64,000 nt of DNA from positions 930,001 through 994,000 of the forward strand of contig NC_089433.1 of assembly GCF_026210795.1 (NCBI RefSeq), written 5' to 3'. The notes beneath the pieces were generated by a model that was not told the origin of the DNA, ran no database searches, and was given only the letters and a program-made list of their open reading frames with translations. Below are positions 1 to 64,000 of the stretch, piece by piece. This DNA is from Rhizophagus irregularis (Eukaryota > Glomeromycota > Glomeromycetes > Glomerales > Glomeraceae). How positions within the stretch are numbered: the first letter of the stretch is position 1; each line of letters starts with the position of its first letter. The position numbers and the translations under genes are program-made.

Positions 1-880
1 TATACAGGAGGAAAACTTGGGGAATTAAAAATGACAAGTGTCCACGTTGTATTTTGGAAATAGAATATTGGGATCATATATGGTCTTGCGAGAAAAATGG
101 TCCCAATAATAAGGAAAACGTCTTGTTTAGAGAAAGTGTAGAGGAATTTTCACGTGTGAAATGTTAGACGAAGACGGAGATGAAATCAATAGATTTAAAT
201 TGGATTTATTTAATATCACTTCAAGTAAATCAAATATAATGGTTTTAGACAATGTATTTAGAGAAGTCACTCGAGGTATTATTAATGAAAAATGGTTGAA
301 GATTTGCACTAAAGCATTGTTCAAAGCAATATTACGAGATATTTTTGATCTTTATATGGTAAAATTACAGAAATGTATATGGGAAGAACGATGTAATGAA
401 ACGATAGAAATAGAAAAACAAATGGGTCTTTTTAAAGAACTTAAAAGAAAAAAGCGGATAGACACAAATGATAGTGCAGATGATGATGACGACATTTCGA
501 ATAATAAAAATTATAATAATAAAAATGATAAGAAAAAAATTAAAAAAATTAAAAATATAATAAAAATAGATTTAGAAAATAGTGTAAAAGAAGACGTATT
601 TTGTTTAGGTAGCTCTAACAGACATAGGATAGGTAATAATATTATTAGTAATTTAGTCAATACATAGTAGTTTTTAGATATAATAGATACTTTTAATTTC
701 TTTGGTTATGTTTATCCTCGCCTTGGTTGGATACCCCTTGGCTTTGGTATGAAGAGATTCAATTTTGTACGAGATTGAATTTCAATGTATTAATGTTATA
801 ATTATTATGTATTATGATGCGTTATTTTTACTAATAAAATAATTAAATGCGTTTACCAAAAAAAAAAAAAAAAAAAAAAA
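1..880 (+). mobile_element. 3' end of a non-LTR (LINE-type) retrotransposon with poly(A) tail
   Basis: The element enters from outside the window. It shows the C-terminal end of its ORF (3-667), a 3' UTR of about 190 nt and an uninterrupted run of 23 A at 858-880, after which ordinary sequence starts. The 3' UTR piece around 760-795 (ttttgtacgagattgaattt) resembles a second relic at about 10858-10885, so it is a family feature. The 5' end and the upstream target duplication lie outside the window, so the insertion cannot be fully delimited. Confidence 0.65.
3..667 (+). pseudogene. C-terminal zinc-binding tail of LINE ORF, frameshifted
   Basis: Frame 3 (3-167) encodes a CPRC pair followed by W-D-H-I-W-S-C, a CxxC...HxxxC zinc-binding pattern seen at the end of fungal LINE reverse-transcriptase ORFs. 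It stops at 165-167. Frame 2 then runs from 161 to 667 and holds the family tail: a W-E-E-R-C-N motif, an I-E-I-E-K segment, a basic stretch, an acidic D-run and a Lys/Asn-rich low-complexity region. The W-x-x-R-C...G-L/I arrangement recurs in the truncated copy at 9888-10196, which supports joining the two frames across a frameshift near 150-165. No reverse-transcriptase core is present here. The element is dead at this end or was inactivated after insertion. Confidence 0.55.
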
Positions 881-883
881 TCT

Positions 884-2356
884 AAGAGTATGACGCCCAC
901 CCTCCCTCCTTACGAATAGATGGACTATATATATATTTTTTTCTTCATTTTTTTTTCATTAAAAAAAAAAAAAGTAAAAAAAAAATTGTGTTACTCTACA
1001 TATTACGCAATATTTACTTTTTTTATGTATTACTCAATATTACTTTATTACACAATTTATTACACAATTTTATTACAGAAAAATATAAATTTATTATTCA
1101 AAAAAATTTTCATAAAAAATATAAAAAAAAAATTTTTTATGTTACTCAACATATTGTGCAATATTTACGCAAAAATAAAATTAAAAAATTTTACGTATTA
1201 CTCAAATTATATTGTATTACATTATATAACATTTATCAATTTATATAAAAAATAAAAAAAAACGTGTTTAATATTGCAATATAAAATTTATTTTTTCATA
1301 AATAAAAAACTTTACGTGTTAACTTAAAAATCAATATATTTCGCAAAAAATATATTTTTGCAGCATAAAATTTATTTTTTTCATAAAAATTTTACATTAC
1401 TCAATCAGTATATTTTGCAATATAAAATTTATTTCTTTATAAAAAAAAAATTCAAATCAAAAGAAAAAAAAACTGATCTTTATTTGTTTCCTATCTCTTT
1501 TTTTACTCATTTACTCAAAATAAATGAATCAAATAAATTCATGTAAAAAAACCGGTGTAAAAAAAAAAAATTTTTTTTTTTCGCAACTTTTATTTGGCTG
1601 TTCCAATTTCCATAAAGGTATAAATGAATAATTACAAAAAGGCGTATATGATCAGATGGTGTGGCTATAATACAAATATTACATTAATCAAAATATAAAT
1701 TATTTCCAAATATGTAAGTTGTTTATGTTTCTTCCCAAGATTGATGTTTCTAATATCTACGCTATAGTCATAAAATTTTAAGATAGAAACGTAGAAGAAG
1801 AAAAAAGGAAAAATTCGGATGATGTGGCTTAAATAATTACATATTACATAAATTAATCGTGCTTCTAAAAAAAAAATATTTCCAAAATAGGTTTTTTTCC
1901 AGCGATCAGACTCCTTTATTTTATTATCGAAAAAAAAATTAGATCTTTCATTATCAAATATCAAATAAAAATTTTTTTTAAAACAAAACGAAGAATGATT
2001 ATTAAAAAAAATCCACTTTTATCATATTTTTTAAAAACTTTAACTTAATGAAAGAACTTCTTGCATTAATTAATTAAAATATTATTTTTAATTCTTTTTT
2101 TAATTTTTTTTAAATTAATTTAAAATAAAAAAAAAAATTCATGTCATAATTAAAATAAAAAAAATTTCATGTCGTAAATTCATGCACCTTGCATTTTTTT
2201 TCTTCAAATTAAAACCCAATTATCACTTCATCTATTAATATAAATACTCGAATCTTTTTTTTCTTAAAAAAAACGTATATTTCTATTTTTCAAATATACA
2301 GTTTTATTCTTAAAAAAAAAAAATTTAACATATCTTTTCTACCACCTATATTTCTA
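884..2356. other. AT-rich, gene-free stretch
   Basis: This stretch consists of A/T homopolymer runs and short imperfect repeats such as tattactcaatatt and aaaatttatttttttcat. The open frames are low-complexity (I, K, F, Y, L) and show no domain. No coding signal was found. Confidence 0.6.
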
Positions 2357-3352
2357 ATGCCAGCAAAGTTGAGTACGATATACTACATTCATGATTCAAC
2401 CCAGAGGTCGATAAAGGAATATAGCATAAAAGAAATAACTGGAATATCCAGACTGAGTGATGAAGACCCAACCAAAATCATATATCTAAAATCAAAGCGT
2501 TTGTTCCATTGGATAAAGAAATTGAAATACATATTGAAGAATTTGAAAATGGTCAGGTAATTTACTTGAGAGGTAAATTTATTGCCTGCAATGGATGGTA
2601 CATGGTATGTTATTGATTTTTTAGTTTGAAAAAACAAAAAAATAATGAAATATAATAAAAAGTAGTATCAAAATATTAAATTTGAAAATTGAATTAATAG
2701 GTGAACGCTACATCCATTAAACTATGGCAAATCTTGATTTTAATGTGATGCCAGCTGCAGGGATAAACATAATGGTAACAGGTTTGACCACTCAAACTGT
2801 TAAAAATGTTGGATGGTGAATCTGTTCTTGACTTTCACGTGGAAGAAATCTTGGAGATATAGAACCACCAAAAGTTTATGCAAAAGTCTATCAGTCATGA
2901 AGGATTTTTGGTTAGAGATGAGACATAATTCAAATATTAATTATTTGGCCAATAAAACTAATTCTATCAATTAAACAATGAGGTCTACAATGGCAATTTT
3001 AGCAGGCCTACTACTCTATTATCAAGAATCCATTGTAGATATTAGTACAAGTGAAGAAACTACACCTAAGAAACATATCTTGAAATTAGATGATATATCA
3101 CTAATTTCTAGTAACTGACCTAATACATCTGCTCAATCTATTAATCTACCATGATTGAACCAAAAATCAACAAGTTCAAGGAACACACCTCGTACGCCAA
3201 GAGGATCTACACCATGTTCAAAAAGAGGTCGTGTTACACTTTCACAGCTATCACCCACCAGGAAGACTCAAGCCAATCACTAGCATCTGCATTACAAGAA
3301 AACCCCCTTCCAACCATGACCCAAAATGAAACCTCTAGTGAAACTTAAATAA
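2357..3352 (+). pseudogene. Degenerate nucleic-acid-binding-type gene, lineage-specific family
   Basis: Coding-like pieces follow one another in changing frames. The first, from ATG 2357, includes ISRLSDEDPTKIIYL. The next contains EIEIHIEEFENGQVIYLRGK and ends at a possible GTATGT donor near 2605. A third begins at about 2724 (MANLDFNVMPAAGINIMVTG) and shifts frame into DGESVLDFHVEE. The last, about 3140-3352, is Ser/Thr/Arg-rich (NTPRTPRGSTPCSKRGR). At least three frameshifts and several stops show that it is dead. The layout (a beta-rich segment, then a basic Ser/Thr-rich tail) recalls the OB-fold or replication-protein-like genes that accompany PIF1-type helicases in these fungi. That assignment is inference from memory. 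The PIF1-like relic 0.6 kb downstream on the same strand is compatible with a shared origin. Confidence 0.45.
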
Positions 3353-3923
3353 TAACATTTATTATTCTCTTTTTCAATTTTTAAAATATATATATATTTT
3401 TTTTTAACCAGATCATAAAAAAATCAATAATAAACAAAAAAAGCTATCAGAGGTCAAAATAATTATATAAAACTTATTTTCCTTTATTAATAAGATATAC
3501 TTTCTATAATTCTGTTAATTTTTATTTTTTGTTTTATACTTTTTCTTATTTCATGAAATAATGTATTTACATATTTTCTTTACAATAAATTCCAATTAAA
3601 GCAAAAATACTATGATTTATATTTTAAGTATATCAAAAAAATCGTATCTCACCAAAAAATTATTTATATTAAAAAAAGCTAAGAAACTTTTCACATACTA
3701 TATATGCTGCCGAATCATACTACTTTGATCCTTAAGATTTATACACACTAAAATACACACTAAATTTATACATGCTAAAATACTATTAATCAGACTTGAA
3801 TCTTAAAATCAAGAAACAGAAAATTTCTTAATACTGAGATTCATTAGGTCGATCAATAAATTAAAAAAAGAAAACTCATTTTCGATCTTTTTACAAACAA
3901 ATTTCATAATATTTATAAACAAA
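3353..3923. other. AT-rich spacer
   Basis: No open frame with protein-like composition was seen. There are A/T runs and an ATATAT tract near 3390, and nothing else was recognised. Confidence 0.55.
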
Positions 3924-4328
3924 ATGCATTGTAAAACAAGCAGATCGGATAAATTTCACTTAACTAAATGTTTTTTCATAGTGATCACATGGTACGCTTG
4001 TAGATCCTATATAATTATTTTTGGAAGCTCTCTTGCCTTGGATGAAAGTATATTCTCAACTGGTCAAGCTTATGTTGCACTTAGTAGATGTTCTAACTGG
4101 AATAATGTTGATATATCACATCTTGATATGTCTGCTTTCATGGTTGATCCTGATGTAATCCTAGAATATCAACGATTGGAATCCATATCTAACACAAATC
4201 CCACCTATTTTCATAATATATTTATCTATTATTTACTAGTAAAAAAAAAAATAAAACTAAAATACTTATTAGTGTACAAAATATATAAATCAATAAATCT
4301 ACAATTAAATTTCTCAATTTTATTTTAA
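3924..4328 (+). pseudogene. C-terminal fragment of a PIF1-like helicase
   Basis: Residues 35-90 of this 134-codon frame match the end of PIF1/RecD-type superfamily 1B helicases. They include SLALDESIFSTGQAYVALSR, where G-Q-A-Y-V-A-L-S-R is helicase motif VI with its arginine finger, followed by a D-P-D-V-I-L-E-Y-Q-R-L segment. Residues 1-34 do not look like helicase, and motifs I-V (Walker A and B) are absent upstream, so this is a 3' remnant. The tail beyond residue 95 is Lys/Ile/Tyr low complexity. Such fragments come from cellular PIF1 expansions or from Helitrons, and the sequence here cannot separate the two. No Helitron 3' hairpin with CTRR was identified. Confidence 0.65.
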
Positions 4329-4329
4329 T

Positions 4330-5270
4330 AATTTTATTACATTTATATTAAAATACAATACTTTAATAATCAGTATTCAATATATTACATAAATATACAG
4401 TAAAAATTATTAATTATTTGAATAATTTGATTATTAAACAAACTGTTAAAAAATAAAAACTTATTTTAATTGATTTGGGCAATAAGAAATTTCATAAATT
4501 TACTTATTTTATTATTTTAATATAAATACAAATATTATAATCTATCAAACACTTCTAATATTTATTATGAATTATAATTAAATCCATATTTACTTTAGTC
4601 AATTAACTATTTGAAATTATAACTGTTTGATTAATGTTATGTGTAATGTGTATGATTTCAATCAGATAACTCATGATACTGATCACACAATTATGTAACC
4701 ATGGGTACTGGATAAAAGATTACTCGCTAGTTTTTTTTATCAAATCCAATCAATTGTAAAAAAAATTATTATTAAAAAATTTATTAACTAAATAAACTAC
4801 TGCAATCTAATGTGAGTGAGCTCATCATTATTGCAAAACAGGGGAACAAAAAAAAATTTTAATTTATTTAGTATTATTTAGTATTAATACGAACATACTG
4901 ACCAAATTTTCTAACTTTAAAAACGTATATCCTGCAATAAAAAAACTTAGCCGTATAATAAAAAAAATGCATTAAAAAAAAAATCCAATTTGTCAATCCC
5001 TTAGTCACGACCTAAAAATTATTCACCCTTTTTTAAATATGAATACCCTGATTTAATCAATTTTTTCCATGTACTGATAAATTATTTGCCACAAAAAGTT
5101 TACTAAAGTTTATGTAAGAATCTATAGTTACGATATATCCAAAAAGGTATTTATATACCTCAACTCTCTAGTTTTCTCAAAACTTTTTTCTCTAAAAACT
5201 AAAATATCTTATTACAACTTCTTTTTCTATAAACTAAAATATCATTTATCGTTATAGAAATATAAACGAA
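4330..5270. other. AT-rich spacer upstream of Crinkler-header gene
   Basis: No coding signal was found. The last 200 nt before ATG 5271 are pyrimidine-rich with repeated tctaaaaactaaaatatc and tataaactaaaatatc-like words, and they presumably hold the promoter and 5' UTR of the next gene. Confidence 0.5.
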
Positions 5271-6367
5271 ATGGTTGAATCGAATGAATCGTACAATTGT
5301 TTATGTCTAGATAATAGTTACGTTTTCCAGGTGGAAGTGTACAATAATAAAAATGACAATGACGATAAGAAATTTTTCAAAATTGGTAGTAAAAAAATTC
5401 CATTTGAGAAATTAAAAATTAGACAACTTGCGAAGTTAATCTCAAATAATGAAAAGTTACCTGACAAATTGAATCTTTGGAAAGTTGACTTTGATGAAAG
5501 TAAACTTAATCCTAATTCTACTGAAGACAATATTAAAAACCTTGGAGGTGTATTTATGACAAATCAAAGCAAGTTTATAAAATATTTTCCAGATGAATAT
5601 TATCTTAGTGATGAAGAAAACATCAACATCGTTGTTGTCATCGCAACTACCATTGGTAAGTGTCTCTCAATTTTTTACAAATTTGCAGCTGAAATGATGA
5701 TATACAGTACATTCTCTCTGTTGTTAACAATATTGAATATGTTTTCTTGTTGTCCATTAGAGCTTGAGAGAAAAAGACCTTTCATGGAAGAGGAAAGTAA
5801 GAAGCGTGATAAAAACTTGGTGTCATACTTAGTTTAGTTAGTTATATATTTCATTACATCATTCTTACTAATTTTTAATTTTTCTCTATAGCTACAATCA
5901 CAAAAAGAGAAATGAGAAGCTGGACAGTTAATTATACTCTCAGGCAAGAAGATCATGGTATATTCTACTATGTTAAACCAATTGGAAATGATGAACTTCT
6001 TAAGATGATTCAAACGGGTGAATATGTGGCGTTGTACTAAGTTCGGGTATGTCTTTTATAGTATTATCAGACAACTTTTGGATAAGATAATTCAATTAAT
6101 AAGTTAACTGTGTATGCATGTTCTCTTCATTTGAGTCTCAAGCATTGATTAACTCTGAACTACTTTTTTGTTGTCGTTGCCTCTATAGCTTATCCCAGAC
6201 TAGAGGATGTTGGTGTACTTCGGAAAGTGTTTAAAACAATATTCGATACTGAAGAATATACATTTTGTGGGATCAGTAACGAGCTTTCGCTCATGGGAAG
6301 CCCAGTCAATGACGGTGTACTCTCAAAGTTTTATAATAACAAAACCAATCTTAATAAAGACAACTAG
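5271..6367 (+). CDS. Crinkler-like header protein, four exons
   Basis: The proposed exons are 5271-5655, 5761-5796, 5892-6017 and 6189-6367. Introns start GTAAGT, GTAAGA and GTGAAT and end TTAG, ATAG and ATAG. The joined length is 726 nt (241 aa), with every phase consistent. Residues about 10-115 look like the ubiquitin-like header of Crinkler (CRN) proteins: L-N-L-W-K-V-D-F near 65 and I-N-I-V-V-V-I-A-T-T before the first intron, the usual end of the header. The C-terminal 110 residues match no nuclease or kinase domain known to me. CRN headers direct secretion or host targeting in oomycetes; in this fungal group the role is presumed, not shown. The third donor (GTGAAT) is weak. If it is not used, the protein ends at the TAA at 6038. 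Intron 1 is a multiple of three (105 nt), so its retention would not break the frame. Confidence 0.6.
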
Positions 6368-6381
6368 AATATGCGATTTGC

Positions 6382-6400
6382 TGGGGGACTTCGTCCCCCA
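6382..6400 (+). other. GC-rich hairpin 3' of the Crinkler-header gene
   Basis: TGGGGGAC (6382-6389) and GTCCCCCA (6393-6400) form a perfect 8-bp stem with a 3-nt TTC loop, in an otherwise AT-rich 3' flank 15 nt after the proposed stop. It may be a 3' UTR structure. No function can be read from the sequence. Confidence 0.5.
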
Positions 6401-6902
6401 AATATAACATTTATAATTAAAAAAATTCTTTGATATAAATAAATTGAATTGTTACTGAATAATAAAATTTTATTATAATTAGACCCTATAAAAAATCATG
6501 TTTTAATAAGATTTATACAATTTTTTCTTAAAAATAATGTATCTAAACTATATATAAGGATACAGGAAAATGCACAATTCCATATCACAAAAATGCACCA
6601 TTTGTATGATTGACCATAATTTATACTGAATTTATATTGATTTGATCAAAGAAATTACATAATTTGAGCATAGAATTTACAAGAATTGGTCAATAAATTT
6701 ACTGCTTAAATTATAATTATTAATATTAGTTGCATTTATATGAATTTAATTTTAAATAATAATATTTTATTAAATTATTAAATCAAATAGTATCATGTGA
6801 TTATAATTAGCCAATAATATAAATTAATTTTTATAATTTAAAATAATGACATAAGCTGTAATAAGTGTTCTAAAGTTAATACAGCTACAAAAAAATGAAA
6901 TC
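6401..6902. other. AT-rich spacer
   Basis: No open frame or repeat of note was seen between the Crinkler-header gene and the satellite array. Confidence 0.55.
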
Positions 6903-9036
6903 TTATGAAAACTAATATTCAAGTAGTTTCAACTTGCCTGAACAAGTTTCAATTAATAAATAAAGTTGATTTCATTTGCCCAAAGTGGAAATATTACGCT
7001 CTAAATTAAAAAACAGAAAAAAGAGTTAATATCATCAAGAAAAATGCAATTTTCTCTAAGCACTACATCTACATTCATGAAAATTAATATTGAAGTGGTT
7101 TCAATCTACCTGAACAACTTTCAATTAATAAATAATGTTAATTTCATTTGCCCAAAGTGAAGATGTTATGCTCTAAATTAAAAAACAGAAAAGAGAGTTA
7201 ATATCATCAAGAAAAATGCAATTTTCTCTAAGCACTACATTTACATTCATGAAAATTAATATTCAAGTGGTTTCAACCTGCCTGAACAACTTTCAATTAA
7301 TAAATAAAGTTGATTTCATTTGTTCAAAGTGGAAATATTACGCTCTAAATAAAAACAGAAAAGAGAGTTAATATCATCAAGAAAAATGCAATTTTCTCTG
7401 AGCACTACACCTACATTCATGAAAATTAATATTCAAGTAGTTTCAATCTGCCTGAACAACTTTCAATTAATAAATAAAGTTGATTTCATTTGCCCAAAGT
7501 GGAAATATTACGCTATAAATTAAAAAACAGAAAAGAGAGTTAATATCATCAAGAAAAATGCAATTTTCTCTAAGCACTACACCTACATTCATGAAAATTA
7601 ATATTCAAGTGGTTTCAACCTGCCTGAACAACTTTCAATTAATAAATAAAGTTGATTTCATTTGTATAAAGTAAAAATATTACGCTATAAATTAAAAAAC
7701 AGAAAAGAGAGTTAATATCATCAAGAAAAATGCAATTTTCTCTGAGCACTACACCTACATTCATGAAAATTAATATTCAAGTGGTTTCAACCTGCCTGAA
7801 CAACTTTCATTTAATAAATAAAGTTGATTTCATTTGCCCAAAGTGGAAATATTATGCTATAAATTAAAAAACAGAAAAGAGAGTTAATATCATCAAGAAA
7901 AATGCAATTTTCTCTAAGCACTACACCTACATTCATGAAAATTAATATTCAAGTGGTTTCAACCTGCCTGAACAACTTTCAATTAATAAATAAAGTTGAT
8001 TTCATTTGTATAAAGTAAAAATATTACGCTCTAAATTAAAAAACAGAAAAGAGAGTTAATATCATCAAGAAAAATGCAATTTTCTCTGAGCACTACACCT
8101 ACATTCATGAAAATTAATATTCAAGTGGTTTCAACCTGCCTGAACAACTTTCATTTAATAAATAAAGTTGATTTCATTTGCCCAAAGTGGAAATATTACG
8201 CTATAAATTAAAAAACAGAAAAGAGAGTTAATATCATCAAGAAAAATGCAATTTTCTCTAAGCACTACACCTACATTCATGAAAATTAATATTCAAGTGG
8301 TTTCAACCTGCCTGAACAACTTTCAATTAATAAATAAAGTTGATTTCATTTGTCTAAAGTGGAAATATTACGCTCTAAATTAAAAAACAGAAAAGAGAGT
8401 TAATATCATCAAGAAAAATGCAATTTTCTCTAAGCACTACACCTACATTCATGAAAATTAATATTCAAGTGGTTTCAACCTGCCTGAACAACTTTCAATT
8501 AATAAATAAAGTTGATTTCATTTGTCTAAAGTGGAAATATTACGCTCTAAATTAAAACACAAAAAAGAGAGTTAATATCATCAAGAAAAATACAATTTTC
8601 TCTAAGCACTACATCTACATTCATGAAAATTAATATTCAAATGGTTTCAACCTGCCTGAACAACTTTCAATTAATAAATAAAGTTGATTTCATTTGTCTA
8701 AAGTGGAAATATTACGCTCTAAGTTAAAAAACAGAAAACAGAATTAATATCATCAAGAAAAATGAGCACTACACCTACATTCATGAAAATTAATATTCAA
8801 GTAGTTTCAACCTGCCTGAACAACTTTCATTTAATAAATAAAGTTGATTTCATTTGCCCAAAGTGGAAATATTACGCTCTAAATTAAAAAACAGAAAAGA
8901 GAGTTAATATCATCAAGAAATGCAATTTTCTCTAAGCACTATACCTATATTCATGAAAATTAATATTCAAGTGGTTTCAACATGCCTGAACAACTTTTAA
9001 TTAATAAATGAAGTTGATTTCATTTAGCCAAAGTGG
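6903..9036. repeat. 172-bp satellite, about 12.4 tandem copies
   Basis: The marker gagttaatatcatcaag recurs at 7023, 7195, 7365, 7537, 7709, 7881 and 8053 and continues to about 8903, a period of 170-172 bp. Every unit also has tgcctgaacaactttcaatt and aaagttgatttcattt. The first (6903) and last (about 8940-9036) units are more diverged, as expected at array edges. Between 7613 and 8310 two unit types alternate (tttgtataaagtaaaaat versus tttgcccaaagtggaaat, together with ctctgagc versus ctctaagc), giving a 344-bp higher-order repeat. No ORF persists through the units. Confidence 0.92.
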
Positions 9037-9630
9037 AGATTATAGTATATTTGGAAAAAGAAGTTTAATTTAAAAAAATTTTATATAAAAAATAAATGTA
9101 ATATAAAAATTAAGAACTGAGATGATAAAAATTTGAAAATGACCTGACATGAATTTTGAATTAATTCTTTCATTAATTATAAATTCAAGTAGTTTAAAAA
9201 TAAAAATAGTAAGAAAAAATATTTTTTATGAAATATCACATTATTTTCTAAAAGAAATACACTTAAATACACTTATAAATTTAATTTGTGATTATGTAAT
9301 ATCCAAATATTTAATCTTACAAATAGAAAAAAATGTAAAAAAATTTATAAAAAAAGAAAAATTTTTGAAAAAAATTTTCGTCTAACACTTTTTTATTTTG
9401 ATTATCACAAGATCTACATGATCATCTACACGTTTCAATTTTTTTAACGAAAAAGAAATATATTTGAAACTATTTTTATTGAAAATCAATAAAGATCAAC
9501 AAAATCAAATACAAATATAAAACTTATTGTTTGATGCCTCAAGTTAATATGTAGCGAAAGTGGCACAAAAATGAATATTTTGTAATTTTATTCTAATGAT
9601 ATCAAAGAAGCAATATTGCAATAACAACGT
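9037..9630. other. AT-rich spacer
   Basis: A 78-codon frame at 9149-9385 is Ile/Lys/Leu/Phe-rich without a recognisable domain and is probably chance. Nothing else is supported. Confidence 0.5.
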
Positions 9631-9717
9631 CTATAGCTATATAGCTATTGCAATTGCAATAGCAATAGCAATAGCAATAGCAATAGCAATTGCAATTAGC
9701 AATATATATAGCTATAT
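9631..9717. repeat. (CAATAG)n microsatellite inside a palindrome
   Basis: Five to six CAATAG hexamers at about 9655-9688 are flanked by ctatagctatatagc on the left and aatatatatagctatat on the right. The whole tract can fold back on itself. It is simple-sequence DNA with no coding potential. Confidence 0.8.
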
Positions 9718-9887
9718 AAAATTGAATCAAAAAAGTTCACATTGAGCATTTCCGAAATTATGAAAAAATGCATGTAGATCGTATGACAAACTACAAATTA
9801 AGCGAAAAAGTGAATAAATTTGGAAGATGATCATCAGAAATTTATCATCCAAAAGCATACTATCGCTAATAAAGTAGCAGTTCACAA

Positions 9888-10196
9888 TTTTTTAAACAAT
9901 TATTATCTACGAAATCAAAAGTTGAAATTTTGTCATATAATTTTAGGAATGAAATTTTGGATAAATCTATGATTTTTTGGAAAGTGAGGTGTAATAAACT
10001 TAATGAAATTGATAGAGGTTTGGGAATTGATAAAAATGTTAAAAAACAACATTTTGGTAAAGAGCAGTTTATTGACAAAACGCGTAAATCAAAAAATAAG
10101 AAATACTTTAATCTACAAAGTCTTCAAAGTCATATTTATTTTGGGGGTAATACAATAGATTACTATAATATTGTTGATTACGGTAGTGTTTCGTAG
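9888..10196 (+). pseudogene. LINE ORF tail (5'-truncated)
   Basis: The frame is open from the insertion border to the stop at 10194-10196, about 102 codons, and has no start of its own because of 5' truncation. It contains F-W-K-V-R-C-N-K...I-D-R-G-L-G-I, which aligns with the W-E-E-R-C-N-E...E-K-Q-M-G-L stretch in the ORF ending at 667. The two are therefore members of one LINE family or closely related families. No reverse-transcriptase or endonuclease motif remains. It is unlikely to be expressed as a protein. Confidence 0.6.
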
Positions 10197-10497
10197 TATT
10201 ATTTTTATTATCTTTTGATGTTGTAGTAGTAATTAAAGGAGTTGTGGTGAGTTTTTATATAACATTACCGAAGTCCATACGAATAGTAGTAGTTATGCGG
10301 ATAGTTTAGTGAACCTATTTGGGTGAGCAGGATGGTAGATAGTTCTTTTGAACATAAAATCTTAAGTCCCTAATAATATTATAGTATTAGTTCGATCGTG
10401 TTCTTTACTAAATGTTATATAATGTAGATCTTTTCCTTTTTTATAATTTTTCTTATTTCTAAATAAAGTTGACTTCGTTAAAAAAAAAAAATAAAAA
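9888..10497 (+). mobile_element. 5'-truncated LINE insertion with 20-bp target duplication
   Basis: The 20-mer aataaagtagcagttcacaa occurs at 9868-9887 and again at 10498-10517, exactly flanking this insert. The insert ends in a poly(A)-like tail (10481-10497, A-run broken by T). Inside are the C-terminal end of a LINE ORF (9888-10196) and a 3' UTR of about 285 nt. Target-primed reverse transcription explains the truncated 5' end, the A tail and the long target duplication. The perfect duplication suggests a relatively young insertion. Confidence 0.88.
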
Positions 10498-10739
10498 AAT
10501 AAAGTAGCAGTTCACAAATGGGTAGAAAAATATCTAGACGAAAGGAAGAATAAAGGGACATCCCAAAATTTAAGGAAAACTTTAGTCAAATTCAGTCTCA
10601 TAATCAACATACAGTAGTTGCAGAAATTACGCATGGCAAATCTAACATGTACATCTATGTATATTTGTGGTTGTATTAATCTCTGCCTTCGAAAGAAATA
10701 AAGCCCACAGATTTTTATATGAGAATAGTCTACCATTTT

Positions 10740-10916
10740 GACAACCTTTACTTTATATTTTTATATTACGGTTGGGAGTCCACTATACCCTATTATTATT
10801 GATATATTATAACAGGATGTACTCTGCTTAGTTTTACTGGGCTTTGCGCCTGAATTAAATTTTTGTACGAAGCATGAATTTCAATTCTGTCTAAGTTATT
10901 GTAAATACTGAACAAA
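10740..10916 (+). mobile_element. Relic of a LINE 3' end
   Basis: The stretch tttttgtacgaagcatgaat followed by ttcaattctg and a short A-rich end (aacaaaaaaa) parallels the 3' UTR at 760-880. The upstream line (ctgcttagttttactgggctt) also resembles LINE 3' UTR style. No target duplication was found, so the boundaries are approximate. Confidence 0.35.
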
Positions 10917-12491
10917 AAAATAATTGCTAGGCGACGGCCATAACAAAAGATCATGATATAAAGTCTTAGTGATTTCCTTTCTCATGATTTCTTGTCCATA
11001 GTATTTTATCACGAATACTGATCCACGTAGTTGTTTTGTGACCGCCATAAAAATGCAAACGTAAAGAATATGATATAATTTAAGCATGTTATTATGGAAT
11101 GAGTAAAGACCATGAAAAAATATAATTATCCGTCCTGAATACAAAATGAAAATGTTGATTTCAAGGGATTGGTAGCGATCCTACAATCTCCTCCACTAAC
11201 AAACATACACTTATTTCATTTTCTTTTAATCGGTCGTAAAGATGATATACGATCTTGCACATAAACTGAGGTCTATTAACTATTTGTCTACTTGACGTCA
11301 AAGGGTAGGGCAAGACGGTCAGGTTGAGTGGCAAGACAGTCAGTTCAGAGTATCATGTGATAGCACGTTTCCTTTAATTCTTGTGTCAATAATACATTGG
11401 GACGGCGCATATAAAATTCAAAAACAAGATAACTGTGACCTGAGATCACGATCTCGTAGTTAGTGGTATTTTGAATAGTGTACTACACAGATTTAATTTT
11501 GCTACGCCCTTGCATTTGATATATAAATGATCGATATATTACTTCGTTATACAACAAGTTCTGTATTTCTGCATTCTCAAAAATCATTCTAATTTTGGGT
11601 TACTATTTTTTTATTCGCTAACACATATTATATTATGAAAGACATTGGACATGTATCTTTGGGCAGTCTCCGACTGATATCGATACCCGAGAGTCCTATG
11701 TCATGTGCTCCTAAGCATTCTTCTATCAAATAACATAGGCCATGTCTACTAAATGGCTTTAGCCACTAATTATTAACCATATTTCACCAGTTACTGACTC
11801 ATCGATAAAGTGATCTCACTTTGTTTGCATACAATTTTTTATTTGATAAGGGATTAACATCATACATAAAATACATTATATACTGTACATACTCAGCTAA
11901 CAATCGAATCAAATAAATACTTTATTACTATTGTAGTGTAAAAATGAATCACTTCTTAGATCAAAACTCAAGATTAGTAGGAATAGTCTGTTATATACTA
12001 CCGAAGAGCCCATGACATTGCGACTAGCAAATGAAAGTACGAAATATAAGATATTTTTTGTAAGCACCAATTAGAATCGAATGTACAGGGAAAATATAAG
12101 GTAACAACTACCGTATGTGGTCACTCATTATATTTTCTATTAAATAATCCTAACAGATGTGTTCTCAAAAAGCAGAAATGGCTCGTAAGTCAATACTAAA
12201 GTTGATGATAACAAATTCCTGAAGGAGATTCCTGTGGAAATTGAATAGGATGAGGCCATTTGCGGCATGAGATATTCTTAATACAGTAAAAACTGGCCGA
12301 AACATAAGAAAAAAGAGTATTCTTGTGATTTTTGTTTCTTTACTGGCAATTCTTTATTGTTAATAATAATACCTATGTGGAAAATTCTCTCACCATATTG
12401 TACAAACAGCACACCAAATTTCATAATAATGAATAGTTGTCGTAATAAACTTGATCTAATGGTATTTATTACTGATTTTTAAAAATTCCTG
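10917..12491. other. No gene recognised
   Basis: Composition is less AT-extreme than elsewhere. Two similar words, gggcaagacggtcaggttg and ggcaagacagtcagttcag (11308-11345), form a short direct repeat. Around 11660-11675 gggcagtctccgact matches the reverse complement of 26354-26368. Reading all frames gave no protein-like segment. Confidence 0.45.
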
Positions 12492-12860
12492 TTACATACA
12501 ACTAACGATTATGTGGATATGCTCTTTGCTACCAAACTCGTCTTTGGAGAAATACTTCGATATGAGTTCCAATGGTTCCATTTTATCCACGTTCAAATTA
12601 TTGCTGGAGAGATAATAGTTGATATTTTTTGTAGTGACTTGATCATTCAGTTTGAAAAGAACCAATTCGTTGCTAAGGACATTATAATAAGAATTGGGAC
12701 TTAATCGTTCTCTAATTAAAGGTCTAAGAAAGTCAACTTGTTTGTCTCTCACCATCATGACTCCAAAAAGTTTGTTCCTATCAATTTTTTGAGAGTCTCC
12801 GTATAAGGAAAGAATATTGAATGTTAAAATGTCTTCATCTATTCTACGTACACTTGCCAT
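12492..12860 (-). CDS. Crinkler-like header domain protein (second exon not found)
   Basis: From ATG 12860 the frame gives 122 residues. It shows a beta-grasp-like start, the L-F-G-V...K-Q-V-D-F-L-R-P-L-I stretch seen in CRN headers, a long variable middle, and the header end M-E-P-L-E-L-I-S-K-Y-F followed by E-H-I-H-I-I-V. An upstream in-frame start at 12953 exists, but Met at 12860 fits the family. The ORF stop coincides with a GTATGT donor about four codons earlier, so the real gene may splice into a downstream exon. I could not identify one in the 500 nt below 12492. It is either a header-only protein or a truncated copy. It differs clearly in sequence from the header at 5271. Confidence 0.6.
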   Translation of the reverse strand: MASVRRIDEDILTFNILSLYGDSQKIDRNKLFGVMMVRDKQVDFLRPLIRERLSPNSYYNVLSNELVLFKLNDQVTTKNINYYLSSNNLNVDKMEPLELISKYFSKDEFGSKEHIHIIVSCM

Positions 12861-13095
12861 TTTTCCTTTATTACACATGAGATACCAAAAAGAAGTGCAC
12901 ATTTTTTTGAGTAATAAAAAGAATCTACGTTGCTGTAAACACATAGTACTCACTGAATATTTTTTTTCAATGTTTAATTTCTTACATGTATTCCTGTATC
13001 ATACTAACAAACAGTTACTTATATAAGAAATCAAAGGGGTCAAAAATGATAAAAATGCAGAAAAGGATAGAGAAACAGTGATAGTTGGTTGGTAA

Positions 13096-13275
13096 TCATT
13101 AGTAATCGAAACAGATCACCATTTGGGTTTGGCATTTACCTATAGCCGAAAGATTGACTATCAATCACTTTGGGATTTTCATCCTTATTGGTATCACTCC
13201 GATATTAATATAATCTATGGATTACCATTTAAGTATTACTTCGCCAATGATGCTGCGGGTGCGAAGTTGAAATAA
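13096..13275 (+). pseudogene. Protein-coding fragment of unknown family
   Basis: An open frame of about 59 codons ends at TAA 13275 without a start codon. Its composition is protein-like rather than low complexity (aromatic-rich: W-D-F-H-P-Y-W-Y-H-S-D-I-N, then Y-G-L-P-F-K-Y-Y-F and a terminal A-A-G-A-K-L-K). I do not recognise the family. An ATG-led stretch at about 13357 (PDVIVIKNANGGIDISG) ending at a stop could be another piece of the same dead gene. Confidence 0.35.
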
Positions 13276-13956
13276 TAATCATATACAAGTTTGTTTTAAT
13301 AAAGTTTACTTTGATATTCGCAAATCTATAGTTTGTGAATTAATTTACAAGAAATGAATGCCTGATGTCATTGTCATTAAAAATGCCAATGGAGGAATAG
13401 ACATATCCGGACATTAAGTCCCTTCAGGGAGTGCTTTGCACCAGGAAATCCTGACATAATTTTTTATTCCACATAGTTTACGGTTGTTATTCGTGCACAT
13501 GAACGAAATAGCAGAGACATCTAAAATACTAAGCTAATATCTTCTTTCCAATTTTCGTTCAAGTTAGAAGTTGACCTCATAAGGTACAACTATTTTTTTA
13601 CTAATCTATCAAGTATTACAATATCGACTGCGGAGACAAATGTTAGTGGACAATGATTTTTTGTAACGTTTCATTTGGGAACATCTAATTACTTTTGGTG
13701 CCACTGTATACAAATAAGTTAAAGCATATCTTACAAGTTTTATGATTTCGAACTCTTGCCTCCTTTCTCTCATTATTACTATAGTAAAGTTTCCAAGTCA
13801 TTTTTTGTAAATTTATTTGACGCTCAAAGATGAAAGATATAATACCTTTTTACATTTCTCATCACCTAACGGCACAGTTCGTTCCTTTTATCCTACCAAT
13901 ACAAACTTCGTTTTGGTGTTATATTACCTTTATTGTGTTTTCCTTTAAAAGATTAA

Positions 13957-16900
13957 CTTCTTGGTTCAAAAACTGAACCAGAACAAAAAACTACTGCACC
14001 ACAAAGAGAACAAGCTGATATTTATATCAAAATGGTTTTTTTTTTACGCTACACAGCAAATCAGCCGACTAAATCTTCTTTCAACATTTCCAAACATATC
14101 CAAAAACAAAAACGCCATTATGCCAATAATAGTCACATCCTGAAGATCATTATACCAATGAGCTAAATAGATTATTAGAGAATAATAGTATTGAGCACTA
14201 TTATTCTCATGATCTTATCCATTTCAAGGATATTGGCACTGGAGGATTTGCTTCTGTTTATGTAGCAAAATGGAATAATACACCAACAAAATATGCAGTT
14301 AAAAAATTTGTTGACAATAAGGAGGTGTATTACGGTTTTCATCAGGAAGTCACGGGAAAAATGTTCATTACATGTATATTTTTGCAAATCATTTACATCG
14401 CAATTTTCATTATTTTAAATGTACATGTAATATTTAACATTAATGAACATCATCAATGAGATTTTTATCATGATGTGCAGCATTTAATAATAAATATTCA
14501 ATGTACATATCTTTGCTATAATATTACTAACAAGTAAATTTCAGTTAACTACAGTTAGTATTGATCGGTATCACGTGATCAGTTTGCCGATCGATCTTTT
14601 TTTTTTTGATAAAAAAAAGTTTAATAAAAAACTTTAAACTTCTTTCTTTCCCTTTCTTTCACTTCCCTTCGTCCCCTTATCCTTTCGTCCTTCTCCTATA
14701 TCCTTCCCTTTCCTTTCATCCTTCCCTTCCTTTTCGTTCTCCCCTTTTCTCACACCTGTAAGTTTCGTTACTTTTTTTTTAATTTATTTTTTTTTAATTT
14801 ATTTTTTTTAATTTATTTTTTTTTATTTATTTATTTTTTTTTAATTTTATCTTTTTTTTTCGTTTCTTTTCATTATTTTATTTTTTGTAGGACGTTTACT
14901 AGGAGGACGCCGGCTTGAATACTACGAAACCGGACTTTAAGGTAGTAAGAAACTGGAAAGGGGATATTTTAAATTTAAGAAACGAACTAACGTTTTTTTT
15001 TGTTATTTTATTTTTTGTAGGACTAGGAGGACGCCGGCTTGAATACTACGAAACCGGACTTTAAGGTAGTGAGAAACGGGATTTTTGTTATTTTTACTAA
15101 TTTAAGAAACGAACTAACGTTTCTTTTCATTATTTTATTTTGTAGGACGCGTAGGAAAATGCTGGCTTGAATACGAAACCGGACTTTAAGGTAAGAAACG
15201 AGGGAAGGGTGATTTTAAATTTAAGAAATGAACTAACGTTTCTTTTCGTTGTTTTTTTTTGTAGGACGGAGGACGCCGGCTTGAATACTACGAAACCGGA
15301 CTTTAAGGTAGTGAGAAACAGGATTTTTGTTATTTTTACTAATTTAAGAAATGAACTAACGTTTCTTTTCATTATTTTATTTTGTAGGACACGTAGGAAA
15401 ATGCCGGCTTGAATACGAAACCGGACTTTAAGGTAAGAAACGGGGGAAGGGTGATTTTAAATTTAAGAAACGAACTAACGTTTCTTTTCATTGTTTTTTT
15501 TTCGTAGGACGCGTACTAAGAGGATGCCGGCTTGTTCACAAAACCGGACTTGTTTAAGGTAAAAAATGGGGAAAGGGAATTTTTAATATTTTGAAGTTAA
15601 GAAACGATTTAACGTTTCTTTTTCATTTTTTTTTTGTAGGACGCTGGCTTTAATTAATATAGGTTAAATAAACAACAAAAGGCTTTTAAAAAAAATTTCA
15701 GGCCCTTTTTATTATTAATTGGCGTAGTATTTTTACACAAGATAGAGTGATTGCATCGTAAAATATCGATAAGGAAATAATACATTGGATTTTAAGGTAA
15801 AAAACTGGGAAAGGGGGATGGAAGGATGGAAGAAGGGGATTTTGCAAAGAGGAACCAAGATTCGTAAGAATCTTGGTTTTATTTATCTATTTTTATTATT
15901 TTGGAACGGTTACTAATAACTGTTCTTTTTTTTTTGTTTAGGTTCGGGTGGGCTTCCGAGTTCCGAAGAACGGAAACCCAAAGATTCGTAAGTACGAATC
16001 TTTTTTTATTTTTTATTTTTTATTTTATGGAATGGTTTACTAACCGTTCCTTTCTTTTTTTTATAGGTTCAGTGTCTCGGGAGGGCTTCCGAAGAATGGA
16101 AAAACCTAAAGATTCGTAAGTACGAGTACGAATCTTTTGGGTTTTTTTTTATATTTTTTAATATTACGAACGGTTACTAACCGTTCTTTTTCTTTTATTT
16201 TTTATAGGTTCGGGTGGTCTTCCGAAGAACGGAAAACAATAAACTGAGGTATCGTAAGTATTTTACTACGAACCTTAGATTTTTTTTAATATTACGAATG
16301 GTTTATTAACCGTTCTTTCTTTTTTTTTAGAGGATCGGGTGGATTTCCGAAGAACAGAAAAAGGAGAAACTAAGGTTCGTAAGTATTATATTACGAACCT
16401 TAGATTTATTTTTTTTTAATACTATGAATGGTTCTAACCGTTCTTTATATTTTATTTTATAGGTTTCGGGTGGGCCTCCAATCTTTGGATAAAGCGGAAC
16501 CAAGATTCGTGAGTACGAATCTTGGTTTATTTATTATTATTATTTTTTTTTTAATATTATGGAACGGTTACTAACCGTTCTTTTTCTTTTTTTTAGGTCT
16601 CGGGTGGATTTCCGAAGAGTGAAAAAAGAAGAACAAGATTCGTAAGTACGAATCTTAACGGAACGGATTGGTAAGTTTTGAAGTTTCACTTCACTTCGAA
16701 ACTTTTTTAAAATTTTTTTTTAAATTAATTTTTTATTAATACTCTTTTTAACTTTTTATTGTTAGGTTGTACTTTCTGGACAAAGTTTCGAAGAATAACT
16801 TCGAAACTTTTTTTGTAGGTCTCCCGGAGTATTTGGTTAATTTAACGAGGCCTACTGTCTTTTTTTTGTTTTCTTTTACGGTTATAATAGAATAGATTGT

Positions 16901-18108
16901 TATAGTGTATTTTAATAAAATAAATTCAGTAATATTTAGTATTGTCATATCATTAACATAATTTATATAAATTCGATATGATGTTTATTATCTTTAAAAT
17001 AATGTACATCGTTAATGGACATTAAAATTAGGTGATGCACATCGAATATTGTGACATCGGTAGTACATTGCAGGGTCCGATGTTCAGCGTTTCTTTATGA
17101 TGTACATCAAGTGACCGATATACATTTGATGAACATTTTTCCCGTGACTTCCTGATGTTGATAATATTTTTTGTATTACTTGTATATTTACTATTTATAT
17201 ATAACTTGCCTCAAGGTTTATTTAACAAAAATGGTTAACCATCATGCAAATATAATCGGATTCTATGGAGTTACTAAATTAGAAGGTAATATAGAAATTT
17301 TGCGATAAACCTATAATATTTTTTGTTGACGTTAATTCTCTTTAGGTGAGGAAATGTATTCGCTTATTCTCGAATATGCGGAAGGTGGGACACTAAGAGA
17401 TCATCTAAGGAATAATATTGTCAAATGGAATAGCCAACTAAGGTTTGCAAGAGAAATTATAAGTGCAATTATATGGTTGCACGATTATAAGAGTATAGTA
17501 CATGGGGATCTTGTAAGTATAATTGTAATGTTTGAACATCTACCTAATAAACTATTCACTATTTAATGTGTAACTAACGCCTTCTTTTTTAGCATCCCAA
17601 TAATATTCTATTACATAGGGACACAATAAAATTGGCAGATTTTGGACGTTCTTTTGAAAAAGGAAAGGGTGATAATAATACTGAAGTATGGGGAGTAGTA
17701 CCTTATGTGGATCCTAAAATGTACGATAAAACAATTCTGTATAAGTTAAACGAGAAATCTGATATATATTATTTGGGAGTTTTATTCTGGAAGTTGGCCA
17801 GCAGCTCATTACTTATTGATAGTCCTGAAGATAATTATATTATGCTTGGAGCGGCTGTACCAAACACGAATGATAAATTCACTGTACTTTATCAAAGTAA
17901 GTGTAAAATTAACTTCAGAACTATGATTCCGTTTGTTCTAGTATAATTTTATTTTTCTTGTCGCTGATTTTTGTCTATTTGAATAGAATGTTTGAAACAA
18001 GAACCAGATGAACGACCAAATATTTCTGAAGTAAATGAAACACTTAGTAGTATTGATAATGATGAGTCTACTGTTTCTGATTCTGAAGAAAGTGAATACT
18101 CCATTTAA
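13957..18108 (+). CDS. TKL-like protein kinase gene with a transposon-bearing intron
   Basis: Exons: 13957-14136 (N-terminal, other frame), 14133-14348, 17216-17285, 17346-17512, 17593-17896 and 17987-18108. The last five join to 879 nt with all phases matching. Visible kinase features are the glycine loop G-T-G-G-F-A-S-V, the Y-A-V-K-K lysine, the alpha-C glutamate in H-Q-E-V, the catalytic loop H-G-D-L-H-P-N-N, the metal site A-D-F-G and P-Y-V-D-P-K-M in place of APE. All catalytic residues are present. HGD in place of HRD is common in Glomeromycotina kinases. It presumably phosphorylates Ser/Thr/Tyr in signalling; substrates are unknown. Introns 2-5 start GTAAT, GTAAGT or similar. The first mapped intron (14349-17215) is 2.9 kb, starts with an unusual GTCACG and contains the inverted-repeat element. 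The N-terminal piece is one frame off at 14137-14138, so a frameshift or an unseen intron exists there. Confidence 0.72.
14891..15690 (+). repeat. Class I array: seven exon-like units with intron-like spacers
   Basis: Exon-like units at 14891-14941, 15021-15065, 15146-15190, 15265-15307, 15388-15432 and 15508-15558, plus a last one from 15640, are 43-51 nt long and share GCCGGCTTGAATAC...CCGGACTTTAAG. Each is preceded by a T-rich tract ending GTAG and followed by GTAAGAAACG or GTAGTGAGAAAC. The spacers are 79, 80, 74, 80, 75 and 81 nt, and most have a palindromic GAAACGAACTAACGTTTC (or close variant) holding an ACTAAC branch-point-like motif. The pattern equals canonical small fungal introns repeated in tandem. 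Confidence 0.85.
15850..16690 (+). repeat. Class II array: six exon-like units with hairpin-borne splice motifs
   Basis: Units at 15942-15987, 16067-16115, 16208-16253, 16331-16378, 16463-16508 and 16597-16641 are 45-49 nt (CGGGTGG...TTCCGAAGAACGG...). The spacers are 79, 92, 77, 84 and 88 nt, start GTAAGT (once GTGAGT) and end TAG. The donor sits in a palindrome such as GATTCGTAAGTACGAATC. The branch-point motif TACTAAC sits in AACGGTTACTAACCGTT, followed by a T-rich tract. Variants TACTAAT, TATTAAC and TTCTAAC occur in single units. Confidence 0.87.
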
Positions 18109-20291
18109 ATAAGAATTGTCAAAAACTTTAGTGTCACTTCATTGATGATGTATAAAAAAATGGGATCTGGTACATCAGAGATGAAATTTTTGTTACGCAA
18201 ACTGGATTCTCGACATTACATAGAAATGGAAAAATTTAAAGCGCTCAATACAATACATCAATATGGTTTACTTGTCTCTTTATACAAATTCATCCCCCAA
18301 GATTCCAAATTTTCTGCACATGGCCAACGGATCTTCTCTTTAGATTATTCACATACTTTTTAGATTTTCGTTTATAACTGTTTTCTTTTCTCTTTGAGGG
18401 GTGTTAGACAACACGCAATTGTGATGATGGGTTACATAATAATTACATAAACTGTTTATAACAAATAGAGTATAATAAAAGATATGGAAATATGTCAAGC
18501 GATAATATATGTATCAATTGTGCATAATTCATTGACCATTTTTTAGCACAAATTTGGTTTACATTTTAGGATATAATCGTTTGAAACGACAAAAAGCCAA
18601 TGGTGAAGGATGTTGAGCTTTGCCTCCTGGAAAGTTAATAACTTTCTTGTTATAATTGTTTCCTCTTTTGGAATAGGTTAATGTGAATGCGTATACACAT
18701 AACACAAATTTTGGTGCATTGTCCTCAATATGTTTATGAAATACTAATGTACAACGGTATATTTTTTTAGTGATTCAGATGTTTAACAAGACTGTGTAAT
18801 ACATTTTCGTTTGCCATCACAGACACAAATATCATATAAGAATAGCGAAACAATATCATGTACACAAAATAAATTAGAAGGGAACGTTAATCATTTCTTG
18901 TTCTACACGATAAAAGTGGTAATTCAATAGTTTTTCTTGTGATCGCACTAACATATAATCATATCAGATGAGATTAAGTAAACATTACGAAATAACTTAG
19001 AATCATTCAGAATAATGCAGATGATAACTTGTTTCATATAATTTATACGGCACATTTCTTCTGAACTGAAAACTAACTGGTTGCCTCTGTCACATCATCT
19101 GTTGGAGCAAAATATGTTCTTACACTATTCATTTGATAAATGTATTGTGCTCAATAGTAATACCAGAAATATATGACTAAAGCCTACCTAGTTGAGCGTA
19201 TGCTTTATTAATACTATGATTTTATATAACATAAAAATACGTTTCTCAATATTTTCTTATTAGCTTTTACTAGATAACGAATTGATCCAAGAGTTTTTCC
19301 ATCTCGTACCAGAAATAGATGGAGAGATAAAAATATGCCCATTTTCATCAACCTTCTTAATTCTACATGCGTAATAAATTGCACCAACATTTGACTCCCT
19401 GTAATAGAAAAATGGAGTCCTAGGCACAATATGAAACAAATTGTGCAAAGAGATATTGGATTTAACTTGTTTGGCGATTCAATAGTAAGACCTTGTACAC
19501 TTTGTGTAGAAGAAATGCTCATGCAGTTAAAAAAAATCAGTAATTTCTTTCCTATTTGGAAACGCATACAACTTGTTATTCACCTTGGAAATTTAATACG
19601 TCCATTTTTCTCTCCACATTACTGCTATTCTGATTACAAAGTGGTTGGACAAATTCCATAATAGAGTCCACTGCATTATAATCCATACTAAAAAGCTGTG
19701 AAAGTTTGTCATGAGTTAATCATAAATATGAGTTCCTATCTACTTTTGTAGTCTTGCCTAGGCTCTGCCTCCGAAGTAGATTTTTTCATAAATTTTTTTA
19801 GTATCTACCTGAGTAAAATCTGAGTCTTCTTTTTAGAATCCAAAAAGGCTTTGACATGGAAAGCTGACTATTTTAATATTGGAAGGAATTTTGTCAGACA
19901 TTATTTTATAGATTAAGCCCATTTTCATGTATTCTTTTGCTCATATTATCCCAAAGGAGTAATTACATGCCAGTACTGTGGTAAGTCATATAACTGAAAT
20001 ATGTTTAATACTGCTTTTGCTTGGACCTTTTCCGTTAAATGAAAAAAAATATTTTGCTAGCTAGATCAAAAACTAAACTCTGACAAATTCATTTATTCAT
20101 AATCTTATCACAAACATATAATTTGATACTAAAAAAGATCAGTGTAGCCTAGTCATGTGCGGATACTACAGAAGCGTTATATTAAAGGGTGTACGAACTG
20201 TGGTAGATTTTGTATAAGCCACCTTCATGTGTACTGTACTGCGGACTATGTCAATACTGAGATCCATCTAGGAACATAAGAGCATAACTCC
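18109..20291. other. No gene recognised
   Basis: A 73-codon frame at 18142-18363 follows the kinase stop but shows no domain. Frames on both strands at 19214-19661 overlap one another. The minus-strand reading around 19260-19448 has a protein-like stretch (G-A-I-Y-Y-A-C-R-I-K-K-V-D-E-N-G) that may be a relic. Nothing can be assigned. Confidence 0.4.
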
Positions 20292-20301
20292 ATGATATGG
20301 T

Positions 20302-21498
20302 AAAGCTCCGAATGGTTCGGGCTAAACCGGGGAACCGATCCGAAACTGGCTCAAAATTCGGTTCGGTTCGGTTCGGGTATTAGAACCGAAAAACTGGCGG
20401 TTCAGTTCGGTTTAATCCGATTTTTTATAAAAATGCGAAAAATCGAATAGTCGGCCATCTAGTGATCGTGCAAAGTCAAGCCATATATCATTGGATTTGT
20501 CTCGACGAGACGCGTCGAATGGTGGTAAGATCATGTCTCTAGAATCGATAGATCACACGTTAACCCACGCTAAATGATTTATAAATAATTGGGATTAGCA
20601 AGCTATCTATCGGTGCTAGAGACATGATCTTAGCACCATTCGACGCGTCTCAGTGAGACGAATCCAATGAATATAAATTCGATTGTATACGACCACTGGA
20701 TGGCGAATAATATCAAGTTTCGCATTTTTTTTAAATTTTCGAGCGTTAAAAATTAAAAATTCTGATACATGAATTTATTCGTCGTCCAATGGTCATACAA
20801 ATATGAATTAGGACTCATTCGACTCGTCTCAATGAGACGAGTCGAATGGTGGTAAGATCACGTCTTTAGCATCGATAGATAGCTTGCTAATGCCAATTTT
20901 TTATAAATCATTTAGCGTGAATTAACGTACGATCTATTGATGCTAGAGACATTATCTCACCACCGTTCGACTCGTCTCATTGAGACAAATCCAATGAGTC
21001 CTAATTCATATTTATACGACCATTGGACGACGAATAAATTCATGTATCAGAATTTTTAATTTTTAACGCTCTAAAATTTTAAAAAAATGCGAAACTTGAT
21101 ATAATTCGCCATCCAGTAGTCGTACACGAACGATTTTATATTCATTGGATTCGTCTCACTGAGACGCGTCGAATGGTGCTAAGATCATGTCTCTAACACA
21201 GATAGATAGCTTGCTAATTCCAATTATTTATAAATCATTTAGCGTGGGTTAACATGTGATCTATCGATGCTAGAGACATGATCTTACCTCCATTCGACGC
21301 GTCTCGTCGAGACGAATCCAATAATATATGGCTCGAATTTATACGATCACTAGATAGCCGGCTATTCGATTTTTCGCATTTTTATAAAAATCGGATTAAA
21401 CCGAACCGAACCGCCGGTTTTTCGGTTCGGTTCTTACGGATTTCGGCTCTAATCCGAACCGTCTATAATCCGGACCAAACCGACCCATTCGGAGCTTT
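20302..21498. mobile_element. Foldback (MULE-like) element, 1.2 kb, 10-bp target duplication
   Basis: The element starts AAAGCTCCGAATGG and ends CCATTCGGAGCTTT. It is flanked by the direct repeat atgatatggt at 20292-20301 and 21499-21508. Its two arms of about 600 bp are inverted repeats of each other meeting near 20900, and each arm has nested palindromes (tcgtctcaatgagacga) and a CGGTTCGG-rich outer part. A 9-11 bp duplication plus very long inverted repeats is typical of Mutator-like foldback elements. No transposase is encoded. Confidence 0.88.
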
Positions 21499-21935
21499 AT
21501 GATATGGTACGCTAAATGTTAAACAAAATTGATTTTACTAGCCGGTACAAGCTTTACATGACCAGTTTGCTTATGCAAATACCCATCTATGATACTGATT
21601 ATAGTTTAGAATGTTAAATTAAAGATAAGTAAATTTTTAGTGTATATTATCTACAGTTGGAACAAAAATTTACTAATCGGATCTGATATTCACGATACAA
21701 CTAAAAAAAAAATGAAATAGTAAGTTGTATTATCATCTTTAATGACAAATGAATGGATAACATAGGCTATTTTAAGAAAATATTGTTAATTAGCAAGTGA
21801 ATGATATACTGCAAAAAGAAAAAAATAACTTACCATTCTAATATTAATTTAGAATTTAAAGGCAATAAGACAGTCATAATTCATTAATAAAGTTGTAGAA
21901 TAGTAATTACCATCAAACGACTGGTAATCCTTATC

Positions 21936-22052
21936 CTACAATCCTGAGAAATCATTTTCTATAAGCTGTTCTTTGTATAATTTATAATTATCATAATAAT
22001 CATTACTATCATCATTGTCATCAACGTCATCATCAGCTATAACTTTCTCCAT
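21936..22052 (-). CDS. Acidic 38-aa frame, possible gene-end relic
   Basis: From ATG 22052 to TAG 21936 the frame gives an acidic D/N run (A-D-D-D-V-D-D-N-D-D) followed by K-L-Y-K-E-Q-L-I-E-N-D-F-S-G-L. The second half looks protein-like, but there is no homology I can name and no clear upstream exon. It may be chance coding from a GAT/ATC microsatellite. Confidence 0.2.
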   Translation of the reverse strand: MEKVIADDDVDDNDDSNDYYDNYKLYKEQLIENDFSGL

Positions 22053-22720
22053 CACATATATTCTTATAATTATTACATAACCTGCATGATTAACAAATGC
22101 ATGTTCTTAATATTTAAATATTTCTATTATTTCTAGAATTATACTTAATTGCAATATTTGAATAAGAACATAATATATTGAAATGTAAATAACTCAATCA
22201 AATGTTGGAAGTCTGGAACTTTGAATTTCATATCTGTCTAAAAATAATTTGAATCAATTGAATTATCATCACACAGAGTATTTATGCTCCAAAGACAGTG
22301 GTCTTGTCAAGGATGATATAAAATCTATAACTATTTAATATGATTAATTTATTATTGCATATCTTATTTTTTGCAACAAAAGCACTCCATCCATTCTTCT
22401 TTAAATATAATACTGCAGATTTTCTTTTAATGGAAGAGATTATTATGTTAAACATCATAAAATCAAATTAAGTACGTTAAGAATCAATAGTTGTAATTAA
22501 AAATAATTTAATCAGAATAAAATATCAGCTTATTTTAGATAATTTTTCTCTTGTGAAGGGATTAGGGCCAGATGATTACTAGCGTAAAGAGTAAGAAGAT
22601 TTTTAGATATCGTCACACTCTCAGAGACGTTGAAGATATTCAATCGTGACTAAATTTTTGGTAATCTCCAAGGCGGTTGATCAGTTTTACAGGTATTAGT
22701 TTCAAGTCTCAACTCTTTAA
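22053..22720. other. No gene recognised
   Basis: The minus-strand reading of about 22650-22720 gives a short protein-like stretch (V-K-E-L-R-L-E-T-N-T-C-K-T-D-Q-P-P-W-R-L) immediately left of element B. It is too short to assign. Confidence 0.35.
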
Positions 22721-23199
22721 CATTAGGAAGTCATAAGAAAAATGTTCATCAAATGTACATCGGTCACTTGATATACATCATAAAGAAACGCTAAACATCG
22801 GACCCTGCAATGTACTACCGATGTCACAATATTTGATGTGCATCACCTAATTTTAATGTCCATTAATGATGTACATTATTTTAAAGATAATAAACATCAT
22901 ATCAAATTTATATAAATTATGTTAATGATATGACAATACTAAATATTACTGAATTTATTTTATTAAAATACACTATAACAATCTATTCTATTATTAAAAA
23001 TAACAACCGTTAAAGAAAACAAAAAAAAAGATACTAGTAGGCCTTGTTAAATTAACCAAATACTCCAGGAGACCTACAAAAAAGTTTCAAAGTTATTCTT
23101 TGAAACAAAAAGTTAAAAAGAGTATTAATAAAAATTAATTTAAAAAAAAATTTTAAAAAAGTTTCGAAGTGAAGTGAAACTTTGAAACTTACCAATCCG

Positions 23200-24240
23200 T
23201 TTCGTTAAGATTCGTATTTACGAATCTTGATCTTCTTTTTTCACTCTTCAGAAATCCATCTAAGACCTAAAAAAAAGAAAAAGAACAGTTAGTAACCATT
23301 CCATAATATTAAAAAAATAATAATAATAATAAATAAACCAAGATTCGTACTCACAAATCTTGGTTCCACTTTATCCGAAGATTGGAGGCCCACCTGAAAC
23401 CTATAAAATAAAATATAAAGAACGGTTAGAACCGTTCATAGTATTAAAAAAAAATAAATCTAAAGTTCATAATATAATACTTATAAACCTTAGTTTCTCC
23501 TTTTTCCAATCTTCGAAAATCCATCCGATCCTCTAAAAAAAGAAAGAACGGTTAATAAACCGTTCGTAATATTAAAAAAAATCTAAGGTTCGTAGTAAAA
23601 TACTTATGATACCTCAGTTTATTGTTTTCCGTTCTTCAGAAGACCACCCGAATCTATAAAAAATAAAAGAAAAAGAACGGTTAGTAACCGTTTGTAATAT
23701 TAAAAAATATAAAAAAAAATCCAAAAGATTCGTACTCGTACTTACGAATCTTTAGGTTTTTCCATTCTTTAGAAGCCCTGAGACACCGAACCTATAAAAA
23801 AAAGAAAGGAACGGTTAGTAAATCGTTCCATAATAATAAAAAAAATAAATAAAAACTAAGATTCTTACGAATCTTAGTTCCCATTCGTCAGAAGCCCACC
23901 GAACCTATAAAAGAATGAAAGGAACGGTTAGTAAACCGTTCCATAAAATAAAAAAAAATACCAAGATTCTTATGAATCTTGGTTTCCATTTGTCGGAAGC
24001 TCACCAAACCTATAAAAAATAGAAAGGAACGGTTAGTAAACCGTTCCATAAAATAAAAAATAAAAAATAAAAAAGATTCGTATTTACGAATCTTTGGGTT
24101 TCCGTTCTTCGGAACTCGAAAGCCCACCCGAACCTAAACAAAAAGAAAAGAACGGTTATTAGTAACCATTCCAAAATAATAAAAATAGATAAATAAAACC
24201 AAGATTCTTACGAATCTTAGTTCCTCTTTGCAAAATCCCC
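23200..24240 (-). repeat. Class II array in copy B
   Basis: This is the reverse-strand equivalent of 15850-16690, with about eight units against six in copy A. It is recognised by palindromes such as AACGGTTAGTAACCGTT-like and GATTCGTAcTtACGAATC-like blocks every 100-130 bp and by the CCGTTCTTCGGAA core. More substitutions are visible than in copy A (for example AACCATTCC for AACCGTTCC), so several units have lost perfect palindromes. Confidence 0.8.
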
Positions 24241-24539
24241 TTCTTCCATCCTTCCATCCCCCTTTCCCAGTTTTTTACCTTAAAATCCAATGTATTATTT
24301 TCTTATTGATATTTTACAATGCAATCACTCTATCTTGTGTAAAAATACTACGCCAATTAATAATAAAAAGGGCCTGAAATTTTTTTTTAAAAGTTAACAG
24401 TCCCTTTTGTTGTTTATTTAACCTATATTAATTATGATACATGAGTCACGCTCATTACAGCATTTCCATCACTTTATATTCATATCAATTATTATCTTGT
24501 ATATTCTTTTCTTGTGTTATTTAATATATAGCTTTATAA

Positions 24540-25660
24540 AAGACAAACCAACCCGGTTTTGTAAACAAGCCGGCGTCCTACAAAAAAAAAAATGAAAAAG
24601 AAACGTTAGATCGTTTCTTAACTTCAAAATATTAAAAATTCCCTTTCACCATTTTTTACCTTAAACAAGTCCAGTTTCGTGAACAAGCCGGCATCCTCTT
24701 AGTACGCGTTCTACAAAAAAAACAATGAAAAGAAATGTTGGTTCATTTCTTAAATTTAAAATCACCCTTCCTCCATTTTTTACCTTGACGTCCGGTTTCG
24801 TATTCAAGCTGGCATTTTCCTACGCGTCCTACAAAATAAAATAATGAAAAGAAATATTAGTTCGTTTCTTAAATTAGTAAAAATAACAAAAATCCCATTT
24901 CTTACTACCTTAAAGTCCGGTTTCGTAGTATTCAAGCTGGCGTCCTCTGTCCTACAAAAAAAATAACAAAAAGAAACGTTAGTTCGTTTCTTAAATTTAA
25001 AATAAAAAATCACCCTTCTCTCATTTATTACCTTAAAGTCTGGTTTTGTATTCAAGCCGGCATTCTCCTACGCATCCTACAAAAAATAAAATAATGAAAA
25101 GAAACATTAGTTCATTTCTTAAATTTAAAATAAAAAGAAAAGGTCATCCTTTCCCCCATTTCTTACTTTAAGTCCAGTTTCATAGTATTCAAGCCAGCGT
25201 CCTCCTAGTCCTACAAAAAATAAAATAACAAAAAGAAACGTTAGTTCATTTCTTAAATTTAAAATATCCCCTTTCCAGTTTCTTACTACCTTAAAGTCCA
25301 GTTTTGTAGTATTCAAAGGACCCCGGATATCTAATATAAAGGTCATAATGGACTTTTGGCCAAAAACACCCCTTTTTGCTGAAACTCAAAAAATCGTTTT
25401 TTGTAAATATCTCAGCATCCAGTAATTCAATTTTAATGAACTATTTTTTATTTTGTAGCCCTCATTTAGCTCTACAATTTAAAAAAAAGTTCATCAAAAT
25501 TGGACCACTGGATGCCGAGATATTTACAAAAAACGATTTTTTGAACCCCTGAAAAATGGGCCAATCTGCCGAAAGTGTGACTTATGACCTGTTTTGGAGA
25601 TATCCGGGGTCCTGTATTCAAGCTGGTGTCCTCCTAGTAAACAGCCTACAAAAAATAAAA
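24540..25660 (-). repeat. Class I array in copy B, split by a MITE
   Basis: This is the reverse-strand equivalent of 14891-15690. The exon-like core (CTTAAAGTCCGGTTTCGTA...AAGCCGGCGTCC on the plus strand) recurs about every 120 bp with CTACAAAA (reverse of TTTTGTAG) at its acceptor side. A 297-bp MITE at 25317-25613 cuts the outermost unit. Confidence 0.8.
25317..25613. mobile_element. hAT-like MITE nested in copy B, 8-bp target duplication
   Basis: It starts AGGACCCCGGATATCT and ends AGATATCCGGGGTCCT, a perfect inverted terminus apart from a short variable junction. It is flanked by the direct repeat gtattcaa at 25309-25316 and 25614-25621. A second pair of long inverted segments lies inside (25383-25420 and 25502-25545). 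The target words belong to a class I unit of the host element. An 8-bp duplication is typical of hAT elements. Confidence 0.9.
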
Positions 25661-26157
25661 TAATGAAAAGAAACGAAAAAAAAGATAAAATTAAAAAAAA
25701 ATAAATAAATAAAAAAAAATGAATTAAAAAAAAGTAACGAAACTCACAGGTGTGAGAAAAGGGGAGAACAAAAAGGAAGGGAAGGATGAAAAGAAAGAGA
25801 AGGATATAGGAGAAGGATGAAAGGATAAGGGGATGAAGGGAAGTAAAAGAAAGGGAAAGAAAGAAGTTTAAAGTTTTTTATTAAACTTTTTTTTATCAAA
25901 AAAAAAAGATCGATCGGCAAACTGATCACGTGATACTGATCAATACTAACTGTGGAAATTTACTTGTTAGTAATATTATAGCAAAGATATGTACATTGAA
26001 TATTTATTATTAAATGCTGCACATCATGATAAAAATCTCATTGATGATGCTCATTAATGTTAAATATTACATGTTCATTTAAAATAATGAATATTATAAT
26101 ATACATGATCTACAAAAATGTACATGTAATAAACATTTTTCCCGTGACTTTCTGATG

Positions 26158-26640
26158 AATATAAATCAATATAAAAAACTTTTGTTAATACTTAATACTA
26201 TAAGCATAAATTCAAAATAAAAAATTTCTTCTTAACTTACGTAAACTCTCACAATTTGTGTAATTAATTGATAATTTGGCACTCGTTATTCTGTGCCAAA
26301 ATTGTAAATGTCTGCAACTCAAGTATGAATAGTTTTAGTTTCTGATCCCTTTATGAGTCGGAGACTGCCCGACGAGTACATGAACTATAGCAATACAAAA
26401 ATATCTCTTGGCGGGTAATTAATAGATCCTCTAAAAATAACGACTGCAGATATAATTCAATAACATATTACTGCAGAGAAGTATAGTGATGACGTACTTA
26501 CTTACTGCGCATGATATATGCTCGGCTAAGCCACTTATGTGATTCGAAAAAAGATATACGATTTCGCATAATTCAGTAATTGATTCACCCAATAATTCTT
26601 CTAGAAGTGATACAGAAAGTTGTGGAGTCCAGTGGTTCTT
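26158..26640. other. No gene; dispersed repeat relic
   Basis: The sequence 26500-26575 (tactgcgcatgatatatgct ... gtgattcgaaaaaagatata) resembles 34252-34360 (tactgcgcat ... catgatttgaaaaaaggtat). Both copies are followed or preceded by decayed genes. It may be an old transposon end or a shared gene-family promoter. Confidence 0.35.
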
Positions 26641-28349
26641 CTAGGCAGTTACCAGAGAGATAATAGGACTCATCATTGGGGACCCTCTCCTTTCGCATCT
26701 TCCATCACGATAGTAATAACCTCTATCACGTTCACTATATTCATTATATTCACCGTATCTATCATCCGATTCATCTGGCATCTCTTCTTCAGAATCATCG
26801 GAATCTGGATTATCATTAGTCTAACCTCGATATACCGATATTTGATATACCGATATACTATTAAAAACTTGATATACTGATAAAATTTTATTTTCCCACT
26901 ATATGTGAAGACATATAAATATCGGTATAACTTTGATATAACGATATTTTCTAAAAATTTCATATATGTTCCGATATATCATTATATAAAGGTTTGACTG
27001 TATATGATTTGGAATAGCAAACGTGCGTATTATCTGGTTCTGAAGAGACTACATCATTCACCTCATCAAAATACACATCATCATCGTAGTTATTTACCTT
27101 AGCCTGTATTGCTGAAACTAAGGGCTTTGCTTGCTCCTCTAATATATTATCCTGATGATTCAAAATCTCCTCTTCAGAATCGATAATAGGGCTATCCTGA
27201 TCAGGTCCCTTTGAGACCCCATTTGATAACTCAGTGTTGGGATTTTCGGAGAAATAATCAATAATAGTTTGAATTTGACTATCAGATAATTCTGATATAG
27301 AATTTGCACTATACGTTGTGATATACTTGATCTTATCAATTCCTATTTTCTCAAATAAGCTTCTTGCTCTCTGAGTTTGTTTTAGTATTGTGTTGCGTTT
27401 AGTACTAGGAGGAAGGAGTTTAGTAAGATTGTCATAAATCATACCTTTTGCTTTTTTCTTGCCAACTTTATACTCGTTCATAAACTCTACAGTCTTTTTA
27501 TCGAATTCTATAATATAGAAACACCAACACAATAATTCTTTTTGATTAACTCGAATCACTTCATCTTTTGCATCCCATGCTTCTTGTATTAAGCAGGCTA
27601 GATTTTGCAATATACTTGGGGATCATCTGTATCAGATTTTTCATGATGGCCCGTCATGGAAATTTCAGTCTCATGATTTTTCTCAGGTGCCGAAGTGGTG
27701 AAATCAAACACATTCTGTACAATATTCTCTGCTTCCCTCTTCTTATGTGATTGAGATTTTTTCGTTACAGAAGATGAGTCCTGGATAGCTGATTCATGCA
27801 ATAATTTCTTTTCCCTATTCTTCTGCCAAATCTCATTGCTAACACTTTTCTTATACACCTCAACTAAGAAAATGTCCGTCTCCCTTTCCTCTATTGACTT
27901 GATGTTTGTGTTATCACTAGTTGCTCTATTTATAGGCTGATCTATTACAGGATAAGAAGCATCCAGCTGTGGTAGTTGTTACCTTCGATATCTCTTTTTC
28001 TCTAGCAGAGCATAAGTTCTGCATGTTAGTAACGTGCTGTGGTTGCTGAGGCCTTGTGAAATTGGAGAAATCGAAATTATGTATTAGTTTGGCTAATTCA
28101 GCTTTAAGCTCAGCATTTCTGCACTATTTTTCTCCAATTCCTCGATTTTGACCTTGTGTTTGGCATTTTTAGCATCATGCTTTGCATTTTCCTCAATAAT
28201 CTGCCTCAACTTCGCATTCCAGCCTCAATCTTGGCAAACTTTAGTAACTTCTCTTTAAGTTCAGGAATCTCAGCACTCTTTTTCCTAAGCTCTGCAATCT
28301 CAGCTAAGAGCTTGGAATTTAATTCTCTCAGTGAATCAATGGATTGCAT
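26641..28349 (-). pseudogene. Coiled-coil protein gene of a lineage-specific family, broken
   Basis: Read from ATG 28349, an N-terminal leucine/glutamate coiled coil (I-D-S-L-R-E-L-N-S-K-L-L-A-E-I) continues for about 90 residues across a one-base shift near 28208. A Gln/Pro linker follows, with further shifts near 28100 and 27970, then a basic segment (K-K-S-V-S-N-E-I-W-Q-K-N-R-E-K-K). Next is a conserved alpha-helical region (I-G-I-D-K-I-K-Y-I-T-T-Y-S-A, about 27300) reached through a shift near 27605. The C-terminal acidic and Tyr/Asp/Arg-rich tail (D-D-S-E-E-E-M-P-D-E-S...G-Y-Y-Y-R-D-G) lies at 26641-26815, beyond a MITE insertion. The order matches an abundant Rhizophagus family I remember, whose function is unknown. 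At least four frameshifts plus the insertion make it non-functional. Confidence 0.7.
26817..27000. mobile_element. pogo/Tigger-like MITE inside the coiled-coil gene
   Basis: The left end (TAGTCTAACCTCGATATACC) and the reverse complement of the right end (CAGTCAAACCTTTATATAAT) are matching imperfect termini. The interior is full of cgatata/tatcg words. CAGT-type termini and a TA at 27001-27002 fit the Tc1/mariner-pogo superfamily. The left TA is not separable from the terminus. It separates the penultimate from the last conserved block of the surrounding gene, so the ORF from 27610 ends inside it. Confidence 0.6.
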
Positions 28350-29626
28350 GTTTGATAATAATTTTTTATATAAGATGGAATAATTCAAAGTTCGTTAGCA
28401 TAGATAAAAAAAGGTAATATCCCCATCGGAATTACTGATTTATTGATGTAAAAAATAAATTACAAGATTCAGTAATACATAAATATAAACTTGTTTTACA
28501 AAGTGAAATAGAGTTTCTATACTAATGCCTGCTGGTATTTTGTTCATCTAAGCTATCTATATACTAACGCATTATTCCAACATCAACTCCAATCTGATTT
28601 CATTTGTCTCCAACATCGGTATTCTGGATAAAATAAAATGGTTGTCAGTTATGCATAGAACATTGCAGAGTCAGAAATAAATTAACAGTATTGACCTTGG
28701 TAAAACTCACCGAAAGTTTATATTTTCCGCTAAATAATGTCCTCGAAATTTCTGAACAAAAAAATAGATATTAGCTTTGCAAGCTCTGCGTTTTATTGCA
28801 AAATGCACAGCCACGATCAAAATATTTATACCTTAATTGTGAAGTAACTCGTCAACACTTCTTTCAAACTGCAATATCAGTTTCTTTTAAACGAGTCCAT
28901 AACGTTTAAATAGTATGACAGCCAGAGTAAAACATAGAGCGTTACTGCGCTTTATTAATAAAAAAAGCCACTGATACATTTGCCACTCTGATTAGTCGAT
29001 TAGTGAAATACGGTCAAATGTATGTTATGTTAAATATGTATTTTTTTATATGAATGTGATTTTGATGTAAAAAGAAGAGCGACTACTTGTACAACCTAAA
29101 TTTATTGTAACATTAACTTATTCCACATTTCCACATGTATACAATCTGATAATGCTGATCATTTTTTTTTTATAGTTATAATAAGATGAAATCAAGCTGA
29201 TGATGATAGTTGTGTCATTTTGACATTTTGACACCATAAAAATTGTATTATGATTAGGGCAGTGACATATATTATGTAATATCAGTTTAATTAAACCCCA
29301 CCCCAATGTAAGATTTTGTATAACCAATCAAATTATAATATTAAGTCACATGATCATATATAGGTGTAAGGTAAGAATTTTTTTAACTCCCCACCTAAAA
29401 TATTATGTAATAAATGTTACTGCCCTTAAAAGTTGAAAGATTATTCCAAATTTGGTAATTAATATCGAGATTAAAATATATATATACCCTCAAACTTTTG
29501 ATAGTTTTCAGTTTTTGTCATTTTAAATCTGATGAAAATCTTCCAAATCAAAAAAATATTTGGTAAGGGAAATATATAAATTTTTTGTTTTAGTGAAGTC
29601 TACTAATAACATTCTGTCCTTCAGAA
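28350..29626. other. No gene recognised
   Basis: Frames in both directions are short and low in complexity. No repeat or structured element was found. Confidence 0.45.
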
Positions 29627-30452
29627 ATGCCATCTACAAATACTTCTTCTGTCGCACCTGTCACCACTACTACTTCTGTCACACCGGTCGCAACTACCAC
29701 AACTACTCCTGAGCTAACAGAAGAACTAAGGAATTTCGTGACAGTCTGCTAGAAATGCTCATGTATTACAACCGTATTACAAGTCATGAAGACAAAGTAG
29801 CTTACCTTGAGTCATTGAGAACAACAGTGAGAGCAACCTCAACTGTCGCACCGGTCACAACTGTTACTGTTACTCCTGAGCTAACGGAAGAACTAAGGAC
29901 ATTTCGTGACAGTCTGGCACCAGAAACGCTCATGTATTACAATTGTATTACAAGTCATGAAGGCAAGGTAGCTTATCTTGAGTCATTGAGAGCAACAGTG
30001 AGAACAACTATGAAGAGAGAACATAAAAAAGGGGTATGATTCATTTTGTTTATTTGTTTTGTTATTTACCACAAATTGTTATTCATTTCAAACAGCTCCT
30101 ACGTTTTCTCAATTTTTTTAATAGGAAGTCATCATCAAACTACTTATTAATTTAACGGTCTTTCTTATTGTCATTATTTTTATTGTTATAAAATCCAATT
30201 CCAACAACCCAATATATATATGATATCGGTTCATTTATAATTTCATACAGCGTTCAATGCATTGACATTCATATAATTTTATATAATACCAAAGGATTTA
30301 ATAAAAGATTTATACTTGTATTGGTTCCTACAATTATTTGTAGCATTGCTGTAAGGTTAATGATTAAATTTAACATTGATCCGACTACTGCGATGACTTT
30401 GACTGGTCTGGGAATATTATTTACTGATTGGTTTTCAAAATATGTAGTTTAA
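29627..30452 (+). pseudogene. Thr-rich duplicated-module protein with C-terminal membrane segments, frameshifted
   Basis: From ATG 29627 a Thr/Val/Pro-rich start leads into a module of about 56 residues (P-E-L-T-E-E-L-R ... L-M-Y-Y-N-x-I-T-S-H-E-x-K-V-A-Y-L-E-S-L-R) that is present twice. A one-base loss near 29727 breaks the first copy; the second (from about 29870) is intact. The frame then meets a GTATGA donor at 30036, and the acceptor TAG at 30124 opens a hydrophobic stretch (L-L-I-N-L-T-V-F-L-I-V-I-I-F-I-V-I). A further coding block (30259-30452) has two more hydrophobic segments and ends at TAA 30450. The link between the last two blocks is out of phase. It was probably a membrane-anchored protein; function not recognised. 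Confidence 0.45.
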
Positions 30453-31404
30453 TAATATGCAAGCAAATCATGAAATTATGAGCAATGGTTTAATGGTACA
30501 CTTACATTAAACCAATATTGTTTTTTTTTCTGGCTGACATACATTATCTCTGATGCAATTATATTTTTCAGTTTTCAATTTATACATACATACATGTAAT
30601 ACTGCATACTACACACGAGTTCACAGAAAGGACTGACTGTCTTGATCAAAATGTGGCAAAAAATTTCATTTAAAAAAGCAAAGAAAAGTACATTTATTGA
30701 GTATTGCCTTGACGGCCAGCTGAGATGCTATCTATTCATTTGCTACAAATTTATCTAGTTCATTTTTTTGTTGTAATTACTAACATGTGATATTAATATG
30801 TTTATGTGTCATGTGAAATCGGATTAAGCATAACAAAGAATTACTTTATCAGTTATCTTTGTTAATAAAATTATTGTTGTTATTTAAATTATTATTAAAG
30901 TTTTTTATTAGCTTAGAAGGTTAAAGTGAGTTGATTTGCGAAATCAATAAATAGATAAATAAATAATAAGTAAATAATAATTTAAAAACTTGAATCAGAT
31001 TGCGTTTCAAAAATAATAAAAATATTGGATACGTGATTTTAAGAAATTTTCAGGGGAAAAGGACTTTCTTTGTTGAGATAAAAACAACTCAAAAAAAAAA
31101 AAAAAGATATTAAAAATAGAATAAAAAATTTATGAAAATTGACTAACTTTAAAGGATAAAAAGAGTCAACTTTAGACGATTTCATTACTTTTACAACACA
31201 AAAATTCCAATAGTTATAATGAAATAAAAAAATAATTATTTACTTAAGAAAGATTTTAATTTGAGGACAAAATGAAAATATTAGAAGTTCCTTCTATTTT
31301 CTATCTTGATAGATGATATCTAAAAATTCGAAGGATACAAAAACAAAGGATTGATTATTTATATATTTTATAAAATATGGTGCAACCATAGACTTGAGCT
31401 ATTT
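30453..31404. other. AT-rich spacer
   Basis: No coding signal; A/T runs only. Confidence 0.5.
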
Positions 31405-31680
31405 TTAAAAATACGGATGGTTTTCTGGGTATCAAAGGATTTTATCAAAATTATTTTTCTAATCCGTTTTTGGACCAAATTTTTTAAAAAATTTTTTTTT
31501 TATTTTATAAAAATTTATCAAAATTTTTTTTTCTAACTTATTTTATAAAAATACGGATGGTTTTCTGGGTATCAAAGGATTAATTATCAAAATTTTTTTA
31601 TTTTTTATTTTATAAAAATTTATCAAATTTTTTTTTTCTAACTTAATTTTTATAAAAATATGGATGGTTTTCTGGTCACC
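31405..31680. repeat. Short tandem duplication, three copies
   Basis: The block atacggatggttttctgggt with its following atcaaaggatt occurs at 31411 and 31551, and a degraded form (atatggatggttttctgg) at about 31658. The copies are separated by T-rich spacers, with a period of about 140 then 107 bp. Confidence 0.75.
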
Positions 31681-32921
31681 ACCAAATAAAATTATTGTTT
31701 ATATCGAGGCTTGATTTTTTCTTATCAAATGGCAGATATTTTCATAACTTTATTTACGAGGTTGTGAATGATTTCATATAATTTATTTCTTAATAGAGCT
31801 GTATCTAATTTAAAAAAGCGTGTATATCATATAAACACGATTCCAATTTAAAAAGCAAATAAAGAAATACAGAAAATTATTTAGAATGCAACCAAGGGAA
31901 TTCTACTTCGAGAAATTAAATTGGATCTTGTTACGTGCTGCAATTAAAAATAATAATGACAATAACAGATAATAATAATTTCTGTGAATCTATCATTGTT
32001 AAAATTTTTTTTTTCATACATAATGTCGATGAAAGATTTTGCTATGCTCCTTTTTTGCAGCGTTAGTTCCAAGTGAGAAAGACTTGACTAAAAACAATAA
32101 ATAGGAAAATTTATTTTATTTTATTTTATTTTATTTTGAATCTTTTATTGGAAAAAAAAAGTTTTTGAATCTTATTTTTAAAATTTTCAATTTTTCATTT
32201 ATGTAAAAAGATCAACTCTGGCATTGACAATAAAAATAACTGATAGAATTAACAGATTTAGTATCTCTTTGTTCTATTATTGATATAATTATTGAACTTA
32301 AAATAAAAATATCGTATATTTGGAACCCATTCTAACCATATGTTTTTGTTACTGTAAAACTTTAATAATAAATCTAAAAAGTTTTATTATTTTCCAAACA
32401 CACTTTATATCTATGAAACTCCATAAATGTATTAGCCATAATTCTGAGTTTTCATTCATAAAACTATTAAATTTATATTTAATATCTATAAATAAAATCG
32501 CTTATTTAATACTAGTAATAAATTGAGTATTTTTATTTAAAAATTTTTTGTATATGTACTGTACATTACTTTACAAATTTTACTTGAAGTCATAATTCTA
32601 ATCCATTAATTTTTTACGTTCTTCAATTTCATAAACCTCATCTACATATCTATTGCTCAGCATCTTGTGATATTACTCACCGGCTAAGAAGGATAATAAT
32701 TTAGACATTGTTAAAAAAAAATTTCAATAGAAGTAACGAAATATCAATTTCTTTAGGTTCAAAGTAACTTATAAGTTACATGGTTGTATAGTTATGTAGG
32801 GGGAATAAAAGACTCTCCACAAAAATTTTAATATTTATTTTTGATTCTTTATCCCTTCTATTGTGGTAATGAATATATATTCTTCATGTGAAAAGATGTA
32901 TTAATTAGATCTGCCATTCAG
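31681..32921. other. AT-rich spacer
   Basis: It contains a (ttta)n/(tttta)n run near 32110-32140 and no gene-like frame. Confidence 0.5.
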
Positions 32922-32924
32922 TTA

Positions 32925-33124
32925 CACACGTCAAATGACCAAAAACAGGCAAAAAAAATGGCTAGAATTGCATAAACTATTCGCAAATTTATATAAACTA
33001 TTTACAAATAGTATAGGTTAATTTGCAAATAGCCAAAAACAGCCAAGAATAGCCAAGAATAGCCAAGAATAGCCACTGCTTTTTGTGCCATTTTTTTTGC
33101 CGATTTTTAGCATTTCGACCTGTG
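32925..33124. mobile_element. 200-bp MITE with TTA target duplication
   Basis: It starts CACACGTCAAATGACC and ends with the imperfect inverse (GCATTTCGACCTGTG). Both sides are flanked by TTA (32922-32924, 33125-33127). An inner inverted pair GGCAAAAAAAATGGC / GCCATTTTTTTTGCC strengthens the fold. A 3-bp TTA duplication suggests PIF/Harbinger. Inside are three agccaagaat micro-repeats. Confidence 0.7.
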
Positions 33125-33252
33125 TTATAGACTCATTTTATTTACGTAGAAATGGTAAACAAAATCGTACCAAAGAAAAGAGTATTACAGTATGTTAACA
33201 AATGATCTAACTATTATATCCTAGTAAATACTGTCCACAACTTTTCCATGGT

Positions 33253-34031
33253 TTATAAAACACGGTTGGTTACATAGCCCTTAATAATACAGTTAATCCA
33301 AGCCCAAATAGCTTTTCTTGTTCCTGACTGAGGAGCTGAAACATGATGATAAAAATTAGACAACATTTGACTAGTTATATTAAATCCCAATTGCCCAATG
33401 TCATCTGCTAAAGATTTGTACGTGATTCCAAAATGCGCTTTCTCATAATCAAACAATTTGACAAATAACTTTCACAACATTTCAGTTTCAGTAGTATAAG
33501 CCCGAGGATATTTACCATATTTTTGGTAAATGGGCATATTGATTACTTCTTTGCGGGATACCAATTTTTCTTTTGTTTGCTGATGTTCAACTAGTTTATT
33601 AACCGAGGGCATTTTGACATCTTTTATCTGATGTTTCTGATGTTCGACTAACTTATTAACTGAGGACATTTTGATGACGATACCAACAACGAATTTCCCT
33701 ACTTTTGCAACCAAGTAGATCTTATTGGTAAGTTTGTCCTTTTTCTGCACCCAGGGATGCTAATAGCAATGTGCACTTCTTTGTCACCACTTGAATAGTA
33801 AGGTGCCAAAATGCCATTTGAATAACGAAGAATTATTTTTTTATCTTGGTCTTTAGAGGTTAAGACCTTGTCACCATATACTTCGTCATATGGATCGTTG
33901 AAGGAAACTGGGTCAGCTTTTGTTAATAATGCAACTTTGCTCTGAATTAATAATTCAAGAACTTGATGAATTATTCTACCCTAAGATTCATCAAAATCAT
34001 AGTTATTTCCATCGGCAATTTCTATTAATGT
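33253..34031 (-). pseudogene. Decayed gene of unrecognised family
   Basis: Read from 34031 downward, an N-terminal block (I-E-I-A-D-G-N-N-Y-D-F-D-E) has an in-frame TAG, then continues openly (Y-D-E-V-Y-G-D-K-V-L-T, I-L-A-P-Y-Y-S-S-G-D-K-E-V-H-I-A-I). A one-base shift at about 33745 leads to a block with a duplicated motif (S-V-N-K-L-V-E-H-Q twice, 18-20 residues apart). Another shift at 33470 leads to a helical C-terminus (K-S-L-A-D-D-I-G-Q-L-G-F-N-I-T-S-Q-M-L). I do not recognise a domain. At least three lesions show that it is inactive. Confidence 0.45.
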
Positions 34032-34720
34032 TTAACTATCAGTACATTTAATAGTTTAAATATTATTTAAACGAAATAATATATTAATACCTTTGGACAA
34101 AATGGACAGGTTTTCGAACATTTTTTTTTTTAGGAATCTCATTCTTTTGAGAAATAAATTTTCTATTAAATATGATAAATATGACATCAACCCAACGTAT
34201 ATGTCACATAATCATGCAATCATGCAGGTTTGTGTGACACAACTGATAGTGGTGTAATTACTGCGCATAGCATGTACTGCGAAGAAGAATAAATGATGTT
34301 TTACTGTGCACGATATCTAAGCTGCCACCCACATGATTTGAAAAAAGGTATGCGATCCACTTTAAACATTCATGATACTGCTTATGCTCTAGCGCCTGAT
34401 TCAAAGAATTGTTCTGGCTCAACTAGGTGAAGAGGTTTTTGACGTAAATTAAAGATAAGTATATCTTAGTAAATATCTCTCCAGCTATGGAAAAAAGCTC
34501 ACTAATCGTTTCTGGTCCTAGGACGGTAATAATACGGTGGTAATCAGTCAGAGACTGCTCAAAGAGCAAAATTATTTGGGCAGAGCCCAGTTACACTGGA
34601 ATGACGAATGTGGGAAAATGGCTATATTAGACGGTTTTTTATGCATTTTTTACATATTTTGCCTCTCTCTATTTCCAAAAGATTATGCTCACCAGTGTAA
34701 ATTTGGGTTAATAAAAAAGA
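34032..34720. other. No gene; dispersed repeat relics
   Basis: 34252-34360 resembles 26500-26575, and 34445-34530 (aaagataagtatatcttagt ... agctcactaatcg) resembles 21620-21680. This points to a common older repeat in the locus. No coding frame was found. Confidence 0.35.
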
Positions 34721-35013
34721 TTTGGTGAAGATGCTTGGAAAAAGCTTTATCAAGACCGGGAAGCTCATCAATGTTTTATCCTTCTTAGACTATTTACCAT
34801 GCGCCTTCCTAATTTATCTGAGCAAGCAAAAAATGGATTATTTGTCACATTTTCTAGATCTAATTCATTTGGAATATTAGAACACAATGCATTATTAGAT
34901 GCTCTAATCATCCTGTGAAAGGTTTAAATCTTTTCGAATATGATAAACTAGGGTTTGATTTAATAAACAATGCGAAATTTCAAAAATCAAGCTCTGATGG
35001 ATTACCTTGCTAA
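34721..35013 (+). pseudogene. Coding fragment of unknown family
   Basis: The open frame from 34721 has convincing protein composition (E-D-A-W-K-K-L-Y-Q-D-R-E-A-H-Q-C-F-I, L-P-N-L-S-E-Q-A-K-N-G-L-F). After a shift near 34912 it reads G-L-N-L-F-E-Y-D-K-L-G-F-D-L and stops at about 35010. It has no start codon and no partner exon. It lies 1.3 kb upstream of the NTPase-nuclease pseudogene on the same strand and could be its lost N-terminal part. That is a guess. Confidence 0.35.
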
Positions 35014-35295
35014 CTGATATGGCTGATATTATTTTTTTCACAATAGGAATTATTCAATGTTAGACTCACTTTATTAATACACGCAAAAAATAAATACAAA
35101 TTGTATCTTAGAATGCGTGTCGCACAGCCCCTATTATTTGGCAAGAATTTCTCTGATATCTTCTGCGTATTTTCAAGTAATCGATATCACATGACCGGCC
35201 TATGCTACTATTGTGAACTTGTGTTTATTGCTTGAAGTGTTGCAGGTAAGGCAATATTCCAACTTATCTTGGAAATACAACTTCACTATTCAGGA

Positions 35296-35516
35296 TCATA
35301 AGGAGTTGATTCCCATTTTCACAGTACCATTCCCATGTTTTCCATTACAAATGGGTCATGGTGAACTTCATGGTTGAGCAGATACAAAATTATAATTATC
35401 AATCCCTCTAAAACTATTTTGGAATTTCGAGTATGTGAAATGCTCTAACACGGATTTGATAATTAACTTTGAATCAGTTTTGGTTTTGAAGGTAATAGGC
35501 TTGAAATCAGATGCTT
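35296..35516 (-). pseudogene. Coding fragment with C-P-I-C zinc-type motif
   Basis: The frame reads S-D-F-K-P-I-T-F-K-T-K-T-D-S-K-L and D-N-Y-N-F-V-S-A-Q-P. After in-frame TGA codons it gives C/P-I-C-N-G-K-H-G-N-G. The Cys-x-x-Cys...His spacing resembles the C-P-L-C-K-L-D-H of the next fragment. Three TGA stops end any function. Confidence 0.3.
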
Positions 35517-35783
35517 GAGGTTTTTCTTATATACTTATCATGGCTTACCATGGCTCATTTCCAGTTTCTTTTTTTATATCTTTTGTATAAATTGGTATAA
35601 ATGTTATCTGTCAAAATGCTTGGTAACCCACTTAATTTGGCATGCCAATCCAGGTATTCAGGAGTTAATATTTATCGGACTTGGTCATGTTGTGATTACA
35701 GATTAATTTAAATTAGGTAACAGTTGACATAAATTAGTGCTAAAAAAATATCATAATGAAATGTGAGCAAATTAAATAAGAAA

Positions 35784-36001
35784 CTATGCAGTTATTCCAA
35801 TTTCACGCTGTTCAAATTTAATAAAATAAGATCCAGCCTCATATTTACCTTCTAGGCCTTCCTCATTATCATGATCTAACTTGCATAATGGGCATGATGA
35901 CTCATCAGCAATTCCATAATAATTGAAATTGACACTACTAAATTCTCTATATAAAGTAGGATATTGATCTAATGCTTTGTTGTGAAAATAGGATCGGTCA
36001 C
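35784..36001 (-). pseudogene. C-terminal gene fragment with C-P-L-C...H motif
   Basis: It is open for about 72 codons to the TAG at 35784: Y-P-T-L-Y-R-E-F-S-S-V-N-F-N-Y-Y-G-I, then E-S-S-C-P-L-C-K-L-D-H and a G-K-Y-E-A-G-S-Y-F-I-K end. The CxxC...H pattern suggests a zinc-binding knuckle. It resembles the tail of a Glomeromycotina-specific family I cannot name with certainty. No upstream exon was found. Confidence 0.4.
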
Positions 36002-36311
36002 AGGTTGAATTAGATTGAGATGTAATATATTGCTAATGTACTTATCTCAGCCTTAATTTGATCATTCTCCTGAGAGAGCAGTTTTCAAAGTCACATGACT
36101 CTGATCGTGAATGGTGTTTCATTGAGTGAACTTGTTATTGAATTCACATAATTTATTATATTTTGGATTTTGTTGGTAATTGAGACTCAAAATAGCATTT
36201 GCGCTACAAGAGACCTGTTTAATTTTCTCTAGTATGGTGCATGGGTATCGGGGAAATCTACATGAGTGCACTGATTTAGAAAAATATTAAAGGATGCTGG
36301 TTATAATTGCC

Positions 36312-37996
36312 TTTAGTAAGTTCTGATTCGCTAACTGGTTACATTGTATGCAATCTAACTGATCGCTACTATTTCTTTTTTCTTTGGTATAGTGTAAGTT
36401 TTAAGCATGTTAAAATACAATCTGAGGATGTTTTGGAAGACATTAAGCGCTTGCATCAAGCAAAATGCTTGTGTCCACATCAATTTCAAATCTTTAAGTT
36501 CTTTCGAGTCTGCTGATGATTTGAAAATAAATTCTTCTGATGATTTTCAAAAAACATTTGATCAAAGCAAATGGAAGAAATGAATTGTTCTCCTCATTGA
36601 TGAGTTCGATAAACTGTATGAAGCGGATGAAGATGTCAGATCCTCGTGTCTAAAAACTTTTCATGGCATGATAAGCTTAAGAGATAACTATGCTATGTGG
36701 TCTATTGTCGCCATCGGCACCTTCAGTATTCTTTATCTAAAATCAAAAAAAGCGATAACACCCTTTAATATTAGTCAGTCATACCAGAACCCAAATTTTA
36801 TGTGGGATCAAGTGCAGTTCCTATATATATAATGAATTTGTGAATGAATTCGATTTCACCATTGATCTGAAGATTATTGAAGATATCTATAACCAGACAA
36901 CCAGGTATGTTAAGCTGACTGGAGAGTCACGTTAAATCAAAATCTAAAATTCATTTTTTCTTATGATTCTGTTATTTGACAGGCATGCTGGACTCGTCTG
37001 CCTTTGCGGACGTTCTATCCAAAATAATTTAGTTGAGGAAATTGAGATGACAAGCTTAGCTTTTCAAGCTGGTTGAAATTTGCTTTAAAACTATTGCAAA
37101 AGAAGATATTCGGATATTCTACCTTCAATAAAATAATTGATATGCTTAAAGATAAGAATGCCAAGCCTGCTATTGATCTTCTTCAATCTAGGTTCTCAGG
37201 AGTTCTTGATTTTGTAACAATCTATAATGACGTAGAAGATCAACTAGCACAATTCTTGGTAGCCGAGGGTGTGTTAATCAGGGATGAAATGACCAAGTAT
37301 GCATATAAAATGTCATCTTCTCTTATAGATATGCTGATTTGGCAAAGAGTTATTCCTCTTGTATACAAGTCTTTCCCAAAAAGTGCAGTCCCCAAAAATT
37401 GTGATCTCTTGGATATTCCCAATATCTTGCAGATAGCCGTCTAGTTCTTCAATAAAGACATCATTTCTAGTGCATTTGATAAGTCATATAAGGTTGCAGA
37501 TGATTTGTATGTTAATGGTATAAAAAATATCCAAGTTCCTCAAGAAAGTGTGTACGACACAGAGCTGTGCAGGGTTTTGGTTAATTGGATTGTCAAGGCG
37601 GGTGGCATCGAGGTCGATGGACAGTGGCATATAGTAGAAAATTGTGACAACAGAAGAAATAAGCACTTATATAGTAATATAGTAATTACAGCAGACCATC
37701 AAAGAATTGTTCTTGAGCTTCTTGCCACTGCAACGCAAAATGACCTTGATGAGCACTTCAAAAGTGTTCTTAAGTATGCTGAACTATTATCTGCAGACGA
37801 AATTTGGATAGTTCATTTTATGTGTGAAGATGGTTATACAGCTCGGAAACTTCATTGGCCACTCAATGATAAAATTAATGTCATACACTTCTTTCACAAC
37901 CGGAGGATGCTTAATGTACTAATGAATGCTCGATATGCAGATAGCAATTGTACCATTAAGTTTATTGTAGATCAGGTTGTACCATTACAATCTTAG
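36312..37996 (+). pseudogene. Crinkler-type P-loop NTPase with restriction-endonuclease-like C-terminus, broken
   Basis: Coding blocks run from S-D-S-L-T-G-Y (36318) through a Walker B strand I-V-L-L-I-D-E-F-D-K-L-Y (36590), the V-A-I-G-T-F-S sensor strand, an intact intron (36905-36982, GTATGT...ACAG) and a helical domain. It ends with a nuclease-like fold: E-S-V-Y-D-T-E-L-C-R, G-Q-W-H-I-V-E, Y-S-N-I-V-I, then I-V-L-E-L-L-A-T (37700). The arrangement matches the NTPase plus PD-(D/E)XK architecture of CRN effectors in this fungal group. The Walker A region and header are not visible upstream. Lesions: TGA in K-W-K-K (36579), shifts near 36490, 36830 and 37050, and TAG at 37441. Asn replaces the expected Asp in Y-S-D-I-V. 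Confidence 0.6.
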
Positions 37997-39039
37997 TTAA
38001 CTTTTTATAATACAATATGAAAGTTCTAAAACTCTGATTTTTAATGCTTATTAGTTTAGTAATATTTGGGTTTGTTGTAAAGTTGTAAAACTGTAAATAT
38101 AAAAGTGAGAAATCTTTTTGTGTATTATGATCAGCACAGGTTGTATTATTCTATAATGATGCTAAGTTTATCATTACAATAAAAAAACATAATGATGCAG
38201 TATTCATACACCACAAACTTTGGTAAACTTTCAGTAAGAGTTATCAAAGAGAGGGAGTATACGGATCCTAGGCCATTTAATGCAAGTCTTCCAATATCAA
38301 GTTATTCTTTGCTTTCAGGTTTCTTATAAATTTTTTACAACTAACTTGTATCGCTAACTATGAGAATCTCACTACTATAATCTTTCACTACCTGATTTCT
38401 CACCGATATCTACAAAATTTTCTTCTATCAATAAAATTATTTCCGAGTCACGAATTTCTTTTGATTCAATTACACGTGATCGGTAATGTTGGCCAGAACT
38501 ATCATAATGTCAGCCTACGTTACATTCATATAGACAGATCATTTTGGCTAAAATTATGATCGACATTCCAATCATCAAGTGAGTCAAATCCGCGAGTATA
38601 TGTGTGCGGAGTTGACCAAAATTATAAACAATTTTGGCCTGCACTATGACATTGACTCATGTGAGTTTACTCTTTGAGTCAGAAATTCTTTACTCGTTTT
38701 ACTCTATTACAACGATAAATAAGGAAATGAAACAATTTATGTGTAAAAAAAAATAAGTTATAAAAGAACTTTATAATAGAACAATTTAAAAATTGTCAAA
38801 TATGTTACAAATTTTCTGAAGTAACTACTGTATATACTCTTAAAAGAAAATAAAATTGAACTTGAACCAGATACTAATCACAAAAGTGTAGACTTTTATG
38901 AAATTGAAGGCAATTATATAACTTTGAGCTTTATTTGTGAGGTATGTAACAAAAGAGACACAACAATATAAATTGGTTACATACTGTATAAATATTGATA
39001 AATTAAATAATTTAAATAAAATTTTAAAAATACATTTGA
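37997..39039. other. No gene; dispersed repeat near 38480-38660
   Basis: The word ggccagaactatcataatgt (38497) recurs in altered form at about 41095 (aattatgataatgtcagcca) and 41826 (gccggaattataataatgcc), so a short dispersed element is likely. The rest is AT-rich and non-coding. Confidence 0.4.
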
Positions 39040-39573
39040 CTAAATGTGAATGTAAATTTTCTGTTCTACGGACTTTTTCAGTGAAAAATAAAATTCTTGA
39101 CAAATAAATACCAATTTCCGCAATCGTTCATTTTTAATATTTATCGCTTGAAGCTTTTCGTATGTTTCAAGAATACGTTCATAATTAATTGGTGGGGCTA
39201 ATCGAAGATGTAAATTAAAATTATTTTCTAAGGAAAATATTAGGTATAAGATTTTACTTACCCTCCTCATCAAGATATTTTTTATAACTAAGTTTAATTG
39301 TAAAAAAAAAGATTAAAGATTTGTCTAAAAAAAGGAGAATATGTAAAATATTTTTGTTACTTACTGATTTTCGATTTGTTTTGGTGTGTATTGTGGCAAT
39401 ATTTTGCTTATCCTTATAAAACAATCATCAAGATGTCCATACATTCTCACGGAATGTCTGATACGATTATTTTCCTATAAGGAAACCACACATTTCGTTA
39501 ATATTATTTAACGTATTTTTTCTTGTTAAAGAGTAATGATCAATCTATTTACTTCAAGACCGAATTTACACAT
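39040..39573 (-). CDS. Small four-exon protein, possibly Myb/SANT-like
   Basis: Exons on the minus strand are 39573-39553 (21 nt), 39474-39365 (110), 39287-39262 (26) and 39227-39040 (188). They join to 345 nt (114 aa) with all phases matching. The introns start GTAAAT, GTAAGT and GTAAGT and end ATAG, TTAG and TTAG. Residues about 10-45 (R-I-R-H-S-V-R-M-Y-G...I-S-K-I-L-P-Q-Y-T-P-K-Q-I) resemble the Y-T-P-K-Q-I helix of Myb/SANT-like proteins expanded in these fungi, DNA-binding by inference. The second half is helical (Y-E-R-I-L-E-T-Y-E-K-L-Q...N-E-R-L-R-K-L). The 21-nt first exon is the weakest part of the model. An upstream exon could replace it. Confidence 0.5.
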
Positions 39574-42466
39574 TTTAACTTAGTGTTGATTATTAAGAAA
39601 AGAAAAAATAATTCGAAAATGATAAAAAAAAAATAGATTTGGATTTTTGAGACTTATATAGAAAATCAGATAGAAACAGTAATTATTTACTATTTCTTTA
39701 GCTTTAAAGCTTCTTTGTATTTTTTTGCCTTTTCTATAATTAACTGAAAGATCCGCAGATCTTTCGGCTGTGTTATTTACTGCGCTTATTGCAAAAGCCT
39801 TAAAAAAGAAATTCTGACATTCTTGATTTTTTGATTATTATTTGCTGATTACGTAACAGTCGTAACAGATTTAAAAGATAACTGAAATAACCCCTACAAT
39901 TTATTATATTCTTTCCAAAAAGGATTGATTATATTTGTTCCCATAATTAATATTTATTAATAATGATCATCTTTGCGCCACTAGAGTCTGGGTTATAAAA
40001 ATAATTACACAAAGAATACAAATAGACAATCAAATGAAATTCCATAAAAAGTAATAGTGAATGAGAAAAGATAAAACCTTTATTATCATCATAAACTTTA
40101 AATTCAAATTATGTAACAATTAACTTTTAAAATGTATAATAATGTGAAGTATGCCAAAAAACATTCTCCTGATTTTTGTGTTAGCACAAAAGTAATATTA
40201 ATGGTTCTAAATAACAAATTATTAATAATTGTAATTGTAAACAAATAAAAAAAATAATGAAATTTTTTGAATGTAAAATGAATATTGTTGTGTGGAGTTT
40301 CGGAATTTGTTATCTCTCGTCTTTTATTTAGATAATTCATTTTGAAAAATAAAATCGACCCAAACAAAGTAACTTATCAAAGAAAACGGTTAGTATGATC
40401 AAATTTGATAAATTATTTTTTTCTTTCTCAAAAAATGGGGTTGTACTTTCTAGAATTGGCTTTTTTTTCTTGAATTATGGAATTAAATGTGGTCAACTGA
40501 CAATCAACTGTAATCTTGCTGATACTTTACATATTTTCATATTTATTTGTCTAAACAAAATGATTTTTTTGTTATCTGAGGCGTAGTGCAGGACAACAAT
40601 TAATATTGCAGATCATGTATCTATGTGTATTATTTATTTCATGGGGAATTGGAAATAAGCTTATTAATTTATTGTCATGTGATTACAACACATAGATCCC
40701 GTTTTCCGTAGTTAATATTAACAGGGAGAGATAAGTATCAAAGTTTTTAAATATTAACATTGTAATTTCTACTGTTTTAAGGTACATTCATCCTTTTAAT
40801 CATGGATTTAGCTATACTAACCTATTGGATAATTCAAAGTATCATCAATAATTCTTCCTTTCTTCTCATCTAAAGAAAATAAATAATTAAGATATAGTGA
40901 CAAAATAGATTATTTTATCTCTATTTCGTTAATTCAATTAATATTATCAATCTTTGATGCTAATACGCATCGCCTATTTTTGTTAATATTATTACCACTT
41001 ATCAGATATATATATATATACACGAGTATAAAATGTAGCAAAAAAAAAAAATAAATTACTTGCGCATTTTTTTCGAGACAGATTTATGACTAAATTATGA
41101 TAATGTCAGCCAGTTTCTAAAAAAGGTAAAGATCTACATGATTATTAACCATGCTACGATTGCTACAACTGCTACGTTTACTTACGATACAAGTTATTAT
41201 TTGTTTAAATAAAAATAATTTTAATACACTTGATATTTGATATAATAAAATAATGAAAAAACAAAAATTTTAATGATTTTTTTTTATTTAACCGCTCCTT
41301 TTGATTTTTTATTTTTTTATTTGAACAATGATTTTTTTTCTCATTAACTACTGACAAAGTTTACATAGGTAATATACTGCGCATAGAATTAACTATTCAA
41401 AAATTAATATGACATAAATATTTAATTTATAACTAATATATATACAATATTTCTTGAAAATGTTTATATTATCACCTTAATTGATTTTTTATTACTTGTT
41501 GAATAATCTGAAAAATGCAAGTGAATGGTATATATAAATTCACAATTTCCACAGATTTTTCAATAAATATGAAGTTTCAAATATTAAAGAATTGGAAAAA
41601 ATCATTTTTTTTAAATGTAATAGATTTTTTACTTATCATATCAATTCCACATTTTAAAAGTTATAACAAAGACAGCAGATTAACTTTGCATTTTAATATA
41701 GCCTTAACATTCAGATTTCTGCAATTAAAATTTGTTATTGTATATTTAATTAAATAAATTTATATTGCAGGACACTGGAAAGTCTCATATTGGTACTATA
41801 AGGTGCTGACTATTAGTTCTTTCAGAGCCGGAATTATAATAATGCCAGCCGGCATCTAAAAAAAATTATCAATAAAAGGAACAATCTACACGTGTATATG
41901 GTCATTTTGGTCCAGAGTCCTATCGCAACATATACTAAATTTAGAATTTCATGCTCTAATAATTTTTTCCTGCGCTTTGAATCATATTTTTGATTTAAAT
42001 CGATGTATATGGTAAAAATTTCATGTATTTAAACTTTGTTTTTATTATAAACTGATTATCTAATATTATTTTTTTAGTAAATCCATTTGGTGAAAAATGA
42101 CGAAACCATAAAAGACTCCAAAGGAATTAATCATATCATATCACATTAACTCAGGTTTGTTCACTGAAATACACGGGATATAGAATAATAAAATCATCTT
42201 TCAATTTGGTGAAATCAATGAGAATTTCTTCAATGAATATTGGACTTTATTATTGAAGAAAAGAATAAAATAGTACTATAACAATGATAATAATAAAGGC
42301 AAAAATAGAGAATGAGAATATTATGTAAGATGCAAAATTGAATAACAGAGTAACTATTTCATCTTAAATTGAAAATAAATTTGTAGTTTTTATATAAATA
42401 TGAATCTTTATCTTAACTTGCTATCATGGCTCATTTTTTTTATCAGCCAAATCACAAATTAGAAGT
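39574..42466. other. Gene-poor AT-rich region
   Basis: Open frames at 40104-40586 and 41515-41757 are low in complexity and lack conserved features. A (ta)n run occurs at 41007-41020. Related words at 41095 and 41826 belong to the dispersed repeat noted at 38497. Confidence 0.45.
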
Positions 42467-42681
42467 CTAGTCTGGCGTTCTTTTTGGCAAATTTACTGTG
42501 GTGATAATATAATCCTTTTCATCTACTTTTCCTGGATATGTAACAGACAGTGGAACATTATTTTTATATTCTCTCATTAGCCTTCTCTTTCTTCCGAAAT
42601 TATTGATTTATTAGACGCACCATCATCAATTTCAATGTCTTCATCTAAAATATTAATATTATTCACATTTTCTAAAGCCAT
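42467..42681 (-). pseudogene. Small frameshifted gene, about 72 aa, unknown
   Basis: From ATG 42681 an acidic N-terminus (I-L-D-E-D-I-E-I-D-D-G-A-S-N-K-S) runs to a one-base shift near 42585. It then reads R-K-R-R-L-M-R-E-Y-K-N-N-V-P-L-S-V-T-Y-P and I-I-T-T-V-N-L-P-K-R-T-P-D to a stop at 42467. Composition is clearly protein-like on both sides of the shift. There is no known domain. Confidence 0.35.
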
Positions 42682-44471
42682 ATCTTGTAAAAAAAATATT
42701 TATTTGGTATTAAAATTAGTGAAATTACGGATATTAATATTTCCGAAAAAAATATTTAGAGAAAAAAAATTAATTATTCGTGTGAAAGTTTTTTTATTGA
42801 GTGAAAAAAAACCAGATTATCATATATAGATTCCTTGAGGTAATTCCGATTTTTTTATAAAGATCCAAGTCCCTAATTGTTAAACCATAAAGAGATCCTA
42901 TTTATAGTTCCAATGTGGATATCCTAATCTGATATCTTAGAACTGAGTAGGATGTTCCCAATGTTCCCAATTGGAGTCCGGAAGATCATCCAGATTAGTT
43001 TATAATTATTACCACATTTATAAATATTTTTAAAGATAAAAAATAAATACAGAACATTAACAAGACAATATTTTGAAAAAAGTCTCAGTCCAAAGAGCGA
43101 GTCTTTCTTATATAAAATACTAAATGATTATATAAAAATAAAACTCTATAAAAAGTAAAATCAGAAGTAAGCTACGTTGCTGTAATTCCAATATATCCAT
43201 GTTTGCTTCCTTATCATTCAAAGATCAGTTTTAAGATGAGTTGATGTAATTGATTTTGACTTTAAATATAAGTTGTTTTTTTACATAGACTTTGAATAAT
43301 GAATACACTAACTTTTTGTGGAATCTTATGACAAATTAGCTAAATTTACTTGTGCTTGAAGAGAAACCTGTCCATATGATAATAATATGACATTGCAATA
43401 GAGGCACAGGCGCAAATGATCCATATCCAAATGATAGTATCTGTTTATAACTGTAAGTAAAATTATCATTTTGAAGAAATATGAAGAGGTAAAATGATTT
43501 TGTTTATATATATTGTTATTATCATGATGAATGGCAATTATCATTGGATCATTATTGGTAAATAGTATAAGAGGCAAAAGATTATTAGTTGCTTCTAATG
43601 TACATTGTAAAATTCTACTATAGTTTCACTGTATTATTTCTTGCTGTCAAGTTTCACTAATAATTTTTCTTTGTTCTCAAACTTCTTTTGGCTAATATTG
43701 AATTTACTATTATGGATAATAAAGGGAAATAAAGAATGTATTATTTTTTAAAATTTATATATTTCTTATTTTTTTGATTAACAAGAAGTATATAATAATT
43801 TAATGAGAAATTACTAAATGTTTCAACCATGATTTACGCAAATATTTGTATCAAATTTTTATTTTGGGTCTTACTATTATATATTTTTCATCCATACTTA
43901 TTATCATTATTTTTATCAAATGATCCTTCCATTTTTGAAACTCTGCTTTCTAAAGCTTTTTGATTAGCTGGTTGATATAGTCAATATGTGATAGCATTTG
44001 AATGGTTGTAATGGTTATAATAGTAGTTGAGTAAGAATATGTAAGTAAGATAATTCATATATCTAATATTAGGCTTCTTAGAGCTGGAAAAATACTGCTT
44101 CTAGTGTGATCTTGTTTATGATCACCATATAATGGGATCATACAAATTAAATGCGTCTGGACCATCTGGTCTAAGTTGTATAAGGTAATATTAAATAACA
44201 TAATGTCAACAAACAATATGTTTTCTACATTTCCATTGAGCTATATTAACCAACCCTACTTAATTCATAGATTTGACATTAGCATTGATTCAACATGGAA
44301 TTTAATAATTAGTTCTTGTTCCATTTCTGAACATAAAAGTAAAAAAAAGACCATTCCTCTGCCAGTTAATTTAATTACTTCTTTTTCTTCACCATGACAT
44401 CATATGTAAATAAATATGCATCTGTGAAACTCATTTGGGTGGCCCTACTCTACAACTATTCGTATTACTCT
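42682..44471. other. Gene-poor region
   Basis: Frames at 43326-43577 and 44176-44397 show no conserved pattern. Nothing else was recognised. Confidence 0.4.
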
Positions 44472-45052
44472 TTATTTCTTCACTAAAAATCTATAATTAC
44501 TTTTTTTAAAGTTTATTGTTCTTGTTAAAATCCTCTCAGAACCTAATGATGCAATAAGGAATCCGCCTAAATAACCATCATCATCTTCTATTTCAATTCT
44601 TTCATCCTAAATTCCTGTTTTATTTTGCCTAAATTCACCTTTACTTGCAATATTTATATAACTACGAATTTGTTCCAAACCATCATCGATTATATTTCGT
44701 ACTATTGCCAATCTATATTTTTTTATCGTCTTTTGAACAATACATATAATTTCTACCCATTAAAACATCTTCAGGTTCAGTTTTTAATTTGTCATTCGGA
44801 TTTTTCCATATTTTACATATGTTATCACATTGTGCACACAACAGCCTTTTGCTGGTAATAATTGATCTTTGTAGGTGAATAATAATCCTAGTCTTAGTAC
44901 TAATTTGTTATCAGGTGTATCATTAGTATCAGTTGATAAAACTGCTTCACTAATATGATGCAATTCTTTGAGAGAATCTTTGGTAAGAATACATCAAAGC
45001 TGAGAGTCCCCTTGCTAATTTGATTATATTGCAACATTGGATTTCGATCCAT
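44472..45052 (-). pseudogene. Decayed gene of a lineage-specific family with Cys-x-x-Cys motif
   Basis: Read from ATG 45052 with several shifts, the blocks are: L-K-E-L-H-H-I-S-E-A-V-L-S-T-D-T; L-L-F-T-Y-K-D-Q-L-L-P-A-K-G; L-C-A-Q-C-D-N-I-C-K-I-W (zinc-type CxxC); P-E-D-V-L-M-G-R-N-Y-M-Y-C-S-K-D-D; L-E-Q-I-R-S-Y-I-N-I-A-S-K-G-E; and D-D-D-G-Y-L-G-G-F-L-I-A-S-L-G-S-E-R-I. The order is consistent with a single ancestral protein of about 190 aa. Function is not recognised. Confidence 0.45.
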
Positions 45053-46569
45053 ATTGATTTTAACTACATAATTACTATTGTTTGTTTATCAATAAATATA
45101 AAGTGATAATTATTAATTAATAAAATCTTTAATTTAAAATAGTAAATAGTTTCCAATTATTCTAATATTGTAGGATTTCATGTAGTGATACATCTTTAAA
45201 ATGATGCAAATAATTTTATCATAGGAAAAAAAAAAATTTGAGAACAAAGAATCAAAAAATTGCACTATTCAAGCAGTCAGGATTTTCCTTGAATTTCGTT
45301 CATAGTAAACAAATACATGGAATTTTTTTCCACTATGGAAATATCATTTCTTTGTACAGTATACCAAAGTTAAGGGATTATACCAAGATGCTTGCATACA
45401 TAAGGTTGTTATTCTCCTATACCAATTTTCTATAAAATGTTTAAATTGTAACTTGTTCATTCTTATGATAATTGCAATAACATTCAAATTTTAAATTCTA
45501 CTTTTTTGTAAGTATGTTAATACTTTTTAAAAACAAATTCCTTGTATTTAATAAAGAAAGAAATTATTTTATAATTTTCATTGGTATGATAATTTTGGTG
45601 AAAATACTTCGATTATCATTTATTTGTCAATTTCTTTTGGACAATTTTTTTGATTTGATTGCAAGCTGATTCTTGTTATTAATTCTTATATAGGGATTGG
45701 TAAAACATTTGTGACTTGTGGATCATAGTGTTCTAAAAGAGTCAGATTACATTGTGATGGACTCAATTTGTGAATCTGTGTATAGAAATAGCAGTATTGA
45801 TTCCAGAAAACAACTGCATTATAAAGCAAATGTTTATCATTAAATTTTTTAGTTCCGGTAAAAAAAGAAAATATGTGTATAAAATATAAAATATACTTAA
45901 ATATTTTGAATGTTTAATAATATAATAACTGCTGAAATAATTATTTTCTCTAATTTTTCAATTTTATCACATTGGTAATAGTATTGGTCTGGGTGTCCCA
46001 TGCCTCCTTCTATCTGTACTTAACACCAAAATGATATATATTCTGCATTTTGTTAAAGAAGTTTATTAAAAAGTAATTAACTTTATAATTCATTCTTTAT
46101 AAATAAACAAGTGTCAGAATTTAGGTTTAAGTTTAGGAGTATATAAGAGATTATTATAATAGTAATTTGTAAGGAAGTATTTAAGGAAGGAATTTTTGAT
46201 CATGATTTTCATTTAGGTTCAAATTATTGAAAATCAGACAGGATAAAAATAAATATAAATAAATTATATATAGATAAAGGTTTTCTTTTCAATTATCATA
46301 AATTTATATTATTATCTTTGATAAAACCAATTTCTATATATTGCTGAACTGAAGGTGGAATATAAGGGTTAATGATTAAAAGTTGCAATTTTTGTGATTA
46401 ATGCAAATGCCGATATCTGAAAGTTTGAAATCATCAATTTAAATGAATGCTCAAAGTATTTAATTTTCTCAAGCAGTTTATAATACACTTTTCTTGTACA
46501 GCATGCTTCTCTTATTTCATTAGACCTGGATTTGGGTTTAGCATTTGATTTATTGTCTTCTATAATTTG
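45053..46569. other. Gene-poor region
   Basis: A minus-strand stretch at about 45680-45800 reads W-N-Q-Y-C-Y-F-Y-T-Q-I-H-K...L-L-E-H-Y-D-P-Q-V and may be a gene crumb. No other coding signal was seen. Confidence 0.35.
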
Positions 46570-46734
46570 TCAAGATCTAACAGCTTTAAATAGCTTTGTA
46601 TTTTTGCAAAAAACCTTAAAAATATAATTATATGCTTTTCCATTATCAGATTGTAATATAGTAGGAGGTGAAAAGTTCAAATAAGCATCCAGCTGCTTCA
46701 GCCATATTCTTAGTCCTATAAAAGATTTTATCCA
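46570..46734 (-). pseudogene. Relic of an integrase catalytic core (rve)
   Basis: Fifty-five codons without an ATG contain P-P-T-I-L-Q-S-D-N-G-K-A-Y. The S-D-N-G context is that of the second catalytic aspartate (normally D-N-G-x-E-F) of retroviral-type integrases and related DDE transposases. The usual E-F is A-Y here. The first Asp and the last Glu of the triad are not found nearby. It is probably the remains of an LTR retrotransposon or a domesticated integrase family. Confidence 0.5.
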
Positions 46735-49514
46735 TTATTTCTGTTAAAACTCTGCAAAAGAGCCTTTCATGGATCCATTCACAGAAATGTAAATGATTCG
46801 ATAAATTCTGTGATATAAGGTTATTAATTCCGTAAATATAAGCCTTTTACAGAAAAAAAGATGGAATATAAAAAATGGATCAACTTTTTTTACAGGGTAG
46901 AAGTGAAAGGCTTAGCTCAGAAAAATGATCACATATTTAAAATATATCCAAATTCATCCCAAAAATAATGAAATAAGAAAGTTTCCAATTTTTTTTAATT
47001 GGTTGAATTATATAGAGAAAAAGGAGTTTTGATTACTTGTAATAACTATATTATACTAAATATATGTATATAATCTTAAGTATCTTTATTTGTTATTGTA
47101 ACTAGTATTATTCTGTATAAATATCAATAAATCTATCAATACCATGAGTTTCATTGAGATAATAAGCTTTACTGAGTGTCCATTGATTAAGTCACCAGAG
47201 CATAGAGATATAAATGGTCTTCAATAGTATCATAATGTTATAGTATATAAATATTTTTTGGTCATTATTAGATTAATTAAATCAGTTACAATCCCATTTT
47301 TTGTTTATTAAACCAATTACAGTTTACTCTAAACATGTAAAATGCAATATAATGCTCACAGTTAAGATTTTGGTAAATTATTTATATTGGAATAAGTCAA
47401 ATATGTAATAAAAGACAATATAGAGTTTAGCAATTCTAACATGACTTTTTATCAGACTTTAATACGTCTATTAATAATTCGCCATCAAATAATTTTTATC
47501 TGTCACATATCTTTAGAGTTTAGATGTATGCCATTGTCTTAAAATCAATCTTATACTAGTAAAATTTCATAAATTTTATGAAATTACCGTTTAAGGTAAT
47601 TGGTGTTGCCTTTGGTTAATGTAAATAAGTACTTGACAGAATTTGTAAATCAGAATGGTATTGTATATGTATACTGTAATTATTTGTTTTATATTTAACA
47701 GTGATGACAATAAAGGAGTATGCTAATTTGGTAAAATTATAAAATTATCTCATCTGAATCTGAATCATATATATCATTATTTCATTTCTTATTTTTGATA
47801 CATTTGTTGATGAAGGATGGTATAATAATAATTTATAAAAAAAAAAATACTTTGTAGAATGTGTTTAACTATACATATAGATAAACAATTTGTTTTAATT
47901 TAATTTATGCAAGTCTTATAAATATTTTAATTGGTATTTACATATATTGTATACATACTTTGATATTTAAATATGTAATAACCAATATAATTATATAATA
48001 AAAGTTTGAAACTTTGATTATTTTGAGAATAAAATGAAAAGTAAAAAGAAAGAAAAAGGGAAAAGGAAAAGGGGGATCATTAGTTGAATCATGAATTTTT
48101 GAACTATTTATATTTTAAAATTAATAGCCAATAAAACACTTTACCATGTCAAGTGACATCAAGACGGAATCTGCCACATAACGTAAAGTTCAAAGCCTTC
48201 ACACAGCCGCAAACATATGATGTAATTAATATTAGCTATTCTAAGTAAAATAATAAATCCATGATAAATTAACCTAAAGTTTTTAATTTTAAATACTTTA
48301 TTAAATCTTCATTAAAATTATAATAACTAAATATTGGCACTATTTTGTTTTAAAATTAAAAATTCAGAACGTATTTCTAATTAAAATAAATTATTTCATC
48401 TCAAATCTCGATTACTACTTTTATTACTCTATAAAAAGAAGGCATCCAATCATAAAATGTTCCGGTATATTTAAAATTATTTAGAAATGTCCGGAATTTT
48501 CCAGAAATATTCCCATGGATTTGCAATATATAATGTGCATAAGACACCGGGAGTCCGGGACACATTAGATAACATAAGAAATTCGTTTAATATTGTCTAA
48601 TAAATTTGTCAATAATTTTTCAAAACAAATTTCCATAAGAAATCATCAGATTATAACCTAATATCATCAGTTGATTGTTTGAATTGTGGAAGAAATGTGA
48701 TTTCAAAATATGAGTAAATAAAAATATTATTGGTCCAATTGAAAAAAAAAATAGAAATAACGATTGCGCATCCATTCTATTGTGTTATTTTAATTTATAT
48801 ATATATATATGAATAAGTTCATAAACTACCTAATACCTTACTAGTTTACTATAACAATAATTTCCGCATCAAAACTACCAAGCCACGTAGCAAGTTATTT
48901 AATTTTAAATATATTAAAACTATATATATTGAATTAGAATAATAATCCTTTATGTCTGTCCATGTTATTATTAATATTTATGCACTTTTTATTATTTACC
49001 GATAAAAACTTTTATTAAACATAAAACATAAAAAAGTCTTTAATTATTTATTTAATTGCGCTGTAAGAGAAGAAAAATTAATATGGCTGTGGTCGGTATT
49101 TCTACCCGTGAAGGCGTGAAGTAAATCTGAACGGAACCACATCATAGTTTTGATCACATGCAAATCATGATATTGTTATAGCCAGTTCTTTAGCGTTTAC
49201 AAACGTAAACAAATGGAAAAGGGTAAGCAGAAGGTATATAGGTAGGCAGGTATAATCAATAAATAAACTATATATATAAACACTTAATAAACAATCCAAT
49301 CAGACGTGTAGTATAGCACTGTACGTCGGCATATACTTCCAACACGAATAAAGGATAACAAATTTATATTTCGTTAAATTCAAACAACAGTTTATTTAAT
49401 ATAATCATTAGAACCATTTTTATTAAGAATACTCTTCTACTGAACTTCAATTTTTTTTCAACTACAGATCTAATTACAGGTCTATATATATGCAAAAATA
49501 CCAGACTAAAAATA
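46735..49514. other. Gene-poor AT-rich region
   Basis: No protein-like frame was found in 2.8 kb. An (at)n tract occurs at 48800-48815. Confidence 0.5.
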
Positions 49515-49645
49515 TCTAACATATTGCATATATTAAATATATTAAATAAATTAAACATATTTGATATGTTGCATATATTTGATATGTTGAACATATTTGA
49601 TATGTTGCATATATTTGATATGTTACATATATGCAACATATGCAA
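49515..49645. repeat. 24-bp tandem repeat (catatttgatatgttg type)
   Basis: The words catatttgatatgttg and catatatttgatatgttg alternate about five times. Both strands are open through it and give I-C-N-I-S-N-M-F-type frames, which are repeat artefacts. Confidence 0.85.
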
Positions 49646-49751
49646 CATTTCGAACATTGATCGTCACCTCGTGATTAGGCCGAATTTTGGTCACGTGATC
49701 GATCGTTTCGCTACAATATCTCTGTGTAACATGATTAGAATATTTAATTAT

Positions 49752-52430
49752 AAAAAAAAAAAAACTCTTCCCCTTTTTCTTCATTTCGGTTATTTTCCGC
49801 AGTAATTTTGCGCAAGTTAATTTTTTTTAAGTTTCTATTTGAAACAACCAAAGGGAAGAGGCCCTAAAGGGTGCCTCGGGCATAAGACGAGGTTTTATTG
49901 TTCTTACTATACCCATATTTAAGGGTTGGTTATGTCTTATTTTCCAAGAGCTGACGATTATGCTCTTACGCCCGGATACGACTATACACCTGCTGGTCTT
50001 GATGACTTCATTTTCAATCATGATACTTTACAAACTGTACCTCCTATTGATGACACTTTATCAGATACACCTTCTTCTCATAACGACTTTGATGATATTA
50101 GGCCTTTCTCTTCGCCTAGCAAAACTCATATTTTTTCTACAAAATACGAAAAATTCCACGTGACTCCACACCATAGAGCCGGTTATAACAAGATTTACAA
50201 TTTTAGGCGCTCAAAAAGTTTCTTTTTTGAGCTGGTTGATCATTTACCAGACACCAATCAACTTCAATTGAAGATTTACACAAATGATTATCATATGTCC
50301 TCTAACCCGATTAATCACGAATCCACAAGCCGACTCCCTAATTTCAAATTTCAAATATCAAAACAGCTCACTCACTTTTTTTCAACACAAAAAGTTATTC
50401 CTCGAAAATTTCAAGAAAAATTTTTTACATATATTCGTAAAAAACTATTGGAGCGTTTGGATTTTATAAGATCACGTGCCCAAAAAAAAGACAAAAACAA
50501 TTACACGACTAAAACTTTTTTTAATTTTTCGTATAAAAAATATAGATTTTATTTCGGAATTTACCTCCCGTGCAATCATACTCACACAGTAGGTTTACTT
50601 CCTAATACTACTGCGACTTGCTCCATTCCGGTCCCTACTATAATGTCACATCATCGTCATGCCTGTATCATACACCATAAGAATCTAGTTCTATATAGTA
50701 TCTCGAAGGACAATAAAATTCCAGACTATAGTCGTTGTAAAACATTTAAAGATTTTCACGCATCTCGCCTCTACAATAGATGGACTAATAAGAAATGTTC
50801 CCAGAATTTTTCGAACCGATTGGGAATCTCTTTCACTACATCATACTACGCATATAACACCAACGTCATAGCTAGAAAAGGACTTGATTTTATTTATGGC
50901 AAAAGTTATGGGAATCTTCAATTTACTCCCAGTTCTTCTTCAAAGGTCAAGAAAAGACAAGAAGCACGTTTTAATGCTCTGGTTAGACACACTTTTCACA
51001 ACGCCGAGTTGGATGACAACGCGCTTATGGAAGATAAACTTCAAGTTGCACGACATCACAAATTATTATTCCAAGAAAATCAAAGTTTTATAACTCCTAT
51101 CAAACACCTTCGATATAAGAAAAGATTCGTCGTACCATCAAAAGGTTATTATACCTTCCCGATCCCTTTTCACAAACCAAGGACTATATCTGTACCTGCT
51201 ATTTCGGAACCGCTTTGCAACGATAGCTCTGTCGCGTCCACATCATCTCAACATCCTCAACCCCCAGTTAACATAAACATTTGGGAGAATGTACCTGAAC
51301 ATTATATTCCTTTGATCCCTCCATTTCCCGTTTACGCAGGCGGTCGATTGAATCAACCTTCTCGTTTAAAAATCCATACAAGACAACTACAACCACTCGC
51401 TGTTGGCAGCGCTGGCTGGTTAGCCCTCATGAAAGAAATCTATGATGATCACATATCAACGACTAAATATAAACAAGGAAAAATCGATGCTGGAATACAA
51501 TGGGAAACTTCTCCCGATCAAGGCGAATATCAGAGAGACCTTTGCAATGTTATAATGCAAGTAACGGACCACAAACATGCATATGAAAAGAAATTACTTG
51601 AAATTTCATCGTTAGTACCTCCTGAATTACCAATTGTAATTGGACCAGTCAAAAACAGCGAACGCAAAAAACGCGAAAAGCGTCATTCACAATTATTAAA
51701 AGAATTTGAACGGAAAAAGCAGGAAGATACCGATATCTTAGAGGACTTACATTCTTGGGTCATCAGAGAGGAAAACATGATTTACATGGAATACTATAGG
51801 AGTGATTATAGTCAGGCGTATCAGCCTTGTGCTCTCATGGACGATCGACCGCTTAAACGAAATGCCAGAGATAATGGCAATTTAGATATTCATTATAGCT
51901 ACCATATAGCTAAAAAGGTTTGTATATTATCCGTGTCAAAGGACTCAGGAAACAGTTCCTCTACTCGTACTATTTAAGTACTTACTAGTCACTTTAATAT
52001 AACCCTTATATATATAATAGTTTCTTTATGTACATGCTTTTTAGCATTTTTGTTCCTTTTTTACGTTAGATTTTTCACAACTTAAAATAGTGTAAACCAT
52101 TCCACCTCTTACAGTATTTACAGGTGGCAACCCTTGTGGTTGAAAGAAAAATACGGATTTTTGCTCGTCAATAAATTGAATTTTGCTATTTATAATGTGT
52201 AGATTGCCACAACTTCTTAATATTTAGTCAGTGTCCTTTATCATTTTTTTTTCTTTCGGTTCATTGGTTCCTTTCTGGTAGGGGAGGGAATCATTCTGGT
52301 TCGTTAGATTTAAAGAAGTTCGGGTCCGTCTTCGGGGGGATGATAGCTAGAAGTAGGATAGCACGGTTACGTATATGTCCTGTTAATAGTCTGTCCGTCT
52401 TCACATAAAATAAATAAATAAATAAATAAA
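49752..52430 (+). mobile_element. Complete single-ORF retroelement with 15-bp target duplication
   Basis: The 15-mer agaatatttaattat stands at 49737-49751 and again at 52431-52445, exactly bounding a 2679-bp insert. The insert has a 5' leader of 180 nt, one intronless ORF (49932-51977), a 3' UTR of about 430 nt and an (AAAT)n tail at 52407-52430. Target duplication plus an A-rich tail is the signature of target-primed reverse transcription. No reverse transcriptase is encoded, so it depends on another element or is a retrocopied gene. The intact duplication and ORF imply recent insertion. GC content is higher than in the surroundings. Confidence 0.9.
49932..51977 (+). CDS. 681-aa basic protein of the retroelement, unknown family
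   Basis: ATG 49932 is preferred; a TTG two codons earlier also keeps the frame. The protein starts with an acidic, Asp/Pro/Ser-rich 60 residues. It then becomes rich in Lys, His, Tyr and Phe (H-H-R-A-G-Y-N-K-I-Y-N, F-N-F-S-Y-K-K-Y-R-F-Y-F, H-H-R-H-A-C-I-I-H-H). A Pro-rich stretch (about residues 430-470) leads to a C-terminal part with a charged coiled-coil-like helix (S-E-R-K-K-R-E-K-R-H-S-Q-L-L-K-E-F-E-R-K-K). No reverse transcriptase Y-x-D-D, endonuclease, integrase or Cys-His knuckle is visible. It may be an RNA-binding ORF1-like protein that mobilises its own transcript with a LINE in trans, or an unrelated retrocopied gene. The clean 2-kb ORF in an AT-rich region argues for selection or youth. 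Confidence 0.8.
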   Translation: MSYFPRADDYALTPGYDYTPAGLDDFIFNHDTLQTVPPIDDTLSDTPSSHNDFDDIRPFSSPSKTHIFSTKYEKFHVTPHHRAGYNKIYNFRRSKSFFFELVDHLPDTNQLQLKIYTNDYHMSSNPINHESTSRLPNFKFQISKQLTHFFSTQKVIPRKFQEKFFTYIRKKLLERLDFIRSRAQKKDKNNYTTKTFFNFSYKKYRFYFGIYLPCNHTHTVGLLPNTTATCSIPVPTIMSHHRHACIIHHKNLVLYSISKDNKIPDYSRCKTFKDFHASRLYNRWTNKKCSQNFSNRLGISFTTSYYAYNTNVIARKGLDFIYGKSYGNLQFTPSSSSKVKKRQEARFNALVRHTFHNAELDDNALMEDKLQVARHHKLLFQENQSFITPIKHLRYKKRFVVPSKGYYTFPIPFHKPRTISVPAISEPLCNDSSVASTSSQHPQPPVNINIWENVPEHYIPLIPPFPVYAGGRLNQPSRLKIHTRQLQPLAVGSAGWLALMKEIYDDHISTTKYKQGKIDAGIQWETSPDQGEYQRDLCNVIMQVTDHKHAYEKKLLEISSLVPPELPIVIGPVKNSERKKREKRHSQLLKEFERKKQEDTDILEDLHSWVIREENMIYMEYYRSDYSQAYQPCALMDDRPLKRNARDNGNLDIHYSYHIAKKVCILSVSKDSGNSSSTRTI

Positions 52431-52445
52431 AGAATATTTAATTAT

Positions 52446-55024
52446 CTGATTGATTTAAAATTTAGGTGGTTTTTGAACTAATTCTCAGTAGAATTTTGAG
52501 CCCGGAATTATTTACTGTTTTAAAAAAATCTAATCAGGGTCACTCTCGTGCCACTCAAATGTTAGTAACTATTTTTTTAAAAAAAAGTCCTTATTGGTCA
52601 GTTTTACCTGAACAAATTTAACTTTGACACTCCTACGTTCCCATCTATAGATTTAAACGATATTACTCATACTTATCAGTTAATGATGTGAAGTTACTAT
52701 ACGAAATTCTATGAAAAAGCTAAAGCATTAAAAACAAATTATAATACATTCTAAACAAAGGTATCTGAACAATAAACTTCAGTTATAACGAAAGTTAAAA
52801 GATTGTAATTTATCTATTTAGCATTAATTGAAACAAGTGTTGTGAAAATTTTCTTTTGAGTTATTTGGAAGAAAAACTTAATTTGCGAACTTGACTTTAT
52901 ACGATTTATTTATTTATATAATCAAAATTATATATTCAACTTTTGAATACAATTAGATTCTTAGAAAGGCTCAGATTCTTTTTAACACTTTAAAGCATAA
53001 CTCAAAAAGTTAATAAAGAATTTAATTTGGGAAATAAAAATTTGGTTGTTGTATTAGAAATATTAGAAATATTAATGATGATAACCAATAATATTTTAAG
53101 CTTTTAACTAGAACTCTGACAATTTTATACCTGGATTAATAATAATTTTGCATTTTAAAAGAGTTTCTTAATAAAATTGTATATTAATTTCATATTTATT
53201 AAGTTTATTTTTACGAGTACTAAATAAATAAAGATTTCATGATTTATGAGTAATGAAATAGTGGTCGTTTTCGTCTAAAATCAACGTAGTAAGTGAAGAA
53301 AGTTTTACGTTTACCTTATTAAATTTTCTAAGTATATTATTAGGTATATTATTTAGTGAAAATTTTGAGTATTTTTTTTTTTTGAAAATGGATGTGTGAG
53401 AAGACTCTATCTTTGACAACATCTGAAACAAGTGTTTCCGGTGTGCATAGTAATAAAATATAAATACATTACATTTAACTTCCAATTCATAAACTATAGC
53501 GTTAATAACATCTTAATTTTAAATAATTATCAACTTGCACTTTGACAATACTTTTCTATTTTTGAAAAAAAAAATGAATAAGTTGATTATCTTTTTTTAT
53601 GATTCATCTTTATATGTCAATGGCAAGATTACTGCAATGTGCCGATCAGAATCACGTGCAATTTTCGAAATTACTCCGCAATATAACCAATTAATTAGGA
53701 AATAATTTAATGTATTGTGAACTACTCATTATATTATACCCAATTTTAGATATATTCTTTAAACACCCATTAGATTTTTTGTTTAAAAATTTTTATGTGA
53801 AACAGTCTAAATTTTAAATGCACTAATAATAAAAGATATTAATAAAAGTAAAAGAATAGTACTAATAACATAGATTTTACTTATAAATGTAGAGAATAAA
53901 GATATGTAGATATGTAAGTATAACTTGTATTATATACATTTTCTAATAGTTATGGATGATATTTATTTAAGGAAGAGATTTCTAAAAGTAGAACTTTGAT
54001 TATATATATCAAATAATAATGAGGCGTAATGAGGCGTGTTTCAAAAAAAATAATTAAAATTAATGGTAAGCAGAATATTATTATAATGAAGATTTTATGA
54101 TAAAAGCAATTGAGAAATCTGTGTTAAGAAGAAGGAATAGTTAAACCCTTTGATAAAGCTTTTAACAGTGATTTATATCTAATAAATATTTGTAATTCAG
54201 TTATTTCTCTTCTAAATCGGAAAGTATTGATACAAAGAGGAAGCATTTAATTTAGTAAGAATTGAAGCAAATTACCAATGAATTTGTTGATGCTTTAAAG
54301 AGGAATTCAGAGGAATAAGACAGTGGTGGCAACAAAATACCCGAAATGATGAAATCAAAGTAAATAGGGAAGGTACCAAACTAAATCAAGAATTACAAAG
54401 ATGTATTTGGCGACCAATTTAAGGATTTTGAAGGAAATTAAATAATAAGGGTGAAATTTTTTTGAGAATTATTTTATCGTTTTTTCTCATTTGTCTTTAA
54501 ATAGCAAAAAATCTAAAAAAAACCATAAAATTCTAAAAAAAGATATAATTTGTTTTATATAAAATTATGATAATAAGATAGTGATATTGTGGATTTGATG
54601 CCACTACATTACACTACTTGTCACATTTATTAATCTTAATGTTAATGATTTTATTATCAAGAAGACAAGAACATGTAAGAAATTTAGTAATTACTAGATT
54701 AAAAAACTTATTATTTCGTATTTTCTCATTACATAATTATGGCCATAATACAGTACTATAATACAATTTATAATGCGATCCAGGTTTCTTATTTCGGGCG
54801 TTTAAAAAAAGATAAGTAAAAAAATTATACAAGCAATATCGTGAAATAACATACAAATGTGGCTATAGTTTGATAAATGGCTTATCTAATATCTAATTAA
54901 AAATAATTTTATATTCAAGAAACTTTAAAAAAAACAAGAGCACTTGTGCAGCGTGTCCTTACTTGCTATACATAGGCAATAGAATTAATAAAAAATTTAA
55001 AATTTACATACCCAACTTGAAAAT
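52446..55024. other. Gene-poor AT-rich region
   Basis: Frames such as 53237-53485 lack conserved features. Around 54230-54430 short protein-like crumbs occur on the plus strand (N-E-F-V-D-A-L-K-R-N-S-E-E) without continuity. Confidence 0.4.
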
Positions 55025-55468
55025 TTCCTACACTCTCCACTTTTGAACTGGTTCCATTTAGAAGTTCATTTTTTATATGATCTAAATCAAATGCCTTTGT
55101 TTATAGTCAAAAAAAAATGGAGGACGTCCGCTTGATAATTCCCATAAAAGAACACCCAAGCTATAAATATTCGATTTCATGTTTCGCTCATAACTTGGAT
55201 TGCGAAGATACTGTGGTTCAATATAATCTATTTTTTGGATGTATTGATGATTGAACAATAATAAATATTAACCAAGGTGTTAGAATAAACCAGATATACC
55301 AAAGAATAAATTAAAAATCTAAAAATTTTACTTACCATGAACTACTTTTTCGGAATGTAAATACATTAATCACGAGTAATACCATGTGTAATTTGTAGTC
55401 CGTAATGTAATGAGTTCGATTTTCAAATAATCCCTCAAATTTCCTTCATTAGAATATTGCAAAACTGA
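55025..55468 (-). pseudogene. Protein kinase relic
   Basis: Minus-strand blocks are recognisable as kinase. At about 55430 Y-S-N-E-G-N-L-R-D-Y-L matches the hinge region (E-Y-A-E-G-G-T-L-R-D-H-L in the intact gene at 17366). At about 55360 Y-L-H-S-E-K-V-V-H-G precedes the catalytic loop. At 55110-55250 P-Q-Y-L-R-N-P-S-Y and K-S-N-I-Y-S-L-G-V-L-L-W-E-L-S-S-G-R-P-P-F correspond to subdomains VIII-IX. The glycine loop, H-G-D/N and D-F-G segments are missing or destroyed, and frames change at least twice. It is a dead member of the same TKL-like class as the kinase at 13957-18108. Confidence 0.6.
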
Positions 55469-56035
55469 CCATTTAAGTCTATTATATTAAAAATTAACTT
55501 TATTTGAATTAATAGATTTACAAGCGTTAACGACTAATGTTTGAATTATCAATTTTACGTAAAACTTTTTTTAAAAAAAACTATTTTAAAATTTTTTTTT
55601 TTAAAAAAAAAAATAATTTAATTTTTAAACAAATTCTATAAATTTTCGATTCTCCATTTCTAAATTACTAAATTTATTAAAATCAGAAAAATCAATAGTA
55701 CCTTCCCCATTAATCTTTTCATCTACTCATCATTTCAAAATTTCATTATGAACAAGAATTTACTTATCTGTGATCGGTACCCGATTTGGGCTGATTGGTA
55801 CCCATTCAACATTTTAAATATTTTTTTTTTTATTTTTGGTTAGCGATCATCAGATCACCCTAAATTTTTGTTGACTAACCCCAAACTTTATTCTTCGTAC
55901 ACAATTATTGTGCTTACTAAAAAAAAAAAATTAAATATTTTGATAACTTTCAATATTTTCCTTTTATCTCAATTCACAAAAAAGAAATTAAAAAATAATT
56001 TTTTTTTATTATCATATTCTCTTCGCTAATTTTAT
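55469..56035. other. 5' flank of the Argonaute gene
   Basis: An AT-rich spacer that should contain the promoter. No distinctive element was recognised. A T/A homopolymer cluster (55565-55620) may form a hairpin. Confidence 0.4.
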
Positions 56036-59000
56036 ATGTCAAAAGAAACTTTTCAAATTGCAAAAAGACCAGGTTTCGGTAATAAAGGAGTACCGATAAG
56101 AGTTCGGACAAACTTCTTTGAAGTTACTAAGATACCGGACATGAAAATTATACATTATTATGTAACGATATTCCCTAAGGTCTCTCTGCGATTAAATAGG
56201 AAAGTATTTAACCATTTTTCAGAGGAAAACCAAAGAGTCCTTGGAGGCGTAAAACCAGTATTTGATGGTATGTATTCATTTTATAAAAAAAGGATATATG
56301 TTTTTTGTTACAAATATCCAAATATTGAATAATGCAAAACGAATGTAATTTATAATATAAAGATACCAAAATTGTATTATGTAATTCTTTTTTTAAAAAA
56401 TTATCAATGCTATATGATGTTTAAATATATGCTTGTATTTAAAAGAAGGAAATAGATACTTACTAACTAATAACAAATGTTTGTAGGAACAAGAAATATG
56501 TTTACACACAAGTCATTACCATTTCAAGACAGTAGTTTTGACGTAAAATACGTAAAATATCTTGAATTTCATTTTTTACTTTTTTTTTTTGACTTTTTAA
56601 ATTATTAAGTTTAATTATCATAATTAGGTAGAATTAGAAGAGGACAACGCGCCCATGGGTAGTAAACGTCCATTTCGAAGATTTACAATTAGGATAAGAA
56701 AAACTAGAGATATTTTTATGGATGACCTATTCCGATTTTTACACGCAAAAGGCAATATGACCTGGAATTGCAAAAGGGGTAAGTTTTTTCTTTTTCTCTT
56801 CTTTCTTTTAATAAGAATTAATCTCATAATGGATTATAATCATATTCATGTTATAAGCAATAACGGCAATGGGCACCATTATCAGTCACGAGATTTCTAT
56901 AAACCATCCTACTATACGTAATTTATTTTATACTTCGCAGGGAGCTAGACCCCTCTTTGGGGGTATAGAGGCTTGGCCAGGGTATTACCAATTAGTACGT
57001 CCTACAAGGGGCAAAATGATGATAAACATAGATTCAAGTGCTACCACTTTCTATGAAGGTGGTCCACTTATTCAGATGATTGCAAAAATATTGCGTCTTA
57101 GATCTCCAGATGATCTACGTAGAGGACTATCAGAAAGGGACCATCAAAAAATTGAAAAAATAATAAAAAATCTTAGGATAAGTGATAATCATATACCAGA
57201 AAATAGACGAAAATTTAAGATTGAAAAATTAACTCAAAGTTCAGCTTCAAATACTATGTTTAATAGAAATAAGATCAATGTGACAACCTATTTTCAAAAA
57301 GAATACAATAGACGTTTATTATACCCATTTCTTCCTTGCGTTGTTGTAGGGAAAAATTATTATCTTCCGATAGAAGTTTGTGACGTAATTCCGGTAACTA
57401 CATATTCATCTGGTGATACCATATAAGAATTTTTTTTTTATCATGTTTATTTTGTATAGGGGCAACGATACATACAGAAATTGAATGAAATACAAACAGC
57501 TGAAATGTATAAATTTACTTGTCAACCTCCAAGCACTCGGGCAAATAAGATCCAGGCTGGTCTCAATATATTAGATTATCGAAATAATGAATACCTTAAA
57601 CAATTCGGGATGGCAGTATCAAACAATATGACTGTGGTAAGTTTGAAATATTATTATTGCATCATAGGAATGTATCTTCAATAACACGGATTTACAGGTA
57701 AACGCTAGGATTCTCCCCACTCCAACAATTCAGTACCATCCAACATCAAGGGAGAATCGTATTGAACCAAAACACGGAGTATGGGATTTAAAAAATAAAA
57801 GAGTAGCAACAGGTGCTACCCTCGGTTCATGGTCAGTTTTAGCCTTTTCAAATGAAAGAGAATTACCTAATCAAGCTATTAAACATTTCCTGAGAGAATT
57901 AATTACTACATGTAATGATATGGGAATGGTAAGTTAAATGATATCAACCCTTTTTCGTATGAATCATTCAAGTTTCTAATCACCTATAATAGAATATCGT
58001 AATGAGGGATCCTCCTATATGTCACGTTGATCCTTCAGAAAATACTGAGGAATCACTAAAAAAAGCCTGGTTTATGGCTAAAGAAAAGGCGAGGGTTAAA
58101 CCACAGCTTATTCTTTGTATTCTCCGATATAAATCAGCTTTATATGCCGAAATTAAACGTGTTAGTGATACAGTTATTGGTATCGCAACACAGTGTATCC
58201 TAAGTAATAATATTTTTAGAGGGAAAAGACAATATTATGCGAACGTTTGCCTAAAGATGAACGTTAAACTTGGAGGAGAGAATTCATTCCTTATTCCTGA
58301 ACATATTAAATTTGTGGCAGATCAACCTACTATTTTGATGGGCGCTGACATTACTAATTCTTCACTTGGTAAATTGTATTTTTTTTTTTTCATGTGAATT
58401 ATTTTACTAATATATTTATGTTTCTCGCATATCTCTTCAGGTGATTACAAAAGTCTATCTTACGCTGCCTTATGTGGTTCTATGAATGCTAGGGCGTCAC
58501 ATTATATAGCGTCACTTAGAGTTCAAACCGGTCATGCCGAAATAATAGTAGATTTAGAAAATATGGTTAAAGAATTGTTAAGAACATTTTATCAAACTCA
58601 TAGGTTAAAACCTAAAAAAATTTTATTTTACCGAGACGGAGTTTCAAAGAGTCGATATATAGATGTGTTAGAGAGTGAACTAACCGCAATTAAAGGTAAT
58701 TGGCACATATTATTCTTAGATTTTATTCATGCTTTTCGTTAATCTATTTAATTATTACAGACGCGTGTCATAGTCTTGAGGCTAATTATAAGCCCACTAT
58801 CACGTTTGTTTTGGTAAAGAAGAGACGCCACACACGTTTTTTCCCAATAGATAGACAAAATTATGATAGAACAGGAAATTGTCCTCCTGGTACCGTTATC
58901 GAAACAGACATTACACATCCGTTTGAATTTGATTTTTGTAAGTAATTAAATTTTGCATTGATATATAAATTTTGTAGCATTTCTAAATGACTTTAAATTC

Positions 59001-59510
59001 TTACCAGATTTATTAAGTCATGCTGGAATAATGGGGACGTCTCGTCCAACTCACTATCAAGTTTTATATGACGAAAACGAATTTGATGCAAATAGGTTAA
59101 GTCAATTTAATCTAATTATAATAATTAATTGTTATACGTAACTAATATATAATTAATAATTTAGGTTACAAACGTTAACTTATAATCTCTGTCATACTTA
59201 TGCGCGTTGTACGCGTTCAGTATCTTTGGTAAGATTTTAAATTGCATTTATTATCATTATATGCAGTAAATGATAAATTTCGTATTATATTTAAATAATT
59301 TAAATAGGTACCTCCGGTATATTACGCCAACTTAGCTGCCACCAGGGCAAAACTATACTCATCCTATGACTCTGATACGGGAAAAACCACGTTTGAAGCG
59401 GTAAAGGAAGCGCTACGAAAGGTAAATTAAGAATATCTCAAATGTGAATTATTCTCAATTATCTCATTTCTATAATAAATTCCTCTTTTTAGGTTATGTA
59501 CTTTATATAA
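56036..59510 (+). CDS. Argonaute protein, 13 exons, 824 aa, catalytic tetrad D-E-D-N
   Basis: Exons: 56036-56267, 56487-56542, 56628-56778, 56858-57393, 57460-57636, 57698-57928, 57993-58368, 58441-58695, 58761-58937, 59008-59095, 59165-59228, 59308-59421 and 59493-59510. Total 2475 nt; every intron is GT-AG and every phase fits. The N domain runs to about residue 140, then a PAZ-like region ([16 protein letters not shown] near 200), a MID domain with the 5'-phosphate pocket (Y-A-E-I-K-R...[13 protein letters not shown]) and a PIWI domain ending M-Y-F-I. PIWI carries Asp580 (M-G-A-D-I-T), Glu620 (A-E-I-I) and Asp652 (Y-R-D-G-V-S), but Asn789 (Y-Y-A-N-L) where His is standard. After Asp580, T-N-S-S replaces T-H-P-A. 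Guide binding should be possible; slicing is expected to be weak or absent. Length is normal for a fungal Argonaute without a long N-terminal extension. Introns are 62-219 nt. Confidence 0.93.
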
Positions 59511-60739
59511 AAACACCATTTTTGTAAAATAAAGTTATCAGAAATGAAATTTTTACCTTACTTTATTTTATAAAAAATATAAAAAATATGTAATCATATT
59601 TAATCCAAAAAATATATTTTAAATTTTAAATTTTATCTATTGGTTTATTTCGGGTTAAAAATATTTGTAAATGGTATTTAAACTAAAAAAAAAAAAAAAA
59701 TTTTTTTGTACTGTGTTTATATCAGAGATTGGCTTTATAAAATATAATTGCCAAATTGTTACAATAGTGTTGTGTTAATAGGTAGATTTAAAACTTTATT
59801 TTATTTCTATGTATTTTTTAAATGTGTTTTAAAGTACTAAAACGATTAATAAAGAAATGCGTGTTACCAACAAAAAAAAAAACTAAGATTCAGACACACA
59901 CTCATATACAACCTAGTAGTCTTTGTTAGATTGGACCATATTACAAATTTTTATTTTTATTTTTATTTTTTTTTTATTTTAACGGTAAAAGTAGTACGTA
60001 CTATCTTTTTTTTTAATTTCTTTATTTAACTTTTTTATAAAATGTGTCTTTTTTTAGGGACTATTCGGACCTTAGAAATATAGGCTTTCCGTACATGGAT
60101 AGATTTTTTTTGATCATTTTATTTCTTTAACATTTGCTAATTATGCATTTTCTTTCTTTTTTTAAAAAGATAAGATATAACTGACTAATTATAATATTAA
60201 TGGGTCTTTGAAGGCCGCCATGATTATGAGCACCATAAAAGACTGCGGTCCTATGTGATCCTTTTGCATTACATGTACTGTAGGACTAGAGAAACCGATA
60301 ATCATTATCTTTGGTTATTTATACTTCCAAACATAATATTAAAAATATTATCTAAATGAGAAAAATCTAGTGTATATCACCGTTATATGATTTAGTTTCT
60401 CCTAAAAAGTATAGTGTGATCCGAGATCTATGAAAAGATATAAATAAGCAAAAAAAAATTGAAAAAAATAAAATAATAGAAAGAAAAGAAAAAAACTTTA
60501 ATAGTTTTTAACATAATCCAAACTTTTAAAATCAATTAAATTTTTCAGAATTCCTAACAAAACAAATCAGATCGAAGTTATCCATTCCATCTATCGCAAC
60601 AGCTAAAACCACTGAAAAAACTGATTGAATTAGTTAAAGGTTCTACTTGTTTTTGTTGATAAATTTTATAACGTGAAATCACGTGGCTCCAACTAAAACT
60701 ACACTAAATTATTCACGGTCTTCCACTCTCCATCTCTTC
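59511..60739. other. 3' flank of Argonaute; possible retroelement tail
   Basis: At 59850-59881 taataaagaaatgcgtgtta-ccaac plus an A-run resembles the end of the LINE at 830-880 (taataaaataattaaatgcg-tttacc plus A-run). A LINE or SINE 3' tail is therefore likely. Body and target duplication were not found. The remainder is A/T-rich and non-coding. Confidence 0.4.
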
Positions 60740-60958
60740 TTAAACTGCTTTATCTCTGATAAGTTGCCATTTATCTCTTTCTTTACTTGCTTTCGTATTC
60801 AATTTACCATCGTACCATCTTGCAAAATGTTTGTTTAAACTCGTACCGAAATAGCCCATCCTTGAAAAATCCTCTGCTTTTATCGATACGTATTTAAATT
60901 GCTTCTCTGTTTGTACGCGGTAAAACTTTCCTAATTTAGATAATTTTTTAATAACCAA
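60740..60958 (-). CDS. Hypothetical basic protein fragment, about 72 aa
   Basis: Protein-like composition, basic and aromatic (G-K-F-Y-R-V-Q-T-E-K-Q-F-K-Y-V-S, S-R-M-G-Y-F-G-T-S-L-N-K-H-F-A-R-W-Y-D-G-K-L). There is no ATG at the 5' end; the frame is open a little further upstream (V-T-G-V-L-V-I-K-K-L-S). It is likely the last exon or the 3' remnant of a gene. Family not recognised. Confidence 0.35.
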   Translation of the reverse strand: MVIKKLSKLGKFYRVQTEKQFKYVSIKAEDFSRMGYFGTSLNKHFARWYDGKLNTKASKERDKWQLIRDKAV

Positions 60959-60959
60959 T

Positions 60960-61763
60960 ACGCCGGTAACCCGGTATGAAGTTAATATCTTAATATATAT
61001 TTTTGTATATTCTAATGATCACTTTTGTATATACTTTTTGTGCTTATGGCTTATAAAGAATATATTTGACATACTAGTAAGATTACAAAAAAATCGAATA
61101 ATGGAACCAGATCACCCAGTGTTTACTTTTTTATCAACAATAATAATCATCAGCTACAGTCACCTAACTTATCGCCTCTTTCAGAAACTACTTGTGAAAA
61201 GAATGGTGTAAATTAAAATTTCGCATTTTTCTTCTTGTTCTTATAGTGATCCAGTAGAATAACTACTAAGTATTATTTATAGCAATAAAATTACTCTTAT
61301 ATTCGGTCAGCATCACGTTTATCATATTTAAAATATCAAAGTTTACTCGTTCCATATCGAGTTTCAGATATAAGTTTCATTAAAAATTTAGTTTTCAACC
61401 CAGTTTCGAACCGTAATAAATATCAAATGATATCGTTAGGATTATTTTAACGATATCGATTAAATTTTAGGATTTATGTAAAACATCACTCTGAATAATT
61501 GCTTTTTTTTTTATTTTAAATCTGAAAACTTCCTGATATATTTTTTTAATTAAACAATATTTTTTTTTAAAAAAAAAATAAAAAGTTACTATTACAGATT
61601 ATCGTTCAGGTACATATGATCATAACATACTATATTTTTAGATATTTTATTTATACTTTATAATATCATAATAAACCATTTATACTTTATATAAGCTATT
61701 TATACTTTATATTATTAAAATAAGCTATTTATAAGTGTACATATAATAAAATTCGTATAAAAA
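60960..61763. other. AT-rich spacer
   Basis: It contains short tandem words (ctatttatactttatat, 61675-61735) and no coding frame. Confidence 0.5.
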
Positions 61764-63227
61764 TCATTTATTCACATTAAATGTAATATTACAATTCTGA
61801 AAAACATTCCCATGGAGAATTTTTTTAATGGTCTCATCATTTCCGTTAATTTCTTGATTTTGTTGATCATCATTTAATTCGTTTAAATCATTTGAGTTGA
61901 GCTGCTGAAGTGGTGACCGTGATTCTAAAAAAAAAATAAAATTTTTTATACCATAAGAATTATTAGTTCATAATTTAAATCTTACCATTAAAAATTTCTA
62001 AGGCTGAAGAAAAAGAATTTGCAGTTTTTGTCATTTGACAATAATGTATCTAATGAAAAGAAAAATAATAAATATATTGTATATTACTTTTACATTAAAA
62101 CCACAGGTGCAATTCTTTTCTTACCATTATAAATTAAAGAATTAATTTGCGATAATGTATTTTGCTGCAATATAGACTTGGGACGTTCATAATAAGCCAA
62201 AGAGTGAGGATTTTTATGCCGTGACACAGACATCACATCATTATCACTAATTCCTTCACTTTTTGAAATTTGAATAAAGGTTTTTTGTCCACTATGATTT
62301 GTGAACTTTCTTTTATCACAATCGATTTCAGTTATTGTTGCAATTTCTTTCATAAGTCCTTTTACCGATTTTTCTCTCATTTGAGCAGATTTGAACCAAT
62401 AACCTGTAAACTCAACTATTTGAAATTAAAAGAAAGGTAAAAAAAAATAATAATTTACTACATAATAAATAATTACCTTCATTATTGTTGCAAGGTTGCA
62501 AGTAAAATGCATCTTCACAAATTGGTGGTCTTTTACTAAAATAAAGCTCATAATCTTGAATAACAGCATTATCAGCAGGTATTGAAATTACTTCAGCTTT
62601 AGAATTAGATTCACTTAAAGATCTCTAATTACACTTAGATCTATAAAATGTAACGTCAATACCACCATCCTTTCTTTTTTTAAATTGTTGTATCTTTAGA
62701 TTATAATGCTCTCCACCTCGAAGAGCTAATTCAAAAGTATTATGCCAAAATATGTGTCGTATAAGTCCTTTTGGTAAATCTGGTTGCATTGTGGGATGAT
62801 TAATAATTTTCCTAATCTCATCTTGAGTAAAAGCATCTGCACCATGTATTTCACCTAATCCCTAATCAGTTAAAAGTTTGATCTTGCCAGTAATTGCGTT
62901 ATATAATTCAGAATATATATTTTTATTTGTAATTTCTTGTGGACGAATTTTAGAATATGTGTTGATATGTCATGCAATAGCAAATCTTGCTGATTTTATT
63001 GATTGTACTGAATATTCAGCTCCATTTTGCTGCTTACATGAAACAAAAAATAAAACAAGTTGACGCTCTAACTCTTCTTTAGAATTCACATCATCTATTT
63101 TTCCAGGTAATCCAATATCCTTACGAAAAGTTTCAAGTGCATTAGTCCAAGTACTTGTAGAATTATGTGTAGCTTTGCCACGAGCTGCTGTTTGCATACT
63201 TTTTATTTTTTCTTCAGTAGGGGCCAT
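61764..63227 (-). pseudogene. Tyrosine recombinase (Crypton/KIAA1958-like) gene with in-frame stops
   Basis: From ATG 63227 the N-terminal helical domain (S-T-W-T-N-A-L-E-T-F-R-K-D-I-G...) continues, past stops at about 62970, 62862 and 62625, into a catalytic domain: F-E-L-A-L-R-G-G-E (first catalytic Arg), T-F-Y-R-S-K, T-N-H-S-G-Q-K-T (H-x-x-R box with Gln for Arg), S-R-H-K-N-P-H-S-L-A-Y-Y-E-R-P (second His box and nucleophile Tyr). One intron is clear (about 62405-62477). Splice signals near 62123 (GTAAGA) and 61986 (GTAAG) lead to a short C-terminus (Q-Q-L-N-S-N-D-L, H-G-N-V-F-Q-N-C-N-I-T-F). The domain combination is that of Crypton-derived recombinases. Three stops and the Arg-to-Gln change indicate loss of integrase activity. 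Confidence 0.68.
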
Positions 63228-63488
63228 ATATGTGAAAGTTTCTTTATTCTAAAAAAAAATCTTTAATAAAATGCAAAAAAAAAATAAAATAAAATATTAA
63301 CTGAATGAATACAAATAAATATTACTTTTGAGATTTTTGTGGTGGCATTATTATAAAAATACTAAAGAGTCAGCAAGAGAAAAAAGCACAATTTGTAAAT
63401 CATTTTTTCAATATAAACAGTAAAAAATTAAACTTTTAAATAAACTTTTTTAAGCTTTTAAATGTTATGGTCAGTTCCAAACGATAAT

Positions 63489-63640
63489 AATATTATTGTA
63501 CAGGGGGCAAAATCACTTATTTTATAGGTCAATGTATGATTGGTTACTAATTTTGCCACTGACGTGGCAAAATTAAAACCAATCATACATTGACCTATAC
63601 TAAAATAAGTGATATTGCTCCTCCCCTATACAATAATATA
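63489..63640. mobile_element. 150-bp foldback MITE
   Basis: The arms tattattgtacagggggc...gattggtta and their inverse meet at gccac-tgac-gtggc (63556-63569). Almost the whole element is a hairpin with few mismatches. Termini of the CAGGGG kind next to TA suggest a Tc1/mariner-like origin. A target duplication cannot be separated from the palindrome. Confidence 0.7.
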
Positions 63641-63747
63641 TAATTAAAAGCAAATTAAAAAGGTTAAAATGTCTGGTCATACATAGTATGTTCATGTAAT
63701 CATCATGTTATATGTGTATTTATCGCCCATCTAATACTCTATAAAAC

Positions 63748-64000
63748 TTAACAGTTAATTGCATGTTTAGCTTGGGGAGCATATATAAGAGTTTTCTTTC
63801 TACAATATAATAAGTAACTAACAGATATAATAATTATTACAGTTGCAATACCACCAGTTGTTCCACCTATTATTGCTGCATGATCTGCTCCAGGTGATTT
63901 AGCTGGATAGGCTATTTTTGTATTATTTGGAGTAGTTGCAATACTACCAGATGTTCCACCTATTATTGCCGATTTAGCTGTTTTTGTAATAATTGGAGTA
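63748..64000 (-). CDS. C-terminus of a membrane protein, partial at window edge
   Basis: The frame is open from the window end to TAA 63748 (at least 83 residues). It has a Gly/Thr-rich duplicated stretch (A-I-I-G-G-T-S-G-S-I-A-T and A-I-I-G-G-T-T-G-G-I-A-T). The second copy runs into a transmembrane helix (V-I-I-I-I-S-V-S-Y-L-L-Y), followed by C-R-K-K and a short basic cytoplasmic tail. This end resembles that of single-pass wall or kelch-type surface proteins common in Glomeromycotina. The ectodomain lies outside the window. Confidence 0.5.
   Translation of the reverse strand, partial: TPIITKTAKSAIIGGTSGSIATTPNNTKIAYPAKSPGADHAAIIGGTTGGIATVIIIISVSYLLYCRKKTLIYAPQAKHAINC

Follow-up and report, generated by a model that had tools for sequence, protein, structure and literature searches.

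Transposons are usually regarded as intron-poor. Among the closest described systems are elements in which introns themselves have multiplied. In the available text of PMC9860276, introners are short introns with the features of transposons (inverted ends and target duplications) that have multiplied within one genome. The sister stwintrons of the Hypoxylaceae, as described in the accessible part of PMC8469720, lie in coding genes and have terminal inverted repeats of 45-55 nt and no target duplication. According to the portion of PMC8770142 that is available, human HUSH represses long intronless DNA, and introns counteract this repression even when they are unspliced. At least one silencing system treats the introns of a transcript as a mark of self.

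The locus described here is a 2,818-nt element, located at 14340-17157 on the + strand of the window, which is the whole 64,000-nt stretch of Rhizophagus irregularis DNA that was analysed. It resembles introners in combining introns, inverted ends and target duplications. However, an introner, in the available text of PMC9860276, consists of a single intron sitting where it inserted in a gene, whereas the window element carries a chain of introns and exons. Sister stwintrons share with the arrays reported below the multiplication of fungal introns, an internal symmetry and possible double-stranded RNA, but in the accessible part of PMC8469720 they are single introns, whereas the arrays are tandem and non-coding, lie in transposons and carry short donor and branch-point hairpins in each intron. 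With non-autonomous TIR DNA transposons the elements share inverted ends and short duplications, those that end in CACTG or CACTAG being CACTA/EnSpm-like; the one-strand tandem intron array carried as cargo is the difference. Non-coding genes with several exons, for example those hosting snoRNAs, have many short exons without a reading frame. The arrays are similar in this respect, but an intron of only 74-92 nt could hardly accommodate a snoRNA. No earlier report of an intron-array transposon was found among the matches listed from the open-licence literature, and the terms "intron" and "splic" are absent from the available text of PMC8647823 and PMC11075540.

A probable non-autonomous DNA transposon in a protein kinase gene

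The element has inverted ends and a 2-bp target duplication and is probably a non-autonomous DNA transposon. Its boundaries, the gene that it interrupts and its second copy are as follows.

14338-14339: left target-site duplication, TT; the right partner is at 17158-17159
14340-14379, + strand: left terminal inverted repeat, starting with CATCAGGAAGTCACGGG, 40 nt long and 95% complementary to 17118-17157
17118-17157, − strand: right terminal inverted repeat, pairing with the left 40-nt repeat (95% complementary)
14133-17943, + strand: host gene split by the element, with protein kinase domain pieces at 14133-14339, 17336-17515 and 17593-17943
22721-26157, − strand: second, diverged copy of the element

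The same ends are present in the copies of the element, and the end motif occurs at 77 places in the genome with at most two mismatches (reversed control, 0). All 15 elements in which both ends were seen, including both window elements, are flanked by at least a matching dinucleotide, judged by eye, which is AA, AT, TA, TT or CA. The window element starts with CATCAGG and does not have CACTA/EnSpm ends. It contains no transposase-type frame. No autonomous partner was found among the longer end pairs that were read (L047, L048 and L055), in which no transposase was seen apart from one Tc1-like frame. This frame belongs to a Tc1-like transposon that is bounded by separate inverted ends and nested in a CATCAGG element (L048:3240-4540).

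The Pkinase match of the last gene piece, 17593-17943, is above the cut-off (E 9.4e-08). Those of 14133-14339 (E 0.0049) and 17336-17515 (E 6.3e-06) are below it, with PK_Tyr_Ser-Thr above its own cut-off in the latter piece. The array is situated on the same strand as the interrupted kinase gene, in sense orientation.

Covariance model R1 has 24 matches in the window, all within the two elements; a few of these matches are weak and lie in antisense. The window also contains a 172-bp unit repeated 12.5 times in tandem with 93% matches (6905-9037) and 2.6 copies of a 327-bp repeat (20483-21326). The latter matches plant miRNA hairpin families below threshold and is probably palindromic MITE-like DNA. 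A further palindromic, MITE-like segment with a sub-threshold MIR2670 match is found inside the second copy, at 25377-25553.

Arrays of predicted introns in the window and the genome

The interior of the element can be segmented into exon-like and intron-like blocks, with a conserved block upstream of them.

14563-14597, + strand: conserved upstream block, CACGTG plus GCCGATCGATC, putative promoter region, present in 23 of 58 loci
14640-14757, + strand: C+T-rich leader, putative first exon; 29 of 58 loci have a C+T-rich 80-nt stretch
14758-14890, + strand: first intron-like block, 133 nt, GTAAGT...TAG, without a clear strict-type branch-point match
14891-15639, + strand: type A units with exons of 45-54 nt
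14945-15020, 15069-15145, 15191-15264, 15311-15387, 15433-15507 and 15559-15639, + strand: type A introns
15640-15863, + strand: long exon-like block, 224 nt, separating type A from type B units
15864-16596, + strand: type B units, in which the 5' splice site and the branch point each have a predicted hairpin
15864-15941, 15988-16066, 16116-16207, 16254-16330, 16379-16462 and 16509-16596, + strand: type B introns
16671-16765, + strand: last intron-like block, 95 nt
16914-16919, + strand: AATAAA, possible polyadenylation signal, 3' of the last exon-like block

Fourteen intron-like blocks are chained on the + strand, one of 133 nt, twelve of 74-92 nt, all between 14945 and 16596, and one of 95 nt. 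The exon-like blocks are 45-54 nt long, with the exception of the 224-nt block and of 16597-16670 (74 nt). The block map of the original prediction retains its positions, with small corrections to the number of intron-like blocks, which is 14, and to the exon lengths of 45-54 nt; its division of the units into two repeat families, A at about 14891-15639 and B at about 15864-16596, is borne out. The first short unit has two possible donors, the GT at 14942, which had been proposed, and that at 14945 (GTAAGA). Two other type A units, at 15066-15071 and 15308-15313, likewise offer a pair of overlapping candidate donors, GTAGTG and, 3 nt further on, GTGAGA.

Although types A and B differ in sequence, they have a common grammar of GTRAG, CTAAC or a near form, a T-tract and TAG. 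The introns sit side by side and have the sequence features of U2 introns, namely a GT donor, a branch-point motif, a T-tract and AG at fungal spacing. A strict intron rule finds 12 introns on the + strand of the element and none on the − strand, compared with a mean of 0.031 and a maximum of 2 in 1,000 first-order Markov sequences, confirming the predicted interior array of canonical mini-introns. Under a loose rule the numbers are 13 and 0 (Markov mean 0.90, maximum 5). Strict-rule hits in the other 57,745 nt of the window number one per strand.

The upstream block was searched for with up to six edits in 58 loci, some of which overlap one another. Judged by eye, the C+T-rich stretch lies only in array sense in 27 of the 29 loci that have it, on the opposite strand in L042 and on both strands in L066. 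The AATAAA at 16914 is weak evidence because the same word also occurs at 14489, 14623, 15667 and 16238.

The sense orientation inside the kinase gene would suit an array that lets the element be spliced out of host transcripts, in an introner-like manner, and stepwise self-removal of this kind had been suggested earlier. However, full predicted splicing would leave 1,632 of the 2,818 nt, with 31-33 stops per frame, so that the element would not be removed whole as an introner is. Barring the use of other sites, the 418 nt upstream of the first donor would in any case stay in the RNA, as would the 392 nt downstream of the last acceptor. On the predicted splice sites, self-removal is highly improbable.

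The genome that was searched comprises 32 contigs with 146,748,485 bases. A DNA search with the whole element gave at least 171 matches (best 40 of 668 candidates scored), and the matches listed were grouped by eye into at least about 39 places. The search for other copies, which had been proposed as a check, yielded 37 copies with the same grammar (82,972 nt), having 216 strict-rule introns in sense and 0 in antisense, and 302 and 14, respectively, under the loose rule; these copies include many near relatives and are not independent. At least five loose-rule introns are present in 40 of 44 sequences. In these 40, the median exon is 49 nt (315 exons) and the median intron 82 nt (interquartile range 78-87 nt, 355 introns).

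Three unit words match the genome 239, 505 and 432 times with 2, 2 and 1 mismatches allowed, respectively, and their reversed controls 0 times. The matches often share one array and are therefore not counts of elements. Such numbers mean that the load could be large if the arrays are expressed, which speaks for a reading in which the spliced RNA or the many introns act in trans, either for the host or by loading the spliceosome. On the other side, a search of 13800-27000 in the window against Rfam gave 14 weak matches, with no family at its gathering score, and action in trans is very unlikely.

Nine regions chosen from the unit-word matches (L049, L050, L051 and L061-L066) are all arrays. Each has between 5 and 17 loose-rule introns, all of them on a single strand. 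The possibility that L061-L064 were single introns of ordinary genes was rejected, as all four are arrays. The arrays of L061 (contig 5) and L062 (contig 19) are near-identical, one having an extra unit, which suggests recent spread and the gain or loss of a unit. A third type of array unit, of about 110 nt, with the donor GTAAGTGTGTGG and the branch hairpin AAGAAACG-TACTAA-CGTTTCTT, is found at L065:470-1122. Within one end pair of L047 (898-3554), two opposite-strand arrays face each other, and in L055 intron-like units (1-140 and 3950-4101) flank a CATCAGG element inserted in another array.

The ends of the array-bearing elements are not uniform. L049 has CACTG ends, with ATA or longer flanking both sides, and agrees in outline with CACTA/EnSpm elements; among the matches listed, its start was matched in all 40 scored candidates. 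The end of L066 is TTTTTCGACTAGTG, with a matching CACTAGTCGAAAAA in L041 and L042. There are at least two element types with CACTG or CACTAG ends. Because the ends differ among the CATCAGG, L049 and L066/L041/L042 elements, the same kind of array rides on at least three end types.

Splice-signal conservation, coding potential and hairpins

Divergent units were compared by pairwise local alignment; the 15,229 alignments with 60-75% identity are mutually non-independent. The mismatch rates were 0.020 for the branch-point TAA, 0.070 for GT and 0.073 for AG, compared with 0.149 for other intron bases and 0.197 for exons, while control TAA, GT and AG words elsewhere in the arrays had rates of 0.198, 0.132 and 0.360, respectively. 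Between divergent units, changes at the branch point, GT and AG are thus some 2-10 times rarer than around them. Donor positions +3 to +5, with a rate of 0.122 at 60-75% identity, show little conservation. The advantage of GT over control GT is small at 80-85% identity (0.054 vs 0.060) and reversed at 90-100% identity (donors 0.032 vs control 0.014, and 0.014 vs 0.006), but TAA and AG keep theirs over the control words at 80-100% identity.

In four young subfamilies the rates were 0.041 for GT, 0.041 for AG, 0.045 for other intron bases, 0.020 for TAA, 0.066 for exons and 0.068 for flanks, showing no constraint on GT and AG within these subfamilies beyond that on other intron bases. The expectation, set beforehand, that splice motifs should decay more slowly than neighbouring bases therefore holds between divergent units and fails for GT and AG in young copies. 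Since divergent units conserve GT and AG and young copies do not, we infer from the alignments that selection acts on the transposing lineages (master copies) and that inserted copies decay.

No long reading frame was found in the spliced exons of the window element on either strand. The longest stop-free stretch does not exceed the maximum of 100 shuffles in 35 of 40 spliced sequences. It does so in the other five: L049 (220 aa; shuffle maximum 161), L042 (164; 97), L023 (153; 116), L036 (101; 97) and L041 (93; 92). Exons under 90 nt have lengths of 0, 1 and 2 modulo 3 in 100, 77 and 58 of 235 cases, respectively. The original argument that the exons are non-coding, their lengths not being multiples of three, is weak alone, but its conclusion stands by way of the translated spliced exons. 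With the reservation of those five sequences, we call the unit non-coding as judged from these translations.

The arrays might also be the remains of a decayed protein-coding gene, or of a host gene that was captured, in which the small exons have multiplied and the introns are relics. L049 and L042, in which consecutive exons of 45 or 48 nt are in frame for a stretch, stop-free over the 220 and 164 aa given above and with stops elsewhere, would fit such an origin. However, most spliced sequences are near the shuffled values, and the repeated exons of L019-L024 are 49 nt long and therefore break any frame. In addition, the exons diverge most and the splice bases stay conserved. A gene relic is consequently unlikely.

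Type B units contain two pairings. One joins the exon end to intron sequence immediately past the donor (AAGATTC-GTAAGTAC-GAATCTT), and in the other GAACGG pairs with CCGTTC around the branch-point motif TTACTAA. The predicted stems are often extended on folding, with the donor GT and the branch adenosine paired near the tip. In a survey of 106 non-redundant array introns drawn from 356, a perfect branch-point stem of at least 6 bp was found in 43% of introns (flank-shuffled, 4.2%) and a perfect 5' splice-site stem of at least 7 bp in 36% (flank-shuffled, 1.6%). Upon exchanging arms between introns in 500 permutations, the number of completely paired branch-point stems fell from 49 to 25.2 ± 3.6 (maximum 37) and that of 5' stems from 32 to 18.4 ± 3.0 (maximum 26). 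When one pair fewer was required, the branch-point hairpin was still above the permuted value (74 vs 55.2) and the 5' hairpin was not (56 vs 54.7).

An alignment of 33 type B introns has 96.8% of its cells paired (93.0 after shuffling) and 19 cells with compensatory changes on both sides (4.5 after shuffling), and its covariation is 0.144 (0.083 after shuffling; slid partners at most 0.047). The numbers of pairs with changes on both sides (4 vs 2.9) and of further pair types (14 vs 13.6) are not unusual in this set. A consensus fold calculated free of any given structure recovers the branch-point helix with two additional pairs and four pairs of the 5' helix. Seven type B units have folding z-scores of -5.3 to -7.0; the two-hairpin fold is lacking in the one type A unit that was tested (z +0.77). 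In four later loci (L062, L063, L064 and L066, leaving out L061 as a near copy of L062 and L065 as another unit type) the branch-point stem is present in 22 of 34 introns (shuffled 3.8%) and the 5' stem in 23 of 34 (shuffled 2.1%), although this test is not independent because the loci were found by hairpin words. A small and rough control of 12 predicted ordinary introns, taken with a rough gene finder from chaperonin loci L057 and L058 (one of the 12 being on the opposite strand in L057), had no 5' stem longer than 4 bp, and 2 of the 12 had a stem of 6 bp at the branch point; L059 and L060 gave no gene model above threshold. A narrower hairpin score, superseded by the wider search, showed weak differences at the branch point, and 50 isolated rule hits in the loci plus 37 window hits outside the elements were shuffle-like by it.

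The subterminal repeats of CACTA/Spm elements are a precedent for repeated binding sites. The hairpins of the arrays are also palindromic as DNA, and, together with the CACTG or CACTAG ends of at least two element types, they could be taken as DNA-level palindromes bound by a transposase or a regulator, the likeness to introns being a by-product. The strand bias of the strict rule (216 vs 0) argues against this. TAA, GT and AG are the most conserved positions, the stems vary with their pairing kept, partly by G-U pairs, and the acceptor falls outside the palindromes. The binding-site reading is thus very improbable.

A probable spliced non-coding transcription unit

The reading that best accounts for these observations is that of a non-autonomous DNA transposon carrying an intron-rich, spliced non-coding transcription unit that is kept spliceable in the spreading lineages, to which a probability of roughly 0.68 is given on the evidence of the sequence. 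A spliced non-coding RNA was among the meanings originally proposed for the array, and it emerges as the preferred one from the introns lying on one strand and from the lack of a conserved long frame after predicted splicing. Transcription would start from the CACGTG plus GCCGATCGATC block and run through the C+T-rich leader to the AATAAA at 16914. Each intron would be removed by the major spliceosome, as suggested by the motifs, spacing, strand and deep conservation. The arrays may grow and shrink by duplication of exon-plus-intron units, for example the 235-nt repeat of 97% identity, and the transposing lineages would hold the splice signals, which inserted copies would lose.

A multiply spliced transcript might resemble that of a gene rather than that of an intronless invader, and the locus would then be transcribed, open to transposase and unsilenced. 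Non-autonomous DNA transposons can do without an RNA product, which counts against the preferred reading; for this reason open, gene-like chromatin is favoured as the benefit. That gene-like splicing protects the element from silencing is put forward tentatively, by analogy. The likeness to HUSH, in the available text of PMC8770142, is that introns mark DNA as gene-like and counter repression, HUSH being a human system.

The predicted stems also speak against the spliced unit, as many donors have their GT in base pairs, the branch adenosine is frequently paired too, and this could hinder splicing. Conversely, the type B hairpins may help to match each donor to the branch point of the same unit in a row of near-identical ones. 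This role is speculation because both signals themselves lie partly within the predicted pairs. The hairpins would nevertheless be a natural test bed for the effect of RNA structure on splice-site pairing in tandem introns.

It is possible, though doubtful, that the arrays represent a genome-wide class of mobile non-coding "intron-array genes" on at least three end types, many of them bearing RNA hairpins at donor and branch point, in which splicing itself and not a product is selected; the transposons would then pass for genes rich in introns. Intron arrays can mislead both gene and repeat annotation. Mobile elements made mostly of near-optimal mini-introns would make the idea of the intron as a mark of self testable in a transposon-rich fungus and, if their RNA is truly spliced, would be an unusual kind of mobile gene.
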